A stretch of 64,000 nucleotides of DNA from Sphingobium yanoikuyae. Lineage in GTDB: Bacteria; Pseudomonadota; Alphaproteobacteria; Sphingomonadales; Sphingomonadaceae. Under the pieces are notes generated by a model. The model made no database searches. It was not told where the DNA came from and saw nothing but the letters and a program-made list of their open reading frames with translations. Below, one piece after another: positions 1 through 64,000 of the stretch. The DNA is taken from assembly GCF_013001025.1 (NCBI RefSeq), contig NZ_CP053021.1:2942001-3006000 (forward strand), in the 5' to 3' direction. Position numbers and translations under genes: made by a program. How positions within the stretch are numbered: position 1 is the stretch's first letter; the number at the start of each line of letters is the position of its first letter.

Positions 1-2
1 CG

Positions 3-767
3 CCGATCCGGCTGTTCGTCTGGATCATCTTTCTGGGCACGGCCTATAATCTCTTCTTCCGCAACATCCTCTACAGGTGGCGCATGGCACGCATTCAGGC
101 CGATCTGCACAATCATATCGTCGTCACCGGTTTCGGCACCAGCGGCCAGGAGGCGGTGAACGAGCTGCTGGCGCGTGGCACCGACCCGCGCGAGATCGTG
201 GTGATCGACGGCAGCGAGAAAGCGCTGGACCATGCCGAGGCGCTGGGCTGCAACGTGCTGTGCGGCGACAGCACCCGCGACAAGACGCTGAAGGACGTGG
301 CCATCCACCGTGCCCGCACGATGATCGTGTCGGCGGGACGCGACGACACGTCGATTCTGATTACGCTCACTGCGCGCCATCTGGCCCCGCGCCTGCCGAT
401 CAGCATCGTCGTGCGCAACGAGGATAATGAAGTGCCCGCGCGCCAGGCGGGCGCCACCACGGTCATCAACCCGGTCAGCTTTGCCGGGCTGCTGCTGGCG
501 GGCAGCACCAGCGGCAAGCATATTGCCGACTATATGGCCGATCTCGCCGCCTCGGGCGGCCGGGTGAAGCTGCACGAGCGGCCAGTGCTGCCGCAGGAAA
601 TCGGCCAGCCGCTTTCGGCGATCGGCACGGGCCTGGGCGTGCGCATCTATCGCGGCGACCATCCGATCGGCTTCTGGGAGGAAGGCGCGCGAGCGCTCCA
701 GACCGGCGACTGCATCATCGAGATCGTGGAAGAAACCGGCGCCATGCCTCGCCCTGACGATCAATAG
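3..767 (+). CDS. Potassium channel family protein, C-terminal part (5' truncated)
   Basis: The frame is open from the window edge, so the true start lies upstream. The first ~25 codons encode a hydrophobic segment (VWIIFLGTAY...) that looks like the last membrane helix of a two-helix channel. A cytosolic RCK/TrkA-N domain follows. It opens with a Rossmann-type VVTGFGTSG loop and a strand ending in VVIDG, as expected for NAD(H) binding. The rest matches the usual RCK layout, including a conserved-looking CGDSTRD segment. The expected role is nucleotide-gated K+ flux in the inner membrane. The selectivity filter would be in the missing part, so the channel assignment rests on the helix plus RCK order; a TrkA-like transport subunit is less likely because of the attached membrane helix. 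Confidence 0.75.
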   Translation, partial: PIRLFVWIIFLGTAYNLFFRNILYRWRMARIQADLHNHIVVTGFGTSGQEAVNELLARGTDPREIVVIDGSEKALDHAEALGCNVLCGDSTRDKTLKDVAIHRARTMIVSAGRDDTSILITLTARHLAPRLPISIVVRNEDNEVPARQAGATTVINPVSFAGLLLAGSTSGKHIADYMADLAASGGRVKLHERPVLPQEIGQPLSAIGTGLGVRIYRGDHPIGFWEEGARALQTGDCIIEIVEETGAMPRPDDQ

Positions 768-796
768 GTTCAAATCAGCGACAGACTGAACATGTT

Positions 797-814
797 TGTT
801 GCGCCACAGCAACA
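797..814. promoter_or_regulatory. Dyad TGTTGC-N6-GCAACA upstream of the TonB-dependent receptor
   Basis: A perfect inverted repeat with 6-bp arms and a 6-bp spacer lies about 105 bp upstream of the receptor start. The same arms and spacing recur at 60667-60684 upstream of the RpfF-like gene. The symmetry and position suit an operator for a dimeric regulator; the regulator is unknown. Confidence 0.4.
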
Positions 815-920
815 TAGAGCAAAATTCGTGCTACCAACGGTGCAGCGCAGCATGCGGCCAATTGCCTTGCTGTCATAGAATGGCAACACTCCCTCAGGTC
901 TGATTTTTGAGGGGTAGAAT

Positions 921-3746
921 ATGCGCTTGAAAAATGTCCTGAAAACCGGCGTCCTGCTGTCCGCCTTCCTTTATAACGCATCGTCTTTCGCCCAATCCGC
1001 CGCGCCGCAGGCCGATGATGCCGGGGCCATCATCGTCACCGGGTCGCGCATCCGCCAGAATCCGCTGGACCAGGACAAGCCGATCGTCACCGTCGATCAG
1101 GAAGCGATCGCGCGGACCGGCCTTTCCTCCATCGCCGACGTGCTGCAGCGCATTCCGAGCGCTGGCGGCGGCCTCAACACCAAGGTCAACAATGCCGGCA
1201 ATATCGGTGGTCCGCCCGACGGCACCGGCGTCAGCTCCGGCTCGGCCGAAATCGACCTGCGTTACCTGGGCGCCAAGCGCACGCTGATCCTGGTCGACGG
1301 CATGCGCTATGTGAACGGCTCGGCCGCCGGCGGCATCCCCGCTTCGGTCGACTTGAACTCCATCCCTGCCAGCATGATCGAACGGGTCGAGGTGCTGCAG
1401 TCGGGCGCCTCCCCGCTCTATGGCTCCGACGCGGTTGCCGGCGTCGTCAACATCATTACCAAGCAGTCGCAGAAGGGCCTCGACCTGTCCGCCCAGTTCG
1501 GCACTTATGAACAAGGCGATGGCGAAACCTATGATCTCAACGCCAGCTATGGCCTGCAGTCCGATAGGGTGTCGATCGTCTTTGGCGGCAATTATGTGAA
1601 GCAGCAGAGCGTCCGCACCGCCGATCGCTCCATCTCCCGCTTCCCCAATCCGGGCCAGACGAGCTGCGCCGACCCGATCGGCGGCTGTTCCGGTGCGACG
1701 CCCAACGGCCGCTTCATGATCGGCGACGAGGATCTGACGCTGATCGCGCCGGTCAGCGGGCGCCCGACCTATCCGGGAGACTTCAAGAATTTCACTTCGG
1801 CCGATCGCTATAATTTCGCGCCGGAAAATTACCTGCTGACGCCGTCGGAACGCTATGGCGGCTTCCTCAACGCCAAGTTCGAATTTTCCGACAATGTCAG
1901 CCTGCGCACGCGGCTGGTCTATCAGCATCGCAGTTCGACCACCCAGGCCGCGCCGCTGCCGCTGTTCGTCGGCCCGGATGCGGGCAATGGCAATCTGCTC
2001 GATACGATCAGCATCGATGCGACCAATCCCTATAATCCGTTCGGCTTCACCTTGTCGTCGGGTGCCAATGGCGAGCCGGCGACCTATTCGCTGATCGCCC
2101 GTCGCTTCGTCGAGGGCGGCCCGCGCATCTTCAGCCAGGATGTCGATACCTTCACCATGCAATCGACACTCGAAGGCTCCTTCGGGGTCGGCGACAAGAC
2201 ATGGTATTGGGACGTCAACGGCATGTATGGCAGCAATGACGCGCATCAGGTGTTCACCGGCAACCTGAACGCCGCCAAGCTGGCCCAGGCGCTGGGGCCG
2301 GTCGCGGGCTGCACTGGCGATTGCGTACCGTTCAACATCTTCGGCGGGGCCGGGTCGATCACCCAGGCCATGCTCGACTATGTGACCTTCGACCAGAAGG
2401 ATCGCAGCACGCAGGAATTGTGGGACGCCACCGCCAACCTGTCGGGCGAATTGTTCGACCTGCCGGGCGGCGCGGTCGGCTTCGCCGTCGGCTACGAGCA
2501 TCGCAACCAGCGCGCCAGCTACACCCCCGACCCGATCATCACCGCGGGCCTGGGCGCCGACGTGCCGACCAGCCCGGCCGCCGGCAGCTTCAATGTCGAT
2601 GAAGTCTATGGCGAAATCCGCATCCCGATCCTCGCCGACGTGCCCTTCTTCCAGAAGCTGGAACTGGACGGCGCGGTGCGCCATTCCAACTATAGCAGCT
2701 TTGGCAGCAACACGACCTTCACCGTGTCGGGCCTGTGGAAACCGGTCAGCGACCTGCTGCTGCGCGGCGGCTATGCCGAGAGCCTGCGTGCGCCCAGCAT
2801 CGGCGAAATGCATGCCGGCCGGTCGCGCACCGATCAGACGATCAACGACCCCTGCACCAGCGCAGCGGGCGGATCCTGGGACAATCCGACCGTGCGCGCC
2901 AACTGCATCGCCAATGGCGTGCCGGCCGATGGCAGCTATGACGAGCCGACCGGTGGCCAGCTGGGCGTCTTTTCCAGCGGCTCGACCAACCTGAAGCCGG
3001 AAACCGCCAAGACCTGGACCGCCGGCATGGTCTACAGCCCGGCCTGGGCACGCAACGGCTTTGCCAGCGCACTCAGCCTTGAGGTCAATTATTATAATAT
3101 CCGCCTAAAGAACGCGATCGACTCGGTGCCTGCGACGCTGACGCTGCGCCGCTGCGCCTTCGATGCCGATCCGGTCAGTTGCGCATCGATCAGCCGCACG
3201 CCCAGCGGTCTGGTCGCCGGCATCGACGCCACGCTGCAGAATCTCAACGCCATCAACACCGACGGCATCGACGGATCTTTGATCTATCGCTCCAAGCCGG
3301 TGGGCGACGGCACGGTCGGTCTGACGATCAATGCCGCCTATCTGCTGAGCTATGACATCAAGGCCCCGGCCGAGTTGAATGCCCCCACGATCAAATGCGC
3401 CGGCACCGAACGCTGCGGTTCGGTCGACCAGGCCTATCCGCGCTTCAAGGCGACCACCACGCTCGACTATTCGGCCGATGCCTGGGGCGTTTCCTTCACC
3501 GGCCGCTATATCAGCAAGGTGACCGAGAGCGACGGCCATGTCATGGGATCGACCTTCTATGGCGACATGCAGGCCTATTTCTCGCCGGCCTGGCTCGACC
3601 ATCGCACCCGGCTGACGATCGGCGTCAACAACCTGTTCGACAAGGATCCGCCGGCCTGCTTCACCTGCGACAGCGCCAATTTCGACCCGACCACCTATGA
3701 TGTGCCGGGCCAGTTCGGTTACATCCGCCTGTCCTACAAGATGTAA
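921..3746 (+). CDS. TonB-dependent outer-membrane receptor
   Basis: A 941-residue protein with a signal peptide of about 25 residues, probably cleaved after SSFA. A TonB-box-like AIIVTG follows, then a plug domain (about residues 40-165) with the typical LILVDGMRY and SIPASMIERVEVL segments and the YGSDAVAGVVNI motif. The remainder is a long beta-barrel rich in alternating aromatic strands and ends in a short terminal strand (IRLSYKM). The role is TonB/ExbBD-energised uptake of a ligand across the outer membrane; the ligand cannot be read from sequence. The start is supported by GAGGGG at 909-914, six bases before the ATG. The gene stands alone, with a dyad upstream and a terminator downstream. 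Sphingomonads carry many receptors of this kind. Confidence 0.93.
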   Translation: MRLKNVLKTGVLLSAFLYNASSFAQSAAPQADDAGAIIVTGSRIRQNPLDQDKPIVTVDQEAIARTGLSSIADVLQRIPSAGGGLNTKVNNAGNIGGPPDGTGVSSGSAEIDLRYLGAKRTLILVDGMRYVNGSAAGGIPASVDLNSIPASMIERVEVLQSGASPLYGSDAVAGVVNIITKQSQKGLDLSAQFGTYEQGDGETYDLNASYGLQSDRVSIVFGGNYVKQQSVRTADRSISRFPNPGQTSCADPIGGCSGATPNGRFMIGDEDLTLIAPVSGRPTYPGDFKNFTSADRYNFAPENYLLTPSERYGGFLNAKFEFSDNVSLRTRLVYQHRSSTTQAAPLPLFVGPDAGNGNLLDTISIDATNPYNPFGFTLSSGANGEPATYSLIARRFVEGGPRIFSQDVDTFTMQSTLEGSFGVGDKTWYWDVNGMYGSNDAHQVFTGNLNAAKLAQALGPVAGCTGDCVPFNIFGGAGSITQAMLDYVTFDQKDRSTQELWDATANLSGELFDLPGGAVGFAVGYEHRNQRASYTPDPIITAGLGADVPTSPAAGSFNVDEVYGEIRIPILADVPFFQKLELDGAVRHSNYSSFGSNTTFTVSGLWKPVSDLLLRGGYAESLRAPSIGEMHAGRSRTDQTINDPCTSAAGGSWDNPTVRANCIANGVPADGSYDEPTGGQLGVFSSGSTNLKPETAKTWTAGMVYSPAWARNGFASALSLEVNYYNIRLKNAIDSVPATLTLRRCAFDADPVSCASISRTPSGLVAGIDATLQNLNAINTDGIDGSLIYRSKPVGDGTVGLTINAAYLLSYDIKAPAELNAPTIKCAGTERCGSVDQAYPRFKATTTLDYSADAWGVSFTGRYISKVTESDGHVMGSTFYGDMQAYFSPAWLDHRTRLTIGVNNLFDKDPPACFTCDSANFDPTTYDVPGQFGYIRLSYKM

Positions 3747-3771
3747 CGGATCAAGGGCTTAGCTAGAACGA

Positions 3772-3806
3772 AGGGCGCGTCCATCCGGGCGCGCCCTTTG
3801 TCTTTT
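3772..3806 (+). terminator. Rho-independent terminator after the TonB-dependent receptor
   Basis: An 8-bp stem AGGGCGCG/CGCGCCCT with a 10-base loop is followed by a T-rich tract (TTTGTCTTTT). It sits 25 bases after the receptor stop codon. Confidence 0.8.
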
Positions 3807-3855
3807 CGGCTACCCCGTGACATTTGGCGCAAAAATCCCTATGTGCGCGCCGATC

Positions 3856-5223
3856 ATGGCAACCAAAATCCCAGACGCGCCGAAGATCGGCATGGTTTCG
3901 CTCGGCTGTCCGAAGAACCTGGTCGACTCCGAACGTATCCTGACCAAGCTGCGTTCCGACGGCTATCAGATGTCCGCCGACTATGCCGGCGCCGACGTCG
4001 TGCTGGTCAACACCTGCGGCTTCCTAGATTCCGCCAAGGAGGAATCGCTCGAGGCGATCGGCGAGGCCATGGCCGAAAATGGCCGCGTCATCGTGACCGG
4101 TTGCATGGGCGACGAAGCGGACGTGATCCGCGCGAAATTCCCGCAGGTGCTGGCCGTTACCGGCGCGCATCAATATGAGCAGGTGGTCAATGCGGTGCAT
4201 GATGCATCGCCGCCCATCCCCAATGCCTTCATCGATCTGGTGCCCGAGGGCGGGCTAAAGCTCACGCCGCGCCATTACAGCTATCTGAAGATTTCAGAGG
4301 GCTGCAACCATCGCTGCTCCTTCTGCATCATCCCCTCGATCCGCGGCGACCTGGTGTCGCGCCGGATCGACGCAGTGCTGCGCGAGGCGGAAAAGCTGGT
4401 CGCGGCCGGCACCAAGGAGTTGCTGGTCATCAGCCAGGACACCTCGGCCTATGGCGTCGACACCCGCCACGAGCCGCGCATGTGGAAGGGCCATGAGGTC
4501 CGCGCCCATATGACCGATATGGCGCGCGAACTGGGCCAGTTGCGCACGGCGGACGGCGTCGCCCCCTGGGTGCGCCTCCATTATGTCTACCCCTATCCCC
4601 ATGTCGACCATGTCATCCCGCTGATGGCCGAGGGGCTGCTGACGCCCTATCTCGACATCCCCTTCCAGCATGCCTCGCCGAGCGTGCTCAAGACGATGAA
4701 GCGCCCGGCCAACGAAGCCAAGGTGCTGGATCGCATTCGCAAGTGGCGCGACATCTGCCCCGACATCGCGATCCGCTCCAGCTTCGTCGTCGGCTTCCCC
4801 GGCGAGACCGAGGCGGACTTCCAGTATCTGCTCGACTGGCTGGACGAGGCGCAGCTCGACCGCGTCGGCGCCTTCCGCTTCGAGCCGGTCGAGGGCGCTG
4901 CCGCCAATGACCTGCCAGGCGCGGTGCCCGAAGAGGTCAAGGAAGAACGCTATCAGCGGATCATGGAAAAGACCGCCGCGATCAGCGCCGCCAAGCTGCA
5001 GGCCAAGGTCGGCCGGGTCATGCCGGTGATCATCGACGAGGTCGGCGAGCCCGACGAGGAAGATGGCAGCATCGGCGCCACCGCGCGCAGCCAGGCTGAC
5101 GCGCCGGAAATCGACGGCAATGTCTTCCTGCGCGACGTCGGCGAAGGCCGCAAGGCCGGCGACATGTTCGACGTGCTGATCGAGGATGCCGACGATCACG
5201 ACCTGTACGGCGTGCCGGCCTGA
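3856..5223 (+). CDS. rimO: Ribosomal protein S12 methylthiotransferase RimO
   Basis: A radical-SAM enzyme that adds a methylthio group to the conserved aspartate of ribosomal protein S12. An N-terminal UPF0004 domain starts with [15 protein letters not shown] and carries the cysteines that bind the second cluster. The radical-SAM CxxxCxxC motif is at C150, C154 and C157 (CNHRCSFC), and a C-terminal TRAM domain covers roughly the last 70 residues. The length (455 aa) is normal for the family. The frame is open upstream to a GTG at 3817 and an ATG at 3841. I chose ATG 3856 because the protein then begins [12 protein letters not shown], directly before the conserved core; no clear ribosome site decides between them. 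Confidence 0.95.
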
Positions 5224-5241
5224 CCGATCGGGAACCGGATA

Positions 5242-6084
5242 TCAGGGCCTGGCGAAGGCATCCTGATATTCGGTCTTGATCGCCTTGTAGATCGCCGCAT
5301 CGACCGGCAGCTTGATGTCATAGCTGCCCTCGGCATAGGGGCCGGCGCCATAGGGGCCGATCGTCACCTGGATGCCGTCGATCAACTTGCCGTCGCGCGA
5401 TGTCGGCGCCAGCACCTGCTTCATCGGATCGATGCATTTTGTGAAGTCGTCATCGCCCGGCACCACCGGCGCGCCGCGCTTTTCCGCCCGCGCTTGGTCC
5501 AGCGCTTTGCAGAAATTGTCGTGGATGGCCGTTGCAAAGGCCGGTTCGGACGTCAGCAGCGCGCCGAAATCGGTCTCGCGCCGCCGTTCCTTGTCCCACA
5601 GCAGCGCTTCATAGCCGGTCATGCCATGGGCGCCGCCGGTATACATGTAATTGGCGGATTCGAGCGCCAGGAAGCGCGGCGTATCGGCCATCACGCTCCA
5701 GCGCGTCTCGCGGCTATGGGCGTGGAAGGGGAAACCCGCTTTCCTGGCCGAATCCCGGTCCTGCGTCGCCATCTTGAGCGCATCGGCCTTGTTCTCGGCC
5801 ATGGCGTGGGCGAAGCGATCGACCAGCGTCGGGATCGCCGCCGCCTGCGCCGGATAGGCGTAGAGAAATTCCAGCAGTTCGGTCTTGTCCGACTGCTCGA
5901 ATGGTTTGGCGGGTGGGGCAGCGGGTCGCGTGGTGCCGGCCATGCGGTCGACAAAGGCGCGCATCGTCGCATTGGCGGGCATGTTGCCGCCGGGCGTGTC
6001 ATCCTCAGTCGATTTCGAGCAGCCGGACAGCAACAGGGCTGCGAGCAGCAGGCCCGTCGACCCGTTCCCCCACCCTGCCCGCAT
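5242..6084 (-). CDS. Lipoprotein with a DUF3298/RsiV-like domain
   Basis: A 280-residue protein with a lipoprotein signal: a hydrophobic stretch ends in the lipobox LSGC, so C22 would be the lipidated residue. The rest resembles the DUF3298 domain of RsiV-like envelope proteins. Features are a YMYTGGAHG segment near the middle, a following DKERRRETDFGALL stretch and a C-terminal hydrophobic strand pattern. Its role is unknown; members of this family are secreted or membrane-anchored. The ATG overlaps the stop codon of the small upstream gene by one base (TGATG), so the two are probably translationally coupled. The frame is open further upstream, but the lipobox spacing supports this start. 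It converges on rimO, 18 bp away. Confidence 0.72.
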   Translation of the reverse strand: MRAGWGNGSTGLLLAALLLSGCSKSTEDDTPGGNMPANATMRAFVDRMAGTTRPAAPPAKPFEQSDKTELLEFLYAYPAQAAAIPTLVDRFAHAMAENKADALKMATQDRDSARKAGFPFHAHSRETRWSVMADTPRFLALESANYMYTGGAHGMTGYEALLWDKERRRETDFGALLTSEPAFATAIHDNFCKALDQARAEKRGAPVVPGDDDFTKCIDPMKQVLAPTSRDGKLIDGIQVTIGPYGAGPYAEGSYDIKLPVDAAIYKAIKTEYQDAFARP

Positions 6085-6284
6085 CAGTGCGGCTTGGCCG
6101 TCAGGCAGCGCTCGCTGATCGCCTTGCGCGCATAATCGCCGGCGAGAGCGCGATGGATGTTGGGCCATCCTTCGGCCACAAGCGCCTGCTCGACCGCATG
6201 GGCGTTGGCGAACTGGCCGCTTTCGGCCAGCGCATAGGCGCGGGCGCGCAGCGCCTGCAGGCCGCTATTGTCGGAACGGATCAT
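6084..6284 (-). CDS. Small conserved-looking protein of unknown function
   Basis: A 66-residue, mostly helical and soluble protein with no signal peptide. An AAGGAG ribosome site stands about eight bases before the ATG, which argues for a real gene. Its stop overlaps the start of the lipoprotein gene downstream. Alanine-rich segments (ALRARAYALAESGQFANAHA) recall a single tetratricopeptide-like helical hairpin, but I would not name a fold from so little. It lies divergent to the aminopeptidase gene across a 156-bp spacer. Confidence 0.6.
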   Translation of the reverse strand: MIRSDNSGLQALRARAYALAESGQFANAHAVEQALVAEGWPNIHRALAGDYARKAISERCLTAKPH

Positions 6285-6440
6285 GGCTACTCTCCTTGCC
6301 GTTTATTATGATCTGGAACCTAGGCACTCGGGCCACAATAGGCAAATGCCCTGACGGCCGGCCGGGTTTCCACCGGGACGAAAGAAGATGCAAAAAATGG
6401 CCCGTTCCCATGTGGAGCGCTTTCTCCTACATCCCTGTGC

Positions 6441-7838
6441 ATGACCGAATTTGCCGACCTGCTCAAAGCCGATAATGGCCAGCCCGCCCGTTCCATCCAG
6501 TTGATCGAAGCGGCCGAGCTGGACGCCTGGTTCACCGCCCAGCCCGAGCGGGTCCGCGCCCTGATCAGCGCTCAGAAATTCCACGCCAAGCCGAACGAAT
6601 ATGCGATCGTCCCCGGCGAGGGGCAGAGCGACTGGTCGGTCGTGGCCGGGGTCGCCAAGCGCGACGCGCTCGGCAGCTGGTGCCTGGCCAGGCTAGCCGA
6701 AAGCCTGCCCGAGGGCAGCTATCGCCTGACCGAGGGTAGCACCGGCGCGGCGGCGCTGGGCTGGCTGACGGCGCAATATCGGTTCGAACGCTATCGCAAG
6801 GATGAGGGCGCGGCCGGCCCGCGCATACTGCTGACCGGCGACGTCGCCCGGATCGAGGCGATCGTGCAGCAGGCCGAGGCGGTGGCGCTGGTCCGCGACC
6901 TGGTGAACACGCCGGCCGCCGACATGGGACCGCAGGATCTGGAAGATGCCGTGCGCCAGTTGGCACAGGCCCATGGCGGCGACGTGCAGGTGACGCGCGG
7001 CGACGCGCTGGAGCAGGGTTTCCCGATGATCCATGCCGTCGGCAAGGCGGCGGACAAGAGCTTTGCCCCGCGCCTCATCGAAATGAGCTGGGGCGATCCC
7101 AGTGCGCCGCGCATTGCCGTGGTCGGCAAGGGCATCTGCTTCGACAGCGGCGGCCTCGACATCAAGCCATCATCGGGCATGCGCCTGATGAAGAAGGATA
7201 TGGGCGGCGCGGCCCATGCGATTGCGCTGGCCCGGCTGATCATCGGCGCGCGCCTGCCGGTGCGGCTGCACCTGCTGGTGCCGACCGCCGAAAATGCCAT
7301 CAGCGGCAATGCCTTCCGCCCCGGCGACATATTGCGCAGCCGGCAGGGGCTCACCGTGGAGATCGGCAATACCGACGCCGAAGGGCGGCTGGTGCTGGGC
7401 GATGCACTGACCCGCGCGGGCGAGGAAAAGCCCGAGCTGATCGTGGACTTCGCCACCCTGACCGGCGCGGCGCGCGTCGCCGTCGGCCCGGACCTGCCGG
7501 CGCTGTTCACCAATGACGAGGCGCTGGCGACCGACATCGCGGCGGCCGGCACGGCGGTCGACGACCCGACCTGGCGCCTGCCGCTGTGGGACGGCTATTA
7601 TGACATGCTGAAGTCCGACATTGCCGACATGAACAATGCCGGCGAAGGCGGCTTTGCCGGCGCGGTGACCGCCGCCCTGTTCCTGCAGCGTTTCGTGCCG
7701 GAGGGCACGGCCTGGATTCACCTCGACACCTTCGCCTGGCGACCGGCGGCGCGTCCGGGCCGGCCCAAGGGCGGCGAGGCGCTGGGCCTGCGCGCGGTCT
7801 TCCGCCTGCTCCAGCAGCGCTATGACGGCGCGCGATAG
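6441..7838 (+). CDS. Leucyl aminopeptidase family protein (M17)
   Basis: A cytosolic di-zinc exopeptidase that removes N-terminal residues from peptides. The M17 catalytic domain fills the C-terminal two thirds. Visible hallmarks are the metal- and substrate-binding segment around K230 and D235 (GKGICFDSGGLDIKP) and the family signature N310-TDAEGR-316 with the bicarbonate-binding arginine. The length of 465 residues is typical. The N-terminal domain is less conserved, as usual. The gene is monocistronic in appearance, with 62 bp before the marR gene. Confidence 0.93.
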   Translation: MTEFADLLKADNGQPARSIQLIEAAELDAWFTAQPERVRALISAQKFHAKPNEYAIVPGEGQSDWSVVAGVAKRDALGSWCLARLAESLPEGSYRLTEGSTGAAALGWLTAQYRFERYRKDEGAAGPRILLTGDVARIEAIVQQAEAVALVRDLVNTPAADMGPQDLEDAVRQLAQAHGGDVQVTRGDALEQGFPMIHAVGKAADKSFAPRLIEMSWGDPSAPRIAVVGKGICFDSGGLDIKPSSGMRLMKKDMGGAAHAIALARLIIGARLPVRLHLLVPTAENAISGNAFRPGDILRSRQGLTVEIGNTDAEGRLVLGDALTRAGEEKPELIVDFATLTGAARVAVGPDLPALFTNDEALATDIAAAGTAVDDPTWRLPLWDGYYDMLKSDIADMNNAGEGGFAGAVTAALFLQRFVPEGTAWIHLDTFAWRPAARPGRPKGGEALGLRAVFRLLQQRYDGAR

Positions 7839-7900
7839 CCAAACTGCAATATCCTGCGATCCGTTACGCAACCGGATTGGCTATCATGCGTTAGGGGGGC

Positions 7901-8308
7901 ATGAACGCGCTCGCTTCCCCGCAACAGGCCGCCCAGATCGACCGTCCCGGCATACAGCCGCTCAGCCAGTGGATGCGGACCCTGGTGGATTATGTGCGGT
8001 CGGGAAAACCCGACCTCACCAACCGCCAGATGGCCCTGATGCTGACCGTCTATATCGGCGATGGTCCGCATACGGTGCGCGGCCTGGCCGAACAGTTGCA
8101 TGTGTCCAAGCCGGTCATCACCCGCGCGCTGAACAAGCTTTCGGCGCTCGGCTATCTCCGACGAGAGCGGGATGCGGCCGATCGGCGCAATATTTTCATC
8201 ACCCGCACGTCGAAGGGCGCGGAATTCCTTGACGCCTTTCACCATTTCATCGCAGGAACCGCGCGCGATGACAGGCCAGATCAACACCACGCGGAACGCA
8301 CCGCCTGA
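7901..8308 (+). CDS. MarR family winged-helix transcriptional regulator
   Basis: A 135-residue DNA-binding protein. The winged helix covers about residues 45-115: RGLAEQLHVSKPVITRALNKL is the recognition helix region and RRERDAADRRN the wing with the conserved D-x-R-R. The N-terminal dimerisation helices are short. A G-rich stretch (AGGGGGG) lies just before the ATG. The last 41 bp overlap the next gene in another frame, so the regulator, the NlpC/P60 protein and argC are probably one transcript. Its ligand and target are unknown. Confidence 0.87.
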   Translation: MNALASPQQAAQIDRPGIQPLSQWMRTLVDYVRSGKPDLTNRQMALMLTVYIGDGPHTVRGLAEQLHVSKPVITRALNKLSALGYLRRERDAADRRNIFITRTSKGAEFLDAFHHFIAGTARDDRPDQHHAERTA

Positions 8309-9176
8309 AAGAACCCGGTTCAAGCTGGACGGCAGATCCGTAGCGCTCGACCACCGCGTCCATGCGGCGCGTGGCGACCTTGCGGACATCTCGCTCGCCG
8401 GCGTGCTCTTTTCCGCCCATTATGCCCGCGCGGTCGAACTGACCTGCGTGGCGCCCGGCGCGCCGATCCTGTCCCAGCCCTCGCACAATGCCGAGGCGGT
8501 CAGCGAATTGCTGCGTGGCGAAAGTTTCCATGCGCTCGACGTCACGACCGACTGGGCCTGGGGCTTTTGCGGGCATGATGGCTATGTCGGCTATATCCGC
8601 CGCGACGCGCTGGACGTGAAGGAGGCGGTCAGCCACCGCATCGTCAACCAGAGCGCGCCGCTGTTCAGCCGCGCCGACATCAAGGCACCGATCGCCGATC
8701 ATTGGCCGCTGGGCGCCCGCTTCGGCGGCGAGGCCGAGGACAGTTTCCTCGCGACCGGCGACGGCTTCATCCATGGCCGCCATGCCGCCCCGCTCGACTC
8801 GCGGGAAAGCGACTGGGTCGCGGTGGCGCAGCGCTATCTCGGCCAGCCCTATGTCTGGGGCGGCCGTGGCCATCGCGGCATCGACTGTTCGGGGCTGGTG
8901 CAGGTGGCGCTGGGCGAATGCGGCATCGCCGTGCCGCGCGACACCGACCTGCAGTGCGAGGGCATTGGCGCGCCGATCGAGGCGAGCGTGCCGTTGCAGC
9001 GCGGCGACCTGATCTTCTTCCCCGGCCATGTCGGGATCATGACCGACGCCACCCATATGCTGCACGCCAACGCCCATTGGATGGCCGTGGTGGTCGAGCC
9101 GCTGGCCGATGTCGTCGCTCGGCTGGCGCCCGATCATGAACAGCCGATCATCGCGCGGCGGAGGATTGCCCCATGA
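8268..9176 (+). CDS. NlpC/P60 (C40) cell-wall peptidase with SH3-like domain
   Basis: A 302-residue protein. The N-terminal half has SH3-type repeats (a WAWGFCGHDGYVGYI segment is typical). The C-terminal NlpC/P60 domain has the catalytic cysteine C207 (GIDCSGL), histidine H254 (FPGHVGI) and a third polar residue at H266 or N268. Such enzymes cleave D-gamma-glutamyl-diaminopimelate or related bonds in muropeptides. I see no signal peptide, so it may act on cytosolic recycled peptides. The start at 8268 has AGGAA 10 bases upstream and overlaps the marR end; the frame is open further upstream. The stop overlaps the argC start (ATGA). Confidence 0.88.
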   Translation: MTGQINTTRNAPPERTRFKLDGRSVALDHRVHAARGDLADISLAGVLFSAHYARAVELTCVAPGAPILSQPSHNAEAVSELLRGESFHALDVTTDWAWGFCGHDGYVGYIRRDALDVKEAVSHRIVNQSAPLFSRADIKAPIADHWPLGARFGGEAEDSFLATGDGFIHGRHAAPLDSRESDWVAVAQRYLGQPYVWGGRGHRGIDCSGLVQVALGECGIAVPRDTDLQCEGIGAPIEASVPLQRGDLIFFPGHVGIMTDATHMLHANAHWMAVVVEPLADVVARLAPDHEQPIIARRRIAP

Positions 9177-10117
9177 CGACGAAGATCTTCATCGACGGCG
9201 GCCATGGCACCACCGGCATCGAGATTGCCGATCGCCTGGCCGACCGGCCCGAACTGTCGCTGATCACGGTCGACGAGAAGGATCGCCGCAACATGGCGGC
9301 CCGGCGCGACGCGCTGAACGCGGCCGATATCGTGATCCTGTGCCTGCCCGACGATGCCGCGCGCGAATCCGTGTCGATGATCGACAATGACCGCACCCGC
9401 GTGATCGACGCATCGACCGCACACCGCGTCGCCGACGGCTGGACCTATGGCTTCCCCGAACTGGAACCGGGCCATCGCGAGCGACTGGCCAACAGCCGCT
9501 TCGTCGCCAATCCAGGCTGCTGGCCGACCGGCTTTCTGGGCCTGGTCCGTCCGCTGGTGCTGGCCGGCCTGCTGCCGGTGGACTGGCCGGTGACGGTATC
9601 GGGCGCGTCGGGCTATTCGGGTGGCGGCAAGGCGATGATCGCGGAATATGAGGGCGCCGAGGGCGCGCCGACCGCCTTCCGCGCCTATGGCCTGAGCCTG
9701 GCGCACAAGCATGTGCCGGAAATGACCCGCTATTCGGGTCTGGCCCATCCGCCGCTGTTCGCCCCGGCCGTCGCCAACGCCTATCGTGGCATGCTGGTGG
9801 AAGTGCCGCTCCAACTGCGCGCCATGCCCGGCACGCCATCCCCGGCAGACATCCATGCCGCGCTGGCCGCCGCCTATGCAGGATCGCCGACCGTCAGCGT
9901 GACGCCGCTGGCCGACAGCGAAGCCATGGCACAGATTGAGGTCGAGCATGTCGGCGCGACCGACCGCCTGTCGCTGTCGGTGTTCGGCAATGCGCAGAGC
10001 GGCCAGGCGCGTCTGGTCGCCACGCTCGACAATCTGGGCAAGGGTGCGGCGGGCGCCGCCGTGCAGAATCTCAACATCCTGGCCGGCCTGCCGGAAACCG
10101 CGGGGCTGCGGCTCTAA
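9173..10117 (+). CDS. argC: N-acetyl-gamma-glutamyl-phosphate reductase (ArgC, short type)
   Basis: An NADPH-dependent enzyme of arginine synthesis that reduces N-acetyl-glutamyl phosphate to the semialdehyde. It begins with a nucleotide-binding loop (DGGHGTTG) and has the active-site cysteine C116 in NPGCWPTG. At 314 residues it belongs to the shorter ArgC type. A GGAGG at 9160-9164 gives good spacing to the ATG, which overlaps the stop of the peptidase gene by four bases. The operon with a MarR regulator and a wall peptidase is unusual for a biosynthetic gene, since other arg genes are not nearby. A strong terminator follows. Confidence 0.92.
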   Translation: MTTKIFIDGGHGTTGIEIADRLADRPELSLITVDEKDRRNMAARRDALNAADIVILCLPDDAARESVSMIDNDRTRVIDASTAHRVADGWTYGFPELEPGHRERLANSRFVANPGCWPTGFLGLVRPLVLAGLLPVDWPVTVSGASGYSGGGKAMIAEYEGAEGAPTAFRAYGLSLAHKHVPEMTRYSGLAHPPLFAPAVANAYRGMLVEVPLQLRAMPGTPSPADIHAALAAAYAGSPTVSVTPLADSEAMAQIEVEHVGATDRLSLSVFGNAQSGQARLVATLDNLGKGAAGAAVQNLNILAGLPETAGLRL

Positions 10118-10137
10118 AGCGCCGTCAGCGAGACAGC

Positions 10138-10178
10138 AAAAAGGGCCGGAGCGTTCCATGACGCTCCGGCCCTTTTGC
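10138..10178. terminator. Bidirectional terminator between argC and the convergent small gene
   Basis: An 11-bp perfect stem GGGCCGGAGCG/CGCTCCGGCCC with an 8-base loop is flanked by an A run on the left and a T run on the right, so it can serve both convergent genes. Confidence 0.88.
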
Positions 10179-10188
10179 GTTCAGACGA

Positions 10189-10398
10189 TCAGTGGATCGT
10201 GCCGAGCGGCTGGTGATGGGCGAGCAGCACGATCAGCCGCTCGATCTGGCGCCAGTGGCAGAAATGGATGTGGTTGCCGAGGTCGCGGCTGCGATCGGCC
10301 CGCGCCGCCGCCTCATAGCCGGCATTGGCGCCGAAGGTCGCGATCAGTTCCGTCGCATCCTCATAGCTCTTTCGATCCGAAAGATATGGCATGTGCAT
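10189..10398 (-). CDS. Small conserved-looking protein of unknown function
   Basis: A 69-residue protein starting MHMPYLSDRKSYEDAT. The composition is normal for this genome, with a run of charged and helical residues and a C-terminal HHQPLGTIH. It is probably soluble and has no signal or membrane segment. A second ATG two codons later (10392) is an equally possible start. The same frame stays open far upstream, but that part reads as unlikely low-complexity sequence. Its stop lies 11 bases beyond the bidirectional terminator, consistent with a convergent gene. The function is not recognisable. Confidence 0.62.
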   Translation of the reverse strand: MHMPYLSDRKSYEDATELIATFGANAGYEAAARADRSRDLGNHIHFCHWRQIERLIVLLAHHQPLGTIH

Positions 10399-10621
10399 GC
10401 GACCCCCGATTTTTGCGCGCCCTTTCCCCTCCCCTATCAACCCCCATGCCAGTTTGGCGCTTTGGCGCAGCAGGCCGATGACGAGGGTGAACAACCAGTT
10501 AGCCAAGTCCCGCAGCGGGACAGGCGCGCCATTTCGGGACGCCGTCCGTTCCGATCCGGGACAGGGTGGACGCGCGCACAAGCGACTGGCCATGGGCGGC
10601 GGGCCATGGCAAGGATGGGCC

Positions 10622-10792
10622 ATGAACAAGGCGAAGAATCCGACCGGCGCGGGCGCCATCATCGCATTGCTGATCATGGCCGGGGCGATCGGCGGCGGCC
10701 TGCTGGGCCAGCCCAGCATCGGCCTGCTGGTCGGCACCGGGGCCGGCATCCTGATCGCCCTGCTGCTGTGGCTGCGCGAACGAAAGGCCTAG
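10622..10792 (+). CDS. Small two-helix membrane protein
   Basis: A 56-residue protein consisting almost entirely of two predicted membrane helices (about residues 10-29 and 32-50) rich in Gly, Ala, Ile and Leu, ending in the basic tail LRERKA. AAGGA at 10611-10615 supports ATG 10622. An in-frame ATG ten codons upstream is possible. The function is unknown. The stop codon adjoins the inverted-repeat element that follows. Confidence 0.6.
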   Translation: MNKAKNPTGAGAIIALLIMAGAIGGGLLGQPSIGLLVGTGAGILIALLLWLRERKA

Positions 10793-10793
10793 A

Positions 10794-10945
10794 AGCCTGT
10801 TTGAAAAATGCGCGGAAGAGCGCATTTTCGATGCGGCACCGGCCCGCACCCCCACTCGACCACCCATCAGGATACCATGCCTGGGCGGTCGAGTGGGGGT
10901 GCGGGCCGGTGCGGATGCGCCAAAGGCGCATTTCCAAACAGATTC
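10794..10945. repeat. Long imperfect inverted repeat (REPIN-like element)
   Basis: Two arms of about 65-75 bp face each other around a short centre. The outer ends read CTGTTTG[A/G]AAATGCGC. Each arm then has its own small hairpin (GCGC...GCGCAT). The inner 23 bp (10841-10863 region against 10886-10908) are essentially perfect complements. The layout of two similar palindromic units in opposite orientation is that of a REP doublet. No gene lies inside. It could also act as a terminator for the small membrane protein gene, though no T run follows. Confidence 0.7.
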
Positions 10946-11009
10946 TAACTAACCACCCGCGCAACGGAGCGCCTTGCCGGGCGCCGCATCGCCGCATAGA
11001 TGTGGCGAC

Positions 11010-12338
11010 ATGAAGAAGCATTTCATCGCCATCCCCCTCGTCGCGCTGGTCATTGCCGGCGGCGCCTTCCTCTATTTCGCGCAGGGCGACACGGCCCAGT
11101 TGCCGGCCGGCGCCGATGTCGGTCGGGAACCGCGCTTCACCGCGCCGCGCAACGAGTTTTTCCCGACGGTCAACATCGCCGAAGTGAAGCCGTGGAAGGC
11201 GGGCGAGAAGCCGGTCGCCGCCAAGGGCCTAGTGGTCGAGCGCTTCGCCGAGGGGCTGAGCCATCCGCGATCGCTGCTGCGCCTGCCCAATGGCGACATA
11301 TTGACGGCCGAGACCAACAGCCAACCCCGCCCGCAGACCGGCATCGTCAGCCGGGTGATGAATTTCCTGATGAACAAGGCCGGCGCCGGCGTCCCCTCGC
11401 CCGACCGCATCAGCCTGCTGCGCGACACCGATGGCGACGGCAAGGCGGACACCAAGACGGTGTTCCTGAGCGGCCTCTATTCGCCCTATGGCATGGCGCT
11501 GATCGGCGACACCCTCTATGTCGCCAACACCAATGCGCTGATGGCCTTCCCCTATAAGGAAGGCGAAACCAAGATCAGCGACAAGGGGCGCAAGATCCTG
11601 AACCTGCCCGCCCAGGCGCCGAACATGCACTGGACCCGCAGCCTGACCGTCGGCCCCAACGGGCTGCTCTATGTCGGCGTCGGATCGAACAGCAATATCG
11701 GCGAGAATGGCCTGGAAAGCGAAGCGAACCGCGCCGCCGTGCTGGAGGTCAATCCCAAGACCGGCGACTATCGCATCTATGCGTCGGGCCTGCGCAATCC
11801 GGTCGGCCTGGCGTTCGAACCCAGGAGCGGCGTGCTGTGGGGCGTGGTCAATGAGCGCGACATGCTGGGCGGCGACCTGGTCCCCGACTATCTGACCCGC
11901 GTCGAGTTCGGTGCCTTCTATGGCTGGCCGTGGAATTACTGGGGCGGCTATGAGGATCGCCGGGTCCAGCCGCAGCGGCCGGAAATCCGCGAATATACCA
12001 AGCGCCCCGACTATGCGCTGGGCAATCATGTCGCGCCGCTGGGCCTGAGCTTCTCCAAGGATGCGCAGCTTGGCGCCGCCTATGGCAATGGCGCCTTTGT
12101 CGGCCTGCATGGCAGCTGGAACCGCAAGCCGGCCGCCGGCTACAAGGTCGTGTTCATTCCGTTCGAGGATAATGGCGAAGTCGGCAAGGCCAAGCCGACC
12201 GACGTCCTGACCGGATTCCTCGATGCACAGGGCGCGGCGCGTGGCCGCCCGGTCGACGTGACCGTGGACGCCAAGGGCGCACTGCTGGTGGCGGACGATG
12301 TCGGCGGTGTCGTCTGGCGGGTGACCCGCGCACAATAA
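11010..12338 (+). CDS. PQQ-type sugar (sorbosone-like) dehydrogenase family protein
   Basis: A 442-residue exported beta-propeller protein. The first ~25 residues form a signal anchor (FIAIPLVALVIAGGAFLYF). The propeller contains the family's typical features: GLSHPRSLLRLPNGDILTAE, an acidic calcium-type loop DTDGDGKAD near residue 145, and a SGLRNPVGLAFEP segment. The family is PQQ-dependent sugar or sorbosone dehydrogenases, oxidising sugars or aldoses in the periplasm. The substrate cannot be read. I chose ATG 11010 because it starts just before the hydrophobic segment. The gene lies alone between two structured non-coding elements. Confidence 0.8.
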   Translation: MKKHFIAIPLVALVIAGGAFLYFAQGDTAQLPAGADVGREPRFTAPRNEFFPTVNIAEVKPWKAGEKPVAAKGLVVERFAEGLSHPRSLLRLPNGDILTAETNSQPRPQTGIVSRVMNFLMNKAGAGVPSPDRISLLRDTDGDGKADTKTVFLSGLYSPYGMALIGDTLYVANTNALMAFPYKEGETKISDKGRKILNLPAQAPNMHWTRSLTVGPNGLLYVGVGSNSNIGENGLESEANRAAVLEVNPKTGDYRIYASGLRNPVGLAFEPRSGVLWGVVNERDMLGGDLVPDYLTRVEFGAFYGWPWNYWGGYEDRRVQPQRPEIREYTKRPDYALGNHVAPLGLSFSKDAQLGAAYGNGAFVGLHGSWNRKPAAGYKVVFIPFEDNGEVGKAKPTDVLTGFLDAQGAARGRPVDVTVDAKGALLVADDVGGVVWRVTRAQ

Positions 12339-12346
12339 TCTTGGGC

Positions 12347-12406
12347 GCCCGGCCGAAGCGTCGAAAAAACTTGTTCGCAAGACCAGACGCTTAATTTCGG
12401 CCGGGC
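12347..12406. other. Nested stem-loop, possible structured RNA element
   Basis: Three tiers of complementarity are visible. The outer stem is GCCCGGCCGAA/TTCGGCCGGGC (12347-12357 with 12396-12406). A GCGTC/GACGC stem follows inside (12358-12362 with 12386-12390). The centre is CTTG-TTCG-CAAG, a UUCG-type tetraloop hairpin. No T run follows, so a simple terminator is unlikely. It lies 8 bases after the dehydrogenase stop. Confidence 0.5.
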
Positions 12407-12447
12407 AACAGCCGGGATATATTGCCCCGTTCGCGCGCTGATACGCG

Positions 12448-12804
12448 ATGCGACAGGCATCCAAGATGAAACCGATCGAACCGGCGGAGCTATATCAGCT
12501 GCGGGCGGACAGCGCGCGGCGATCCCTTCATCATTTGCGCATGGAAGCGCTGGGCCAGCCGGACCGACGACAAGGCTATGATCTAGAGCATGACCGCCGG
12601 CTGGCGGAAATGTATTTCAACACCTTCGCCGCCCTCGCCCATCGACAGCGTCACAGCGACACGCTGAGTCTGGCCCGCGTCATCAAGACGATGGCCGATG
12701 CCGCGCCGCTGTGCGACACCGCCGTCGATCCGCCGCGTTGCCGCAAGGAACTGGACCGACTGGTCGACGAATTTCTGAGCCTTGCCGAAAAGGACGGCGA
12801 CTGA
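12448..12804 (+). CDS. Hypothetical helical protein
   Basis: A 118-residue protein dominated by charged alpha-helices, with no signal peptide or membrane segment. An ATG six codons downstream (12466, MKPIEPAELYQL) may be the real start; neither has a clear ribosome site. Two cysteines (LCDTAVDPPRC) lie near the C-terminus. I do not recognise a family. Its stop lies 20 bp from the convergent DUF815 gene. Confidence 0.55.
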   Translation: MRQASKMKPIEPAELYQLRADSARRSLHHLRMEALGQPDRRQGYDLEHDRRLAEMYFNTFAALAHRQRHSDTLSLARVIKTMADAAPLCDTAVDPPRCRKELDRLVDEFLSLAEKDGD

Positions 12805-12823
12805 GAATCAGACCAAGAGGGGA

Positions 12824-13639
12824 TCAGACCGAGAGGCCGTGACGGCCGGCGAGTTCGACCACATATTGCCAGGCGACACGGCCCGAGCGGCTGCCCCGCT
12901 GGGTTGCCCACTGGATCGCGTCAAGCGGCTCGACACTGAGGCCCAGCGCCTGCGCATAGCCCTCGACAATGGCGACATAGGCGTCCTGGTCGAGGGCATG
13001 GAAGCCGAGGCTGAGGCCGAACCGGTCCGATAGCGCCATCTTGTCATCGACCACGTCGCGCGGATTGATCGGATCATCCTGTTCCGACAGGTTGCGCGGC
13101 ACGATATGGCGGCGGTTGGACGTCACATAGAGGCGGACATTGGCCGGACGCGCGGCGGTGCCACCCTGGAGCAGCGAACGCAGCGCACGGGCATCCCCCA
13201 CGCCTTCGTCAAAGCCCAGATCGTCGAGGAACAGGATGAAGGGCCGGGTCGTGCTGCGCAGCAGGGTGAAGAGCGCCGGCAGGCTGGCCAGTTCGTCGAT
13301 CGCGCATTGCAGCAGGGCGATGTCCTGCCCTTCCGCCTGAAGCTTGCCGACCACCGAAGCCACGGTCGCCGACTTGCCAGTGCCCCGCGCGCCCCACAGC
13401 AGCACGTCATGGGCGGCATGGCCGGCGGCGTGGCGACGGCTATTGTCCAGCAGCGCGCTCTTCTGCGCATCGATGCCGGTCAGCAGATCATAATCCACCG
13501 GGTCGAACGCATCCACCGCGCGGATCGCCACCCCGTCCCACACATAGGCGGGTGCAGCCGCAAGGTCGGCAGAGGAAGCCGGCGGCGGCGCGAGCCGTTC
13601 GAGCGCTTCGGCGATACGGGTCAGCAGGGCGTCGTTCAT
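12824..13639 (-). CDS. DUF815 family ATP-binding protein
   Basis: A 271-residue AAA-type ATPase. Walker A is GARGTGKS near residue 83, and the Walker B-like strand is FILFLDDLGFDE near residue 135. A sensor-like TSNRRHIVPR segment follows at about residue 177. DUF815 proteins share this order and have no firmly established role. It has no membrane segment and is probably cytosolic. It is divergent from the threonylcarbamoyl-AMP synthase gene across about 110 bp. Confidence 0.88.
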   Translation of the reverse strand: MNDALLTRIAEALERLAPPPASSADLAAAPAYVWDGVAIRAVDAFDPVDYDLLTGIDAQKSALLDNSRRHAAGHAAHDVLLWGARGTGKSATVASVVGKLQAEGQDIALLQCAIDELASLPALFTLLRSTTRPFILFLDDLGFDEGVGDARALRSLLQGGTAARPANVRLYVTSNRRHIVPRNLSEQDDPINPRDVVDDKMALSDRFGLSLGFHALDQDAYVAIVEGYAQALGLSVEPLDAIQWATQRGSRSGRVAWQYVVELAGRHGLSV

Positions 13640-13749
13640 GGCGCGGGATTAGCCGGGCCGCGCCGTTGCGGCAAGCTTTGCCAACAATGTCATGTCACTG
13701 TCGCAATGGCCTTTTACTGCAGCGTTCCGGGGTCTATATCGCGGGGGTC

Positions 13750-14706
13750 GTGACTATCCCAAATCCAGCCTTTTCCACCAGGGTCTGCCGCTATGGCGCG
13801 GAAGCGCTTCGCGAGGCAGCCTTGCTGATCCGCGCCGGCGAGCCCGTCGCCGTTCCCACCGAAACCGTCTATGGCCTGGCGGCCGATGCCACCGATTCCC
13901 AGGCGGTCGCGGGCATCTATAGCGCCAAGGGGCGGCCCAGCTTCAACCCGCTGATCGTCCATGTCGCCGACATGGAGATGGCGCGGCGGCTGGCCGATTT
14001 CTCGCCCCAGGCCGAGCAGCTTGCCGCCCGTTTCTGGCCGGGCGCGCTGACCATGGTGCTGCCGGTGCGGGCCGATAGCGGCCTGTCGCCGCTGGTGATG
14101 GCCGGCCTGCCGACCGTGGCGTTGCGCCTGCCGGCCCATCCGGCGATGCGCGCGCTGATCCGCGAGAGTGGCCGGCCGCTGGCGGCGCCTTCGGCCAATC
14201 GCAGCGGATCGATCAGCCCCAGCCGGGCCGAGCATGTGCTGGCGAGCCTCAACGGCAAGATCCGCATGATCCTGGACGAAGGCCCGACCAGCGAAGGGCT
14301 GGAATCGACCATTGCCGCGCCCGAAGCGGACCGCATCCGCCTGCTGCGCCCCGGCCCGGTGACGGCCGCGATGCTGGAGGAGGCAAGTGGCCTGCCGGTT
14401 ATCACGGGGAAGGACAATGCGAAGATCGAAGCGCCCGGCCAGCTCGAAAGCCATTATGCGCCGTCGAAGCCGGTACGGCTTAACGCGCTGCGGGCGGAAA
14501 AGGATGAATATCTGATCGGCTTCGGGCTAATGCCCTGCCATCTGAACCTGAGCGTCGACGCGGACCTGCGCGAGGCGGCGGCCAATCTGTTCGCGGCGCT
14601 GCACGTCGCCGACGCCAGCACCCAGGAGCGGATCGCGGTCGCACCCATCCCCGACGAGGGGATCGGCACCGCCATCAACGACCGGTTACGCCGCGCCGCG
14701 GCCTGA
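13750..14706 (+). CDS. L-threonylcarbamoyladenylate synthase (Sua5/TsaC type)
   Basis: It makes the threonylcarbamoyl-AMP used for the t6A37 modification of ANN-decoding tRNAs. The YrdC domain spans about residues 15-200, with the conserved PTETVYGLAADA loop and KGRPSFNPLIVH segment. A linker and a C-terminal Sua5 domain complete the protein (318 aa), which marks it as the two-domain type. I chose GTG 13750 because the protein then begins VTIPNPAFSTRV shortly before the core and follows a G-rich stretch. The frame is open upstream over the divergent DUF815 gene, which cannot all be coding. Confidence 0.9.
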   Translation: MTIPNPAFSTRVCRYGAEALREAALLIRAGEPVAVPTETVYGLAADATDSQAVAGIYSAKGRPSFNPLIVHVADMEMARRLADFSPQAEQLAARFWPGALTMVLPVRADSGLSPLVMAGLPTVALRLPAHPAMRALIRESGRPLAAPSANRSGSISPSRAEHVLASLNGKIRMILDEGPTSEGLESTIAAPEADRIRLLRPGPVTAAMLEEASGLPVITGKDNAKIEAPGQLESHYAPSKPVRLNALRAEKDEYLIGFGLMPCHLNLSVDADLREAAANLFAALHVADASTQERIAVAPIPDEGIGTAINDRLRRAAA

Positions 14707-14732
14707 CCGGTCGATCTGACGAATTTCGGGGC

Positions 14733-14999
14733 TCAGCCGCAATTGTCGTAACCGGCCTTGCGGCATTCGCGGCGGCGCTGTTCGTCGGCCTTCTTGCGCG
14801 CCTTGCCTTCCTCGGCCTCCTGCTTGCGCATCTTGCGGCCATAGTTGCGGTCGGCCTCGTCCTGGCTGGTCGTCGCCCAGTCCGCCGCCTGCGCACCTGC
14901 GCGCACCGGCAGGGTCACGATATCCACCGCCGTCCTGGCGATGCAACCCGGCAGCATCAGTAGCATCGCCGGCGCCAGCAGCATGATCGTCTTGGTCAT
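14733..14999 (-). CDS. Small lipoprotein of unknown function
   Basis: An 88-residue protein with a lipoprotein signal: a hydrophobic N-terminus ends in LPGC, with C19 as the lipidation site. The mature part is very charged (KMRKQEAEEGKARKKADEQ) and ends in a short Cys-containing tail, CRKAGYDNCG. A GGGGGA stretch lies about eight bases before the ATG. The short length and charged helix suggest a structural or accessory envelope protein. No family is recognised. Confidence 0.65.
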   Translation of the reverse strand: MTKTIMLLAPAMLLMLPGCIARTAVDIVTLPVRAGAQAADWATTSQDEADRNYGRKMRKQEAEEGKARKKADEQRRRECRKAGYDNCG

Positions 15000-15112
15000 T
15001 TCAAAGTCCCCCGACTCGTCCGTTGCGCTGCATCTGCCATGGTCGACATTAACCATAGGCTAAGAACGCGGCGAAACGGGACGAGCCGTCGGGAAATCGG
15101 CCAGGCCGAGGC

Positions 15113-15646
15113 TTATTCCTCGATGCGCGCAGCAAAACCCTTGCGCAGCTTGGCCAGCTTGGGCGGGATCACCGCCATGCAATAGGGATTCTGGTCGCCG
15201 ACCCGCTCCCAATATTTCTGGTGATAATCCTCGGCCGGATACCAGGGGGCGTCCGCCTCGATCGCGGTCACGACCGGATCGACCTGGTCCACCTGTGCCC
15301 GCGCGATGCCGGCCAGCGCCTCGGCCTGCTGCTCGGCCGAATGGGGGAAGATCGCCGAGCGATACTGCGTCCCGATGTCGTTGCCCTGGCGGTTCAGCGT
15401 CGTCGGATTGTGGGTGGCGAAGAAGATGTCGAGCAGGTCGGCATAGCTGATGACGGCCGGGTCGAAGGCGATGCGGATCGCTTCGGCATGGCCGGTACTG
15501 CCGGTGCAGACCTCCTCATAGGTCGGATCGACCTTGGTCCCGCCGATATAGCCGCTCTGGACCGATTCCACGCCCTTGAGCGTCTGGTAGACTGCTTCCG
15601 TACACCAGAAGCAGCCACCAGCCAGCGTTGCGATTTCCTGCGCCAT
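15113..15646 (-). CDS. msrA: Peptide-methionine (S)-S-oxide reductase MsrA
   Basis: It repairs oxidised methionine using thioredoxin. The active-site motif GCFWCTE places the catalytic cysteine at C12, close to the N-terminus. The family segments SGYIGG and EVCTGSTGHAEA follow. The length (177 aa) is typical of a single-domain MsrA. The gene starts 45 bp after the fadD stop on the same strand, so read-through from fadD is possible. Confidence 0.96.
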   Translation of the reverse strand: MAQEIATLAGGCFWCTEAVYQTLKGVESVQSGYIGGTKVDPTYEEVCTGSTGHAEAIRIAFDPAVISYADLLDIFFATHNPTTLNRQGNDIGTQYRSAIFPHSAEQQAEALAGIARAQVDQVDPVVTAIEADAPWYPAEDYHQKYWERVGDQNPYCMAVIPPKLAKLRKGFAARIEE

Positions 15647-15691
15647 ATATCGATAATCCTTATCCAGCTTTGGCGCGCTAGATAGGAGAAA

Positions 15692-17413
15692 TCAGGCCGC
15701 GGTTCCAGTCTGCGCCGCATTCTGCGCCATCGCCTGTTCGGCCTTGGCGCGTTCTTCGGCGACCAGTTCCTTGCGCGACAGCTTGCCGACCAGCGTCTTG
15801 GGCAGGCTGGCCCGCACCTCGACCTCGCAGACCCGCTCATGCTTGCCCAGTTGCGGGTTCAGCCAGTCCTTGAGCCCCGGCCCGTCGACGGTCGCGCCTT
15901 CGTTCAGGGTCACGAACGCCTTGGGCTGCTCGCCGCGATAGCGATCGGGCACGCCGATCACCAGCGCCTCCTTCACCGATTCATGATGATAGAGGACCGA
16001 TTCCACCTGGCTCGGGAAGACCTTGAAGCCACCGACAGCGATCATGTCCTTGAGCCGATCGACGATGCGCACATAGCCGTCGTCATCAACCTCGCCGACA
16101 TCGCCGGTGCGCAGGAACTCGCCCACGAACACCTGCGCATCCGCGTCCGGTCGGTTCCAATAGCCCTTCATGATCTGCGGGCCGGCAAACATCAGTTCGC
16201 CCGGCTCGCCTTCTGGCGGGGGCTGGGTCGGATCCTCGCGGCTGACGATCTTGACGCGGGTGCCCGGCACGGGCTGGCCGACGGTGCCGGTCTTGTTCAG
16301 CCCCTCATAGGGGTTGGCGCAGACGATCGGGCTGGTTTCGGTGAGGCCATAGCCCTCGATCAACCGCGCACCGGTCACCGCCTCGAACTTTTGCTTCACC
16401 TCCATCGGCAGCGGCGCGCCGCCCGAAATGCAGGTGCGCAGCGACGAGAAATCGATGTTCGGCAGGGCCGGATGATCGAGCAGCGCCTGATACATGGTCG
16501 GCACGCCGGGCAGCGACGTCGCCTTGGTCCGCTGCACCGCCGAGAGCACCTGCACCGCCTCGAACCGGGGCAGCATCACCATCTCGCCACCATTCATGAC
16601 GGTCCGGTTCAGCGTGCAGGTATTGGCGAAGACGTGGAAGAAGGGCAGCACCGCGATGATGCGGTCGTCGCCCTCGCCCGCGTGCGGGTCGATCCCCTGC
16701 GCCTGGCGCGCGTTGGCGGTCAGATTCTGGTGGGTCAGCATCGCGCCCTTGGGCGTGCCGGTGGTGCCGCCGGTATATTGCAGCAGCGCGACGTCGTTGA
16801 CCGGATCGATGTCGGCGACGATGCATTCGCCGGAATTGGCGATCAGCCGGTCGTAGCGGATGACGCGCGGATCATGCGGCAGCGGCGTCGTCTCGCCGCG
16901 CTTGAACAGGCGGAAGAGGATGCTCTTGGCAGTCGGCAGCACCTCGGCGATCGAACCGACTACCAGCTTTTCGAGGCTGCTATTGTCCAGCACCTTGAGC
17001 GCGGTCGGCAGCAATGCCTTGGCCGACAGGGTGAACAGGATTTTGGTGCCGCTATCCTCGACCTGATGCTCCAGTTCGGCGGCTGTGTAGAGGGGGGAGA
17101 AGTTGACGACGATCGCGCCGGCCAGCAGCGCGCCATAATAGGCCGCGACATAATGGGGGGTGTTGGGCAGGTAGAGACCGACCCGATCCCCCTTCTTCAC
17201 GCCCATGGCCTGCAAACCACAGGCGATGCGCCTGATGTCGTCCATCATCGCGCCATAGCTGAACTTGCGCCCCATGAAGTCGATCATGTGGGCCTGCGGG
17301 TGGGCGGTGGCGCTCTGCGTTACCATGTCCCCCATCGACATCGGCGGGAACGTCTGCTCCCACGGCGTAGGGTGCTGATAATGCTCGCGCCAGATCTTTT
17401 CTCTGCTCTCCAT
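15692..17413 (-). CDS. fadD: Long-chain fatty-acid-CoA ligase (FadD type)
   Basis: A 573-residue AMP-forming acyl-CoA synthetase that activates fatty acids for beta-oxidation or lipid synthesis. The P-loop-like adenylation motif is LLQYTGGTTGTPKG at about residues 213-226. Later conserved elements are the IEGYGLTETSP motif, the LRTGDVGEVDDDGYVRIVDR hinge and the GKLSRKEL lysine near the end. The length matches the family. The upstream region on the minus strand carries the trcR terminator, so fadD has its own promoter. Chain-length preference is not readable. Confidence 0.93.
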   Translation of the reverse strand: MESREKIWREHYQHPTPWEQTFPPMSMGDMVTQSATAHPQAHMIDFMGRKFSYGAMMDDIRRIACGLQAMGVKKGDRVGLYLPNTPHYVAAYYGALLAGAIVVNFSPLYTAAELEHQVEDSGTKILFTLSAKALLPTALKVLDNSSLEKLVVGSIAEVLPTAKSILFRLFKRGETTPLPHDPRVIRYDRLIANSGECIVADIDPVNDVALLQYTGGTTGTPKGAMLTHQNLTANARQAQGIDPHAGEGDDRIIAVLPFFHVFANTCTLNRTVMNGGEMVMLPRFEAVQVLSAVQRTKATSLPGVPTMYQALLDHPALPNIDFSSLRTCISGGAPLPMEVKQKFEAVTGARLIEGYGLTETSPIVCANPYEGLNKTGTVGQPVPGTRVKIVSREDPTQPPPEGEPGELMFAGPQIMKGYWNRPDADAQVFVGEFLRTGDVGEVDDDGYVRIVDRLKDMIAVGGFKVFPSQVESVLYHHESVKEALVIGVPDRYRGEQPKAFVTLNEGATVDGPGLKDWLNPQLGKHERVCEVEVRASLPKTLVGKLSRKELVAEERAKAEQAMAQNAAQTGTAA

Positions 17414-17475
17414 TTACAGAAGTGTAAGTGGCCCGAGCGCTTTACGCAAGCGTCAACCTGTGTCTGGATTGTAGC

Positions 17476-17506
17476 AAAAAGGCCGCGCCGGAAAGCCGGC
17501 GCGGCC
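17476..17506 (-). terminator. Rho-independent terminator of trcR
   Basis: An 11-bp perfect stem GGCCGCGCCGG/CCGGCGCGGCC with a 4-base loop, followed on the minus strand by five Ts. It lies 56 bases after the trcR stop. Confidence 0.85.
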
Positions 17507-17561
17507 CTTGAAAATGCTGCATTGCAGCGGGTCAGAAAGAGCGTCGGATGACGCTACGTCT

Positions 17562-18260
17562 TCAGACCTCGCCCTTGTTGCTGCTGAACGGATCGAGGAT
17601 CGTCGCGGCACCCGAAATCAGCTCGGACTCGCTCTTGAGCGCCTGCTCGATGCGGCGCGCATTATCCTCGCGCTCGCGGCGCAGTTCCTCGATCAGCGCC
17701 TCACGATCGCCATCCAGACGCGAATCGGTCGGCATCTCGATGCCGGCCTTCTTCGCCGCTTTGCTGACCAGCGCATCCAGTTCGCGCTGCGAGCACAGGC
17801 CCAGCGTCACCGGATCCTTGGGCGTGATATTGCTGATGTTCCAGTGGCTGCGATCGCGGATCGCGGCGATGGTGGTGCGAGTGGTGCCGATCAGCTTGCC
17901 GATCGCGCCGTCCGAAATCTCCGGATGGTTGCGCAGGATCCAGGCGATGCCATCGGGCTTGTCCTGGCGCTTGCTGACCGGGGTGTAGCGCGGGCCCTTG
18001 GTGCGGCGGACCGGCTCGGGGCCCTTGAGCATCTTGAGCTTATAGTCGGGATTGCTCTCGCCCTTGTGGATTTCGTCCATGGTGATTTCATGGGCGCGCA
18101 CCGGATCGCGGCCGGTATATTTGATGCCGGCAGTGTCATCGGCGATGGCCTGGACTTCCAGGATGTGGAGCCCGCAGAATTCCGCGATCTGGTCGAAGCT
18201 CAGAGCGCTATTGTCGACCAGCCAGCTGGCGGTCGCATGGGGCATGAGGGGCTGGGACAC
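17562..18260 (-). CDS. trcR: TrcR/DUF1013 family cell-cycle regulator
   Basis: A 232-residue protein matching the alphaproteobacterial DUF1013 family, whose Caulobacter member is called TrcR. Visible hallmarks are the opening MPHATASWLVDN, a central stretch of basic residues (KGPRYTPVSKRQDKPDGIAWI) and a helix-turn-helix-like segment (SDGAIGKLIGTTRTTIAAIRD, about residues 118-138). A C-terminal coiled segment follows. It probably binds DNA or RNA polymerase in the cytosol. It is monocistronic, with its own terminator, and lies downstream of the glycosyltransferase operon on the same strand. Confidence 0.88.
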   Translation of the reverse strand: MSQPLMPHATASWLVDNSALSFDQIAEFCGLHILEVQAIADDTAGIKYTGRDPVRAHEITMDEIHKGESNPDYKLKMLKGPEPVRRTKGPRYTPVSKRQDKPDGIAWILRNHPEISDGAIGKLIGTTRTTIAAIRDRSHWNISNITPKDPVTLGLCSQRELDALVSKAAKKAGIEMPTDSRLDGDREALIEELRREREDNARRIEQALKSESELISGAATILDPFSSNKGEV

Positions 18261-18277
18261 GGGGTCTTCTCCGGCTC

Positions 18278-18311
18278 TAAAAACGATAAGGGCCGCCCAA
18301 GCAGGGCGGCC
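18278..18311 (-). terminator. Terminator of the glycosyltransferase operon
   Basis: An 8-bp stem GGCCGCCC/GGGCGGCC with a 5-base loop, followed on the minus strand by TTATCGTTTTT. It lies between the glycosyltransferase stop and the trcR start. Confidence 0.75.
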
Positions 18312-18360
18312 ACGACATGTCAGGGATAGAGCATCGCGGGGCTTGCGGCAAGGAAAAGCG

Positions 18361-19389
18361 TCAGGCGGCGCTGTCCATCACCACCGGATCGATCGGATGC
18401 AATCCGGCCAGAAATTCCTGCGCGCTGCGTTCCCAACTAAAGCTACGCCCATAGGCGGCACAGGCGGCCCGATCGCACAGCAGCGCGGCGGCGATGGCAT
18501 CCTCCAGCCGCTCCGACAGGGCACCGGTTTCCGGCGTGACGATATCGATCGGCCCGGTGACCGGATAGGCCGCGACCGGCGTGCCAGCGGCCAGCGCCTC
18601 GATCATCACCAGCCCGAACGTGTCGGTGCGGCTGGGGAAGACGAACACGTCCGCGCCGGCATAGATGGCCGCCAGATCGGCACCGAACTGCGCGCCCAGG
18701 AAACGGGCATCGGGATAGGCGCGTTCCAGCGCACCGCGGGCCGGGCCGTCGCCGACGATCAGCTTGGTTCCGGGATGCTCGCTCGCCAGGAAGGCTTCAA
18801 GATTTTTCTCGACCGCGACCCGGCCGACATAGAGCTGGATCGGGCGCGGCAGGTCCGCCAGCAGGGCCGAGGGGGCGAGATCGCCAGCAAAGGTGTTGAG
18901 GTCCACGCCCCTGCCCCATTTGCGGACATTGGCGACGCCATGGGCGCGCAATTGCTGCCGCACCGACCGGGTCGACACCAGCACCGCCTGTGCCGGGCCG
19001 TGGAACCAGCGAATATAGCGCCAGAACCAGGCCGCCGGCAGGCCGGTGCGCTGCGACACATAATCGGGAAAGTGGGTGTGATAGGCAGTGGTGAAGGGCA
19101 CGTTGCCGCGCAGGCACCAGCGCCGGGCGGCAAAGCAGAGCGGCCCTTCGGTCGCCAGATGGACGGCATCGGGACGGAAGGCGGCGATCGCCTGCCCCAC
19201 CACGCCCGATCGCACCAGCGCCAGCCGGATTTCCGGATAGGTCGGACAGGGAATGGAGCCGTAGAGATCGGGCGAGATCACCTTCACCTCATGGCCCATA
19301 TGCTCCAGTTCGGCCTGGATCGTCTGCAGCGTGCGCACCACGCCATTGACCTGCGGCGTCCAGGCGTCGGTGACGATCGCGATCCGCAT
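18361..19389 (-). CDS. Glycosyltransferase family 4-type protein
   Basis: A 342-residue GT-B enzyme. The N-terminal acceptor domain opens with IVTDAWTPQVNGVVRTL, typical of mannosyl/glucosyl-diacylglycerol-type transferases. The C-terminal donor domain holds the nucleotide-sugar motif region VFPSRTDTFGLVMIEALAAG (EX7E-like). It follows the metallophosphoesterase gene by 14 bp, so they form an operon. With a phosphoesterase partner of the LpxH type, an envelope glycolipid role is plausible, but the substrates are not readable. Confidence 0.85.
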   Translation of the reverse strand: MRIAIVTDAWTPQVNGVVRTLQTIQAELEHMGHEVKVISPDLYGSIPCPTYPEIRLALVRSGVVGQAIAAFRPDAVHLATEGPLCFAARRWCLRGNVPFTTAYHTHFPDYVSQRTGLPAAWFWRYIRWFHGPAQAVLVSTRSVRQQLRAHGVANVRKWGRGVDLNTFAGDLAPSALLADLPRPIQLYVGRVAVEKNLEAFLASEHPGTKLIVGDGPARGALERAYPDARFLGAQFGADLAAIYAGADVFVFPSRTDTFGLVMIEALAAGTPVAAYPVTGPIDIVTPETGALSERLEDAIAAALLCDRAACAAYGRSFSWERSAQEFLAGLHPIDPVVMDSAA

Positions 19390-19403
19390 GGCCCGTCTCC
19401 GCG

Positions 19404-20267
19404 TCAGGCCGCCATCAGCGCCGGCGTCTTTTCGCCGCGCTTGGCGATCTCGTCGGCCCAGTGCAGCACCTCCATCGCGCCGCTGGCATGTTCGACCAGC
19501 GCGGTGCAGCCCTCCACCCAGTCGCCATCATTATAATATTCGATTCCCTCGATCTCGCGCATCTCGGCATTGTGGATATGGCCGCACACCACGCCGTCGA
19601 CGCCACGCGCGCCGGCTTCATGCGCCACCACTTCCTCGAAGCGGGAGATGAAGGACACGGCATTCTTGACCTTGTGCTTGGCCATCTTGGACAGTGACCA
19701 ATAAGGCAGGCCCATGCGCCGGCGCACCGCGTTGACCACCACATTGAGGCGCATCAGGGTGGTGTATGCCGCGTCCCCCACGAAGGCGAGCCAGCGATGC
19801 GCCAGCATGATCGTGTCGAACTCGTCGCCATGCAGCACCAGCAGCTTGCGCCCGTCGGCGGTCTCGTGGATCGCCTTGCGGCGGATCTCGACCCCGCCGA
19901 AATTCATGCCGGTGAACTGGCGGAACATCTCGTCATGATTGCCGGGAATATAGACGACGCGCGTGCCGCGCTTGGCCCGCTTCATGATCCGCCACAGCAC
20001 GTCATTATGCGCGGCCGGCCAGTAGAAGCGCTTCTTGAGCCGCCAGCCGTCGATGATGTCGCCGACCAGATAGATGGTGTCGCTGTCGACGCTGTCCAGG
20101 AAATCGATCAGCATCGTCGCGTTGCAGCCGCGCGTGCCCAGATGGATGTCGGAAATCCAGATGGTGCGATAGCGGCGACGCGCGCCTTCCCGTTCGGGGA
20201 TGTGGAAGCGGTCGTCAGCCCCCTCTTCCAGTTCGCTCAGGAAGGGCAAGCGCGTGATGGCGTCCAT
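19404..20267 (-). CDS. UDP-2,3-diacylglucosamine diphosphatase-like metallophosphoesterase
   Basis: A 287-residue calcineurin-like phosphoesterase. The five metal-ligand motifs are in order: SDIHLG, GDIIDGW, GNHDE, HGDEFD and GHIHN. This resembles LpxH-type or related pyrophosphatases but is longer (typical LpxH is about 240 aa). Sphingomonads have glycosphingolipids rather than usual lipopolysaccharide, so an LpxH role is uncertain. It starts the two-gene operon with a GT4 glycosyltransferase. A perfect dyad lies just before the start codon. Confidence 0.82.
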   Translation of the reverse strand: MDAITRLPFLSELEEGADDRFHIPEREGARRRYRTIWISDIHLGTRGCNATMLIDFLDSVDSDTIYLVGDIIDGWRLKKRFYWPAAHNDVLWRIMKRAKRGTRVVYIPGNHDEMFRQFTGMNFGGVEIRRKAIHETADGRKLLVLHGDEFDTIMLAHRWLAFVGDAAYTTLMRLNVVVNAVRRRMGLPYWSLSKMAKHKVKNAVSFISRFEEVVAHEAGARGVDGVVCGHIHNAEMREIEGIEYYNDGDWVEGCTALVEHASGAMEVLHWADEIAKRGEKTPALMAA

Positions 20268-20275
20268 GTCTACGT

Positions 20276-20299
20276 CCTCAAGGGCTGTTGTCCTTGAGG
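20276..20299. promoter_or_regulatory. Dyad CCTCAAGG-N8-CCTTGAGG in the leader of the phosphoesterase gene
   Basis: A perfect 8-bp inverted repeat with an 8-base spacer, 9-32 bases upstream of the minus-strand ATG at 20267. It could be an operator or an RNA hairpin limiting translation. Sequence alone cannot decide. Confidence 0.4.
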
Positions 20300-20383
20300 C
20301 CGAATCCCTAGCGCCGCTCTGTTACAACTCCGCACCGAATATGACGGAAATGCTACGGTTTGGCGGGTTTTCCCCGCCACCCC

Positions 20384-21391
20384 TCACACCGTCAGCACGA
20401 TCTTCCCGAAATGTTCGCCGGCATCCATGCGGGCATGGGCCTTGGCCGCGTCGGCAAGGGCAAAGCGCTGGTCCATTGCCGGGCGCAGCTTGCCCTGTTC
20501 GACGAAGGGCCAGACGGTGCGCATGATCTCGTCCGCGACCAGGCTCTTGAAGCCCGAGGAGCGCGGCCGCAGCGTCGATCCGGTCAGGGTCAGGCGCTTG
20601 GACATCACCGTCGGCAGGAAGATGCTGGTCTTGGCCCCGCCCAGCACCGCGATCGACACATGGCGGCCATCTTCCGCCATGCATTCGATGTTGCGCGGGA
20701 CATAGTCGCCGCCGACCATGTCGAGCACCGCCTGCACCCCCTGCCCGCCGGTGATGCGCTTCACCTCGGCGACATAGTCCTGGCTCTTGTAATTGATCGC
20801 ATGGGAAGCGCCCCATTCGAGCGCCTGCGCGCATTTGTCGTCGCTGCCGCAGGTAACGATGATCTCTATGTCGAACAGGCGGCAGAGCGAGATCGCCATG
20901 GTGCCGATGCCGCTGGTGCCGCCATGGACCAGCACGCGGTCGCCGCCGACCACATAGGCGCGCTCGAACAGGTTGGTCCACACGGTGAACAGGGTTTCGG
21001 GCAGCGCCGCCGCCTCGACCAGGTCATAGTCCGCGGGCACCGGCAGGCATTGGCCGGCCGGCGCAATCGCATATTCGGCATAGCCCCCGCCCGGCAGCAG
21101 CGCGCAGACGCGCTGGCCGACCAGCATGTCGGCAGACCGGCCGGCGGCGACGATCGTGCCCGCCACCTCGAGTCCGGGAATGTCGGACGCGCCGGGCGGC
21201 GGCGGATATTTGCCCTGCCGCTGCAGCACGTCGGGCCGGTTGACGCCGGCGGCGGCGACGCGGATCAGCACCTCATCCTCGCCGGGCACCGGCACCGGCC
21301 GCTGTTCGGGCACCAGGGCGTCGGGACCGCCCGGCACCGGGATGCCGATGGCCGTCATCTGCGATGGAATCGTGAAACTGTCGAGGATCAT
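20384..21391 (-). CDS. NAD(P)H-quinone oxidoreductase (zinc-independent MDR family)
   Basis: A 335-residue medium-chain oxidoreductase that transfers hydride from NADPH to quinones or related acceptors. It has the MDR cofactor loop HGGTSGIG (near residue 150) and the GSDDKCAQALEWGA segment that follows it. The usual catalytic-zinc cysteines are absent, as in the PIG3-like quinone oxidoreductases. I chose ATG 21391, which gives a normal length and follows a G-rich stretch. Further in-frame ATGs exist upstream (21430) and downstream (21358). It is divergent from the DUF1192 gene across about 100 bp. Confidence 0.87.
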   Translation of the reverse strand: MILDSFTIPSQMTAIGIPVPGGPDALVPEQRPVPVPGEDEVLIRVAAAGVNRPDVLQRQGKYPPPPGASDIPGLEVAGTIVAAGRSADMLVGQRVCALLPGGGYAEYAIAPAGQCLPVPADYDLVEAAALPETLFTVWTNLFERAYVVGGDRVLVHGGTSGIGTMAISLCRLFDIEIIVTCGSDDKCAQALEWGASHAINYKSQDYVAEVKRITGGQGVQAVLDMVGGDYVPRNIECMAEDGRHVSIAVLGGAKTSIFLPTVMSKRLTLTGSTLRPRSSGFKSLVADEIMRTVWPFVEQGKLRPAMDQRFALADAAKAHARMDAGEHFGKIVLTV

Positions 21392-21493
21392 ATGCGCCCC
21401 CCCGGGCCAGAGATATTGCGCCGCACCCAAAATCGACGGACGGAGCTTCGCTTCTTATTGACAGACTAGCCTACAGGGTCAACATTACCCTTT

Positions 21494-21691
21494 ATGGACA
21501 TGGACAATGATCTGCCGAGGAAGGCCGATGATCCGCTGGCCCAACTGCTCCGACAGGATCTGGGTCCCCTGTCCGTTGCGGAACTGGAAGCGCGCATCAG
21601 GGCGCTGGAAACCGAAATCACCCGCACTCGAACAAAAATTGAAAGCGCCGTTAACCACAAGGCAACTGCCGAGGCGTTATTCAAGCGATGA
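21494..21691 (+). CDS. DUF1192 family protein
   Basis: A 65-residue protein matching DUF1192, a short alphaproteobacterial family. It has a DPLAQLLRQDL start and an amphipathic coiled-coil-like helix (SVAELEARIRALETEITRTR). It has no membrane segment. Its stop codon overlaps the start of a 50-codon ORF (ATGA), and clpA follows. The role is unknown; the neighbourhood suggests expression with clpA. Confidence 0.85.
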   Translation: MDMDNDLPRKADDPLAQLLRQDLGPLSVAELEARIRALETEITRTRTKIESAVNHKATAEALFKR

Positions 21692-21840
21692 ACCCGCGCC
21701 TCGCCCCTGACGGCCCGACCAAGGGCTCCACCGGGCATGGGCAGTCTGGCAATTCCGGCGGTCAGGGCCTCTCCCTTGAACCGTCGTCGAGCAATGCCGA
21801 CATAAGGTTCAAGTCAGCCCCTAACCGGGGCCAGGAGTAG
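21688..21840 (+). CDS. Possible 50-residue small protein between DUF1192 and clpA
   Basis: An open frame of 50 codons starts at an ATG overlapping the DUF1192 stop (ATGA) and ends 7 bases before the clpA start. It fills the spacer almost exactly. The predicted protein is rich in Gly, Ser and Pro (GSTGHGQSGNSGGQG) and looks disordered, with a short C-terminus SAPNRGQE. It has no ribosome site of its own beyond coupling. It may instead be untranslated leader. I do not recognise it. Confidence 0.35.
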   Translation: MNPRLAPDGPTKGSTGHGQSGNSGGQGLSLEPSSSNADIRFKSAPNRGQE

Positions 21841-21847
21841 AAAAGAC

Positions 21848-24169
21848 ATGCCATCTTTCGCAGCCGCCCTTGAAACCACCCTGCACAATGCGCTGACCCA
21901 TGCGTCCGAGCGCAAGCATGAATATGCGACGCTGGAGCATCTGCTTCTCGCGCTGATCGACGATGAACATGCGTCGAAGGTGATGCAGGCGTGCGGCGTG
22001 GAACTGGGCGAACTGGCCGATGCCGTCACCCAGTATCTCGACACCGAACTCGACAGCCTGAAGGTGGAGGGCGCCAGCGACCCCTCGCCCACCAGCGGCT
22101 TCCAGCGCGTCGTCCAGCGCGCCATCCTCCATGTCCAGTCGTCCGGCAAGGATGAGGTGACGGGCGCCAATGTCCTCGTCGCGCTCTTCTCCGAACGCGA
22201 ATCCTATGCCGTCTATTTCCTGCAACAGCAGGACATGAGCCGCCTCGATGCCGTCAGCTACATCAGCCACGGCGTCGGCAAGGGCACGCCCACGCCCGAG
22301 CGTCAGGAGACCAAGGGGGCAGCCGAGGAGGAAAAGAAGGTGCAGGACGGCAAGGGCAAGAAGGACAGTGCCTTGGAGCAGTTCACCGTCAACCTCAACG
22401 AGAAGGCGGAACGCGGCAAGGTCGATCCGCTGATCGGCCGGTCGTCGGAAGTCGACCGCACCATCCAGATCCTGTGCCGCCGGTCGAAGAACAACCCGCT
22501 CTATGTCGGCGATCCGGGCGTCGGCAAGACCGCGATCGCGGAAGGCCTGGCGCGCAAGATCGTCGAGGGCGAAGTGCCCGACGTGCTCAAGGAAGCGGTC
22601 ATCTATTCGCTCGACATGGGCGCGCTGCTGGCCGGCACCCGCTATCGCGGCGACTTTGAAGAGCGGCTGAAGGCGGTCGTCACCGAACTGGAGAAGATGC
22701 CGCACGCCGTCCTCTTCATCGACGAGATCCACACCGTGATCGGTGCCGGCGCGACCAGCGGCGGCGCGATGGACGCCTCGAACCTCTTGAAGCCGGCCCT
22801 GTCGGGCGGGACGATCCGCTGCATCGGTTCGACCACCTACAAGGAATTCCGCAATCATTTCGAGAAGGACCGCGCGCTGCTGCGTCGCTTCCAGAAGATC
22901 GACGTGAACGAGCCTTCGGTCGAGGATACGATCAAGATCCTGACCGGCCTGCGCACCGCGTTCGAGGAACATCATCACGTCAAATATACGCCGGACGCGA
23001 TCAAGGCGGCGGTGGAGCTGTCGGCGCGCTACATCAACGACCGCAAGCTACCCGACAAGGCGATCGACGTGATCGACGAAGTCGGCGCGATGCAGATGCT
23101 GGTGGTGCCCTCCAAGCGCAAGAAGACGATCACCCCCAAGGAGATCGAGGCGGTCATCGCCACCATGGCCCGCATCCCACCCAAGACCGTGTCGTCGGAC
23201 GACAAGAGCGTGCTGGAATCGCTGACCACCGATCTGAAGCGCGTCGTCTTCGGCCAGGATCAGGCGATCGAGGTGCTGTCGTCCGCGATCAAGCTGTCGC
23301 GCGCCGGCCTGCGCGATCCCGACAAGCCTATCGGCAACTATCTCTTCTCCGGCCCGACCGGCGTCGGCAAGACGGAGGTGGCGCGCCAGCTCGCAACCCT
23401 GCTCGGCATCCCGCTGCAGCGGTTCGACATGTCGGAATATATGGAGCGCCATTCGGTCAGCCGCCTGATCGGTGCCCCTCCGGGCTATGTCGGCTATGAC
23501 CAGGGTGGCCTCTTGACCGACGCCGTCGACCAGCAGCCGCACAGCGTGCTGCTGCTCGACGAGATCGAGAAGGCGCATCCGGACCTGTTCAACATCCTGT
23601 TGCAGGTGATGGACAATGGCCGCCTGACCGATCATCACGGCAAGACCGTCGATTTCCGCAACACCATCCTCATCATGACCACCAATGCCGGTGCGTCGGA
23701 CATGGCGAAGGAATCGATCGGCTTTGGCGAGCTGACCCGCGAGGATGTGCAGGAAGACGCGGTGAAGAAGCTCTTCACCCCCGAATTCCGCAACCGCCTC
23801 GATGCGATCGTGCCGTTCGGCTATCTGCCGCCGGAAATCGTCGCCCGGGTCATCGACAAGTTCGTGCTGCAACTGGAACTGCAACTGGCGGATCGCGATG
23901 TCCACATCACGCTGGACGAGGATGCCAAGGCCTGGCTCACCAAGAAGGGCTATGACAAGCTCTATGGTGCCCGCCCGATGGGCCGCCTGATGCAGGAGAA
24001 GATCAAGCAGCCGCTGGCCGAGGAACTGCTGTTCGGCAAGCTGGTCCATGGCGGCGAGGTCCATGTCCATATGAAGGATGAGGCCCTGGCCTTCCAGATC
24101 ACCCCCGCCGCCCCCAAGAAGGGTGGCAAGAAGGGCGGCAAGGCCAAGACGCCGGAAGGCACGAAATAA
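21848..24169 (+). CDS. clpA: ATP-dependent Clp protease ATP-binding subunit ClpA
   Basis: A 773-residue Hsp100 unfoldase that feeds substrates to ClpP. The N-terminal Clp_N domain (about residues 1-145) starts [14 protein letters not shown]. The first AAA+ module has Walker A GDPGVGKT (about residue 222) and VLFIDEIHT. The second has GPTGVGKT (about residue 503) and [12 protein letters not shown]. The C-terminal tail is Lys/Gly-rich. There is no ClpB-type middle coiled coil, which separates it from ClpB. AGGAG lies 14-10 bases before the ATG. The usual clpS adaptor gene is not directly upstream. Confidence 0.96.
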
Positions 24170-24191
24170 GCGGCTTCACAGGCCCATGGGA

Positions 24192-24220
24192 AAGGCGGCT
24201 CGAGAGGGCCGCCTTTTTTT
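24192..24220 (+). terminator. Rho-independent terminator of clpA
   Basis: An AAGGCGGC/GCCGCCTT 8-bp stem, 8-base loop and a seven-T tract, 22 bases after the clpA stop. Confidence 0.85.
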
Positions 24221-24369
24221 ATTCCTATCCGGCACAAGGAGCTGGACCGTGCGCAGCACGGTGGAGGGGCACGCGCCACAAAGAGCCACATCCCCGCGCA
24301 GCTGCTGCTCCCCTCTTTTTCCGTCATTGCCGCACAGGCGGTTAGCCCTCATCCACTATCTCCGTGCCG

Positions 24370-24408
24370 CCGCGGCTCCGCGCGAAAATGAATCACGCGG
24401 AGGCGCGG
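24370..24408. repeat. Imperfect palindrome CCGCGGCTCCGCG / CGCGGAGGCGCGG
   Basis: Two 13-bp arms with one mismatch flank an AT-rich 13-base loop (CGAAAATGAATCA). It lies in a non-coding spacer between clpA and a minus-strand orphan gene. Other palindromes follow within 1 kb, so this may be a dispersed repeat. No gene seen in 24222-24448. Confidence 0.5.
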
Positions 24409-24448
24409 AGAAGAAAAGGGAAGGCCAACTTGGGTGATTAGGAGACTG

Positions 24449-24811
24449 TCAGCTTTCAGCCGAAAAAACGGCAAATCTTGCCACTTCGGTGGATGACATG
24501 GCTTTGGCCATTTCGCGGTCTTTGTAGCCGTCTAACGTACTCAGCCAATCGACAAAGTCTTGGCATCCACCGGCCTCAAGCGGGAAAATACCGACAGGCT
24601 CTGATCCATCAGAATAGAGCAGAAACACTACATCGTCGCCCCAAGGTCCACTGTCGTCAGTCGCGACAACGACGCGTTTAAGATCGACAATGGGTAGCTG
24701 GCGTTCAGTGCCTTGCCCATCGGTGGTAACGATCGCTTCACCTGAGATTGTAACCATCCACGATGAAACGGGCCGAATGCATTTCAACTTGTCGCGCAAC
24801 CAATTGAACAT
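24449..24811 (-). CDS. Orphan protein of unknown function, AT-richer than its neighbours
   Basis: A 120-residue protein starting MFNWLRDKLKC. It has an alternating strand pattern (ISGEAIVTTDG, KRVVVATDDSGP, DVVFLLYSDGSEPVGIFPLEAGG) that suggests a small beta-rich domain. A charged helical C-terminus follows. I do not recognise the family, though the layout resembles small immunity-like or DUF proteins found as orphans. The coding sequence is visibly less GC-rich than genes on either side, and palindromic repeats flank it, which suggests recent acquisition. An in-frame ATG 26 codons upstream is possible. No strong ribosome site is visible. Confidence 0.6.
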   Translation of the reverse strand: MFNWLRDKLKCIRPVSSWMVTISGEAIVTTDGQGTERQLPIVDLKRVVVATDDSGPWGDDVVFLLYSDGSEPVGIFPLEAGGCQDFVDWLSTLDGYKDREMAKAMSSTEVARFAVFSAES

Positions 24812-24920
24812 AGTTGATGATGCTAAGATCGGTTTCCGCAAACTGCAATGTCCGCAGATGGAGAACCGCGAGAGCCGCGTGGATGGCAAATGTTGGTCGT
24901 TACTTGCCAGTCACAGCCAC

Positions 24921-25006
24921 CGTCATCCTGACGGAAGTCAGGATCCATTCTGCGCTACGGCGGATGGGGAGCGCTGAATGGATCCCGGATCAAGTCCGGG
25001 ATGACG
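24921..25006. repeat. Compound palindromic repeat
   Basis: Outer arms CGTCATCC/GGATGACG enclose inner arms GGATCCATTC (24941-24950) and GAATGGATCC (24976-24985). Each side also has its own small hairpin: CCTGAC-GGAA-GTCAGG and CCCGGA-N5-TCCGGG. The design resembles dispersed palindromic repeats common in alphaproteobacterial intergenic DNA. Confidence 0.75.
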
Positions 25007-25092
25007 AAGATGGTGAAGGTAGCTTCTGGTCGTCAGCCGTCAAAGGCCGGCATCGTCGCTCGCGATGACGGGGGTGGTCGCTTCCAGACCAT

Positions 25093-25148
25093 CCTCCCCT
25101 GCAAGGTTCGGCAGAGTCGCGTGCCTCTGCCGAACCTTGCAGGGGAGG
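25093..25148. repeat. Perfect inverted repeat, 24-bp arms with an 8-base loop
   Basis: The left arm (25093-25116) begins CCTCCCCTGCAAGG; the right arm (25125-25148) is its exact reverse complement. The loop is TCGCGTGC. No T run follows. It lies about 50 bp before the lipase gene. Confidence 0.85.
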
Positions 25149-25194
25149 AATTCACAGCTTCTTCTGGTGGTCAGCCCCCTCCCCCTACACCCAC

Positions 25195-25896
25195 ATGCCC
25201 TTGCCTGCGTCAGCGTTGCATGACACCCATGCCATCATGCTGCCCCACACCCAGTCCATCCTCCTCCTCCACGGCTTTGGCGGGCATCAGGTGCAGACCG
25301 CGCTGCTTGCCCGGCGGCTGCGCGGGGCGGGGTATGACGTCGCCAATATCGGCTATCCCAGCTGGCGCTGGCCGCTGGCCCGCGTCATCGATCATCTCCA
25401 CGCCCGCATCATCGCCAGCCCGGCCTACACCGCCCAGACCGTGCATTGCGTCGGCCATTCGATGGGCGGCCTCATGCTGCGCGCTTGGCTCGCGCGCCAT
25501 CGCCCCGACCATCTGGGCCGCGTCGTCATGCTCGGCACGCCCAATGGCGGCAGCGAGATTGCCGACCTTCTCTACCGCCTGCGCCTCCATCCGCTGATCC
25601 TGAACCAGGCCGGCGCGCTGCTGCGCACCCGCCGCGACGCGGCCACGCTGGCGGCGCTGGGCAAGGTCGACTATCCGCTCGGCATCATCGCGGGCGACCG
25701 GCCGATGAACGGCCTGCTCCCCAGCCGCATCTTCCGCGCGCCCAATGACGGCAAGGTCAGCGTCGCCGCCACCCATTGTCCGGGCGAAAGCGATCATATC
25801 ACCCTGCCTGTCGCCCATACCGCGATGATCTACACCCGCCCCGTCGTCGATCAGGTCGCGCATTTCCTGCGCCATGGGCAGTTCGCACGGACCTGA
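25195..25896 (+). CDS. Alpha/beta hydrolase, lipase-like
   Basis: A 233-residue alpha/beta hydrolase. The oxyanion-hole motif is LLHGFGG (residues 24-30) and the nucleophile elbow is GHSMGG with S89. A late GESDHITLPVAHTAM segment contains candidate acid and histidine residues. This is the pattern of small triacylglycerol lipases or esterases. There is no signal peptide, so it may be cytosolic. An alternative start at 25237 (MLPHTQS) is equally likely; neither has a ribosome site. Confidence 0.8.
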   Translation: MPLPASALHDTHAIMLPHTQSILLLHGFGGHQVQTALLARRLRGAGYDVANIGYPSWRWPLARVIDHLHARIIASPAYTAQTVHCVGHSMGGLMLRAWLARHRPDHLGRVVMLGTPNGGSEIADLLYRLRLHPLILNQAGALLRTRRDAATLAALGKVDYPLGIIAGDRPMNGLLPSRIFRAPNDGKVSVAATHCPGESDHITLPVAHTAMIYTRPVVDQVAHFLRHGQFART

Positions 25897-25929
25897 TTCC
25901 CCCGCCCCACATGCGCGCGGCGGCCGTTG

Positions 25930-25950
25930 CGCAATTATTAGGGAATTGCG
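25930..25950. promoter_or_regulatory. Dyad CGCAATT-N7-AATTGCG before a secreted-protein gene
   Basis: A perfect 7-bp inverted repeat in the AT-richest part of the 99-bp spacer, 46 bases before the ATG at 25996. It may be an operator or a weak terminator for the lipase gene. Confidence 0.35.
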
Positions 25951-25995
25951 GTCAGATCGGCAGGACGGATTGAGTCCGCAGGGATTGGGGAAAAC

Positions 25996-26730
25996 ATGGT
26001 CATGATTGGAAAATGGGCGGCAGCGCTCGGTGCAGTTGTTGCGTTGGGCGGCGCGCTATCGCCGCATGTCGCCAACGCCAAGGCGCCCGGCCAGATCATT
26101 CTCACGCCCCAATCCGAAGAGGCGCTGGTCATCATCAAGACCGACTGGTGGCAACCGGCGCCGTCGATGCACTCGGCATTCAAGCTGCTGCTCTCCACCT
26201 ATGTCGATGCGGAAGCCCGGCTTTCCAGTGGGCCTTTCAGCGGCACCGCGCTGTTCGAAGCCAAGCAGAAGAATTTCCTCGACGGCTATCTGATGGTTCC
26301 CGTCAAGCCGGGGCGCTGGGTCGTGCGCAGCTATTCGCAGCAGGATAGCTGGGCGCTCTGCTTCAACGCTGCCTCGCTCCAGTTCGAGGCGAAGCCGGGC
26401 CAGGTCGTCTATCTCGGCCGGTTCGACGCGCTCACCCATCGGCAGCAATTGACCAGGCAGGCGATCGCATCAGGCAATACCAGCATTCGCGGCGGTGGCT
26501 TCGTCGATTATTTCGACCTGCCGCAGGGACCAATCTTTGCGCCGGTGGATGCGCCCCAGATCGCCGCCGTGCAGGCCATGCTTGCGCGCCGCGCCCCTGG
26601 CGTCAGCGCGCCGGTGCAGGCTGTTACCTTCACTCCCGCGACATTCGGCACCGGTTCCACTTTGTATGGCACACGGCGCTGCGGCGGCTATTTCCCGGCC
26701 AGCGGCAAGGGCAAGGCTGACAAAAGCTAA
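25996..26730 (+). CDS. Secreted protein of unknown function
   Basis: A 244-residue protein with a signal peptide (hydrophobic core AAALGAVVALGGALS, probable cleavage after ANA). The mature part has beta-strand-like segments (QIILTPQSEEALVIIKTDWW and YLMVPVKPGRWVVRSYSQQ). Two cysteines are spread over the sequence and a basic tail, GKGKADKS, ends it. The alternation of strands suggests a small beta-sandwich in the periplasm. I do not recognise a family. It is followed by another secreted protein gene on the same strand (115 bp). Confidence 0.68.
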   Translation: MVMIGKWAAALGAVVALGGALSPHVANAKAPGQIILTPQSEEALVIIKTDWWQPAPSMHSAFKLLLSTYVDAEARLSSGPFSGTALFEAKQKNFLDGYLMVPVKPGRWVVRSYSQQDSWALCFNAASLQFEAKPGQVVYLGRFDALTHRQQLTRQAIASGNTSIRGGGFVDYFDLPQGPIFAPVDAPQIAAVQAMLARRAPGVSAPVQAVTFTPATFGTGSTLYGTRRCGGYFPASGKGKADKS

Positions 26731-26845
26731 AACGGGAAGGCAGGTCGCCTAGCGTCGCGCCCCTCTCCCCGCCCCCCGCAAATTCTGCTAAGCCGACTCC
26801 AGAACAGAAAGGTCGCATGTCTTCCACGCTTTCATAGGGGAATGC

Positions 26846-28084
26846 ATGTCCACTTCGCTTCATCTGCGGTCCGCCGCGCCACGCGCCGCGCTGCTCAGCT
26901 TCAGCTTCGTCCTTCTCGCCACGCCCGGCGCCAGCCAGCAGGCCGGCGGACCGATCGCCCGCTATTCGATGGATGCCGGCACCATGTCCGGCATGGCCGC
27001 GATGGCGGGCGGCGGCGGCATGGGCGGGGCCATGTCGATGATGATGGGCGGCGGCAACCAGCCGATCCATGAACTGGTGCTGCGGCTGGGATCGACCCAG
27101 GCCGCCAGCGGTTCGCCGGCAGCCGAGCATTATATGCCCGCCGGCGCCCGGCTGGGTGCCTCCGTCCCGCTGGTCACGCCAAAGGTCACGCCGAGCGACG
27201 AGCCGGCGCTACCCGGCGAGAAGCCCAAGGGGCGGCTGCTCATCTATTGGGGCTGCGGCGCGACCGCCGGGCCGAACCAGCCGGTGGTGATCGATTTCGC
27301 CAAGGTCGCGCGCGGCCAGTTTCCGCCCGGCCTCTATATGACCGGCGCGGCGATCCCGCAGGAATGGCAGGTCCGCTTCACCAACAGCAAGACCTATGGC
27401 GAATGGCCCAATGGCCAGACACGCAAGACGCTGTCGGGCAATTCCTCGCTGATCGGCGACCATCGCATCGCCGGCAATTATTCGCCCGAGATCAAGTTCG
27501 CGCTGAACCAGGACTTCATGCCGCCGATCACGGGGCGCGCCAGCCCGGCGGCGGGCGGCGCCACCCAGCTGAGCTGGAACGCGGTGCCCAATGCGACCGG
27601 CTATTATGCCTGGGTGTTCGCGGCCAAGCAGGGCGGCGACATGGTGTGGTGGGCGTCATCAGCCAGTCAGGCCTTTGGCGGGCCGGTGTGGGACTGGCTT
27701 TCGCCCGGTGCCGTGCGCAAGCTGATCGGCGACAAGATCGTCATGCCGCCCAGCCAGACCAGTTGCACCGTGCCGTCGCAGGTGATGCAATCGGGCGGCG
27801 AGATGCTGATGGGCAGCCTCTATGCCTATGGCCCGGAAGCCAATTTCGCCTATCCGCCGCGCCCGGCCGATCCCAAGATCGCCTGGAAACCGGAATGGAT
27901 CGCCCGTGTGCGCTATCGCTCCAACACCATGTGGATGCTCAATGGCCCGGACATGGGATCGATGATGAGCCAGGGCAGTGACGACAGCGCCGACGCCTCC
28001 GGCGACAATCCGCCACCCAAGAAGAAGAAATGCAAGGGCGGCCTTGGCGGCATGCTCGCCGGCGCGATGGGCGCAGGCTGCTGA
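26846..28084 (+). CDS. Secreted Met/Gly-rich protein of unknown function
   Basis: A 412-residue protein with a signal peptide (about 30 residues). It has a Met/Gly-rich low-complexity region near residues 45-70 (GGGGMGGAMSMMMGGG), which recalls metal-binding or flexible linkers. The central part is beta-rich with aromatic segments (LIYWGCGATAG, YYAWVFAAKQGGDMVWW). The C-terminus is Lys-rich and ends with KKKKCKGGLGG and a terminal Cys. No catalytic motif is visible. I have no family name with confidence. It lies between another secreted unknown and the S9 peptidase gene. Confidence 0.7.
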   Translation: MSTSLHLRSAAPRAALLSFSFVLLATPGASQQAGGPIARYSMDAGTMSGMAAMAGGGGMGGAMSMMMGGGNQPIHELVLRLGSTQAASGSPAAEHYMPAGARLGASVPLVTPKVTPSDEPALPGEKPKGRLLIYWGCGATAGPNQPVVIDFAKVARGQFPPGLYMTGAAIPQEWQVRFTNSKTYGEWPNGQTRKTLSGNSSLIGDHRIAGNYSPEIKFALNQDFMPPITGRASPAAGGATQLSWNAVPNATGYYAWVFAAKQGGDMVWWASSASQAFGGPVWDWLSPGAVRKLIGDKIVMPPSQTSCTVPSQVMQSGGEMLMGSLYAYGPEANFAYPPRPADPKIAWKPEWIARVRYRSNTMWMLNGPDMGSMMSQGSDDSADASGDNPPPKKKKCKGGLGGMLAGAMGAGC

Positions 28085-28193
28085 AGCGACAGTCGGGGCG
28101 CGGCGCCACCCGTCGCGCCCCGGCCACGAGTTGCACTTGAAACGAAAGGAAAATCCGGCAAGTCTCGCGCCATTCTTCCGTTTCGAGGTTTTC

Positions 28194-30257
28194 ATGCGAC
28201 ACAAGCTACTGGCCGCGCTGCTGCTCGGCGCCGCCCTCTCCCCCCTGCCGCTCGCCGCCCAGTCGGCCGCCCCGTCGTCCAGGTTCGAGGGCCGCGACAT
28301 CTTCGCGCTGCAGGTCGCGACCGATCCGCAGATCAGCCCCGACGGAAATAGCGTCGCCTATGTCCGCCGCCAGGGCGACATCATGACCGACCGGCAGAAG
28401 GGCGCGATCTGGCTGGTCGACACCGCCACCGGCGCGCAGCGCCCGCTGGTCGCCGACGCCAGCCAGCCGCGCTGGTCGCCCGATGGCAAGCGCATCGCCT
28501 ATATCGCCGCCGATGCGGGCAAGCCGCAATTGTTCGTGCGCTGGCTGGACACCGGCGCCACCGTGCGCGTCACCACCCTGCCCGACGGCCCGCAGTCGGT
28601 CACCTGGTCGCCCGACGGCAAGAGCCTTGCCTATATCATGCGCGTACCCGCCGACCCGATGAAGCTGGGCAGGGCGCCCGACAAGCCGGAGGGAGCCGAA
28701 TGGGCCAAGCCGCTGGAGGTGATCGACCGGGTTGATTATCGCAATGATGGCGGCGGCTATGTCCAGGCCGGCTATGACCATATCTTCCTGGTGTCGGCCG
28801 ATGGCGGTCCGGCGCGGCAGCTGAGCTTTGGCGACTATCAGGATGGCGGCCCATTGAGCTGGACACCCGATGGCCGCGCCATATTGTTCAGCGCGGTGCG
28901 CAAGCCCGACTGGCAGCAGAAGGTGTTTGACCCGGAAATCTATACGCTCGACATCGCCTCGGGCGCGATCAGCCCACTGACCAGCCGCGAAGGCCCCGAT
29001 GTGGCGCCGGTCGTCTCGCCCGACGGCAGCAAGGTCGCCTATCTCGGCTATGACGACAAGCGCCTCTCCTACCAGAACACCTATCTCTACGTCATGAACC
29101 GCGACGGCAGCGGCGCCCATGCGATCACCGCCAGTTTCGACCGCAACATCGACCGCGCCTATTGGGCGGCGGACGGCAAGTCGCTCTACGCCCAATATGA
29201 CGAGCGCGGCGTCAACCGCCTCGCCCGCATCAGCCTCGACGGCCATGTCACCGAACTGGCGAGCGGCCTCACCGGCACCGCCTTCGACCGGCCCTATAGC
29301 GGCGGCGATTTCAGCGTCGCGGCCAATGGCACGCTCGCTTTCACCAGCGGATCGGCGTTGCGCCCGGCCGACCTGTCGGTCAGCAGCGGCGGCAAGAGCC
29401 GCCAGCTCACGCGCCTCAATGAGGATTTCCTGGGGCACAAGGCGCTGGGACAGGTCAAGGAACTGGCCGTCACCGCGCCCGACGGCCGGACCGTGCCGGC
29501 CTGGCTCGTCACCCCGCCCGGCTATCAGCCTGGCACCCGCGTGCCGTTGCTGCTGGAAATCCATGGCGGCCCGCACACCGCCTATGGCCCGCATTTCTCG
29601 ACCGACGACCAGCTTTATGCCGCCGCCGGCTATGCCGTGCTCTACACCAACCCGCGCGGCTCCACCTCCTATGGCGAAGAGTTTGCCCAGCTGATCCATC
29701 ACAAATATCCCGGTGACGACTATGGCGACCTGATGGCCGCGGTCGATGCCGCGATCGCCGCGGGCGTGGCCGATCCGGACAATCTGTTCGTTACCGGCGG
29801 TTCGGGCGGCGGCGTGCTGACCAGCTGGATCATCGGCAAGACCGACCGGTTCAAGGGCGCCGCGACGCAGAAACCGGTGATCAACTGGATCAGCGAAGCG
29901 CTGACCATGGACAATACCCTCTTCACCTCGCGCTACTGGTTCCCGGCCAAGCCCTGGGAAGATCCGATGGGCTATTGGAACCGCTCGCCGCTCAGCCTGG
30001 TTGGCAACGTCAAGACGCCGACCCTGGTGGTCGTGGGCAGCGAGGATTATCGCACCCCGGTCAGCGAGGCGGAGCAATATTATGGCGCGCTCCAGATACG
30101 GGGCGTGCCGACCGCGCTGGTGAAGGTGCCGGGCGCGAGCCATGGCGGCATCGCCGCCCGCCCGTCGCAATCGGCGGCCAAGGCGGCGGCGATCATCGCC
30201 TGGTTCGATCGCTATCGCGACAAGCCTGCGGCGGCGGCCACCGCACCGGCCCAATGA
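28194..30257 (+). CDS. S9 family prolyl oligopeptidase-like peptidase
   Basis: A 687-residue periplasmic serine peptidase (dipeptidyl/acylaminoacyl peptidase type) with a signal peptide ending LAAQSA. The first two thirds form a beta-propeller with repeated SPDGKxxAYI-like blades. The C-terminal alpha/beta-hydrolase domain carries the triad S537 (GGSGGG), D618 (GSEDYRTP) and H650 (GASHGG). The start 28194 has GAGG at 28185-28188. It would trim peptides in the periplasm. A hairpin follows before the GST gene. Confidence 0.93.
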   Translation: MRHKLLAALLLGAALSPLPLAAQSAAPSSRFEGRDIFALQVATDPQISPDGNSVAYVRRQGDIMTDRQKGAIWLVDTATGAQRPLVADASQPRWSPDGKRIAYIAADAGKPQLFVRWLDTGATVRVTTLPDGPQSVTWSPDGKSLAYIMRVPADPMKLGRAPDKPEGAEWAKPLEVIDRVDYRNDGGGYVQAGYDHIFLVSADGGPARQLSFGDYQDGGPLSWTPDGRAILFSAVRKPDWQQKVFDPEIYTLDIASGAISPLTSREGPDVAPVVSPDGSKVAYLGYDDKRLSYQNTYLYVMNRDGSGAHAITASFDRNIDRAYWAADGKSLYAQYDERGVNRLARISLDGHVTELASGLTGTAFDRPYSGGDFSVAANGTLAFTSGSALRPADLSVSSGGKSRQLTRLNEDFLGHKALGQVKELAVTAPDGRTVPAWLVTPPGYQPGTRVPLLLEIHGGPHTAYGPHFSTDDQLYAAAGYAVLYTNPRGSTSYGEEFAQLIHHKYPGDDYGDLMAAVDAAIAAGVADPDNLFVTGGSGGGVLTSWIIGKTDRFKGAATQKPVINWISEALTMDNTLFTSRYWFPAKPWEDPMGYWNRSPLSLVGNVKTPTLVVVGSEDYRTPVSEAEQYYGALQIRGVPTALVKVPGASHGGIAARPSQSAAKAAAIIAWFDRYRDKPAAAATAPAQ

Positions 30258-30263
30258 TCCGGC

Positions 30264-30304
30264 TGGCCGGAGCATATCGTTCATGATATGTTCCGGCCAC
30301 TTTC
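30264..30304 (+). terminator. Hairpin after the S9 peptidase, probable weak terminator
   Basis: Arms TGGCCGGA-N-CATATC and GATATG-N-TCCGGCCA pair around a 6-base loop. Only a short pyrimidine tail (CTTTCC) follows, so termination may be partial before the GST gene. Confidence 0.55.
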
Positions 30305-30316
30305 CAAGGAGAATGC

Positions 30317-30949
30317 ATGATGGCGGACCCGGTTCTTCTCTATACCAACCCCATGTCCCGCGGGCAGATCGCCCGATGGATGCTGGAGGAGGTCGGCGCC
30401 CCCTATGAGGCGGTGGTGCTGGATTATGCCGGCGGCATGAAGACCGCCGACTATCGCGCGATCAACCCGATGGGCAAGGTGCCGGCGATCGTTCATGGCG
30501 GCAAGGTGGTGACCGAATGCGCCGCCATCTGCGCCTATCTGGCCGATGCCTTCCCCGCCGCCGGCCTGGCGCCGGCGACCGATGATCGGGCCGACTATTA
30601 TCGCTGGCTCTTCTTCGCCGCCGGTCCGGTGGAGGCCGCGGTCACCAACAAGGCGATGGGCTTCGTCCTGCCAGAGGGACGCGAACGCAGCGCGGGCTAT
30701 GGCTCGCTCGATGACACGCTCGACACGCTGGAAACGGCGGTCACCGGCCGCAGCTGGATCTGCGGCGGCACCTTCACCGCAGCGGACGTCTATGTCGGCG
30801 CGCAGATCGACTGGGGGCTCACCTTCGGCACCATCCCCAGCCGCCCGGCATTCGAGGCCTATGCCGCCCGGTTGCGCGAACGCCCAGCCTATAAGAGGCA
30901 GAAGGAGATCGACAACGCCCTGATCGCCGAGATGCAGAAACAGGGCTGA
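30317..30949 (+). CDS. Glutathione S-transferase family protein
   Basis: A 210-residue cytosolic GST. The N-terminal thioredoxin-like domain (about residues 1-80) has the NPMSRGQIARWML region, where the serine is a likely glutathione-activating residue, and the cis-proline segment GKVPAIV with a following TECAAICAYLAD. The helical C-terminal domain contains the typical FTAADVYVG motif. AAGGA seven bases before the ATG supports the start. Substrates are not readable. Confidence 0.92.
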   Translation: MMADPVLLYTNPMSRGQIARWMLEEVGAPYEAVVLDYAGGMKTADYRAINPMGKVPAIVHGGKVVTECAAICAYLADAFPAAGLAPATDDRADYYRWLFFAAGPVEAAVTNKAMGFVLPEGRERSAGYGSLDDTLDTLETAVTGRSWICGGTFTAADVYVGAQIDWGLTFGTIPSRPAFEAYAARLRERPAYKRQKEIDNALIAEMQKQG

Positions 30950-30971
30950 GCCTGCCCCTTCCCAACAAAGC

Positions 30972-31006
30972 AAAAGGCCCGGCGGAGATGTCCGCCGGGC
31001 CTTTTT
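30972..31006. terminator. Bidirectional terminator between GST and Bax inhibitor-1 genes
   Basis: A 13-bp perfect stem AAGGCCCGGCGGA/TCCGCCGGGCCTT with a GATG loop, A run on the left and T run on the right, between two convergent genes. Confidence 0.9.
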
Positions 31007-31032
31007 CCTGTCTTCGTTCCGTTCGCTGGAGA

Positions 31033-31767
31033 TCAGCGGCGATCGCCCATGAAGCGCAGCAGGAACATGAACATGTTGATGAAGTCGAGATAGAGGTTCA
31101 GCGCCCCCATCACCACCGACTTGCCCATCATGTCGGTGCCGGCGACATAGCTGTAGATGCTCTTGATCTTCTGCGTGTCATAGGCGGTCAGGCCCGCGAA
31201 CAGCAGCACGCCGACGAAGCTGATCACCAGATCCATCATGCTGGAACGCAGGAAGAGGTTGATCAGGCTGGCGACCAGCAGGCCGACGACACCCATGATC
31301 AGGAAGGTGCCGAAGCCCGACAGATCCTTCTTGGTGGTGTAGCCGAACAGGCTGAGGCCGGCGAAGGCCGCAGCGGTCGCGAAGAAGGTCTGCGCGATCG
31401 ACGTGCCGGTATAGACCAGGAAGATCGACGACAGCGACAGGCCCATCACGGCGGCATAGGCCCAGAACAGGCTCTGCATCGCGACGGTCGACAGCTTGTT
31501 GATGCCAAAGCTCATCACCATGACGAAAGCCAGCGGCGCGAACATGATGACATATTTCAGAATGCCGGGGCCGGCGAGGATCTGCAGCGCCAGACCGCTC
31601 GACGCGAACAGCATCGCGACGACGCCGGTCAGCAGCACGCCGCTCGCCATATAATTATAGACCGACAGCATATATTTGCGCAGCCCGGCATCGAACGCCT
31701 CGCTGCGCGCGGCGCTGGCATTGCCAAAGCCTGCGATATCGGAACGGGGGTCGGACCAATTGGCCAT
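31033..31767 (-). CDS. Bax inhibitor-1/YccA family membrane protein
   Basis: A 244-residue inner-membrane protein with about seven hydrophobic helices, typical of the BI-1/YccA/YbhL family. Some members leak calcium ions in a pH-dependent way. The C-terminal helix pair ends with NLYLDFINMFMFLLRFMGDRR, a well-conserved family ending. AAGGAG, nine bases before the ATG at 31767, decides the start. The frame is open 14 codons further upstream. Confidence 0.92.
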   Translation of the reverse strand: MANWSDPRSDIAGFGNASAARSEAFDAGLRKYMLSVYNYMASGVLLTGVVAMLFASSGLALQILAGPGILKYVIMFAPLAFVMVMSFGINKLSTVAMQSLFWAYAAVMGLSLSSIFLVYTGTSIAQTFFATAAAFAGLSLFGYTTKKDLSGFGTFLIMGVVGLLVASLINLFLRSSMMDLVISFVGVLLFAGLTAYDTQKIKSIYSYVAGTDMMGKSVVMGALNLYLDFINMFMFLLRFMGDRR

Positions 31768-31890
31768 GGGTAAAATCTCCTTGGACGGCCTTTCTCGGCC
31801 GATCGTCATAGTATCGGCGCTAACGCCTCTCAGTTCAAGTGAAAGCCGAAGCCTAACAGCGATGTCATGCTTCAGCGCGACATCACAAGA

Positions 31891-32562
31891 TCATGCCGGA
31901 TCGACTTGCGCGAAGGCCCGCACCGGGAATGTGCCCATGCCGACGATCTTGGGCGGCACAGCGGTGAAGGCGAAGCCCGCATCCGGCAGCGCGCCCAGAT
32001 TGGTCATATGCTCGCAGATCAGCACGCCGCCGCCCAGCAGTTCGCGATGGACCGGGCGACCGGTGCCGGGGCGGGTATCGTCGATATTATGGCTGTCGAT
32101 GCCGACCAGCCGGGCGCCGCGCGCCACCAGCATCTGCGCCGCCGCTTCGGTCAGGAAGGGATGATCCTCATAATAGGCCGGCGTGCGCCAGTGCCGGTCC
32201 CAACCGGTGTGGACCAGCACCGCGCGGCCGGCGACGTCGATGCCGTCGAGATCGGCGGCATCCGTCGCGAGGCCCACTGCGTCGAACGGCCGCCGCACGA
32301 CGATCGCCGGCAGGCTGGCCAGCCGGTCGAGATCGAGCATGGAGAGGTCATCGCCCTCCTCGAAACGGTGGAAGGGCGCATCGAGATAGGTGCCGGTGTT
32401 CGACACCATGTCGATCCGACCCATCTGAAAGGCGCTGCCATCGGCATAGTTGGCGCGCGACTGTTCGCGGGTCCAGTAATCGCAGATATGCGGGGCGGCG
32501 ACGCCCTTATAGGTAGTCATGCCATGTTCGATGGCGTGGCTGAGATCGATCAAGCGGGTCAT
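31891..32562 (-). CDS. Cyclase family protein (kynurenine formamidase-like)
   Basis: A 223-residue protein of the cyclase/formamidase fold. It begins RLIDLSHAIEHGMTTY, as usual. The family's metal motif HxGTHxDxPxH appears here as SNTGTYLDAPFH, with Asn and Tyr in place of the first two histidines and the Asp and last His kept. Such variants exist, but metal binding may differ. Later conserved parts are AVLVHTGWDRHW and GIDSHNIDD. The ATG overlaps the stop of the upstream small membrane protein by four bases (ATGA). The substrate is unknown. Confidence 0.82.
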   Translation of the reverse strand: MTRLIDLSHAIEHGMTTYKGVAAPHICDYWTREQSRANYADGSAFQMGRIDMVSNTGTYLDAPFHRFEEGDDLSMLDLDRLASLPAIVVRRPFDAVGLATDAADLDGIDVAGRAVLVHTGWDRHWRTPAYYEDHPFLTEAAAQMLVARGARLVGIDSHNIDDTRPGTGRPVHRELLGGGVLICEHMTNLGALPDAGFAFTAVPPKIVGMGTFPVRAFAQVDPA

Positions 32563-32819
32563 GACGGGGACATTCTCCGACGGAAGATGCGCCACAGGGT
32601 GGAAAAGCCGACGACCGCCCAGATGATGTTGAGCACCATCGAGGGAAAAAAGGCGTCGTGCCACCAGGTGTTGAGGATGAAGAAGGCGGCGCCGACGGCG
32701 TTGAGCCACTGGAAGGTCGCCGACCCACCCGACAGCCGCCCGGTCGAGACGCCGACATAGGCGATCAGCACCAATATCGCGCCGGCCCAGCCGACGATCT
32801 CCACGAACAGCGCCACCAT
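32559..32819 (-). CDS. Small three-helix membrane protein (CBU_0592-like)
   Basis: An 86-residue membrane protein. It has a helix at about residues 3-23 (EIVGWAGAILVLIAYV), a central FQWLNAVGAAFFILN helix and a third ending VVGFSTLWRIFRRR. The layout matches small membrane proteins annotated as CBU_0592-like. A TTG at 32828 extends it by three codons. Its stop overlaps the cyclase gene start, so they are probably coupled. It starts just beyond the aconitase terminator. Confidence 0.72.
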   Translation of the reverse strand: MVALFVEIVGWAGAILVLIAYVGVSTGRLSGGSATFQWLNAVGAAFFILNTWWHDAFFPSMVLNIIWAVVGFSTLWRIFRRRMSPS

Positions 32820-32829
32820 CCACCCCAAA

Positions 32830-32863
32830 ATGAAAAGGGCTCCCTCCTCACGGAGAGAGCCCT
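32830..32863 (-). terminator. Terminator of acnA
   Basis: An AGGGCTCCCT/AGAGAGCCCT stem with one mismatch and an 8-base loop, followed on the minus strand by TTTTCATTTT. It lies 36 bases after the acnA stop. Confidence 0.75.
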
Positions 32864-32898
32864 CATTCCTTAGCTCAGCGCGTCAATCGATCAAGCGC

Positions 32899-35568
<2,670 letters not shown>

Positions 35569-35886
35569 AAGATATGCGTCTCCTCGCATAGGCCCGGCCA
35601 TGCGGAAGGAAGCGTCGCGTTCCCACCAGAAGCCACGAAGACGCGGCAAGGTGGAGGGAGGCGCCCCAACCTATGGTCGAAGCAAGTGTGTCCCGATGAG
35701 CGGTGGCATACAGATTGCGACCGCTCAGGCAAAGGGACAAAATGGCCGAAAGCCCCTTTATTTCCGCCATTTTCGCTTACTGAAAATCATTCGCAGCGAC
35801 GCGCACATGGGGCGCACTTTTATTGTGCGGGAGGCGTGGAAATCGCTCCCGCCCCGCCCCACATCTTGCCTTTATCAGCGCACTTG
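35569..35886. other. Spacer of 318 bp upstream of acnA
   Basis: I see no gene here. It should hold the acnA promoter on the minus strand. The only motif of note is GCGAATGATTTTCAG (minus strand, 35780-35794), which partly resembles an iron-response (Fur-type) box, about 215 bp before the ATG. Confidence 0.5.
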
Positions 35887-37641
35887 TCAGCGCGCCTTTT
35901 CCGCGGCGATCCAGCCGTCGATCTGGCTTTCCAGCACGGTAAGCGGCACCGCCCCCTGCGACAGCACCGCGTCATGAAAACGGCGCAGGTCGAATTTGGG
36001 CCCAAGCTGCTGTTCCGCCCGCGCGCGCAATTCGCGGATCTTGATCTCGCCCAGCTTGTAGCCCAGCGCCTGTCCCGGCCAACTGATATAGCGATTGACC
36101 TCCGCATCGATATTGGCGTCGCTCAGGGCGCTGTTCGCCTTCATGAAGGCGACGGCCTTCGCCTTGTCCCAGCCCTTGGCATGGATGCCGGTGTCCACCA
36201 CCAGGCGACAGGCGCGCCACATCTCGTAGGACAGGCGACCCATCATCTTTTCGGGCGTGTCGTAGAGCCCCATCTCCTCGCCCAGATATTCGGTGTAGAG
36301 CGCCCAGCCCTCGACATAGGCGGTGAAGCCGGCGAGATATTTGCGGAAGGGCGGCAGCGGCAATTCCTGCTGCAACGCGATTTGGTTGTGATGGCCCGGC
36401 ACCGCTTCATGCGCGGTCAGCGCCGGCAATTCCCAGAAGGGCCGCTGGTCGAGCTTCGAGGTGTTGACCCAATAGGTGCCGGAAATTCCTGCCTCGGGCG
36501 CGCCGGGGCCATAATAGGCCGTGGTCGTCCCCTCCGCCTCGGCCGCCGGGATCGGCTTGATGCCATAAGGCAGGCGCGGCAGCGTGGCGAAATAGCGCGG
36601 CAGCAGGCCGTCGATCGTCTTGGCTTGGCGTGCGGCAACGCGCAGCAGTTCCTCGGGCGTCTTGGCGTAATAGCTGGGGTCGGTGCGCAGATGCTGGATG
36701 AAGGCGGCGCGGCTGGGATAGCCCGCCTTGGCCGCGATCGCGTCCATCCGCTTGCCGATGCGGGCCACCTCATCCAGCCCGATCTGGTGGATCTGATCGG
36801 GCGTCAGGTCGGTGGCGGTGTGGGTGCGCACCCGACTGGCATACCAGGCCGCCCCGCCCGGCAGGGTCGAGGCGCTGTCGCTCTTGCGGCATTTGGGCAG
36901 ATAGTCCGCCACGAACAGGTCGTGCCATTTGCCATATTCGGGCGTGATGACATCGCGGATCACCGCTACCGCGCGCGCCTGCAGTGCCGCCCAGTCGGCG
37001 TCGCTGATGTCGCGCGGTTTCGTCCGCGTGAAGGGCTCGTAGAAGCGCGTGCCCTCCGGCGGCCCGGCGACGATGCCGCTGATCCCCTTGGCAAAGCCGC
37101 CCAGCACCGAACAGGGCAGCACGTAACCGCCCTTGATCGCTTGGCGGGTGATCGCCATGCCGTCGCCATTCTGCTTGGGATAAAGCGCAAGGCGCTTCAA
37201 ATAGCTCTCATAATCGGCACGGGTGTAGAAAGGCAGGCCGTCGGCCATGCCGGAAAAGCCCTGATGCCAGCTATAATAGGTGGTGAAGAGCATCAGCCGT
37301 TCGGCCTGATGCTTGTCGCTGGCGATGTCGTCGCGCAGCATCCACAACAGCACGGCACGGTTCACCTTGTCGGCGGCATCCAGCCCCGCCTCCGGCACCG
37401 CATCCAGCCGGGTGACGAAGCCCTGTTCCGCCTTGATCTGGGCATCGCGGGCGCCAAACGACAGGTCCGAAATCTGATCGTCGTAGTCGCGCACGCCGCG
37501 CGCGGTAGCCTCCACCGGATGGACCGACAGATACCATTTCCAGTGATCATCGATCACCTGGGTCAGTTGGTCATGGGGAGTCTGGGCGTGAGCCAGAGCT
37601 GGCGCCGCAACGGCGAGCATCAGGGAAATGATCTTGCGCAT
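35887..37641 (-). CDS. DUF885 family protein, probable zinc peptidase
   Basis: A 584-residue exported protein with a signal peptide (MLAVAAPALAHAQ). DUF885 proteins are putative metallopeptidases. Here the HEAVPGHHNQ segment, near residue 412, supplies an HExxxGHH-like zinc site. Further family features are LTPDQIHQIGLDEVARI and YVEGWALYTEYLGEEMG. It is probably periplasmic and degrades peptides. It stands alone on the minus strand upstream of the acnA promoter region. Confidence 0.88.
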   Translation of the reverse strand: MRKIISLMLAVAAPALAHAQTPHDQLTQVIDDHWKWYLSVHPVEATARGVRDYDDQISDLSFGARDAQIKAEQGFVTRLDAVPEAGLDAADKVNRAVLLWMLRDDIASDKHQAERLMLFTTYYSWHQGFSGMADGLPFYTRADYESYLKRLALYPKQNGDGMAITRQAIKGGYVLPCSVLGGFAKGISGIVAGPPEGTRFYEPFTRTKPRDISDADWAALQARAVAVIRDVITPEYGKWHDLFVADYLPKCRKSDSASTLPGGAAWYASRVRTHTATDLTPDQIHQIGLDEVARIGKRMDAIAAKAGYPSRAAFIQHLRTDPSYYAKTPEELLRVAARQAKTIDGLLPRYFATLPRLPYGIKPIPAAEAEGTTTAYYGPGAPEAGISGTYWVNTSKLDQRPFWELPALTAHEAVPGHHNQIALQQELPLPPFRKYLAGFTAYVEGWALYTEYLGEEMGLYDTPEKMMGRLSYEMWRACRLVVDTGIHAKGWDKAKAVAFMKANSALSDANIDAEVNRYISWPGQALGYKLGEIKIRELRARAEQQLGPKFDLRRFHDAVLSQGAVPLTVLESQIDGWIAAEKAR

Positions 37642-37695
37642 GGGCGCAACTGATCGCGCGGCGCAACGATTCTGGCAAGATGGCCCGATGCCGGT

Positions 37696-37899
37696 TCAGG
37701 CGGCGGCTACGCCATCCGCTTCGACAATGTCGTCGCCGGCATAATAGGCGCGCACCCGGACCCGCTTTTCGACATGGTCGACCGGCACGCGCAGCAACAC
37801 CAGTCGCCAGGTGCCGCCCAGATCGCGCTGGAGCAGGAAGCCGGCCTCATCGCGCAGCAACCGCCCGGTCTCATCCACTCCAGCGCCAATCTCGATCAT
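37696..37899 (-). CDS. Small protein resembling DUF5818
   Basis: A 67-residue beta-rich protein (ETGRLLRDEAGFLLQRDLGGTWRL, then RVRVRAYYAGDDIVEADGV). The layout of a short domain ending in a strand with V-R-V-R resembles small sphingomonad proteins grouped as DUF5818. It has no signal or membrane segment. The ATG at 37899 lies a few bases after the stop of the DUF1328 gene, so the two may form an operon. The function is unknown. Confidence 0.6.
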   Translation of the reverse strand: MIEIGAGVDETGRLLRDEAGFLLQRDLGGTWRLVLLRVPVDHVEKRVRVRAYYAGDDIVEADGVAAA

Positions 37900-37904
37900 G
37901 CGTG

Positions 37905-38090
37905 TCAGTCTATCGCATCCTTGATTCCCTTGCCAGCCAGAAGGCCCAGAACAAGGAAGATCAGGAACAGGGCAATCGCGACGCCGAACAGCAATTTGGC
38001 GATGCCGACAAAGGTGCCGGCGGCGCCGCCGAAGCCGAGGACGGCGAGCACGGCCGCGATCACAAGGGCAATGATGGCAAGACGAATCAT
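37905..38090 (-). CDS. DUF1328 family small membrane protein
   Basis: A 61-residue protein made of two hydrophobic helices separated by GFGGAAGTFVGIAK, the signature of DUF1328/YtjA-like proteins. AAGGAA stands six to eight bases before the ATG. Family members are often stress- or stationary-phase-induced; the role here is not established. Confidence 0.85.
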   Translation of the reverse strand: MIRLAIIALVIAAVLAVLGFGGAAGTFVGIAKLLFGVAIALFLIFLVLGLLAGKGIKDAID

Positions 38091-38161
38091 GGTGGGATTC
38101 CTTCCGTTTCTCTGATGTTTCCAAACGGAGGAAGGCGCGCATTGTTCCGCGCGCGCAGCGA

Positions 38162-39160
38162 TCAGACCCAGCCTTCAAGCACCTGATTGGGTGGGCGATG
38201 GCCATCGGCCCAGGTGCGGATATTGGCGATGACGCGCGCGCCGGTGGCATCGCGCCCCTCGAAGGTCGCCGAGCCGACATGGGGCAGCAGGGTGACGTTG
38301 GCGAGCGCGAGCAGCCGCGGATCGACCGCCGGCTCATGGGTGTAGACGTCAAGCCCGGCACCGGCAATCCGTGCTTCAGCGAGCGCAGCGATCAGTGCCG
38401 GCTCATCGGTGATTTCCGCGCGGGAGGTGTTGATGAGATAGGCGTCGGGCCGCATCAGGCCGATCCGCCGCGCATCGATCAGGCCACGGCTGTCGGCGTT
38501 GAGCGGACAATGGATCGACACGATGTCGCATTCGCGCAGCAGCGCGTCGAGATCGTCATGCCAGCTGGCCTCCAGCTCCTGCTCCACCTCGAACGGCAGG
38601 CGGTGGCGATTATGATAGGCGATGGAGAGGCCGAACGCCTTCGCGCGGCGGGCGACGGCGCGACCGATGCGACCCATGCCGATGAGGCCCAGCTTCTTGC
38701 CGCCGATGCGATGGCCGAGCATGCCCGACGGGCTCCAGCCATGCCATTGGCCCGAGCGCACCAGCTTCTCCCCCTCGGCCAGGCGGCGGGGCACGGAGAG
38801 GATCAGCGCCATGGTCATGTCGGCCGTGTCTTCGGTCAGCACGCCGGGCGTGTTGGTGACGATCACGCCCCTGGTCCGCGCGGCGGCGAGGTCGATATGG
38901 TCGACGCCGCTGCCGAAGCTGGCGATCAGTTGCAGCCGGTCGGGCGCGCCGGCGATCAGTTCCGCGTCGATCTGGTCACTGATGCAGGGCACCAGCACGT
39001 CGCACTGCGCCATGGCGGCGGCGAGTTCGGCCCGGTTCATGGGGATGTCGCCGGTGTTGAAGCTGGCGTCGAACAGTTCGGCCATGCGCGCCTCCACATT
39101 GGGGGGCAGGCGACGCGTCACGATGACGCGCGGCGTTGCGGGGCGCGGTTTCCTGGCCAT
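38162..39160 (-). CDS. D-2-hydroxyacid dehydrogenase (glycerate/hydroxypyruvate reductase type)
   Basis: A 332-residue NAD(P)-dependent dehydrogenase. The cofactor loop is GLIGMGRIGRAVA near residue 155. Catalytic residues are the arginine in NTSRAEITDEPAL, a downstream acidic residue and the histidine in LLPHVGSAT. The length is normal. Related enzymes reduce glyoxylate, hydroxypyruvate or similar acids. ATG 39160 is in a good position; the open frame extends 29 codons further. It is divergent from the SH3 protein gene. Confidence 0.88.
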   Translation of the reverse strand: MARKPRPATPRVIVTRRLPPNVEARMAELFDASFNTGDIPMNRAELAAAMAQCDVLVPCISDQIDAELIAGAPDRLQLIASFGSGVDHIDLAAARTRGVIVTNTPGVLTEDTADMTMALILSVPRRLAEGEKLVRSGQWHGWSPSGMLGHRIGGKKLGLIGMGRIGRAVARRAKAFGLSIAYHNRHRLPFEVEQELEASWHDDLDALLRECDIVSIHCPLNADSRGLIDARRIGLMRPDAYLINTSRAEITDEPALIAALAEARIAGAGLDVYTHEPAVDPRLLALANVTLLPHVGSATFEGRDATGARVIANIRTWADGHRPPNQVLEGWV

Positions 39161-39289
39161 AGCATGGCCGCTATTCCCGCCTGCCCCGCCGGTCAAGCGG
39201 ATATGCGGCTGCCTGCGATTGAAAGCTTGTCGCGACCGGCCGGACAAGCGTATGGAAAGACCATGGGTGATATGGGCAAAGGGTCGGGC

Positions 39290-39760
39290 ATGAAGCGCCT
39301 GCTGCTGGGCGCGGGCATGATCGCGACACTGACCAATATGAGCGGCGCGGCGGCGGCCCCGGCCAAGCCGGTGCCCTATTGGGCATCACTGTCGCACGAC
39401 GAGGCGCGGATGCGCGTCGGCCCCAGCCTCGATTACCCGTCCAACTGGGTCTATCAGCGCCGCGACCTGCCGGTGAAGGTGGTGCAGGTGCTGGGCCTGT
39501 GGCGCAAGGTGGAAGACCCTGACGGTGCCCAGGGCTGGATGCATGTCCGCCTGCTGAGCGATACCGCCACGGCGATCGTCACCGCAGCGCAAGCACCGAT
39601 GCACGAGGGCGCGAGCGAAACCAGCCGCACCCTGTTCCGCGCCGAAAAGGGCGTGGTCGGCCGGATCGGTTCCTGCTCGAGCGGCTGGTGCGCATTCGAC
39701 GTGAAGGGCCAGAAGGGCTTCGTGAAGGCGAGCGACGTGTGGGGCGCCACCAGCGGCTGA
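39290..39760 (+). CDS. Exported SH3-domain protein
   Basis: A 156-residue exported protein with a signal peptide (LLLGAGMIATLTNMSGAAAA). It contains two bacterial SH3-like (DUF1058-type) units, the first around MRVGPSLDYPSNWVYQRRDLPV and the second ending GSCSSGWCAFDVKGQKGFV. Such proteins bind peptides of the cell wall or partner enzymes. I chose ATG 39290 as the start because it begins directly with the signal peptide; 39263 and 39272 are alternatives. Confidence 0.78.
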   Translation: MKRLLLGAGMIATLTNMSGAAAAPAKPVPYWASLSHDEARMRVGPSLDYPSNWVYQRRDLPVKVVQVLGLWRKVEDPDGAQGWMHVRLLSDTATAIVTAAQAPMHEGASETSRTLFRAEKGVVGRIGSCSSGWCAFDVKGQKGFVKASDVWGATSG

Positions 39761-40081
39761 ACCCGGCCCGGCAAAAATAGGAAATGCCGCGCTTAACTTC
39801 GCATATTTCCCGCACATCCTGACATTTTCGTGCCGATGATGGAAATTATCGTGCGAGGCCGAGGACGCGCGCGGACGATGGGAAAGAGCCGGCGACGGTA
39901 TAGCGGAAAGCCGGCGCTGTAGGACAGACGCCACGGCCCCGGCGCCATCGCCCCTAAGGATTTTCCGCCATCGGCGATCCGGAATAGCCCGATTGTTTCG
40001 CACCCGACATCGCCCTAGCAATCCGTTTGTCGCAGCTCGCCGGGATTGGCCCCGACATCTGCCTGGACATGGGGGACAGCG
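39761..40081. other. Spacer of 321 bp before the Tat-exported protein gene
   Basis: I see no gene or strong terminator. It is expected to carry the promoter of the Ppx/GppA-like and CAP gene pair. Short purine-rich and GC-rich stretches are present, but no motif is clear enough to name. Confidence 0.5.
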
Positions 40082-41233
40082 ATGGCTTGGAGCAGGCGCG
40101 CATTCATCGGCGCAACGGCAGCATCGGTCACAGGCCTGTCCCTGATACCGGGCCTGATACCAGCCAGGGCGAATGCGCAGGCGAACCGGCAAAAAACCTA
40201 TGGCGTCGTCGAAATCCGACGAGGCGGAATGAGCGTCGCAGCCTACCGGTTCGACCGTGACCAACTGGGCCAACGCAGGCTTTCGGGCTTCGAGCGCATG
40301 GCGCCGGAGCCCAGCGGCAAGGCGTTCGTCGAAACCGAACTGGCAAGCCCACTCGGCCCCGCAGCGGATGACGCCATGGCCGCCCAGAGCGTCGAGATCG
40401 TGGCCGGCCATATCGATCGGCTGAAGTCCCAGCATGGTTTGCAGACCGGCGACATTGCCGTACTGGTTTCAGGCGGCCTGATCGATTTCGCGCCAGGCCG
40501 GGTGGAGCAGTTCGTCGCCGCCCTTCCCGCACGAACGGGCATCACCCCCGAAATCATCTCGATCAAGGATCAGGCACGGCTGGGCTATGACAGGATCGTG
40601 CGCCCCGCCGACCGCCGCAATGTGATGCACGTCAACATCGCCAGCGGCACGATCAAGGGCGGCTATTATGACCAGCATGGCCAGTTTGTCGCCCTTTCGG
40701 CGCCCTATGGACCCAAGACGATGGCCGGCGCGGTCAAGCTTCGCTGGCCGGACGTCCGCACCGCCACTGTCAGTCAAAGGGCATCGGAATTTTACGGCGA
40801 CACCGTGGCCCCGGTGCTGGCGCCACAGATTGCAACGGAACCCCCACCCCGGCAACGCCCGACCGTCTATCTGACGGGAGGGATCGTGACGGCAACCGCT
40901 GTGATTTTCCGCCCGAAGGCCATTCTCCAGCCTCATCAATGGGTAGAGATGCAACCCGATGATTTTGCGAAGCTGCTCGGCCTAATCGCAAGCGGCACCC
41001 CTTATGGTGGGCCATTACCCGCGACCCTGACCGGCGAGGAAGGCGACCGCGTGCGCGACGCCCTGCGCCGGGTGCGGAACAGCTTCAACCCGCACGAGAT
41101 GGCCGCCGGGGCGGCCATCGGCGATGGGCTGGCGCGGCAGCTGCGCTTTGACCAGCGGACCAGGCTGGCGCTGCCCCAATTGGCTGGCACCCAGATCTGG
41201 GTCTCGCAATATCTGCTCGAAAAATTCGGCTAA
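40082..41233 (+). CDS. Tat-exported protein with a Ppx/GppA-like fold
   Basis: A 383-residue protein with a twin-arginine signal (SRRAFIGATAAS). The mature part shows an actin-like ATPase/Ppx-GppA pattern: a first strand YGVVEIRRGGMSVAAY, a central GITPEIISIKDQARLGYDRIV like the EEAR segment of exopolyphosphatases, and HVNIASGTIKGGYY like the second phosphate loop. The key acidic residues are replaced (Gln where Ppx has its catalytic Glu, Asn where the loop Asp lies), so it may bind rather than hydrolyse. This is my inference; the family should be confirmed. Its stop overlaps an ATG in the next frame, and a CAP-domain gene follows. Confidence 0.55.
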   Translation: MAWSRRAFIGATAASVTGLSLIPGLIPARANAQANRQKTYGVVEIRRGGMSVAAYRFDRDQLGQRRLSGFERMAPEPSGKAFVETELASPLGPAADDAMAAQSVEIVAGHIDRLKSQHGLQTGDIAVLVSGGLIDFAPGRVEQFVAALPARTGITPEIISIKDQARLGYDRIVRPADRRNVMHVNIASGTIKGGYYDQHGQFVALSAPYGPKTMAGAVKLRWPDVRTATVSQRASEFYGDTVAPVLAPQIATEPPPRQRPTVYLTGGIVTATAVIFRPKAILQPHQWVEMQPDDFAKLLGLIASGTPYGGPLPATLTGEEGDRVRDALRRVRNSFNPHEMAAGAAIGDGLARQLRFDQRTRLALPQLAGTQIWVSQYLLEKFG

Positions 41234-41271
41234 TGCCCCGCGCGATCTACCATCAGAGCAAGGAGAAGTTT

Positions 41272-41808
41272 ATGATGCTGGAGCTTCTCACGCGCCCCTC
41301 GATACAGCGGTCAGCCGCCATTCTGCTGGGCCTTATCGCGGCATCACCGGTACAGGCGCAGAACCGGCTCGACAATTTCGACCAGCGCGTCCTGGCCGCC
41401 CATAATGCGGAGCGTGGCCAGATTGGCGTGCCGAACCTTAGCTGGAGCCCGGCGCTCGCCGCCGATGCGGCGCGATGGGGCGCCAATCTCCAGACGCTAA
41501 GCGATCTCGAACATGATGGCTCGCTGGTCGCAGAGGGCGAGAATCTGTGGCGGGGCAGCAAGGGCGCCTATACGCCCGAAGACATGGTCACCATGTGGAT
41601 CGACGAGAAGGCAGCGTTCAAGAATGGCGTGTTCACCGATGTCAGCACATCGGGCCAGTGGGAAGATGTCGGCCATTATACCCAGCTGATCTGGCGCGAC
41701 ACGACACAGGTGGGATGTGCGCTCGTCACCGTCGCCAGCGGCGAGGATGAGATACTGGTCTGCCGCTATCTCGACGGCGGCAATGTCACCGGCCAGATGA
41801 CCTACTAA
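41272..41808 (+). CDS. CAP (SCP/PR1) domain protein, exported
   Basis: A 178-residue secreted protein. Its signal peptide (SAAILLGLIAASPVQAQ) is followed by a CAP domain with the usual signatures: VLAAHNAERGQIGVPNL, then WEDVGHYTQLIWRDTTQVGCAL and a terminal VCRYLDGGNVTGQ. CAP proteins act outside the cytoplasm as small-molecule binders or peptidase-like proteins. AAGGAG with six-base spacing decides ATG 41272. It is 38 bp after the Tat-exported gene, so the two are probably co-transcribed. Confidence 0.9.
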   Translation: MMLELLTRPSIQRSAAILLGLIAASPVQAQNRLDNFDQRVLAAHNAERGQIGVPNLSWSPALAADAARWGANLQTLSDLEHDGSLVAEGENLWRGSKGAYTPEDMVTMWIDEKAAFKNGVFTDVSTSGQWEDVGHYTQLIWRDTTQVGCALVTVASGEDEILVCRYLDGGNVTGQMTY

Positions 41809-41921
41809 TCGCGCGTGATCATGCGGCGCCTGTCGTGCAGGGAGGACAGCATTTCCGTCGGAAGTCGACCGTGGCCGGGAACCAGAGGCGGCGCCTTTCC
41901 CGGTTAATCGAATGGGTCGGC

Positions 41922-41967
41922 AGGTCGCGCCATGGACTGCCCTTTCGAACAGTCCACAGCACGACCT
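41922..41967. other. Symmetric stem-loop with an internal loop
   Basis: Arms AGGTCG-N5-TGGACTG and CAGTCCA-N5-CGACCT enclose a 10-base loop. It lies in the 250-bp spacer after the CAP gene, with no T run. It may be an RNA structure or a remnant of a repeat. Confidence 0.4.
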
Positions 41968-42058
41968 CCATGAATAGCTGATTGTTCCTGCCGCTGCGTC
42001 CGGGGGCAGTTTGCCCAGATAGTGCGCTTCTATCGTCGCCCAGCTGGATTCACGGCCC

Positions 42059-42256
42059 CTAGAACAGGCCGCCGTCTATATCCGGCTCGGGGCTGTCTTG
42101 CATGCCTCTGGTCTGGATGGCCATTTCGACTTCGCCCGCCAGCAGGGCGGCGTCGTTGCCGGTGAAGCCGCTTTCGGCATCGATCAGATCATCTAGTTTG
42201 AAGCGGGCGGCAAACATCTGGAACCGCTCGAGGGCTTCATTCAGTTCATCGGGCAT
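42059..42256 (-). CDS. Small helical protein of unknown function
   Basis: A 65-residue acidic, soluble protein beginning MPDELNEALERFQMF and ending DIDGGLF. An AGGAG lies seven to ten bases before the ATG, supporting a real gene. It looks all-helical. No family is recognised. An in-frame ATG 21 codons upstream is poorer. Confidence 0.65.
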   Translation of the reverse strand: MPDELNEALERFQMFAARFKLDDLIDAESGFTGNDAALLAGEVEMAIQTRGMQDSPEPDIDGGLF

Positions 42257-42385
42257 GGGGCCTCTCCTATATCGCGGTTGCGTCCTGCCCCAACGAGGCG
42301 GGGTCGCCTTTGGTGCCATGCCCCCCGCATTTTGCCGGCAGATGTGCGCGGCATGAAAAAGGGAGCCGTGGCCCCCTTCCCCATC

Positions 42386-43699
42386 TTACCATTCATAGGC
42401 CTTGGGCAGGCTGCCCTCGGCCGGGGTGGCGTAGCGGTCGCGCAGCTTGGTCTGGCGATTGTCGATCGGCTGCTGGATGCCGTCGATCCACACCGCGACC
42501 GGCGCCGATTCCATTTCCAGCGGGTCGCCGTCCCAGATCACCACATCGCCCGCCTTGCCGGCCTTGAGCGAGCCGATCCGGTCGCCCAGCCCCATCGCCT
42601 CGGCCGGGGCGGAAGTGATGCTGCGCAGCGCCTGGCCCCAGCTGAGGCCAGTGGCGCCCGGCACCTTGTTGAGGGCGACCATATTGCCCGCCTGCTGGGT
42701 GGCGAGGCGCAGTTGCAGCGCTTCGTCCCGGTCCATCAGGCCCATGGCGACGGGCACGCCGGCCTTGACCATGCGGCCGACATTGCTCTGGGTCGCGGCC
42801 AGCTTCTCGAAGCTGGAGGGCAGGTCGTCGAGCCCGCCGGCGATCACCGGCACCTTGGCGGCGGCGATCTGGCTGGCGACCATCCAGCCCTCGGTCGCGC
42901 CGGCGAGGATCAGTTTCAGCGCCGGGAAGTCCTTCCGGAGCGCCAGCACGCCGAGAATGTCGCGCGCGCTTTCGACATGGATCATCAGCGGCATGGCGCC
43001 GGTGACGACCGGGACCAGCGCCTCGGCATCGACCCGGTTGAGCAGCGCGTCCTTCGACCGGCCATCATAGCTGGCCGGGGCCCTGGCATAATCCTGCGCC
43101 TCGCGCAGCATCATCTTGAAGGTGAGGTAAGCCGCCGGTCGGCTGCCGCCGGCATCCTCCGCCCCCTCTTCGCCCATCTCGACATATTGGAAGGCGCGCG
43201 CCTTGGTGATCGGGTCCATATCGGCACCCAGATCGACCACCGCGCCCTGCCCGGCAAAGATGCCGTTGCCGGTCGCGGGCACGACCACCGCGCGGGTCAC
43301 GCCGGCGGTGCGGCTGATCGCGATCGGATTGGCGAGCGGGTTGATCGCCGGCGCAACATCGATCGCGGCCGAGAAGGGCGTGCGGGCGTTGATGTCGTTG
43401 GTTTCCTTGACGCCGGGCACTTCGGCCAGGCCGACGCGCGAGAAGCCCGAGACGATGCCGGGCGTCACCCATTTGCCGCTGGCGTCGATGGTCTTGGCGC
43501 CGGCCGGCACGGCGACGCCGGCCCCGGCGGCCACCACCTTGCCCGCGGAAATGACCACGGTGCCATTCTGGATCGGTTCCGACCCGTCCCCGATCGCCAG
43601 GGTGGCGCCGGTAATCGCGATGGTCTGGGCCAGGGCCATGGGCGAGGCGGCAATGGCGAGCAGCGCGGCGGCGGCGCGGATTGCGGTCTTCATCGTCAT
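42386..43699 (-). CDS. Amidohydrolase-family protein lacking the metal HxH motif
   Basis: A 437-residue exported protein (signal peptide ending MALAQ) with the two-part fold of the amidohydrolase superfamily. The N-terminal beta part, with GTVVISAGKVVAAGAG and DASGKWVTPG, is typical. The strand after VTPG should carry a metal-binding HxH; here it reads GIVSGFSRVG. Few other histidines are in the barrel. Canonical catalysis is therefore unlikely. The 4-bp overlap (ATGA) with the upstream amidohydrolase shows co-translation. It may be an accessory subunit or a structural partner. Confidence 0.8.
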   Translation of the reverse strand: MTMKTAIRAAAALLAIAASPMALAQTIAITGATLAIGDGSEPIQNGTVVISAGKVVAAGAGVAVPAGAKTIDASGKWVTPGIVSGFSRVGLAEVPGVKETNDINARTPFSAAIDVAPAINPLANPIAISRTAGVTRAVVVPATGNGIFAGQGAVVDLGADMDPITKARAFQYVEMGEEGAEDAGGSRPAAYLTFKMMLREAQDYARAPASYDGRSKDALLNRVDAEALVPVVTGAMPLMIHVESARDILGVLALRKDFPALKLILAGATEGWMVASQIAAAKVPVIAGGLDDLPSSFEKLAATQSNVGRMVKAGVPVAMGLMDRDEALQLRLATQQAGNMVALNKVPGATGLSWGQALRSITSAPAEAMGLGDRIGSLKAGKAGDVVIWDGDPLEMESAPVAVWIDGIQQPIDNRQTKLRDRYATPAEGSLPKAYEW

Positions 43700-45099
43700 T
43701 TCACGTCTCCCGCGCCGATCTGGCCGAGTTCGAAGTCGGTTACCGGGCGCCGCTTGGGATCATTGGCGTCATAGAGCAGGGCGCCGTCGACCCAGACCTT
43801 TTCCGGCCGGGTATAGGTGCTGAACGGATTGCCGTTCCACAGCACGACGTCGGCCATCTTGCCGACCTTCAGGCTGCCGGTCTGGTCGGCGATGCCCATC
43901 GCCTTGGCCGGGTTGATGGCGAGCCAGGTCCAGGCGATCTCGTCAGGGATATTCAGCCCCATGCGACGGCCCGCGCCCAATGCCTTGGCCGCTTCCTGGT
44001 TCAGCCGCTGGATGCCATTTTCGTCATCGGAATGGACGATGGCGCAGGCGCCGGCCTGGTGGACGAGCGGGACATTTTCCTTGATCCCGTCATAGGCTTC
44101 CATCTTGAAGCCATACCAGTCGCCCCACATGGCGGCGCAGATGCCGTTCTCGCGCAGCAAATCGGCGATCTTGTAGGCCTCGACCGCGTGGTGGAAGGCG
44201 GTGACCTTGTAGCCGAACTCCTTCGACATATCGATCACATTGGCCATCTCGTCGGCGCGGTAGCAATGGTTCTGGACCAGGATCTTGCCTTCCAGCGCAT
44301 CGGCCAGCGTCTCCATGCCCAGGTCACGGGTCTGGTCCTTACCGGCGGCGCGCTTCTTCTGATATTCGCGCGCCTTGATCCAGGTCTGGCGATCGACCGC
44401 CATATTGCCCATGCGGGTGCTGGGCTCGCGCCCCTTGGCGCCATAGACGCGCTTGGGGTTTTCGCCGCAGGCCATCTTCAGGCCATAGGGCGCGCCGGGG
44501 AACTTCATCCCCTGCATGGTGCGGGCCTGGACATTCTTCAGGATCACGCTGCGACCGCCGAACAGATTGCCCGAGCCGGGCAGGATCTGAAGCGTGGTGA
44601 CGCCGCCATTGGCAAGTGCGCGGCCGAAGCCGGGATCCTGCGGCCAGACCGAATGTTCGGCCCAGACATGGGGCGTGACCGGCGAGGTCATTTCATTGCC
44701 GTCCGAATGCGCCTCCACAGCAGGCGAGGGATAGACGCCCAGATGGCTGTGAATGTCGATGACGCCGGGCGTCACATATTTGCCGGTGCCGTCGAACACC
44801 GCGATGTCCGCCGGAATCGGCGTGTCGGGGCCACCGATCGAGGTGATCTTGCCACCCGACAGGAAGACGACGCCCTTGTCGATCCGTCCGCCCTCACCAT
44901 CGAAGATGGTCGCGCCGCGGATCGCGGTCGCCACGCCCGGATAGGGCTTGTAGGTCGAAGGATAGGGATTGTCCGGCTCGGCCGAACTGCCCTGGGACGC
45001 CGGTGCGGGCTGGTCCTTTTCCTTTTTGGCGACCGCCGGCGCGGTCATGCCGGTCGCGACCAGCGCCAGCCCCAGCAGCAGCTTGCTGCGTGCGTTCAT
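43696..45099 (-). CDS. Amidohydrolase family protein with metal motif
   Basis: A 467-residue exported amidohydrolase. Its signal peptide is followed by the N-terminal composite strand region and a metal site IDIHSHLG near residue 121. Further candidate ligands are in VQNHCYRADE, AFHHAVEA and VHSDDEN. It would hydrolyse amide or cyclic bonds of small peptides or imides in the periplasm. It lies between a peptide transporter gene upstream (4-bp overlap) and a metal-deficient paralogue downstream (4-bp overlap), which supports a peptide-handling operon. Confidence 0.87.
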   Translation of the reverse strand: MNARSKLLLGLALVATGMTAPAVAKKEKDQPAPASQGSSAEPDNPYPSTYKPYPGVATAIRGATIFDGEGGRIDKGVVFLSGGKITSIGGPDTPIPADIAVFDGTGKYVTPGVIDIHSHLGVYPSPAVEAHSDGNEMTSPVTPHVWAEHSVWPQDPGFGRALANGGVTTLQILPGSGNLFGGRSVILKNVQARTMQGMKFPGAPYGLKMACGENPKRVYGAKGREPSTRMGNMAVDRQTWIKAREYQKKRAAGKDQTRDLGMETLADALEGKILVQNHCYRADEMANVIDMSKEFGYKVTAFHHAVEAYKIADLLRENGICAAMWGDWYGFKMEAYDGIKENVPLVHQAGACAIVHSDDENGIQRLNQEAAKALGAGRRMGLNIPDEIAWTWLAINPAKAMGIADQTGSLKVGKMADVVLWNGNPFSTYTRPEKVWVDGALLYDANDPKRRPVTDFELGQIGAGDVK

Positions 45100-46625
45100 G
45101 CCTGTTTCCCCTTTTCAGCGGCAATGAGATCGAGATGCATCATGCGTTTCACATAGGGCGAGACCAGCAGCACCAGGCCGCCGACCACCACGGAAAACCA
45201 GCCGATGCGGCTGTAGACGTCCAGCACCTGGGTCACGTCGCCCGTCTCGCCGCTGCCGGTGGCGCGCGCGATCAGGCCGGCGATGAAATTGCCCGCGGCC
45301 ATCGCCAGGAACCAGGTGCCCATCACCAGCCCGACCATGTTCGACACCGACAGGCGCGTCATCGCCGACAGGCCGACCGGCGAGAAGCAGAGTTCCGCCA
45401 TGGTGTGGAGCAGATAGATGAGGAAGACGAAGATCACCGGCGTCAACGACTGCCCGGCCATCGCCGCGCCCGCGACCAGCACCAGGAAGCCGGCGCCGCA
45501 CAGGATGAGCCCGATGCCGAACTTGGCGGGCGAGGATGGCTCCAGCCGGCGCTTGTCGAGGAAGGTCCACAGCACCGCGAACAGCGGCGCGAGCAGGATG
45601 ATGTAGATGGAGTTGACCGACTGGAACAAAGAGGCCGGCACATCCCAGCCCAGGATGACGCGATCGACATTGCGGTCGGTGAAGATGTTGAGCGAGGAAC
45701 CGGTCTGTTCGAACAGGCCCCAGAAGAGCGGATTGAGGGCGATCAGGAAGAGCGCGGCGAACATCCGGTCGCGCTCCACCCTGGTCAGCACCGTGACCGA
45801 GCGCCAAAGGATGTAGGCGACCGTCAGGGCCGAGAAGATCAGCAGCGTATAGCCCAGCAGTTCGGCATAGCGGATGACCATCCAGATCGCCGCCACGCCC
45901 AGCGCGGCGCTGGCATAGATGGTCCATTCCTGCGAGATCGTGCCGATCGCCGGCGCGCGCAGCTTTTCCGGCGCGGGCGGCTCGCCCTTGCCCAGCAGCC
46001 AGGGCCGCAGCCAGACGAACATGACGAGGCCGAGCAGCATGCCGACGCCGGCGGCGCCGAAGCCCCAGCTCCAGCCCCACAGCTCGCCCAGCAGGCCGCA
46101 GACAATCGGTCCGCTGGCGCCGCCCAGGTTGATGCCCATGTAGAAGATGGAGAAGGCCGGGTCGCGGCGATGATCGTCACGGGCATAAAGTTCGCCCACC
46201 AGCACCGAGATATTGGCCTTCAGGAAGCCGGTGCCGACGATGATGCTGGCCAGCGCCAGATAGAAGCCGTTGAGATAGAAGGCATCCTGTCCCCCCGGCC
46301 CTTCGGTGATGGCGATCAGGAAATGGCCGATGGCGATGAATACGCCGCCCACCAGCACCGCCTTGCGCGGGCCAAGGAACCGGTCGGCCAGATAGCCGCC
46401 TATCACCGGGGTGATATAGACCAGCGAGGTATAGGCGCCGTAGAGGATATAGGCCTTGTCCTCGCCGAACAGGAAATGTTTGGTGAGGTAGAAAATCAGG
46501 ATGGCACGCATGCCATAATAGGAAAAACGTTCCCACATTTCCGCGAAGAACAGCAGGAACAGGCCGCGCGGATGGCCGAGCCAGGTCTTGCCTGCCTCCG
46601 CCGGTACGGTGATTGCGGTCGCCAT
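45096..46625 (-). CDS. Peptide MFS transporter (POT/PTR2 family)
   Basis: A 509-residue inner-membrane proton-coupled oligopeptide transporter. The first helix carries the family ExxER-type motif (FFAEMWERFSYYGMRA). Segments such as GGYLADRFLGPRKAVLVGG fit the MFS loop between helices 2 and 3. About 12-14 hydrophobic helices are visible. It is the first gene of the operon with the two amidohydrolase-family genes. Together they could take up and process peptides or peptide-like compounds. Confidence 0.92.
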   Translation of the reverse strand: MATAITVPAEAGKTWLGHPRGLFLLFFAEMWERFSYYGMRAILIFYLTKHFLFGEDKAYILYGAYTSLVYITPVIGGYLADRFLGPRKAVLVGGVFIAIGHFLIAITEGPGGQDAFYLNGFYLALASIIVGTGFLKANISVLVGELYARDDHRRDPAFSIFYMGINLGGASGPIVCGLLGELWGWSWGFGAAGVGMLLGLVMFVWLRPWLLGKGEPPAPEKLRAPAIGTISQEWTIYASAALGVAAIWMVIRYAELLGYTLLIFSALTVAYILWRSVTVLTRVERDRMFAALFLIALNPLFWGLFEQTGSSLNIFTDRNVDRVILGWDVPASLFQSVNSIYIILLAPLFAVLWTFLDKRRLEPSSPAKFGIGLILCGAGFLVLVAGAAMAGQSLTPVIFVFLIYLLHTMAELCFSPVGLSAMTRLSVSNMVGLVMGTWFLAMAAGNFIAGLIARATGSGETGDVTQVLDVYSRIGWFSVVVGGLVLLVSPYVKRMMHLDLIAAEKGKQA

Positions 46626-46789
46626 CGGACCCCCTTGAAATTGTCTTTTTGTGCCGGCCGGCGAAAGCGGCGGCGTTATGGCACGGACCCTAGAGGGGAA
46701 AGGTGGGCAGAGTCAAAGAGGGGCTGAAGCGATAGGAAGTGCGCCCTTCGCCCTTGCGCCCGGCGGCAAAGCGTCCCATTTGGCAACCG

Positions 46790-47368
46790 ATGTTCAACGA
46801 CCTTTCCAGCCCCCTCACCCTGCTGCAGACCCGCCGTTCCGGCAAGCCGCGCGACCTGATCGCGCCCGGCCCGGACGATGCGCAGCTGCGCCAGATCCTC
46901 GAAGTCGCGCTGCGCACGCCCGATCATGGCAAGCTGGCGCCCTGGCGCTTCGTGATCGTGCCGCAGGACAAAAGGGAAAAGCTGGCCGCGCTGCTGGAGG
47001 CCGCCTATCGCGCCGAGAAGCCGGAGGCCGGGCGGCTGGAGATCGAGGCGATGCACCAGTTCGCGCATCAGGCGCCGACCCTGGTGGTGGCGCTGTCCAA
47101 GCCGATCGCGGGCAGCAAGATCCCGGTCTGGGAACAGGAATTGTCAGCCGGCGCCGCGATCATGAACCTGTTGCACGCCACCCATGCGCTGGGCTTTGCC
47201 GGCGGCTGGCTGACCGGATGGCCGAGCTTCAATGACGATGTGCGCGACGCCTTTGGCAGCGCGGACGAGCGGCTGGCCGGATTCGTCTTCATCGGCACGC
47301 CCTCACGCGCGCTGGAAGAACGGCCTCGGCCAGATTATAACGATATCGTATCGACATGGGACAGATAA
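46790..47368 (+). CDS. Nitroreductase family protein (YdjA-like)
   Basis: A 192-residue FMN enzyme. The opening TRRSGKPRDLIAPGP and PDHGKLAPWRFVIV segments match the small nitroreductase group of YdjA type. The C-terminal part contains GFAGGWLTGWPS, which lines the flavin site in this family. It is expected to be a dimer using NAD(P)H to reduce nitro or quinone compounds. The start at 46790 directly precedes the conserved core. Confidence 0.9.
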   Translation: MFNDLSSPLTLLQTRRSGKPRDLIAPGPDDAQLRQILEVALRTPDHGKLAPWRFVIVPQDKREKLAALLEAAYRAEKPEAGRLEIEAMHQFAHQAPTLVVALSKPIAGSKIPVWEQELSAGAAIMNLLHATHALGFAGGWLTGWPSFNDDVRDAFGSADERLAGFVFIGTPSRALEERPRPDYNDIVSTWDR

Positions 47369-47441
47369 TTGCCGAAAATACGGGCTTTCACGTAACAAGG
47401 TCCATTGACCTGCACGGCTGTATTATGGCACTGATGCACTT

Positions 47442-47786
47442 ATGAGCGACGAATCCAAACCCGTCTATCTCCGCCTCCGCGAGATCATTGCCGCCTCCAT
47501 CCTGGATGGGGACTATCGCGATGGCGACCTCCTCCCCTCGGTCCGCGCCTTTGCCGCGCAGCAGGGCGCCAATCCGCTGACCGTGGCCAAGGCCTATCAG
47601 AGCTTCCAGGATGACGGGCTGGTCGTCGTGAAGCGCGGCGTGGGCATGTTCGTCGCCGATGGCGCGACCCGCAAGCTGCGCGAGGCGGAACGCAGCCGCT
47701 TCCTGGAAAGCGTGTGGCCGCCGGTCGCGGCACAGATCCGGCGGCTGGGCATCCGGCTCGACGAACTGGACAGCCAGAAGGTCTGA
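47442..47786 (+). CDS. GntR family regulator (YtrA subfamily)
   Basis: A 114-residue regulator with a winged helix (about residues 8-75). The segment LLPSVRAFAAQQGANPLTVAKAY is the helix-turn-helix region and VVKRGVGMFV the wing. A short C-terminal helical tail marks the YtrA subfamily, which usually lies beside ABC transporter genes. No ABC genes are next to it here. A strong terminator follows, so it is monocistronic. Confidence 0.9.
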   Translation: MSDESKPVYLRLREIIAASILDGDYRDGDLLPSVRAFAAQQGANPLTVAKAYQSFQDDGLVVVKRGVGMFVADGATRKLREAERSRFLESVWPPVAAQIRRLGIRLDELDSQKV

Positions 47787-47791
47787 AGAAG

Positions 47792-47818
47792 AGCGCCCCA
47801 CGGGGCGCTTTTTTTTTA
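47792..47818 (+). terminator. Rho-independent terminator of the GntR gene
   Basis: An AGCGCCC/GGGCGCT stem with a CACG loop and a run of nine Ts. It also abuts the stop of the convergent TPR gene. Confidence 0.9.
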
Positions 47819-49831
47819 CAAGGCAGCGAGCGCCTTGACCGCCTGCTGGCGATCGGGGAAATGGGCGGCGGCCGCGTGCGACAAAGCGCGCTTCGCCTCC
47901 ACCTTGCGCCCGGCGGCGGCATAGGCCTGCCCCAGATGGAACTGGAAAGGCGGGTTTTGCGGCGCGAGGGCGACCGCCTTTTCCAGCAGGTCGATCGCCG
48001 CCGGCCCCTTCGCATCGGTGCGCAGCAACACCAGGCCATAGATGTCGGCGGTGACCGGATTGGCCGGCATCAGGCGATAGGCCTGGGCCGCATAGAGGCG
48101 CGCCTTGCCGGGCGATCCCGTTTCCAGGCTCGCGCGGGCCAGATCGGCCATCAGCAGCGCATCATGGCCGCCCGTCTGCGCCTGCACCGCCTGCAACAAA
48201 CGCAGCGCGCCGCGCCAGTCATGCGCCTGCATCGCCGCCCCGGCCGCCAGCCGCTGCATCTCCACATCCATCGGGTTCTGCGCCAGGAACAGGCGGATAA
48301 GTTGCAGCGCGCGGGCAGGATCGCCCGCCGCGCTCCAGGCCGCGACCAGCCGCAGCGCAGCATTGCGATCGAACCGGATATTGGCCGCCGCCTCGAAACT
48401 GCGGGCGGCATCGGCGGGCCGACCGGCAGCGACCAGCGCATCGCCCAGCACGACATGGGCGGCCGGCGCGCCGGGATTAGCGCGCGCCAGCAGCGCGGCG
48501 CGGTCGACCGCCTCGCCCGTGCGCCCCTGCATCAGCAGCGCGCGGATATAGGGGATATTGTCGGCCGCAGTGGCGATATCGGCCGGCGGCGCCATGACGG
48601 CGTTCGTGCCCCCCAGCAGGTCCGACGAGGGACGCACCGGCCAGGACGCGCGGGCCAGCAACGCGTCGGCCTGCGCGCGATCGCCCAGTTGCTCCTGCGC
48701 GCGGGCCGCCAGCGTCAGCACATAGGGATCGGCATCATGGCGATCGACAAGGGGCGCGAGCGTCGCCGCCGTGCCGGCATAGTCGCCGGTCAGATAGGAA
48801 GCGCGGGCGAGCAGCGTGCGCGCCACGCGATTGTCGGGCTGCATCGCCACCAGCGGCCCCAGCGCATCGGCCGCCAGCACGGCATTGCCATCCGACAGGT
48901 GCAGCACGCCGCGCAGCAACCGGGTCGCCGGCTCGCCATCCAGCCGGCCATCGGTGCGCGCCAGCAGGGTGCGGGCAAGATCGATCTGGCCGGCGCGGGC
49001 AGCGATCACCGCCTGAAGGAACCAGGCGCGCGGATTGCCGGGATCGAGCGCCAGGATGCGCCGGCTGACGCTGAGCGCGCGGCTCGCACGGCCGGCATCG
49101 GCCAGCGTCGCGGCATATTCGGTGAGCGGGGCAAGCGCATTGGGATGATCGTCCAGCGCGCGTTCGAACCAGGGCAGCGCCGCCACCAGCCCATATTGAT
49201 CGCGGATCAGCATGCCGCGCAGGGTCAGCGCATCCGGATCGCCCGGTGCCAGCGCCAATGCCTTGTCCGCCGCCGCAATCGCCCCGGCCTGGTCGCCCAG
49301 CATCAGGCGGAACCGGCCGAGATCGATCCAGGTCCGGGCCGCACGCGGGGCGAGATGCAGCGCATCGTCAAAGGCGCGCTGCGCGGCGTCATTGTCGCCC
49401 TTCGCCTGCCAGGCACGGGCTGCGACACGGGCGGCCTCGGCCGACTTGCCTTCGCGCGCCTGCACCGCGCGCAGGGCGCCATCGGCATCGCCCTGCAACA
49501 GCAGCGCCTGCGCCAGCAGCCCATTTATGTCCGCGACGCTGGCGCCCAGCTTGCGCGCCCGCAGCAGATCGGCCTGCGCCCCGGCGCCATCACCCAGCTG
49601 CACCAGCGCGCGGGCATGGCCCAGCCGCGCCGGGAGCGATGCCGAATTGCCACGAATGGCGTTCATCAGCTCGATCCGGGCGGTGCGCGCATCGCCGGCA
49701 TCCAGCGCGGCCAGCCCACGCGCGAGCGCCGCACTGCCGTCCGCCTCATGCACGCGCCACTGCCACAGGCCGGCCAGCGCCAGCAGCAGCAGGGCGAGGC
49801 CCGCCAGCAGGATCAGGCGTGAGCGCCGCAT
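47816..49831 (-). CDS. TPR-repeat protein of the PrsK/PrsR locus (PrsT-like)
   Basis: A 671-residue protein with one N-terminal membrane segment (LILLAGLALLLLALAGLW) followed by about 15 tetratricopeptide-like repeats of the ALxLxPxNPxAxxLLG type. The location 3 bp after prsR, in an operon with PrsK and an XrtA-type sugar transferase, identifies it as the locus's TPR protein. Such proteins are thought to help organise exopolysaccharide or PEP-CTERM-related envelope work. The length is shorter than some PrsT proteins. Confidence 0.78.
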   Translation of the reverse strand: MRRSRLILLAGLALLLLALAGLWQWRVHEADGSAALARGLAALDAGDARTARIELMNAIRGNSASLPARLGHARALVQLGDGAGAQADLLRARKLGASVADINGLLAQALLLQGDADGALRAVQAREGKSAEAARVAARAWQAKGDNDAAQRAFDDALHLAPRAARTWIDLGRFRLMLGDQAGAIAAADKALALAPGDPDALTLRGMLIRDQYGLVAALPWFERALDDHPNALAPLTEYAATLADAGRASRALSVSRRILALDPGNPRAWFLQAVIAARAGQIDLARTLLARTDGRLDGEPATRLLRGVLHLSDGNAVLAADALGPLVAMQPDNRVARTLLARASYLTGDYAGTAATLAPLVDRHDADPYVLTLAARAQEQLGDRAQADALLARASWPVRPSSDLLGGTNAVMAPPADIATAADNIPYIRALLMQGRTGEAVDRAALLARANPGAPAAHVVLGDALVAAGRPADAARSFEAAANIRFDRNAALRLVAAWSAAGDPARALQLIRLFLAQNPMDVEMQRLAAGAAMQAHDWRGALRLLQAVQAQTGGHDALLMADLARASLETGSPGKARLYAAQAYRLMPANPVTADIYGLVLLRTDAKGPAAIDLLEKAVALAPQNPPFQFHLGQAYAAAGRKVEAKRALSHAAAAHFPDRQQAVKALAAL

Positions 49832-49834
49832 CGA

Positions 49835-51199
49835 TCAGCCCTGCATCTTATATTGCTTGAGCAGATCGTAGAGAGTCGGCCGGCTGATCCCCAATATCTT
49901 GGCGGCGCTGGAAATATTGCCGTCGGTGCGGGCGATCGCCCGGCGAATGGCGCGCCGATCGGCCATTTCGCGCGCGGCCTTGAGATTGACGACCTCGCTG
50001 CCTTCGGCTCGATCACCGTCGAGATCGAGATCGGCCGCCGTCACATGCTTGCCATCGGCCATGATGACCGCGCGCTTCACGCGATTTTCCAGCTCGCGCA
50101 CATTGCCCGGCCAGCCCCAGGCGTCGAGTGCGGCGAGCGCATCGGGGGCGAAGCCCTTGACCTGCGGGTTCATGTCCTGCGCGAAGCGGGTGAGGAAATG
50201 GCGCGCGAGCAGCGCCGGATCGCCCGGCCGGTCGCGCAACGCGGGGATGCGGATGACGATCTCGGCAAGGCGATAATAGAGATCCTCACGGAAGCTGGCG
50301 GCGGCGATCATCGCGTCGAGATCCTGATGGGTGGCGCAGACGATGCGCGTATCCACCGCGATCGGCTGGCGCCCGCCGATCCGTTCGATCACCCGTTCCT
50401 GCAGGAAGCGCAGCAGCTTTACCTGCAGGGGCAGCGGAATGTCGCCGACCTCGTCCAGGAACAGGGTGCCGCCCTGCGCCTGCTCGATCTTGCCGGGGGT
50501 GGTCTTGACCGCACCGGTGAAGGCGCCCTTTTCATGCCCGAACAGTTCTGATTCCAGCAGGGTTTCGGGGATGGCCGCGCAATTGATCGCGACGAAGGCA
50601 CCGCCGCGACGCGGGCTGGCATCATGCAGACCCTGCGCCAGCAATTCCTTGCCGGTGCCGCTGGCGCCCAGCAGCATGACCGAGACATCGGCGCTGGCGA
50701 CCCGCTCGATCGTGCGGGCGACCCGCATCATCTCCGGCGCGCCGGTAATCATCCGGCCGAGCACCCTGCCCCCCTCCGGCGCGGCTTCGGCGAGGCGGGC
50801 ATTTTCCTGCTCCAGCGCGTGGACGTGGAAGGCGCGGCGCACGATCAGGCCCAGTTCGTCAATGTCGACCGGCTTCTGGTAGAAATCATAGGCACCGCCG
50901 GAAATGGCATTGAGCGCGCTTTCCCGTGCGCCATGGCCCGACGCCACGATCACCTTGGTATCGGGCTTGATGCGCAATATCTCCTCCAGCGTGGCAAAGC
51001 CCTCGCTGGTGCCGTCCGGGTCCGGCGGCAGGCCCAGGTCGAGCGTCACCACATCGGGTGCCTCCATCCGCAACATCTCGATCGCTTCGAGCCGGTCGCC
51101 GGCGATGAAGAGCTGATAATCCTCATAGGCCCAGCGCAATTGCCGCTGCAGGCCGGGATCATCCTCGACGATCAGCAATTTGGGGCGGGTGTCGCTCAT
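49835..51199 (-). CDS. prsR: Sigma-54-dependent response regulator PrsR
   Basis: A 454-residue three-domain regulator of the PEP-CTERM-box type. The receiver domain has the phospho-acceptor D54. The AAA+ sigma-54 interaction domain carries Walker A GASGTGKE, the GAFTGA loop and a GGTLFLDEVGD Walker B region. The C-terminal Fis-type helix-turn-helix (NISSAAKILGISRPTLYDLL) ends the protein. Its start overlaps the prsK stop by one base, so kinase and regulator are co-translated. Confidence 0.93.
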   Translation of the reverse strand: MSDTRPKLLIVEDDPGLQRQLRWAYEDYQLFIAGDRLEAIEMLRMEAPDVVTLDLGLPPDPDGTSEGFATLEEILRIKPDTKVIVASGHGARESALNAISGGAYDFYQKPVDIDELGLIVRRAFHVHALEQENARLAEAAPEGGRVLGRMITGAPEMMRVARTIERVASADVSVMLLGASGTGKELLAQGLHDASPRRGGAFVAINCAAIPETLLESELFGHEKGAFTGAVKTTPGKIEQAQGGTLFLDEVGDIPLPLQVKLLRFLQERVIERIGGRQPIAVDTRIVCATHQDLDAMIAAASFREDLYYRLAEIVIRIPALRDRPGDPALLARHFLTRFAQDMNPQVKGFAPDALAALDAWGWPGNVRELENRVKRAVIMADGKHVTAADLDLDGDRAEGSEVVNLKAAREMADRRAIRRAIARTDGNISSAAKILGISRPTLYDLLKQYKMQG

Positions 51200-53280
51200 C
51201 AGGCGGCCTTTCCTTGAACATCATCGCGCGCCGGCGCGGGCGCCAGCGGCAGGCGCAGGGTGAAACGGCTCCCCACGCCGGGTTTGCTTTCCACGTCGAT
51301 CCGACCGCCCATCGCCTCGGCCAGGCTCCGCGCCTCGAAGGCGCCGAGGCCAAAGCCGCCGGCCTTGCTGGACGAAAAGGGCTTGAACAGATCGCGGCGG
51401 ATGAATTCGGCGGTCATGCCGCAGCCCTGATCGACCACGGCCAATGTCGCCTGGCCATGCGCGCTGCCCAGATGCAGTTCGACCGGGCGATCGGCATCGC
51501 TGGCGTCGATCGCATTTTGCAGCAGATGGACCAGTATCTGCTCGACCCGCGCCGGATCGGCGAGCGCGACCGGCAAGTCACCACTGACGGTGATGGCGCG
51601 CTGGCGGGCGCGGCTGCGCACGACCTGATCGACCAGCGGCCCCAGCGCCACCGGGCGCGGCTCTTCGGGCCGGCCCTTGTTATGCTGCGACAAGCGGGCG
51701 AGCATGTCGTTCATCTTGCCCACCGACTCCTTGAGCGTCAGCAGCATGTCGGCACGGAAATCGGGATTGTCGGCGTGCCGCTCGGCATTGCGCGAGAGCA
51801 GGGACAATTGGCTGACCAGATTCTTGATGTCATGCGCGATGAAGGCGAAGCGGCGGTTGAACTCGTCGAAGCGCTGGGCGTCGTCGAGCGCCTGCTGCCC
51901 CTGCGCCTCGCTGATATGGGTCGCCGCCTGGCGCCCGGCAGCGCGCAGCATGTCGAAATCCTCCCAGTCGAGGCGGCGGTCGATCGGCGGCGGCGCAAGC
52001 AGGATCGCGCCGATCAGCCGGCCATAATGGAGCAGCGGGACCAGCGCCCAGACATGGGCATCCTCGATCAGCCAAGGCGGCAGGTCGAAGGTGGCGTCGC
52101 CATCGCGGATGCGACCGACATCGACGATCCAGCCGCTCCCTTCCCAGCTTTCCAACTGATCGAGCGGCAGGGACAGGCCGGCAATCGGCTCCTGCGGCCA
52201 GTTCCATTGCGCCTCGAACGCCAGCCGACCGTCATCGGTGCGCAGCAGCAGCAAGGCAGCGGGGGAATCGGTGATGTCGGCGACCGCCTTGGCCACCCGC
52301 TCGCCCAGCGGCGGGGCATTTTCGCCCGGCCGGCCGATGGTTTCGCCAAAGCGCATCCATTCGGTGCGATAATCGTAGCGATGCTGGAAGAAATGCTTGG
52401 CGACCTGCACCTTCCACAGCGCGCGCATCTGTGGCGAGGGCAGCAGGACGAGCGCGGTCACCGCGACGAAGAAGACCGCGCCAATCTCCACCACCCGCGC
52501 ATAGGGGCCGGCGATCATCTCGATCAGCACCGCCGCCGCGGTCAGCACCACGACATAGAGGCCGACCGCGACCAGCGAGAGCGACTGGAAGGCAATGGTG
52601 CGCGACAATTGCAGGCGGCCGGCCATTTCCTTGCGCATGCCGATGGCGATGACCGGCGCCAGCAGCGCCATCAGCGGCCCGCGCAGCGCGTATAGCTCGT
52701 TGACCCGGTCCATCGCGAAATAGCCGATGACATAGAGATTGAGGTCATAGGTCCACATCGCCGCCAGCGCGCCGAGCAGCAGCGACACCCGCCCGCGATC
52801 GCGCGAGGGCCAGGCGGTGTAGAGATGATGGACCAGCAGCAGGCAGCCGATCGCGGTCATCATCCGCAGCACCAGCGACACCGCCACCAGCATCTGGTGC
52901 AGATCGCTGCGGACCGGCAATTGCCGCCAGGTGAGATCGGTCGAGGTCTGGAGGAAGATGAGGCCGGCGACGGCGAGATAGACGAGGCCGACGGCGACCA
53001 GCGCGCCGCCGCGCGAGGCCGGCCCGCGCCGCAGCATGACGAACAGCAGCATCAGCCAGGCGGCGTTGCGGACACTTTCCCCGATGCCCGACAGCGGCTT
53101 GTCGACGCCACCGAACGAGACATAGAGCGCCCAGCAGGAGGTCAGCAGCAGCGCGCTGGCGAGCATGCGCGGCTCGGCCGCATCGTCCCGGCGCCGCAGG
53201 ATGAAGATGCCAAGCGCGGCGAACAGGACCGCGGCCAGTGCATGGCCCCAGTCGCCGATGAATTGCAGCAGCGCGCTCAT
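51199..53280 (-). CDS. prsK: XrtA/PEP-CTERM system histidine kinase PrsK
   Basis: A 693-residue membrane kinase. The first ~300 residues hold about eight hydrophobic helices. A GAF-like domain follows (about residues 310-460). The phospho-acceptor is H483 in FIAHDIKN. The HATPase domain has the N-box LLQNAIDAS and G-boxes VDQGCGM and GFGLGAFEARS. It signals to PrsR encoded directly downstream. The stimulus is unknown. Confidence 0.92.
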   Translation of the reverse strand: MSALLQFIGDWGHALAAVLFAALGIFILRRRDDAAEPRMLASALLLTSCWALYVSFGGVDKPLSGIGESVRNAAWLMLLFVMLRRGPASRGGALVAVGLVYLAVAGLIFLQTSTDLTWRQLPVRSDLHQMLVAVSLVLRMMTAIGCLLLVHHLYTAWPSRDRGRVSLLLGALAAMWTYDLNLYVIGYFAMDRVNELYALRGPLMALLAPVIAIGMRKEMAGRLQLSRTIAFQSLSLVAVGLYVVVLTAAAVLIEMIAGPYARVVEIGAVFFVAVTALVLLPSPQMRALWKVQVAKHFFQHRYDYRTEWMRFGETIGRPGENAPPLGERVAKAVADITDSPAALLLLRTDDGRLAFEAQWNWPQEPIAGLSLPLDQLESWEGSGWIVDVGRIRDGDATFDLPPWLIEDAHVWALVPLLHYGRLIGAILLAPPPIDRRLDWEDFDMLRAAGRQAATHISEAQGQQALDDAQRFDEFNRRFAFIAHDIKNLVSQLSLLSRNAERHADNPDFRADMLLTLKESVGKMNDMLARLSQHNKGRPEEPRPVALGPLVDQVVRSRARQRAITVSGDLPVALADPARVEQILVHLLQNAIDASDADRPVELHLGSAHGQATLAVVDQGCGMTAEFIRRDLFKPFSSSKAGGFGLGAFEARSLAEAMGGRIDVESKPGVGSRFTLRLPLAPAPARDDVQGKAA

Positions 53281-53290
53281 GGCCTGCCGC

Positions 53291-54679
53291 TCAGCGCGCG
53301 CCGTCGGGCCAGAGGATCACCCGCACCGTCTGGATCAGGATCAGCAGGTCCAGGAAGGGCGTGTAATTCTTGGCATAATAAAGATCATATTCGAGCTTGT
53401 GGCGAGCGTCCTCGATCGACGCGCCATAGGGATAGTTGATCTGCGCCCAGCCGGTGATGCCGGGCTTCACCATGTGCCGTTCGGCATAATAGCGCAGATG
53501 CTGTTCCAGATCCTCGACGAACTGGCGCCGTTCCGGGCGCGGACCGACGAAACTCATCTCGCCCTTCAGCACGGTCCAGCTCTGCGGCAGTTCGTCGATG
53601 CGCAGCTTGCGCAGCCAATAGCCCAGGCGCGTGATCCGCGGATCATCCTTCTCCGCCCAGACTGCCTGGCCCTTGACCTCCGCATCCTGGCGCATGGTGC
53701 GCAGCTTCACGATCCAGAATTCCTGGCCATAGAGGCCGACGCGCTGCTGCCGGTAGAAAGCCGGGCCACGGCTGTCGAGCTTCACCAGCAAGGCGGCGAA
53801 CAGGATGATCGGGCCGGTCAGCAGCAGCAGGATCGAACTGGCGATGATGTCGAAGATGCGCTTGGCGATGCTGGACAGGCGACGACCGGCGGAAAAACCG
53901 TCGGAAAAGATCAGCCAGCTGGGATTGACGCTGTCGAGATCGACGCGCCCGGTCTCGCGCTCCAGGAAGGTCGAGAGATCGTTGACATGGACGCCGGTGG
54001 TCTTGATCCGCAGCAGGTCGGACATGGGGATGGCGTTGCGCCGTTCCTCCAGCGCCAGCACGACCTCGCTGGCGTTCAGCCGCACCACATAATCGGACAT
54101 GTTGTAGATGGCGGTGCGGTTGATCGCTTCCTCCACCACCTGGTCGCCGTCGTTCATGGCGATATAGCCGACCACCAGGAAACCGGCGCCGCGCTTCTGT
54201 TCCAGGTCGCGGATGCGATTGGCACGCCGGCCGGCGCCCAGCACGACAAGGCGGCGCTTGAACGCCTCACCCCCGAGCAGCGACCCCAGCAGCATGCGGG
54301 CCAGCAGCAGCAGCCCCATCGCCAGCCCCATCGCGTAGAGCGAATTGGAGCGCCACAGGGTGATGCCGGGCAGCAGGAAATACATGACCGAGAGGAATAT
54401 GACGCCCAGCGAGATGGCGACGAGCAGGCGGGCGAAGGCGAAGCGGATCGATTGCAGCGCTTCGGGGCTGTAGACGCCGACCGCGATCATGCCGGTCTGG
54501 ATGGCGAAGGCGAAGCTCAGCAGCGGGCCGATGCGGGTCGCGATCGGCTCGACATCCATGCCGATCTGATGCGCGCGCAGGATCCAGCCCGCTTCCGCCG
54601 CGCCGATCAGCAGCAGGAAATCGAGCAGGCCGAGCAGCAGCACCGCATGAGGGACATAATGTTTGAACAGCCTGATCAT
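53291..54679 (-). CDS. XrtA-associated sugar transferase (TIGR03013-like)
   Basis: A 462-residue polyprenyl-phosphate sugar-phosphate transferase of the WbaP/PglC type. N-terminal membrane helices (about residues 10-110) lead to a nucleotide-binding-like middle part (LVVLGAGRRANRIRDLE). The C-terminal bacterial sugar-transferase domain has VKLRTMRQDAE, RLGYWLRKLRIDELPQ and MSFVGPRPER. It probably starts an exopolysaccharide chain. It opens the operon with PrsK, PrsR and the TPR protein. This is the type found in loci of the exosortase XrtA. Confidence 0.9.
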   Translation of the reverse strand: MIRLFKHYVPHAVLLLGLLDFLLLIGAAEAGWILRAHQIGMDVEPIATRIGPLLSFAFAIQTGMIAVGVYSPEALQSIRFAFARLLVAISLGVIFLSVMYFLLPGITLWRSNSLYAMGLAMGLLLLARMLLGSLLGGEAFKRRLVVLGAGRRANRIRDLEQKRGAGFLVVGYIAMNDGDQVVEEAINRTAIYNMSDYVVRLNASEVVLALEERRNAIPMSDLLRIKTTGVHVNDLSTFLERETGRVDLDSVNPSWLIFSDGFSAGRRLSSIAKRIFDIIASSILLLLTGPIILFAALLVKLDSRGPAFYRQQRVGLYGQEFWIVKLRTMRQDAEVKGQAVWAEKDDPRITRLGYWLRKLRIDELPQSWTVLKGEMSFVGPRPERRQFVEDLEQHLRYYAERHMVKPGITGWAQINYPYGASIEDARHKLEYDLYYAKNYTPFLDLLILIQTVRVILWPDGAR

Positions 54680-54747
54680 CGTATCGCGCTTCTTCCCGCA
54701 GCACCGCCCCTCCGGTCGGGAAGGGCCGCCAACTGGAGTCGGCCCAG

Positions 54748-54767
54748 CCTTACAACAAGCTGTAAGG
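54748..54767. promoter_or_regulatory. Dyad CCTTACA-N6-TGTAAGG upstream of the sugar transferase operon
   Basis: A perfect 7-bp inverted repeat with a 6-base spacer, 69-88 bases before the minus-strand ATG at 54679. It is a candidate operator of the operon, possibly for PrsR. I looked for a sigma-54 GG-N10-GC promoter beside it and found none convincing. Confidence 0.45.
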
Positions 54768-54884
54768 AAATCCGACAGGGCTCAGACCCTGCCTGAAAAT
54801 GGCAAAGAAAATCTGAAGATGGCGCCAGTGACTGTAAATCAAGGCGACACCGGATCGCCTTGTCCCGCCCGATCGCAAGGAGGT

Positions 54885-55142
54885 TCAGTTGTTGTTGCGC
54901 AGCTTGTCCGCGGCATTGCGCGCGGCTTCACCCACGATCCGGGCACCATTGTCGAGCGAATCCGCCGCCTGGGTAATGGCGTCGGCGCGCCGATCCTCTC
55001 GGCTTTCGTTGGTGAGGTAGAAGAAGCCGATCGCCAGGATCAGGGCCAGCGCCACCAGCGCGAAGACGATGCCGCCGCTGCCTTGCGGACGATCCGAGCG
55101 TCGCCCGGTCCGATCCTGTCGATGTTGCGGGTCGCTGCCCAT
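54885..55142 (-). CDS. Small single-helix membrane protein
   Basis: An 85-residue protein with a basic N-terminus, one membrane helix (IVFALVALALILAIGFFYL, about residues 25-43) and an acidic amphipathic C-terminus ending DKLRNNN. The orientation with a cytoplasmic N-terminus is likely. Starts at 55151 and 55160 are also in frame. It lies between the sugar-transferase operon and ecfG. No family is recognised. Confidence 0.65.
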   Translation of the reverse strand: MGSDPQHRQDRTGRRSDRPQGSGGIVFALVALALILAIGFFYLTNESREDRRADAITQAADSLDNGARIVGEAARNAADKLRNNN

Positions 55143-55224
55143 GGCTTCCATCCTTCCCATGGCCTTTCAACCGACAAGCCGGGCGGATCGTTCCCGATCA
55201 CGCCGGGGCAAGTGCATCCCGCCC

Positions 55225-55974
55225 TCAATCCTCGGCGGTCTTGCCCCCCATGTCGTCATCGCCATCGTCGTCGGCGGCACCATGGTCGACCAGATTGTCG
55301 GAAATGCGGCCACGACTCAGGCGATCGACATCGTCCATGATCTCGTCCAGCACCGCCGTATCGGTCGTTTCCTGCGTCCGGCGCGAGGGCAGCGCGCCCT
55401 CCTCCAATATCTGTTCGAGCGCGGCGCGACCGCGGGCCACGCGGCTCTTGATCGTGCCGACCGCGACGCCGCAGATTTCCGCCGCTTCCTCATAGGCAAA
55501 GCCACCCGCGCCGACGAGGATCAATGCCTCGCGCTGGGGCTGGGGCAATTGCAGCAGGGCGCGCTGCATGTCGCTGAGTTCGACATGCTTGTCCTGCCCC
55601 GCGGGCGCGGCGAGCAGCCGGTCAGCGGTCAGGTCGTCCCAATCGCCGCGGAAACGCGAACGGCGCATCTGCGAGAGATAATGATTGCGCAGGATGATGA
55701 AGGTCCAGGCGCGCATGTTGGTGCCGGCCTGGAAGCGGGCACGGGCGGCCCAGGCCTTGAGCAGGGTTTCCTGGACAAGATCGTCGGCGGTGTCGCGATT
55801 GCCCGACAGGGATCGCCCGAAGGCGCGCAGATGCGGAATGACCGCGGCCAGTTCACGCTTGAACTCGCCGTCCGACAGTGCCTCGCGCGGCGCCTGGTTC
55901 AGCCCTTCATCCACGGCAGCAACCCCCGTTTCGACTGTCGCCCTCGCTGCATGAACCGAAGTCGTCAAAGCCAT
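55225..55974 (-). CDS. ecfG: General stress response sigma factor EcfG
   Basis: A 249-residue ECF sigma factor. Region 2 is around AFGRSLSGNRDTADDLVQETLLKAW and region 4 around YEEAAEICGVAVGTIKSRVARGR. The proximity of phyR and nepR identifies it as EcfG, the sigma factor that binds GGAAC-type promoters. It is longer than typical EcfG (about 180 aa): about 35 extra residues at the N-terminus and an acidic tail of about 40 residues ending DDDGDDDMGGKTAED. The role of these extensions is unknown. Confidence 0.88.
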   Translation of the reverse strand: MALTTSVHAARATVETGVAAVDEGLNQAPREALSDGEFKRELAAVIPHLRAFGRSLSGNRDTADDLVQETLLKAWAARARFQAGTNMRAWTFIILRNHYLSQMRRSRFRGDWDDLTADRLLAAPAGQDKHVELSDMQRALLQLPQPQREALILVGAGGFAYEEAAEICGVAVGTIKSRVARGRAALEQILEEGALPSRRTQETTDTAVLDEIMDDVDRLSRGRISDNLVDHGAADDDGDDDMGGKTAED

Positions 55975-56056
55975 ATATGCATCCGCACCCTAGTTCGATT
56001 ACCGCCAAAGGCCAATTCCCAAGATACCCCTAGAAACGCCCATTTTTTCCACTGCC

Positions 56057-56188
56057 TTACCGCCAGAGAACCAGCAGCATCACGATCACGGCCAGTGCGA
56101 GCCAAATGCCCAGCACATAGCGAACGACGTGCGGCGTAGCGCCGCCCCGTGCGTCCTGCGTGGAGATATGCTGCTCCTCGTCGGCCAT
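56057..56188 (-). CDS. 43-residue single-helix membrane protein between ecfG and phyR
   Basis: A 44-codon frame with ATG at 56188 and TAA at 56057. A hydrophilic start MADEEQHISTQDAR is followed by a membrane helix (YVLGIWLALAVIVMLLVLW) near the end. GGAG lies seven bases before the ATG. The position inside the stress locus, between phyR and ecfG on the same strand, suggests co-expression. It is a good candidate for an overlooked membrane small protein. Confidence 0.65.
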   Translation of the reverse strand: MADEEQHISTQDARGGATPHVVRYVLGIWLALAVIVMLLVLWR

Positions 56189-56280
56189 CGGCCCTCTCCG
56201 AATCGTTACGCATATTTAACGCGTTAAAGCCGGGAGGGTTCCGCCGACCGTCACAAAGGATCGGCCGGCGGGAAGACAGG

Positions 56281-57075
56281 TCAGGCCGGGGCGGTCGCCT
56301 CGTCGAAGAAAAGCGCCTGCGAGATCGCGGCCTTGACCGTCGAGCGCTGGAACGGCTTGGTGATGAGGAAGGTCGGCTCGGGCCGCTCGCCGGTCAGCAG
56401 CCGTTCGGGGAAGGCGGTGATGAAGATCACCGGCACCGAGAATTCGGCAAGAATGTCCTTCACCGCGTCGATGCCGCTCGAATCATCGGCCAACTGGATA
56501 TCGGCCAGCACCAGGCCGGGCCGTTCCGCCAGCGCCTCGCGCACCGCATCCTCACGGGTGACGGCGATGGCGGTCACATCATGACCAAGGTCGCGCACGA
56601 TCGTCTCGATATCCATCGCGATAATTGGCTCATCCTCGATGATCAGAACCTTGGCACGGGTCTGCGCCTCGATCTCCTCCAGCGCCTCCTCGACCAGAGC
56701 TTCGACATCGGCGGTGTCGAGGCCGATCAGATAGCCGGCATCTTCCGTCGTGAAGCCTTCGAGCGCGGTCAGCAGCAGCGCCTGGCGCGGCAGCGGGGTC
56801 AGCCGGGCCAATCGGGCATGGGCGATCGCCTCCTGCCCGATCGAACCCGAGAAGCCGGGCTCGTCATCCAGGTGCGAGGACGACCAGATCGCATGGAAGG
56901 TCTTGTAAAGGCCGAGGCGAGGATCGACACCGCTGGGAAACTCCTCCGGCGCGGCAACGATCGCTTCGAGCGTGGCGCGGACATAGGCATCGCCATGAGT
57001 CTGGCTGCCCGTCAGCGCGCGCGCATAGCGCCGCAAGAAAGGAAGATGGGGGTGCAGTTGCTGTCCAAGCGACAT
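56281..57075 (-). CDS. phyR: PhyR, sigma-mimic response regulator of the general stress response
   Basis: A 264-residue regulator. The N-terminal sigma-like part (about residues 1-130) resembles EcfG and would bind NepR. The C-terminal receiver has IEDEPIIAMD and the phospho-acceptor D192 (LADIQL). Phosphorylated PhyR sequesters NepR and frees EcfG. I chose ATG 57075 (MSLGQQLHPHLPFL) because it begins the conserved region; the frame is open 15 codons upstream. It is divergent from nepR. Confidence 0.95.
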   Translation of the reverse strand: MSLGQQLHPHLPFLRRYARALTGSQTHGDAYVRATLEAIVAAPEEFPSGVDPRLGLYKTFHAIWSSSHLDDEPGFSGSIGQEAIAHARLARLTPLPRQALLLTALEGFTTEDAGYLIGLDTADVEALVEEALEEIEAQTRAKVLIIEDEPIIAMDIETIVRDLGHDVTAIAVTREDAVREALAERPGLVLADIQLADDSSGIDAVKDILAEFSVPVIFITAFPERLLTGERPEPTFLITKPFQRSTVKAAISQALFFDEATAPA

Positions 57076-57216
57076 CGGTAAGTCTTCTCCCTGCCCTGTC
57101 GGGCCTGTTGTCCGAAACATCGGCTCCGCCGGAGGATGGGATGACGATGCCGCGCTGGCAAGCCCCTCTCCCCCTGCCGCCGAATGACCGACGGTGCAAA
57201 AAATGCTTCGAATGCC

Positions 57217-57241
57217 GGAACCATCGACACCAAGATTTGTT
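57217..57241 (+). promoter_or_regulatory. Candidate EcfG promoter of nepR, GGAAC-N16-TGTT
   Basis: GGAAC at 57217-57221 is followed after 16 bases by TGTT at 57238-57241. This is close to the known EcfG consensus GGAAC-N16/17-CGTT, with one mismatch. It faces nepR, 167 bases upstream of the chosen start. Confidence 0.55.
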
Positions 57242-57407
57242 TCACTCTCGTTCGGTTTTTTCGACGGTAACGGCTTTTTGGTGAAATTTGCCCAGCTTGG
57301 TGAATTGACGCCGCTATGCGTTGCGGCGAAATAGCGGACAGGCTGGCGTCACGGATTTAGCTTCAAAGGGGCTGATTTTGGTTTCTTCAACAACGGAACG
57401 GGACAGG

Positions 57408-57602
57408 ATGGGAGGGGATATTGACGTCGGCACGACCATCCGCGACCGCGACATGAAGACTGCGCCCGAACCACGCAAGCGCCGCACGGCCGCGAAAAAG
57501 GACGAGGCCCAGGTGTCCCAGGTGCTCAAGTCCGTCTATCAGCGCACGGTCGACGAAGATATTCCCGCCGAAATGCTGGACCTGCTCAGCAAACTGGACT
57601 GA
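57408..57602 (+). CDS. nepR: Anti-sigma factor NepR
   Basis: A 64-residue protein ending in the conserved helix pair region VLKSVYQRTVDEDIPAEML, the hallmark of NepR. NepR binds EcfG and is displaced by phosphorylated PhyR. The frame extends upstream to a TTG at 57321, but ATG 57408 gives a normal-sized protein. The basic stretch KRRTAAKK precedes the conserved region. phyP-like kinase gene follows 59 bp downstream. Confidence 0.93.
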   Translation: MGGDIDVGTTIRDRDMKTAPEPRKRRTAAKKDEAQVSQVLKSVYQRTVDEDIPAEMLDLLSKLD

Positions 57603-57661
57603 TCAACGCTGGTCGGGGCGGCATTTCCCTGCCGCCCGTACAAGGACCCTCTCGATCCCCC

Positions 57662-59215
57662 ATGACCATGTTCGGCGTCTATCTCCGGTCCACCGGCGTC
57701 AAGATGTTCCTCATCCTGACGCTCGCGCTGCTGCCGCTGGGGCTGATCGCACTGGTGGCGTCGCTGCAGGCGATCCGCACCGCCGACCTGGAGAAGGAAG
57801 CGCTGCTGCGTGTCGCCGTGACCCAGAGCGCGCGCAAGCTGACCGCCGATCTCAACGCCGATCGCACCGCGCTGGGCCTGACCGTCAACGCGTTGGCCGA
57901 TGGCAAGGCGGACGGCGAAATCTGCAACCGCCTCTCCTTCTTCCTTACCGCGCAGGACCGCAGCGGCATCCGATTCTATATCTATGACCGATCGGGCAAG
58001 AAGCTGTGCGGATCGGCCACGCCGGAGCCGGCCGGCATTCCGCCCACGCGCCGCTTCATCGGTCCGCGTGTCGAACTACTGTCGTCCGGCGACTTCCTGC
58101 TGTCGCGCACCCACAGCCATGACAATCGCGTCGCGGCGCTGGCCTATTATTCGCGGCCGCATCTCGAAAGCGTCGCCGATCCGGCAACCGCGCTGCAGAA
58201 CCGGCAACTGAGCCTGCGCCAGGGCGAGCGGCAGATGATCGTCAGCCGCCCCGGCAGTCGGATCGACGGCCATAGCAGCAGCCTGTCCGCCCGGCTCGAC
58301 CCGCCCGACATATTGCTGACCATGACGGTGCGCGAGCCGCCGGCGACGATCGCCCGATTGCTGTCGCTGTTCCTGCCGCTGGTGATGTGGTTCGCGGCCG
58401 CTGCGATCGGCTGGTTCGTGGTCAATCGGCTGCTGATCCGCCCGCTGGTGCTGCTGCGGCGCCAGGTTGCCGCCTATCAGCCTGGCGAAGTGCTGGAGCC
58501 GCTGCGGCGCATCCGCACGCCCGCGCACGAGATCAGCGACCTGGGCGACACATTCCGCGAGATCAGCGAGGATGTCGCCACCCATGAGGCGGAAATGGCC
58601 GCCGCGCTCGACACCCAGCGCAAGCTGACGCGCGAGGTGCATCATCGGGTCAAGAACAACCTGCAGATCATCGCCAGCCTGATCAGCCTGCACGCCCGGT
58701 CGGCGCATGAGCCCGAAGCAGTTTCGGCCTATGGGTCGATCCAGCGCCGGGTCGACGCCCTGTCGGTCGTCCATCGCAACCATTTTGCCGAGTTGGAGGA
58801 AAATCGCGGCGTCGGCGTGCGTCCGCTGATCAGCGAATTGTCCGCCAGCCTGCGCGGCACCGCCCCGCATGAGGCGCGCCGTTTCGGCATCCAGATCGAC
58901 AGCGACGATGATCTGCACATCAGCCAGGATGTCGCCGTTCCGGTCGCCTTCCTGGTGACCGAACTGGTCGAACTGGCGATGCTGTCCGATCCGCGCGCGA
59001 CGATGCGGATTTCGGTGCATCTGGAGGCCGATCGGAACGACCGCGCCCTGTTGCAGATGGCGTCGCCCGCGCTGCGCGCCGGGCCGGAAGTGACTTTATT
59101 GCTGAACGAACGTTATGGCCGGGTGCTGACCGGCCTGTCGCGCCAGCTCCGCTCCCCGCTCGATCATGATGCCGAAGCGGGCTGCTACAGCATCGCGATC
59201 AGCGTCATTCCCTGA
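57662..59215 (+). CDS. HisKA_2 sensor kinase-like protein with a degenerate ATPase domain (PhyP-like)
   Basis: A 517-residue membrane protein. Two hydrophobic helices (about residues 15-37 and 235-260) flank a periplasmic domain; a HAMP-like linker and a HisKA_2 domain follow, with H327/H328 in REVHHRVKNNLQ. The C-terminal ATPase domain lacks a recognisable N-box (TELVELAML instead of NALKHAF-type) and lacks DxGxG. It may therefore not bind ATP. In Sphingomonas melonis a kinase-like PhyP in the phyR locus acts as a negative regulator or phosphatase of PhyR; this gene has the same place and type. Confidence 0.8.
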   Translation: MTMFGVYLRSTGVKMFLILTLALLPLGLIALVASLQAIRTADLEKEALLRVAVTQSARKLTADLNADRTALGLTVNALADGKADGEICNRLSFFLTAQDRSGIRFYIYDRSGKKLCGSATPEPAGIPPTRRFIGPRVELLSSGDFLLSRTHSHDNRVAALAYYSRPHLESVADPATALQNRQLSLRQGERQMIVSRPGSRIDGHSSSLSARLDPPDILLTMTVREPPATIARLLSLFLPLVMWFAAAAIGWFVVNRLLIRPLVLLRRQVAAYQPGEVLEPLRRIRTPAHEISDLGDTFREISEDVATHEAEMAAALDTQRKLTREVHHRVKNNLQIIASLISLHARSAHEPEAVSAYGSIQRRVDALSVVHRNHFAELEENRGVGVRPLISELSASLRGTAPHEARRFGIQIDSDDDLHISQDVAVPVAFLVTELVELAMLSDPRATMRISVHLEADRNDRALLQMASPALRAGPEVTLLLNERYGRVLTGLSRQLRSPLDHDAEAGCYSIAISVIP

Positions 59216-59222
59216 AAAAGCG

Positions 59223-60362
<1,140 letters not shown>

Positions 60363-60412
60363 CTAGGAGCGAACGCCCGCGCGCACAAGAGCGGCGCGGC
60401 CTGACCGCCGTT

Positions 60413-60595
60413 TCAGCCCGCCCGGCGGACGCCGTCGAACAGGGTCATCGCGTCGATGTCGAACCCCTCGACCCTGCGATAGCGGCCGATGAAGCGCAGA
60501 CAATCGGCGGACAGGCGCAAGGTCCAGGGCTGGCCCTGCGCATCCTGTAGCGTGAGTGTCACATTCTTGCGGGCCGGAAGGCGATGCATGTCCAT
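60413..60595 (-). CDS. Small protein of unknown function
   Basis: A 60-residue protein, with a beta-like segment (KNVTLTLQDAQGQPWTLRLS) and a C-terminal FDIDAMTLFDGVRRAG. It has no signal or membrane segment. It lies 59 bp from tgt on the same strand and diverges from the RpfF-like gene. The family is unknown, and coding status rests on codon pattern and position only. Confidence 0.5.
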   Translation of the reverse strand: MDMHRLPARKNVTLTLQDAQGQPWTLRLSADCLRFIGRYRRVEGFDIDAMTLFDGVRRAG

Positions 60596-60666
60596 GCGAC
60601 CGCTCTAATTAACAATGGTTAACAAAGGGCTGAGCAGAGGGGTTGAAAAGCGGAAACGAAAATTTC

Positions 60667-60684
60667 TGTTGCGATATCGCAACA
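60667..60684. promoter_or_regulatory. Palindrome TGTTGC-GATATC-GCAACA upstream of the RpfF-like gene
   Basis: An 18-bp perfect palindrome, about 150 bp upstream of the RpfF-like start. Arms and spacing are identical to the dyad at 797-814 upstream of the TonB-dependent receptor. The region around it is AT-rich and non-coding. Confidence 0.5.
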
Positions 60685-60721
60685 ACAATCTCCATTTCGG
60701 CGCATTTACCGCGCTTTCCGG

Positions 60722-60732
60722 GCAACAGTTGC
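60722..60732. promoter_or_regulatory. Second small palindrome GCAAC-A-GTTGC upstream of the RpfF-like gene
   Basis: An 11-bp palindrome 38 bases downstream of the larger one and using the same half-site letters in the opposite arrangement. It may be a second contact for the same regulator. Confidence 0.3.
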
Positions 60733-60830
60733 GGATAAAAATGGTTAATGATCTGTCAACTATTTGTCCCGCACTGCATCATAAGCGCCGACCGTCGAAG
60801 GTTCAGATTCAAGAGAAAAATGGGGCGCAC

Positions 60831-61766
60831 ATGATTGATTCAGGACGCTTTAGTGCAGCTGACGAGCGCGCGACCGAGGTCGAAGCGGCATTCGAGATCG
60901 AAAGCTTTGGCGAGGATGCCGTAACGTCATCCCCCGCCCCTTCCCAACTGTTCGACCTCGGCCAGATCGACGTGCAGTGGGAGGCCGAATCCGAAACGCT
61001 CTGGGCGTTCATGACGCCGGCCAATCGCCCCAATTTCAGCATGACCATGCTGCGCGACGTCCGCTACTGGTATGCCGAGACCAAGCGGCTGTTCGATGCC
61101 GGCCAGTTGCCGGTCAAATATATGGTGGCCGGCTCCCGCTTCCCCGGCGTGTTCAACCTGGGCGGCGACCTCGAACTGTTCGCCGGCTGCATCGAACGCG
61201 GCGACCTGCCCGGCCTGGTCCAATATGGCCATGCCTGCATCGACGTCGTCCATCGCACCTGGCGCAACGGCGACATGCCGGTGGTGTCGATCGCGCTGGC
61301 GCAGGGCGATGCGCTGGGCGGCGGGTTCGAGGCGCTGCTCTGTTTCGACGTGGTGATCGCCGAGCGCAGCGCCCGTTTCGGCCTGCCCGAAATGCTGTTC
61401 GGCCTGTTCCCCGGCATGGGCGCCTATTCGATCCTGTCGCGCAAGCTGGGCCGGCTGGCGGCCGAGCGCATGATCCTGTCGGGCAAGGTCTTCACCGCGG
61501 AAGAGATGTTCGACATGGGCATCGTCCATACGCTGGTCGAGGATGGCGAGGGGGAAGCGGCGGTGCGCGATTTCGTCACCCGCAATCGCCCGCACCATGC
61601 CGGCCATGTCGGCGTCTATGAAGCCGGGCGCCGGGTCGATCCGCTGCACCATGACGAACTGAAGGATATTGTCGAGAATTGGGCCGCTTCGGCGCTCAAG
61701 ACCGACCTAAAGGATATCCGCATGATGCGCCGGCTGGCGTCGGCCCAGACGCGCCTGACCAAATAG
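60831..61766 (+). CDS. RpfF-like crotonase, putative DSF-type signal synthase
   Basis: A 311-residue crotonase-fold protein. It matches the RpfF group that makes cis-2-unsaturated fatty acid signals (DSF family) from acyl-ACP. Family features are the FNLGGDLELF segment, GDALGGGFEALL and FGLPEMLFGLFPGMGA. The two catalytic glutamates of RpfF correspond to E167 and E187, exactly 20 residues apart as in Xanthomonas RpfF (E141/E161). The N-terminal ~60 residues are not conserved. It converges with a GGDEF-EAL gene 3 bp away. A general enoyl-CoA hydratase is less likely. Confidence 0.82.
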   Translation: MIDSGRFSAADERATEVEAAFEIESFGEDAVTSSPAPSQLFDLGQIDVQWEAESETLWAFMTPANRPNFSMTMLRDVRYWYAETKRLFDAGQLPVKYMVAGSRFPGVFNLGGDLELFAGCIERGDLPGLVQYGHACIDVVHRTWRNGDMPVVSIALAQGDALGGGFEALLCFDVVIAERSARFGLPEMLFGLFPGMGAYSILSRKLGRLAAERMILSGKVFTAEEMFDMGIVHTLVEDGEGEAAVRDFVTRNRPHHAGHVGVYEAGRRVDPLHHDELKDIVENWAASALKTDLKDIRMMRRLASAQTRLTK

Positions 61767-61769
61767 GGA

Positions 61770-63761
61770 TCAGGCCAGGCGGCGCTGGCGGATCAGCGCC
61801 GCCATGTCATGGATATCGGCCCTGTTGCGGTTGAGCAGGGCCTGCAACTCGCCGATCGGGACCGGTCGGCTGAGGACGAAGCCCTGGACGTTGGTGAAGC
61901 CGGTTTCGCGGGCGTAGCGCAACTGTTCCTCGGTCTCGATCCCCTCCGCCACCGTCTCCACCTCCAGCGCGCGGGCCAGATAGGCGACGGACTGGGCAAT
62001 CGCCCGGTCGCGGGGATTTTCACCGACGCCGCGCATGAAGCTCTGATCGACCTTGATCGTGTCGAACTCATGGGTGCGCAGCGCGCCCAGCGAGGAATAG
62101 CCGGTGCCGAAATCGTCGAGCGCGAGGCGCAGGCCGATGCGGCGCAATTCGCTGAGGATCAGATGGGTCCGGCGGTCATCTTCCAGGAAGATGGATTCGG
62201 TGACTTCCAGCTCCAGCCGGCGCGCCTTGAGCCCCGACTGGAGCAAAGCGGAAATGACGGCGCGCGGCAGGCCGTCGGTCTTGATGAGCGCGGGCGAGAT
62301 GTTGACCGCGACCCGGATATCCTCGTCCCAGCCCATCGCGTCACGGCACGCCTGAGCCAGCGCCCAGTTGGTCATCGGCTCGATCAGGGCCGAGCTTTCG
62401 GCGATCGGGATGAACTCGGCCGGGGAAATCCAGCCCAGTTCCGGATGCTGCCAGCGCATCAGCGCCTCGCAGATGGTGATCCGGCCGGTCTCGGTATCGA
62501 AGATCGGCTGATAATGAAGTTGCAGCTCGCCATTGGCGAGCGCGCTGCGTAGCCCGGTCTCCAGCTCATAGGTGCGGTTCTGCCGCTCCTTCATGGTCCA
62601 GTCGAACTGGGCATGGCGGTTCCGCCCGGCATGCTTGGCCTTGTAGAGCGCAAGGTCGGCATGCTGCAGCAGTTCGTCGCCATCGGCGCCATCTTCGGGC
62701 GCGACGGCAATGCCCATCGAGGCGGAGATGGTCAGGTGATGGCCGCCGACTTCGAAATCGCCGGCAAGAATGCGGGTGATGTCGCCCGCGATCACTTCCG
62801 CCTGGATGCGGCTGACGCCGGGGCAGATCAGCACGAACTCGTCGCCGCCGAAACGCGCGACATGGCCGCGCCGGTCGAGCGCACGGGTCAGCCGTTCGGC
62901 CACCTGGCACAGCAGCTGGTCGCCGACGATATGGCCCAGCGTGTCGTTGATTTCCTTGAACCGGTCGAGGTCCATCCACAGGACGGCGGTCTGATCCGCA
63001 TCGGAAATGCGATTGTCGAACAGGTCGCGCAGCCGCATCTGCATCGCCATGCGGTTTTCCACCCCGGTCAGGCTGTCATAGCGGGCCAGCCGCTCGAACT
63101 TGATCGCGAGGTTGCTCTTCTCCTGCTTGCCCTGCATCGCTTCCAGCACGATGCGGTGGGTGGTCTTGGTGATTTCCGCCATGGCGAAGATCATCAGGAA
63201 GCAGAGCACGCCAAGGACGACATAGCCGACGCCACCAGCGATCAGCAGGCCGATCGAGGTCGGCAGCATGGTGAAGCAGGTCTGGCCGACCGCGACATGG
63301 ACCCGGCCGGCATTGCGCCCGGAAATGCCGCCCGCATAGGAAGCGACCATGCCGACGGCCAGGACATGCAGGGTCGCATTCTGGCTGATCGTCAGCGTCG
63401 CGAGCGATTGCAGCCCGAGCAGCGCGGCATAGATCCAGGCCCCCATTTCATAGGCGATTCCCCAGATCGGACGCGCCGGACCATCCTGATGCGCCAGCGC
63501 GCGCTGGAAATAGACGGCCGAAATGGAGCGACTGATTCCCACGATCAGGACCAACGCGGCGATGATGTGCATGGTCAGGACATGGGCCTGCCAGGCGATC
63601 ACGAGACTGAGTGAACCTCCTGAAATCGCGCCAGAAAGCAGCGATGCCGGGGAGGCATAAAGCGCTTTGACGAGGCTATCCTGCACCTCAGCATTCTGCT
63701 GGGTACGGGGCGCAAAGCGCGCGCGCAGGACTGCGCACAGATGGCGGACGAGGCGTGACAC
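61770..63761 (-). CDS. Membrane-bound GGDEF-EAL protein (c-di-GMP cyclase/phosphodiesterase)
   Basis: A 663-residue protein. About six hydrophobic helices (residues 35-215) form an N-terminal sensor. The GGDEF domain has an intact RFGGDEF active site, with no RxxD inhibitory site where expected. The EAL domain has ICEALMRWQHP and DDFGTGYSS, so catalysis of c-di-GMP breakdown is possible. The start is GTG 63761. It is tail-to-tail with the RpfF-like gene, with no visible terminator between them, so antisense overlap of transcripts is likely. Confidence 0.92.
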   Translation of the reverse strand: MSRLVRHLCAVLRARFAPRTQQNAEVQDSLVKALYASPASLLSGAISGGSLSLVIAWQAHVLTMHIIAALVLIVGISRSISAVYFQRALAHQDGPARPIWGIAYEMGAWIYAALLGLQSLATLTISQNATLHVLAVGMVASYAGGISGRNAGRVHVAVGQTCFTMLPTSIGLLIAGGVGYVVLGVLCFLMIFAMAEITKTTHRIVLEAMQGKQEKSNLAIKFERLARYDSLTGVENRMAMQMRLRDLFDNRISDADQTAVLWMDLDRFKEINDTLGHIVGDQLLCQVAERLTRALDRRGHVARFGGDEFVLICPGVSRIQAEVIAGDITRILAGDFEVGGHHLTISASMGIAVAPEDGADGDELLQHADLALYKAKHAGRNRHAQFDWTMKERQNRTYELETGLRSALANGELQLHYQPIFDTETGRITICEALMRWQHPELGWISPAEFIPIAESSALIEPMTNWALAQACRDAMGWDEDIRVAVNISPALIKTDGLPRAVISALLQSGLKARRLELEVTESIFLEDDRRTHLILSELRRIGLRLALDDFGTGYSSLGALRTHEFDTIKVDQSFMRGVGENPRDRAIAQSVAYLARALEVETVAEGIETEEQLRYARETGFTNVQGFVLSRPVPIGELQALLNRNRADIHDMAALIRQRRLA

Positions 63762-63926
63762 GTGCCAGCATAGTGGCGGATCAGCCTTGAGATTTGGTAA
63801 ACCAGATGCCCACCAAAGCAGATCAATTCCGCTGCCCGATCAACAATATCCCCCTCTCCTCCCCGGCCAAGGCACTGTCATATGGGGCCGGAAACAGGCT
63901 GTAGGACAGCGGAAAGGACGGGCACG

Positions 63927-63956
63927 AAAAAGGCCGGTGGATCGCTCCACCGGCCT
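63927..63956 (-). terminator. Terminator of the gene at the right window edge
   Basis: A 10-bp perfect stem AGGCCGGTGG/CCACCGGCCT with a 6-base loop, followed on the minus strand by TTTTT. It lies 30 bases after the edge gene's stop. Confidence 0.85.
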
Positions 63957-63985
63957 CATCATTTTCGCAACAAGCGCAGGACTGA

Positions 63986-64000
63986 TTAGAAGTCCATGCC
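63986..64000 (-). CDS. Last codons of a gene, fitting the GroEL C-terminus
   Basis: Five codons are in the window, reading Gly-Met-Asp-Phe-stop on the minus strand. GroEL proteins typically end in a Gly-Met-rich tail and sphingomonad ones often in GMDF or GGMDF. A strong terminator follows. Four residues cannot prove it; the call is tentative. Confidence 0.5.
   Translation of the reverse strand, partial: GMDF

Follow-up and report, generated by a model that had tools for sequence, protein, structure and literature searches.

An RpfF-like synthase gene paired with a membrane GGDEF-EAL gene: a candidate DSF-type signalling unit in sphingomonads

The locus and the identity of its crotonase

The window, a stretch of 64,000 nucleotides from the genome of Sphingobium yanoikuyae (contig NZ_CP053021.1), contains a crotonase gene lying tail-to-tail with a gene for a membrane GGDEF-EAL protein (Table 1). 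A sequence-only reading of this DNA had described two convergent genes, a crotonase with glutamates E167 and E187, and a six-helix partner with intact GGDEF and EAL motifs. All of this is borne out: both open reading frames lie where they had been placed, the glutamates align with E141 and E161 of the Xanthomonas protein, both motifs are intact and the AlphaFold2 model of the partner has six membrane helices. The stop codons are 3 bp apart, and purifying selection acts on both genes (dN/dS 0.04–0.25 against three Sphingobium orthologues).

Table 1. Features of the gene pair (positions within the window)
Feature	Position	Strand	Evidence
rpfF-like DSF-synthase gene, 311 aa, PRK08788/NF006452 family (start ATG 60831, stop TAG 61764–61766)	60831..61766	+	NF006452 profile, solved relatives, tree
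Catalytic Glu E167 codon (= Xanthomonas E141)	61329..61331	+	alignment, 117/117 RpfF-like rows
Catalytic Glu E187 codon (= Xanthomonas E161)	61389..61391	+	alignment, 116/117 RpfF-like rows
Pocket Trp W284 codon (= Xanthomonas W258)	61680..61682	+	alignment, 116/117 RpfF-like rows; 0/20 other crotonases
3-bp gap (GGA) between the convergent stop codons	61767..61769	.	sequence
Membrane GGDEF-EAL partner gene, 663 aa (start GTG 63761, stop TGA 61770–61772)	61770..63761	-	ORF + Pfam
EAL domain, motif residues 432–434	61863..62552	-	PF00563, 229 bits
GGDEF domain, motif residues 305–309	62616..63086	-	PF00990, 147.5 bits
Six-helix membrane domain, residues 38–203	63153..63650	-	AlphaFold2 models; Pfam none; conserved columns

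The crotonase scores 366 bits on the NF006452 (PRK08788) profile, against a curated cut-off of 177; the comparison scores are 410 for the Xanthomonas-type RpfF of locus L198, and 411 and 396 for the RpfR-linked proteins of L189 and L195. The cut-off of NF053515 (RpfF equivalog, Xanthomonas type, 550 bits) is reached neither by the window protein (168.5 bits) nor by the RpfF proteins encoded beside a bona fide RpfR at L189 and L195 (about 181 bits), and only 3 of 398 genomes of the phylum have a protein above it. The closest solved structures are 6dgn (RpfF), 5fus, 7zq7 and 3m6m (RpfF). The catalytic and pocket residues of RpfF, as named in the available parts of PMC9864630 and PMC9040811, were checked at 11 positions (G85, G86, L136, G137, G138, E141, E161, G169, M170, W258 and L276 in Xanthomonas numbering), and the window protein is identical to that of L198 at all 11.

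An ordinary enoyl-CoA hydratase of beta-oxidation would have the same crotonase fold and two catalytic glutamates, both common to hydratases. The available part of a review (PMC9864630) equates the two glutamates of RpfF with the pair in enoyl-CoA hydratase, and in an alignment of 117 RpfF-like rows with 20 other crotonases from the window genome, Glu occupies the first column in five of the latter and the second in four. The spacing of the glutamates was dropped as proof of RpfF, since it is not diagnostic alone when other crotonases of the genome also have Glu in those columns. P194 and G195, although invariant in the RpfF-like rows, were likewise dropped and say little against a hydratase, because they are found in 10 and 6 of the 20 crotonases, respectively. 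The evidence against this identity comes from W284, present in none of the 20 (gap in 18, Ala in two), from F190 and M196, each present in one, and from a tree, proposed as a check in the sequence-only reading, in which 82 RpfF-like rows, with the window protein on their side, are split with full support (100/100) from the other crotonases of the genome (8 of the 20 fetched). A hydratase function can be given almost no credence; by sequence, the window crotonase is a member of the RpfF/PRK08788 family.

The membrane partner and known DSF systems

Pfam assigns only GGDEF and EAL domains to the partner, with no histidine kinase, receiver, Hpt or PAS domain, and no family matches its membrane domain at E values up to 5. 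The GGDEF motif is present in 103/105 partner orthologues, as is the EAL motif, and the other EAL-domain residues checked (N487, E519, DDFGTG, K570 and E606) are all kept in the window protein. The AlphaFold2 model (pLDDT 79.8 for the full protein and 85.9 for the membrane domain alone) places membrane helices at residues 38–59, 62–91, 98–125, 129–149, 154–175 and from 178 on. From L30 on, the conserved columns are L30, L34, Y35, P38, S40, L41, G44, A45, G48, R78, Y104, G107, A108, G116, Y142, R149–R153, A157, G159, Q160, P167 and I197. A Foldseek search with this domain gave no match at E ≤ 0.001; a match to CDP-archaeol synthase, obtained with the sequence profile against solved structures, was weak (E 0.0086) and was not used, and homology to the RpfC sensor was rejected (hhalign probability 0.6%).

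The window genome has no RpfR over the cut-off and no match to the RpfC sensor profile at E ≤ 1e-5 among the 24 of 28 first-look candidates scored, and its two HD-GYP-type (HD_5) matches both lie away from rpfF. This agrees with the earlier claim that neither an RpfC/RpfG pair nor RpfR is present.

The window locus resembles the RpfF/RpfR system of Burkholderia and Cronobacter in having an RpfF-family synthase and a convergent GGDEF-EAL partner. The convergent layout of rpfF and rpfR is already known (PMC6361424; also the available part of PMC4504480) and is found at loci L188–L196; in comparator loci of this type, the gene ends lie within about 60 bp of each other in 8/9. The tail-to-tail arrangement is thus not new, since rpfF and rpfR are convergent in Burkholderia. 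The systems differ in the partner, which has a six-helix membrane domain, whereas RpfR is soluble with an FI-PAS region. The partner shares with RpfR its position convergent with rpfF, but it has no FI-PAS input region and scores 350 bits on PRK10060 (NF007474, RpfR; cut-off 782), with GGDEF-EAL alone aligned; the window RpfF also falls in a different branch of the tree from RpfR-linked RpfF. The available part of a 2022 review (PMC8846402) names, for c-di-GMP networks, RpfR as the DSF receptor supported by direct evidence.

The Xanthomonas RpfF/RpfC/RpfG system, for which the available part of PMC4504480 gives a c-di-GMP output, likewise has an RpfF-family synthase, a membrane sensor and convergent gene order (L198), but its histidine kinase, REC and Hpt domains are absent from the window partner, and the two membrane domains are unrelated by profile comparison. 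Four loci from the same bacterial family (L150 and L152–L154; Pfam domains read at L152) also have RpfF tail-to-tail with a membrane sensor and a GGDEF-EAL output, but they encode a two-protein relay of an RpfC-like kinase and a REC-PAS-GGDEF-EAL protein, with an RpfF of another clade. ImcA of Pseudomonas aeruginosa (PDB 8wcn), a six-TM GGDEF protein, is also among the closest known systems. The six-helix membrane domain is previously undescribed and replaces the FI-PAS region of RpfR. Of the "new arrangement" suggested in the sequence-only reading, the novelty of the membrane domain stands and that of the layout does not; its RpfF placement, its pair conservation and its lack of RpfC and RpfR hold.

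Pairing across sphingomonads and constraint after rpfF loss

The partner lies downstream on the opposite strand in all 27 named loci found (25 titled Sphingobium, one Novosphingobium and one Sphingomonadales assembly) and in 29/29 further loci of the same genus, a set overlapping the first in species; the pairing is, thus, not due to chance. Both genes were found in 51 of the 149 family genomes searched (RpfF only in 6, partner only in 10, neither in 82; Fisher 6.6e-23) and in 76 of the 94 genus genomes (1, 7 and 10, respectively; Fisher 2e-8), in tests that ignore shared ancestry and with absence calls drawn from the best-ranked first-look candidates (for RpfF, 15 or 24 scored in each genome). 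The pair is kept in most close relatives, and neither of the two computable outcomes that the sequence-only reading had named as refuting it, placement among ordinary hydratases or loss of the pair in relatives, occurred. The RpfF-bearing family genomes have the partner in 51/57 cases and an RpfC sensor instead in five, all 99–100% complete; the remaining one is an assembly of 77% completeness. The only other family genome with an RpfC sensor (6/149), G042, has neither RpfF nor the partner. In sphingomonads, the RpfF-like gene is usually accompanied by one particular membrane GGDEF-EAL protein.

The two genes, encoding an accessory crotonase and a c-di-GMP enzyme unrelated to it, might simply have been kept together by vertical inheritance of a stable locus, and the flanking HWE kinase and TGT genes are likewise conserved within the genus, while the partner is retained without RpfF in 17 genomes (10/149 family, 7/94 genus). 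However, among the 40 other-genus loci fetched, eight have the pair adjacent with no TGT in the stretch (six with the upstream flank covered, two at contig ends), and in the 26 where neither the partner nor an RpfC-like kinase is adjacent, the partner is encoded elsewhere in the genome in every case; the idea that these were orphan synthases was wrong. This unlinked co-occurrence, the replacement of the partner by RpfC in the complete-genome exceptions and the domain-specific loss of constraint following rpfF loss make inheritance alone a very improbable explanation. Outside the family, five alphaproteobacterial genomes have the membrane domain, three of them with no RpfF match. At locus L203, a GGDEF-EAL protein with the same membrane domain plus a PAS domain directly follows an RpfF from outside the partner clade.

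The rpfF gene has been lost about ten times (10 presence changes on the partner's tree, with presence at the root). The 105 partner orthologues compared comprise 89 rpfF-plus and 16 rpfF-minus rows, one of the 17 partner-only genomes (G218, 78% complete) being left out. Of 25 conserved membrane-domain columns, the rpfF-plus rows, on which the columns were defined and which the comparison therefore favours, retain 23–25; 11 of the 16 rpfF-minus rows retain 13–20, and the other five 23–25. Conserved catalytic columns are retained at 0.93–1.00 in all 16. A held-out-lineage control gave a minimum of 0.76 and a 5th percentile of 0.82 for rpfF-plus rows, 0.52–0.75 for the 11 changed rows and 0.91–0.96 for the other five, the margin between 0.76 and 0.75 being narrow. 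The median membrane/catalytic ratio on terminal branches was 4.4 in 16 rpfF-minus and 1.8 in 70 rpfF-plus rows (p 5e-5; 92/105 rows after removal of near-duplicates, rpfF-plus rows with a catalytic branch over 0.02), but this test is not leaned on, because its rows are non-independent and several of the rpfF-plus set are equally fast, including L334, L333 and L327 of the unlinked clade. In a domain-specific constraint test, the genus signal (z -8.8 to -11.1) is due to a single four-genome clade, and a further two Sphingobium rows without rpfF are normal (z -0.7 and 0.5); four of the ten family rpfF-minus rows lie within z -1.2 to 1.3. In many lineages that lost rpfF, constraint on the membrane domain is thus reduced, and the conserved residues of the GGDEF-EAL part are kept.

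Many of the residues altered in rpfF-less rows fall in the stretch 30–48, before and in helix 1, as might be expected if the conserved membrane and N-terminal part were a protein contact with which the partner binds and restrains RpfF, rather than a signal-binding site. RpfF is bound and inhibited by the FI domain of RpfR (PMC6361424), and the available part of PMC13220807 reports binding of RpfF by the REC domain of RpfC. Such a docking role is nevertheless unlikely, given that altered residues also lie in or between helices 3 to 5 (Y104, G107, A108, R149, N150 and G159) and that the partner has no detectable PAS-like domain. Docking and signal sensing could coexist in the partner.

A possible signalling unit and its significance

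The pair probably forms a DSF-type signalling unit in which the partner takes the role of RpfC/RpfG or RpfR, making it a third core class. Judging from its family and residues, the RpfF-like protein would take 3-hydroxyacyl-ACP from fatty-acid synthesis, dehydrate it to the cis-2-enoyl form and then release the free cis-2-unsaturated fatty acid. Within or at the inner membrane, this fatty acid would be bound and sensed by the six-helix domain, altering c-di-GMP turnover by the GGDEF-EAL protein; by analogy with RpfR, the likeliest response would be activation of the EAL phosphodiesterase. A single membrane polypeptide that senses and changes c-di-GMP would therefore do the job of RpfC plus RpfG, or of soluble RpfR. 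The working pair is supported by the membership of the synthase in the RpfF family, the intactness of the catalytic motifs, the conservation of the pairing, the presence of RpfC in the partner's place in the exceptions and the drop in membrane-domain constraint after rpfF loss; against it, no homology between the membrane domain and the RpfC sensor is detectable, the partner has no PAS domain, and the membrane domain also occurs without RpfF.

Alternatively, the RpfF-like protein could be an acyl-ACP thioesterase supplying free fatty acids for lipid homeostasis, with the partner sensing the membrane lipid state of its own cell; RpfF enzymes cleave many acyl-ACPs (PMC6361424), and the sensor is predicted to be membrane-embedded. 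This seems improbable, as known relatives with links to c-di-GMP proteins produce diffusible signals, according to the available parts of PMC4504480 and PMC4698668, and the alternative partner in sister genera has an RpfC-type sensor.

Under the signalling reading, what is new is the partner with its membrane domain, the tail-to-tail layout being known, and the partner is probably a fatty-acid signal receptor of a new type. It is close to an even call whether the six-helix domain represents a new receptor class, embedded in the membrane, that recognises cis-2-unsaturated fatty acids and controls a GGDEF-EAL output in the same polypeptide. That would add a third core DSF system to RpfC/RpfG and RpfR, and the rpfF-loss lineages would have kept the receptor, many of them with a retuned sensor that might respond to different fatty acids or to the signals of neighbours.

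Sphingomonads are common in soil, in water and on plants, and our literature searches found no paper on DSF-type signalling in them. From the finding, a quorum signal with its own receptor is predicted for this large group of non-model bacteria. It also provides a candidate for a new membrane domain that senses fatty acids, with conserved residues that can be named, and for which the natural rpfF-loss lineages constitute a test of the sensor's purpose.

The crotonase gene and its setting

The genome of the window (5.94 Mb, four contigs) has 41 ECH_1 and 11 EAL matches, so a lone crotonase or a lone EAL gene would mean little. Here the two genes converge, with 3 bp between their stop codons, and the crotonase is 97% identical to its Sphingobium scionense counterpart. 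A minus-strand gene encoding queuine tRNA-ribosyltransferase (TGT) lies upstream of the pair, and is preceded by genes for an HWE kinase, NepR, PhyR and a sigma factor. The named loci L062-L088 show the stress-locus kinase and TGT in synteny with the pair.

Coordinates of the features in the window
Feature	Position	Strand	Description
Crotonase ORF	60831-61766	+	ORF reading
GGDEF-EAL ORF	61770-63761	-	ORF reading
General stress response locus	55228-59212		ECF-type sigma factor (-), PhyR (-), NepR (+), HWE/HisKA_2 kinase (+); adjoins TGT

Sequence comparisons identify the crotonase as an RpfF. Its NF006452 score is 366 bits, where the cut-off is 177, and all 11 pocket residues are the same as in a Xanthomonas-type RpfF (L198). 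On the RpfF equivalog NF053515 it reaches only 168.5 bits, below the cut-off of 550; this cut-off is attained in merely 3 of 398 phylum genomes, and two RpfF genes convergent with a true RpfR (PRK10060 scores of 1200 and 1052 bits) score about 181 bits. E167 and F190 are present in all 117 RpfF-like sequences, E187 and W284 in 116 and M196 in 113, versus 5 (E167), 1 (F190), 4 (E187), 0 (W284) and 1 (M196) of the genome's 20 other crotonases. A tree of 90 of the 137 collected sequences, with 8 of those 20 as hydratases, separated RpfF-like proteins from hydratases with 100/100 support; long-branch warnings concerned L007, L307, L197, L202, L001 and L008 and the grouping of L202 with the RpfR-linked sequences, but not the crotonase of the window. 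The label 'DSF synthase' that some databases already give these RpfF-like proteins presumably stems from automated annotation.

Association of RpfF with the membrane GGDEF-EAL protein

The partner is convergent with rpfF and downstream of it in each of the 27 named loci, of which 25 have Sphingobium in their titles; the gap is 186 bp in L068 and about 1.2 kb in L078. Adjacency was read in the fetched loci, from a genome sample made up of species representatives. From the 56 other RpfF-positive family genomes, 40 loci were fetched, all outside the genus. The same partner adjoins rpfF in 10 of them: TGT is present in two and absent from six, and the remaining two (L124 and L127) start near a contig end. 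In four others, an RpfC-like hybrid kinase adjoins rpfF, and after it comes a GGDEF-EAL protein that carries a receiver domain. The last 26 show no partner and no RpfC-like kinase next to rpfF. The membrane-domain search found the partner elsewhere in all 26 of these genomes. In one group of genera (L125-L149 and others), rpfF is unlinked from a partner located elsewhere, and often adjoins genes for asparagine synthase, pirin, ZapE and an iron-sulfur protein. In the sphingomonad loci L150, L152, L153 and L154, which combine RpfF with the hybrid kinase, the receiver-domain GGDEF-EAL protein (REC-PAS-GGDEF-EAL in L152, according to Pfam) takes the place of the HD-GYP protein RpfG of Xanthomonas. 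In L120 and L121, a second GGDEF-EAL gene, with PAS in L120, lies beyond the membrane partner in the same orientation.

Partner-type RpfFs, including those of the unlinked genera, form a single clade (31 sequences, 100/100), and the four RpfC-type sphingomonad RpfFs form a separate one (98/91). The RpfF of L204, from another family, nests in the partner clade, and this locus also has the partner.

One set of 149 family genomes was searched for both proteins (RpfF, E <= 1e-30; membrane domain, E <= 1e-5); here and in the genus sample below, a protein was called absent on the basis of the highest-ranking candidates from a first look, which were the ones scored. RpfF was found in 57 and the membrane domain in 61: both in 51, RpfF only in 6, partner only in 10 and neither in 82 (Fisher's test, 6.6e-23). 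Counted by genus (n = 96), the corresponding figures are 34, 4, 5 and 53 (2.8e-16); these tests ignore shared ancestry. The RpfC-sensor profile matched six family genomes: G051, G068, G084, G089 and G128, all RpfF-only, and G042, which lacks both RpfF and partner (its sensor, at L363, sits in a 561-aa open frame). Exactly one of the two sensors thus occurs in 56 of the 57 RpfF genomes, since the partner is present in 51 and the RpfC sensor in five; the sixth RpfF-only genome, G135, is 77% complete. Within the genus (n = 94), 76 genomes have both, one RpfF only (G211, 60% complete), seven the partner only and ten neither.

Among 20 comparator loci from the 62 matching phylum genomes, rpfF is convergent with RpfR in nine (gap of 1.5 kb in L188) and accompanied by an RpfC-sensor kinase in seven; L197 has a kinase without the RpfC sensor, L202 has nothing adjacent, and L203 (same strand) and L204 (convergent) have the membrane GGDEF-EAL type with an additional PAS. 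A convergent RpfC-sensor kinase was seen in 16 of 22 alphaproteobacterial loci from the class search; L274, L291 and L308 stop shortly past rpfF, and none is visible in L277, L293 and L307. Judged by the comparator and class loci, rpfF with a convergent sensor is a common layout, in which the sphingomonad partner stands where the sensor would be. In published descriptions, too, RpfF and RpfR are a convergent pair (PMC6361424; PMC4504480). After the convergent RpfC-sensor kinase, L276 and L278-L290 have a protein that gives receiver and kinase-like matches. Loci of the RpfF/RpfC type seem to be widely distributed in Alphaproteobacteria, with RpfF in 24 of 385 class genomes. An RpfF-like gene is also frequent in family f38, outside the class, with mostly small, fragmented genomes (e.g. 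L164-L166, L168, L174, L180); one of them, G481, has two.

The membrane domain after loss of rpfF

In six Sphingobium genomes (L294-L299), which retain the genes for the kinase, TGT and the partner, rpfF is missing from the interval between the last two; these are possible receivers without a synthase. On the tree of the partner's catalytic domains, in which several forks are weak, the distribution of rpfF requires 10 changes, the root state being presence. Of 25 conserved membrane-domain columns, partners from rpfF-positive genomes keep 23-25; those from rpfF-less genomes keep 13-20 in 11 of 16 cases and 23-25 in five, and all 16 keep the catalytic columns at 0.93-1.00. With columns re-defined without close relatives, the fraction kept is never below 0.76 in rpfF-positive sequences (5th percentile 0.82), against 0.52-0.75 in those 11 rpfF-less ones. 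In an identity regression, four rpfF-less Sphingobium sequences, forming one clade, have z values of -8.8 to -11.1, and 6 of the 10 rpfF-less family sequences -2.4 to -4.1 (lowest rpfF-positive value, -2.2); the remaining six are unremarkable. We take this to mean that the membrane domain owes much of its constraint to the presence of RpfF in the cell. This pattern provides the strongest evidence tying the membrane domain itself, beyond the gene, to RpfF or its product.

A possible signalling route and the origin of the sensor

No canonical I-site (RxxD) is found at the usual place before GGDEF in the window's partner protein. Members of the RpfF family are described as dehydrating 3-hydroxyacyl-ACP and cleaving the thioester to release a free cis-2 acid (PMC4504480), and the RpfF-like enzyme would do the same. 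The signal would then reach the partner at the membrane, and the partner would change conformation via its linker helix and alter c-di-GMP turnover. We would guess that the conserved polar residues R78, Y104, R149, N150, R153 and Q160 of the membrane domain are candidates for a carboxylate grip and, by analogy with RpfR, that the response might be activation of the EAL domain. Among the open-licence papers listed for RpfF or DSF synthase with Sphingomonas, Sphingobium, Novosphingobium or Sphingomonadaceae, none, to judge from the listings, deals with DSF signalling in a sphingomonad; in passages of PMC9040811, Sphingomonadaceae appears only in a reference title.

Outside the family, three of the five genomes with the membrane domain have no RpfF match. 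Genome G636 encodes, at L316, a histidine kinase fused to a relative of the six-helix domain, and also has an RpfF with an RpfC-like kinase. Because it occurs without RpfF and in a kinase fusion, the membrane domain may be a wider sensor module that was recruited to the sphingomonad pair.
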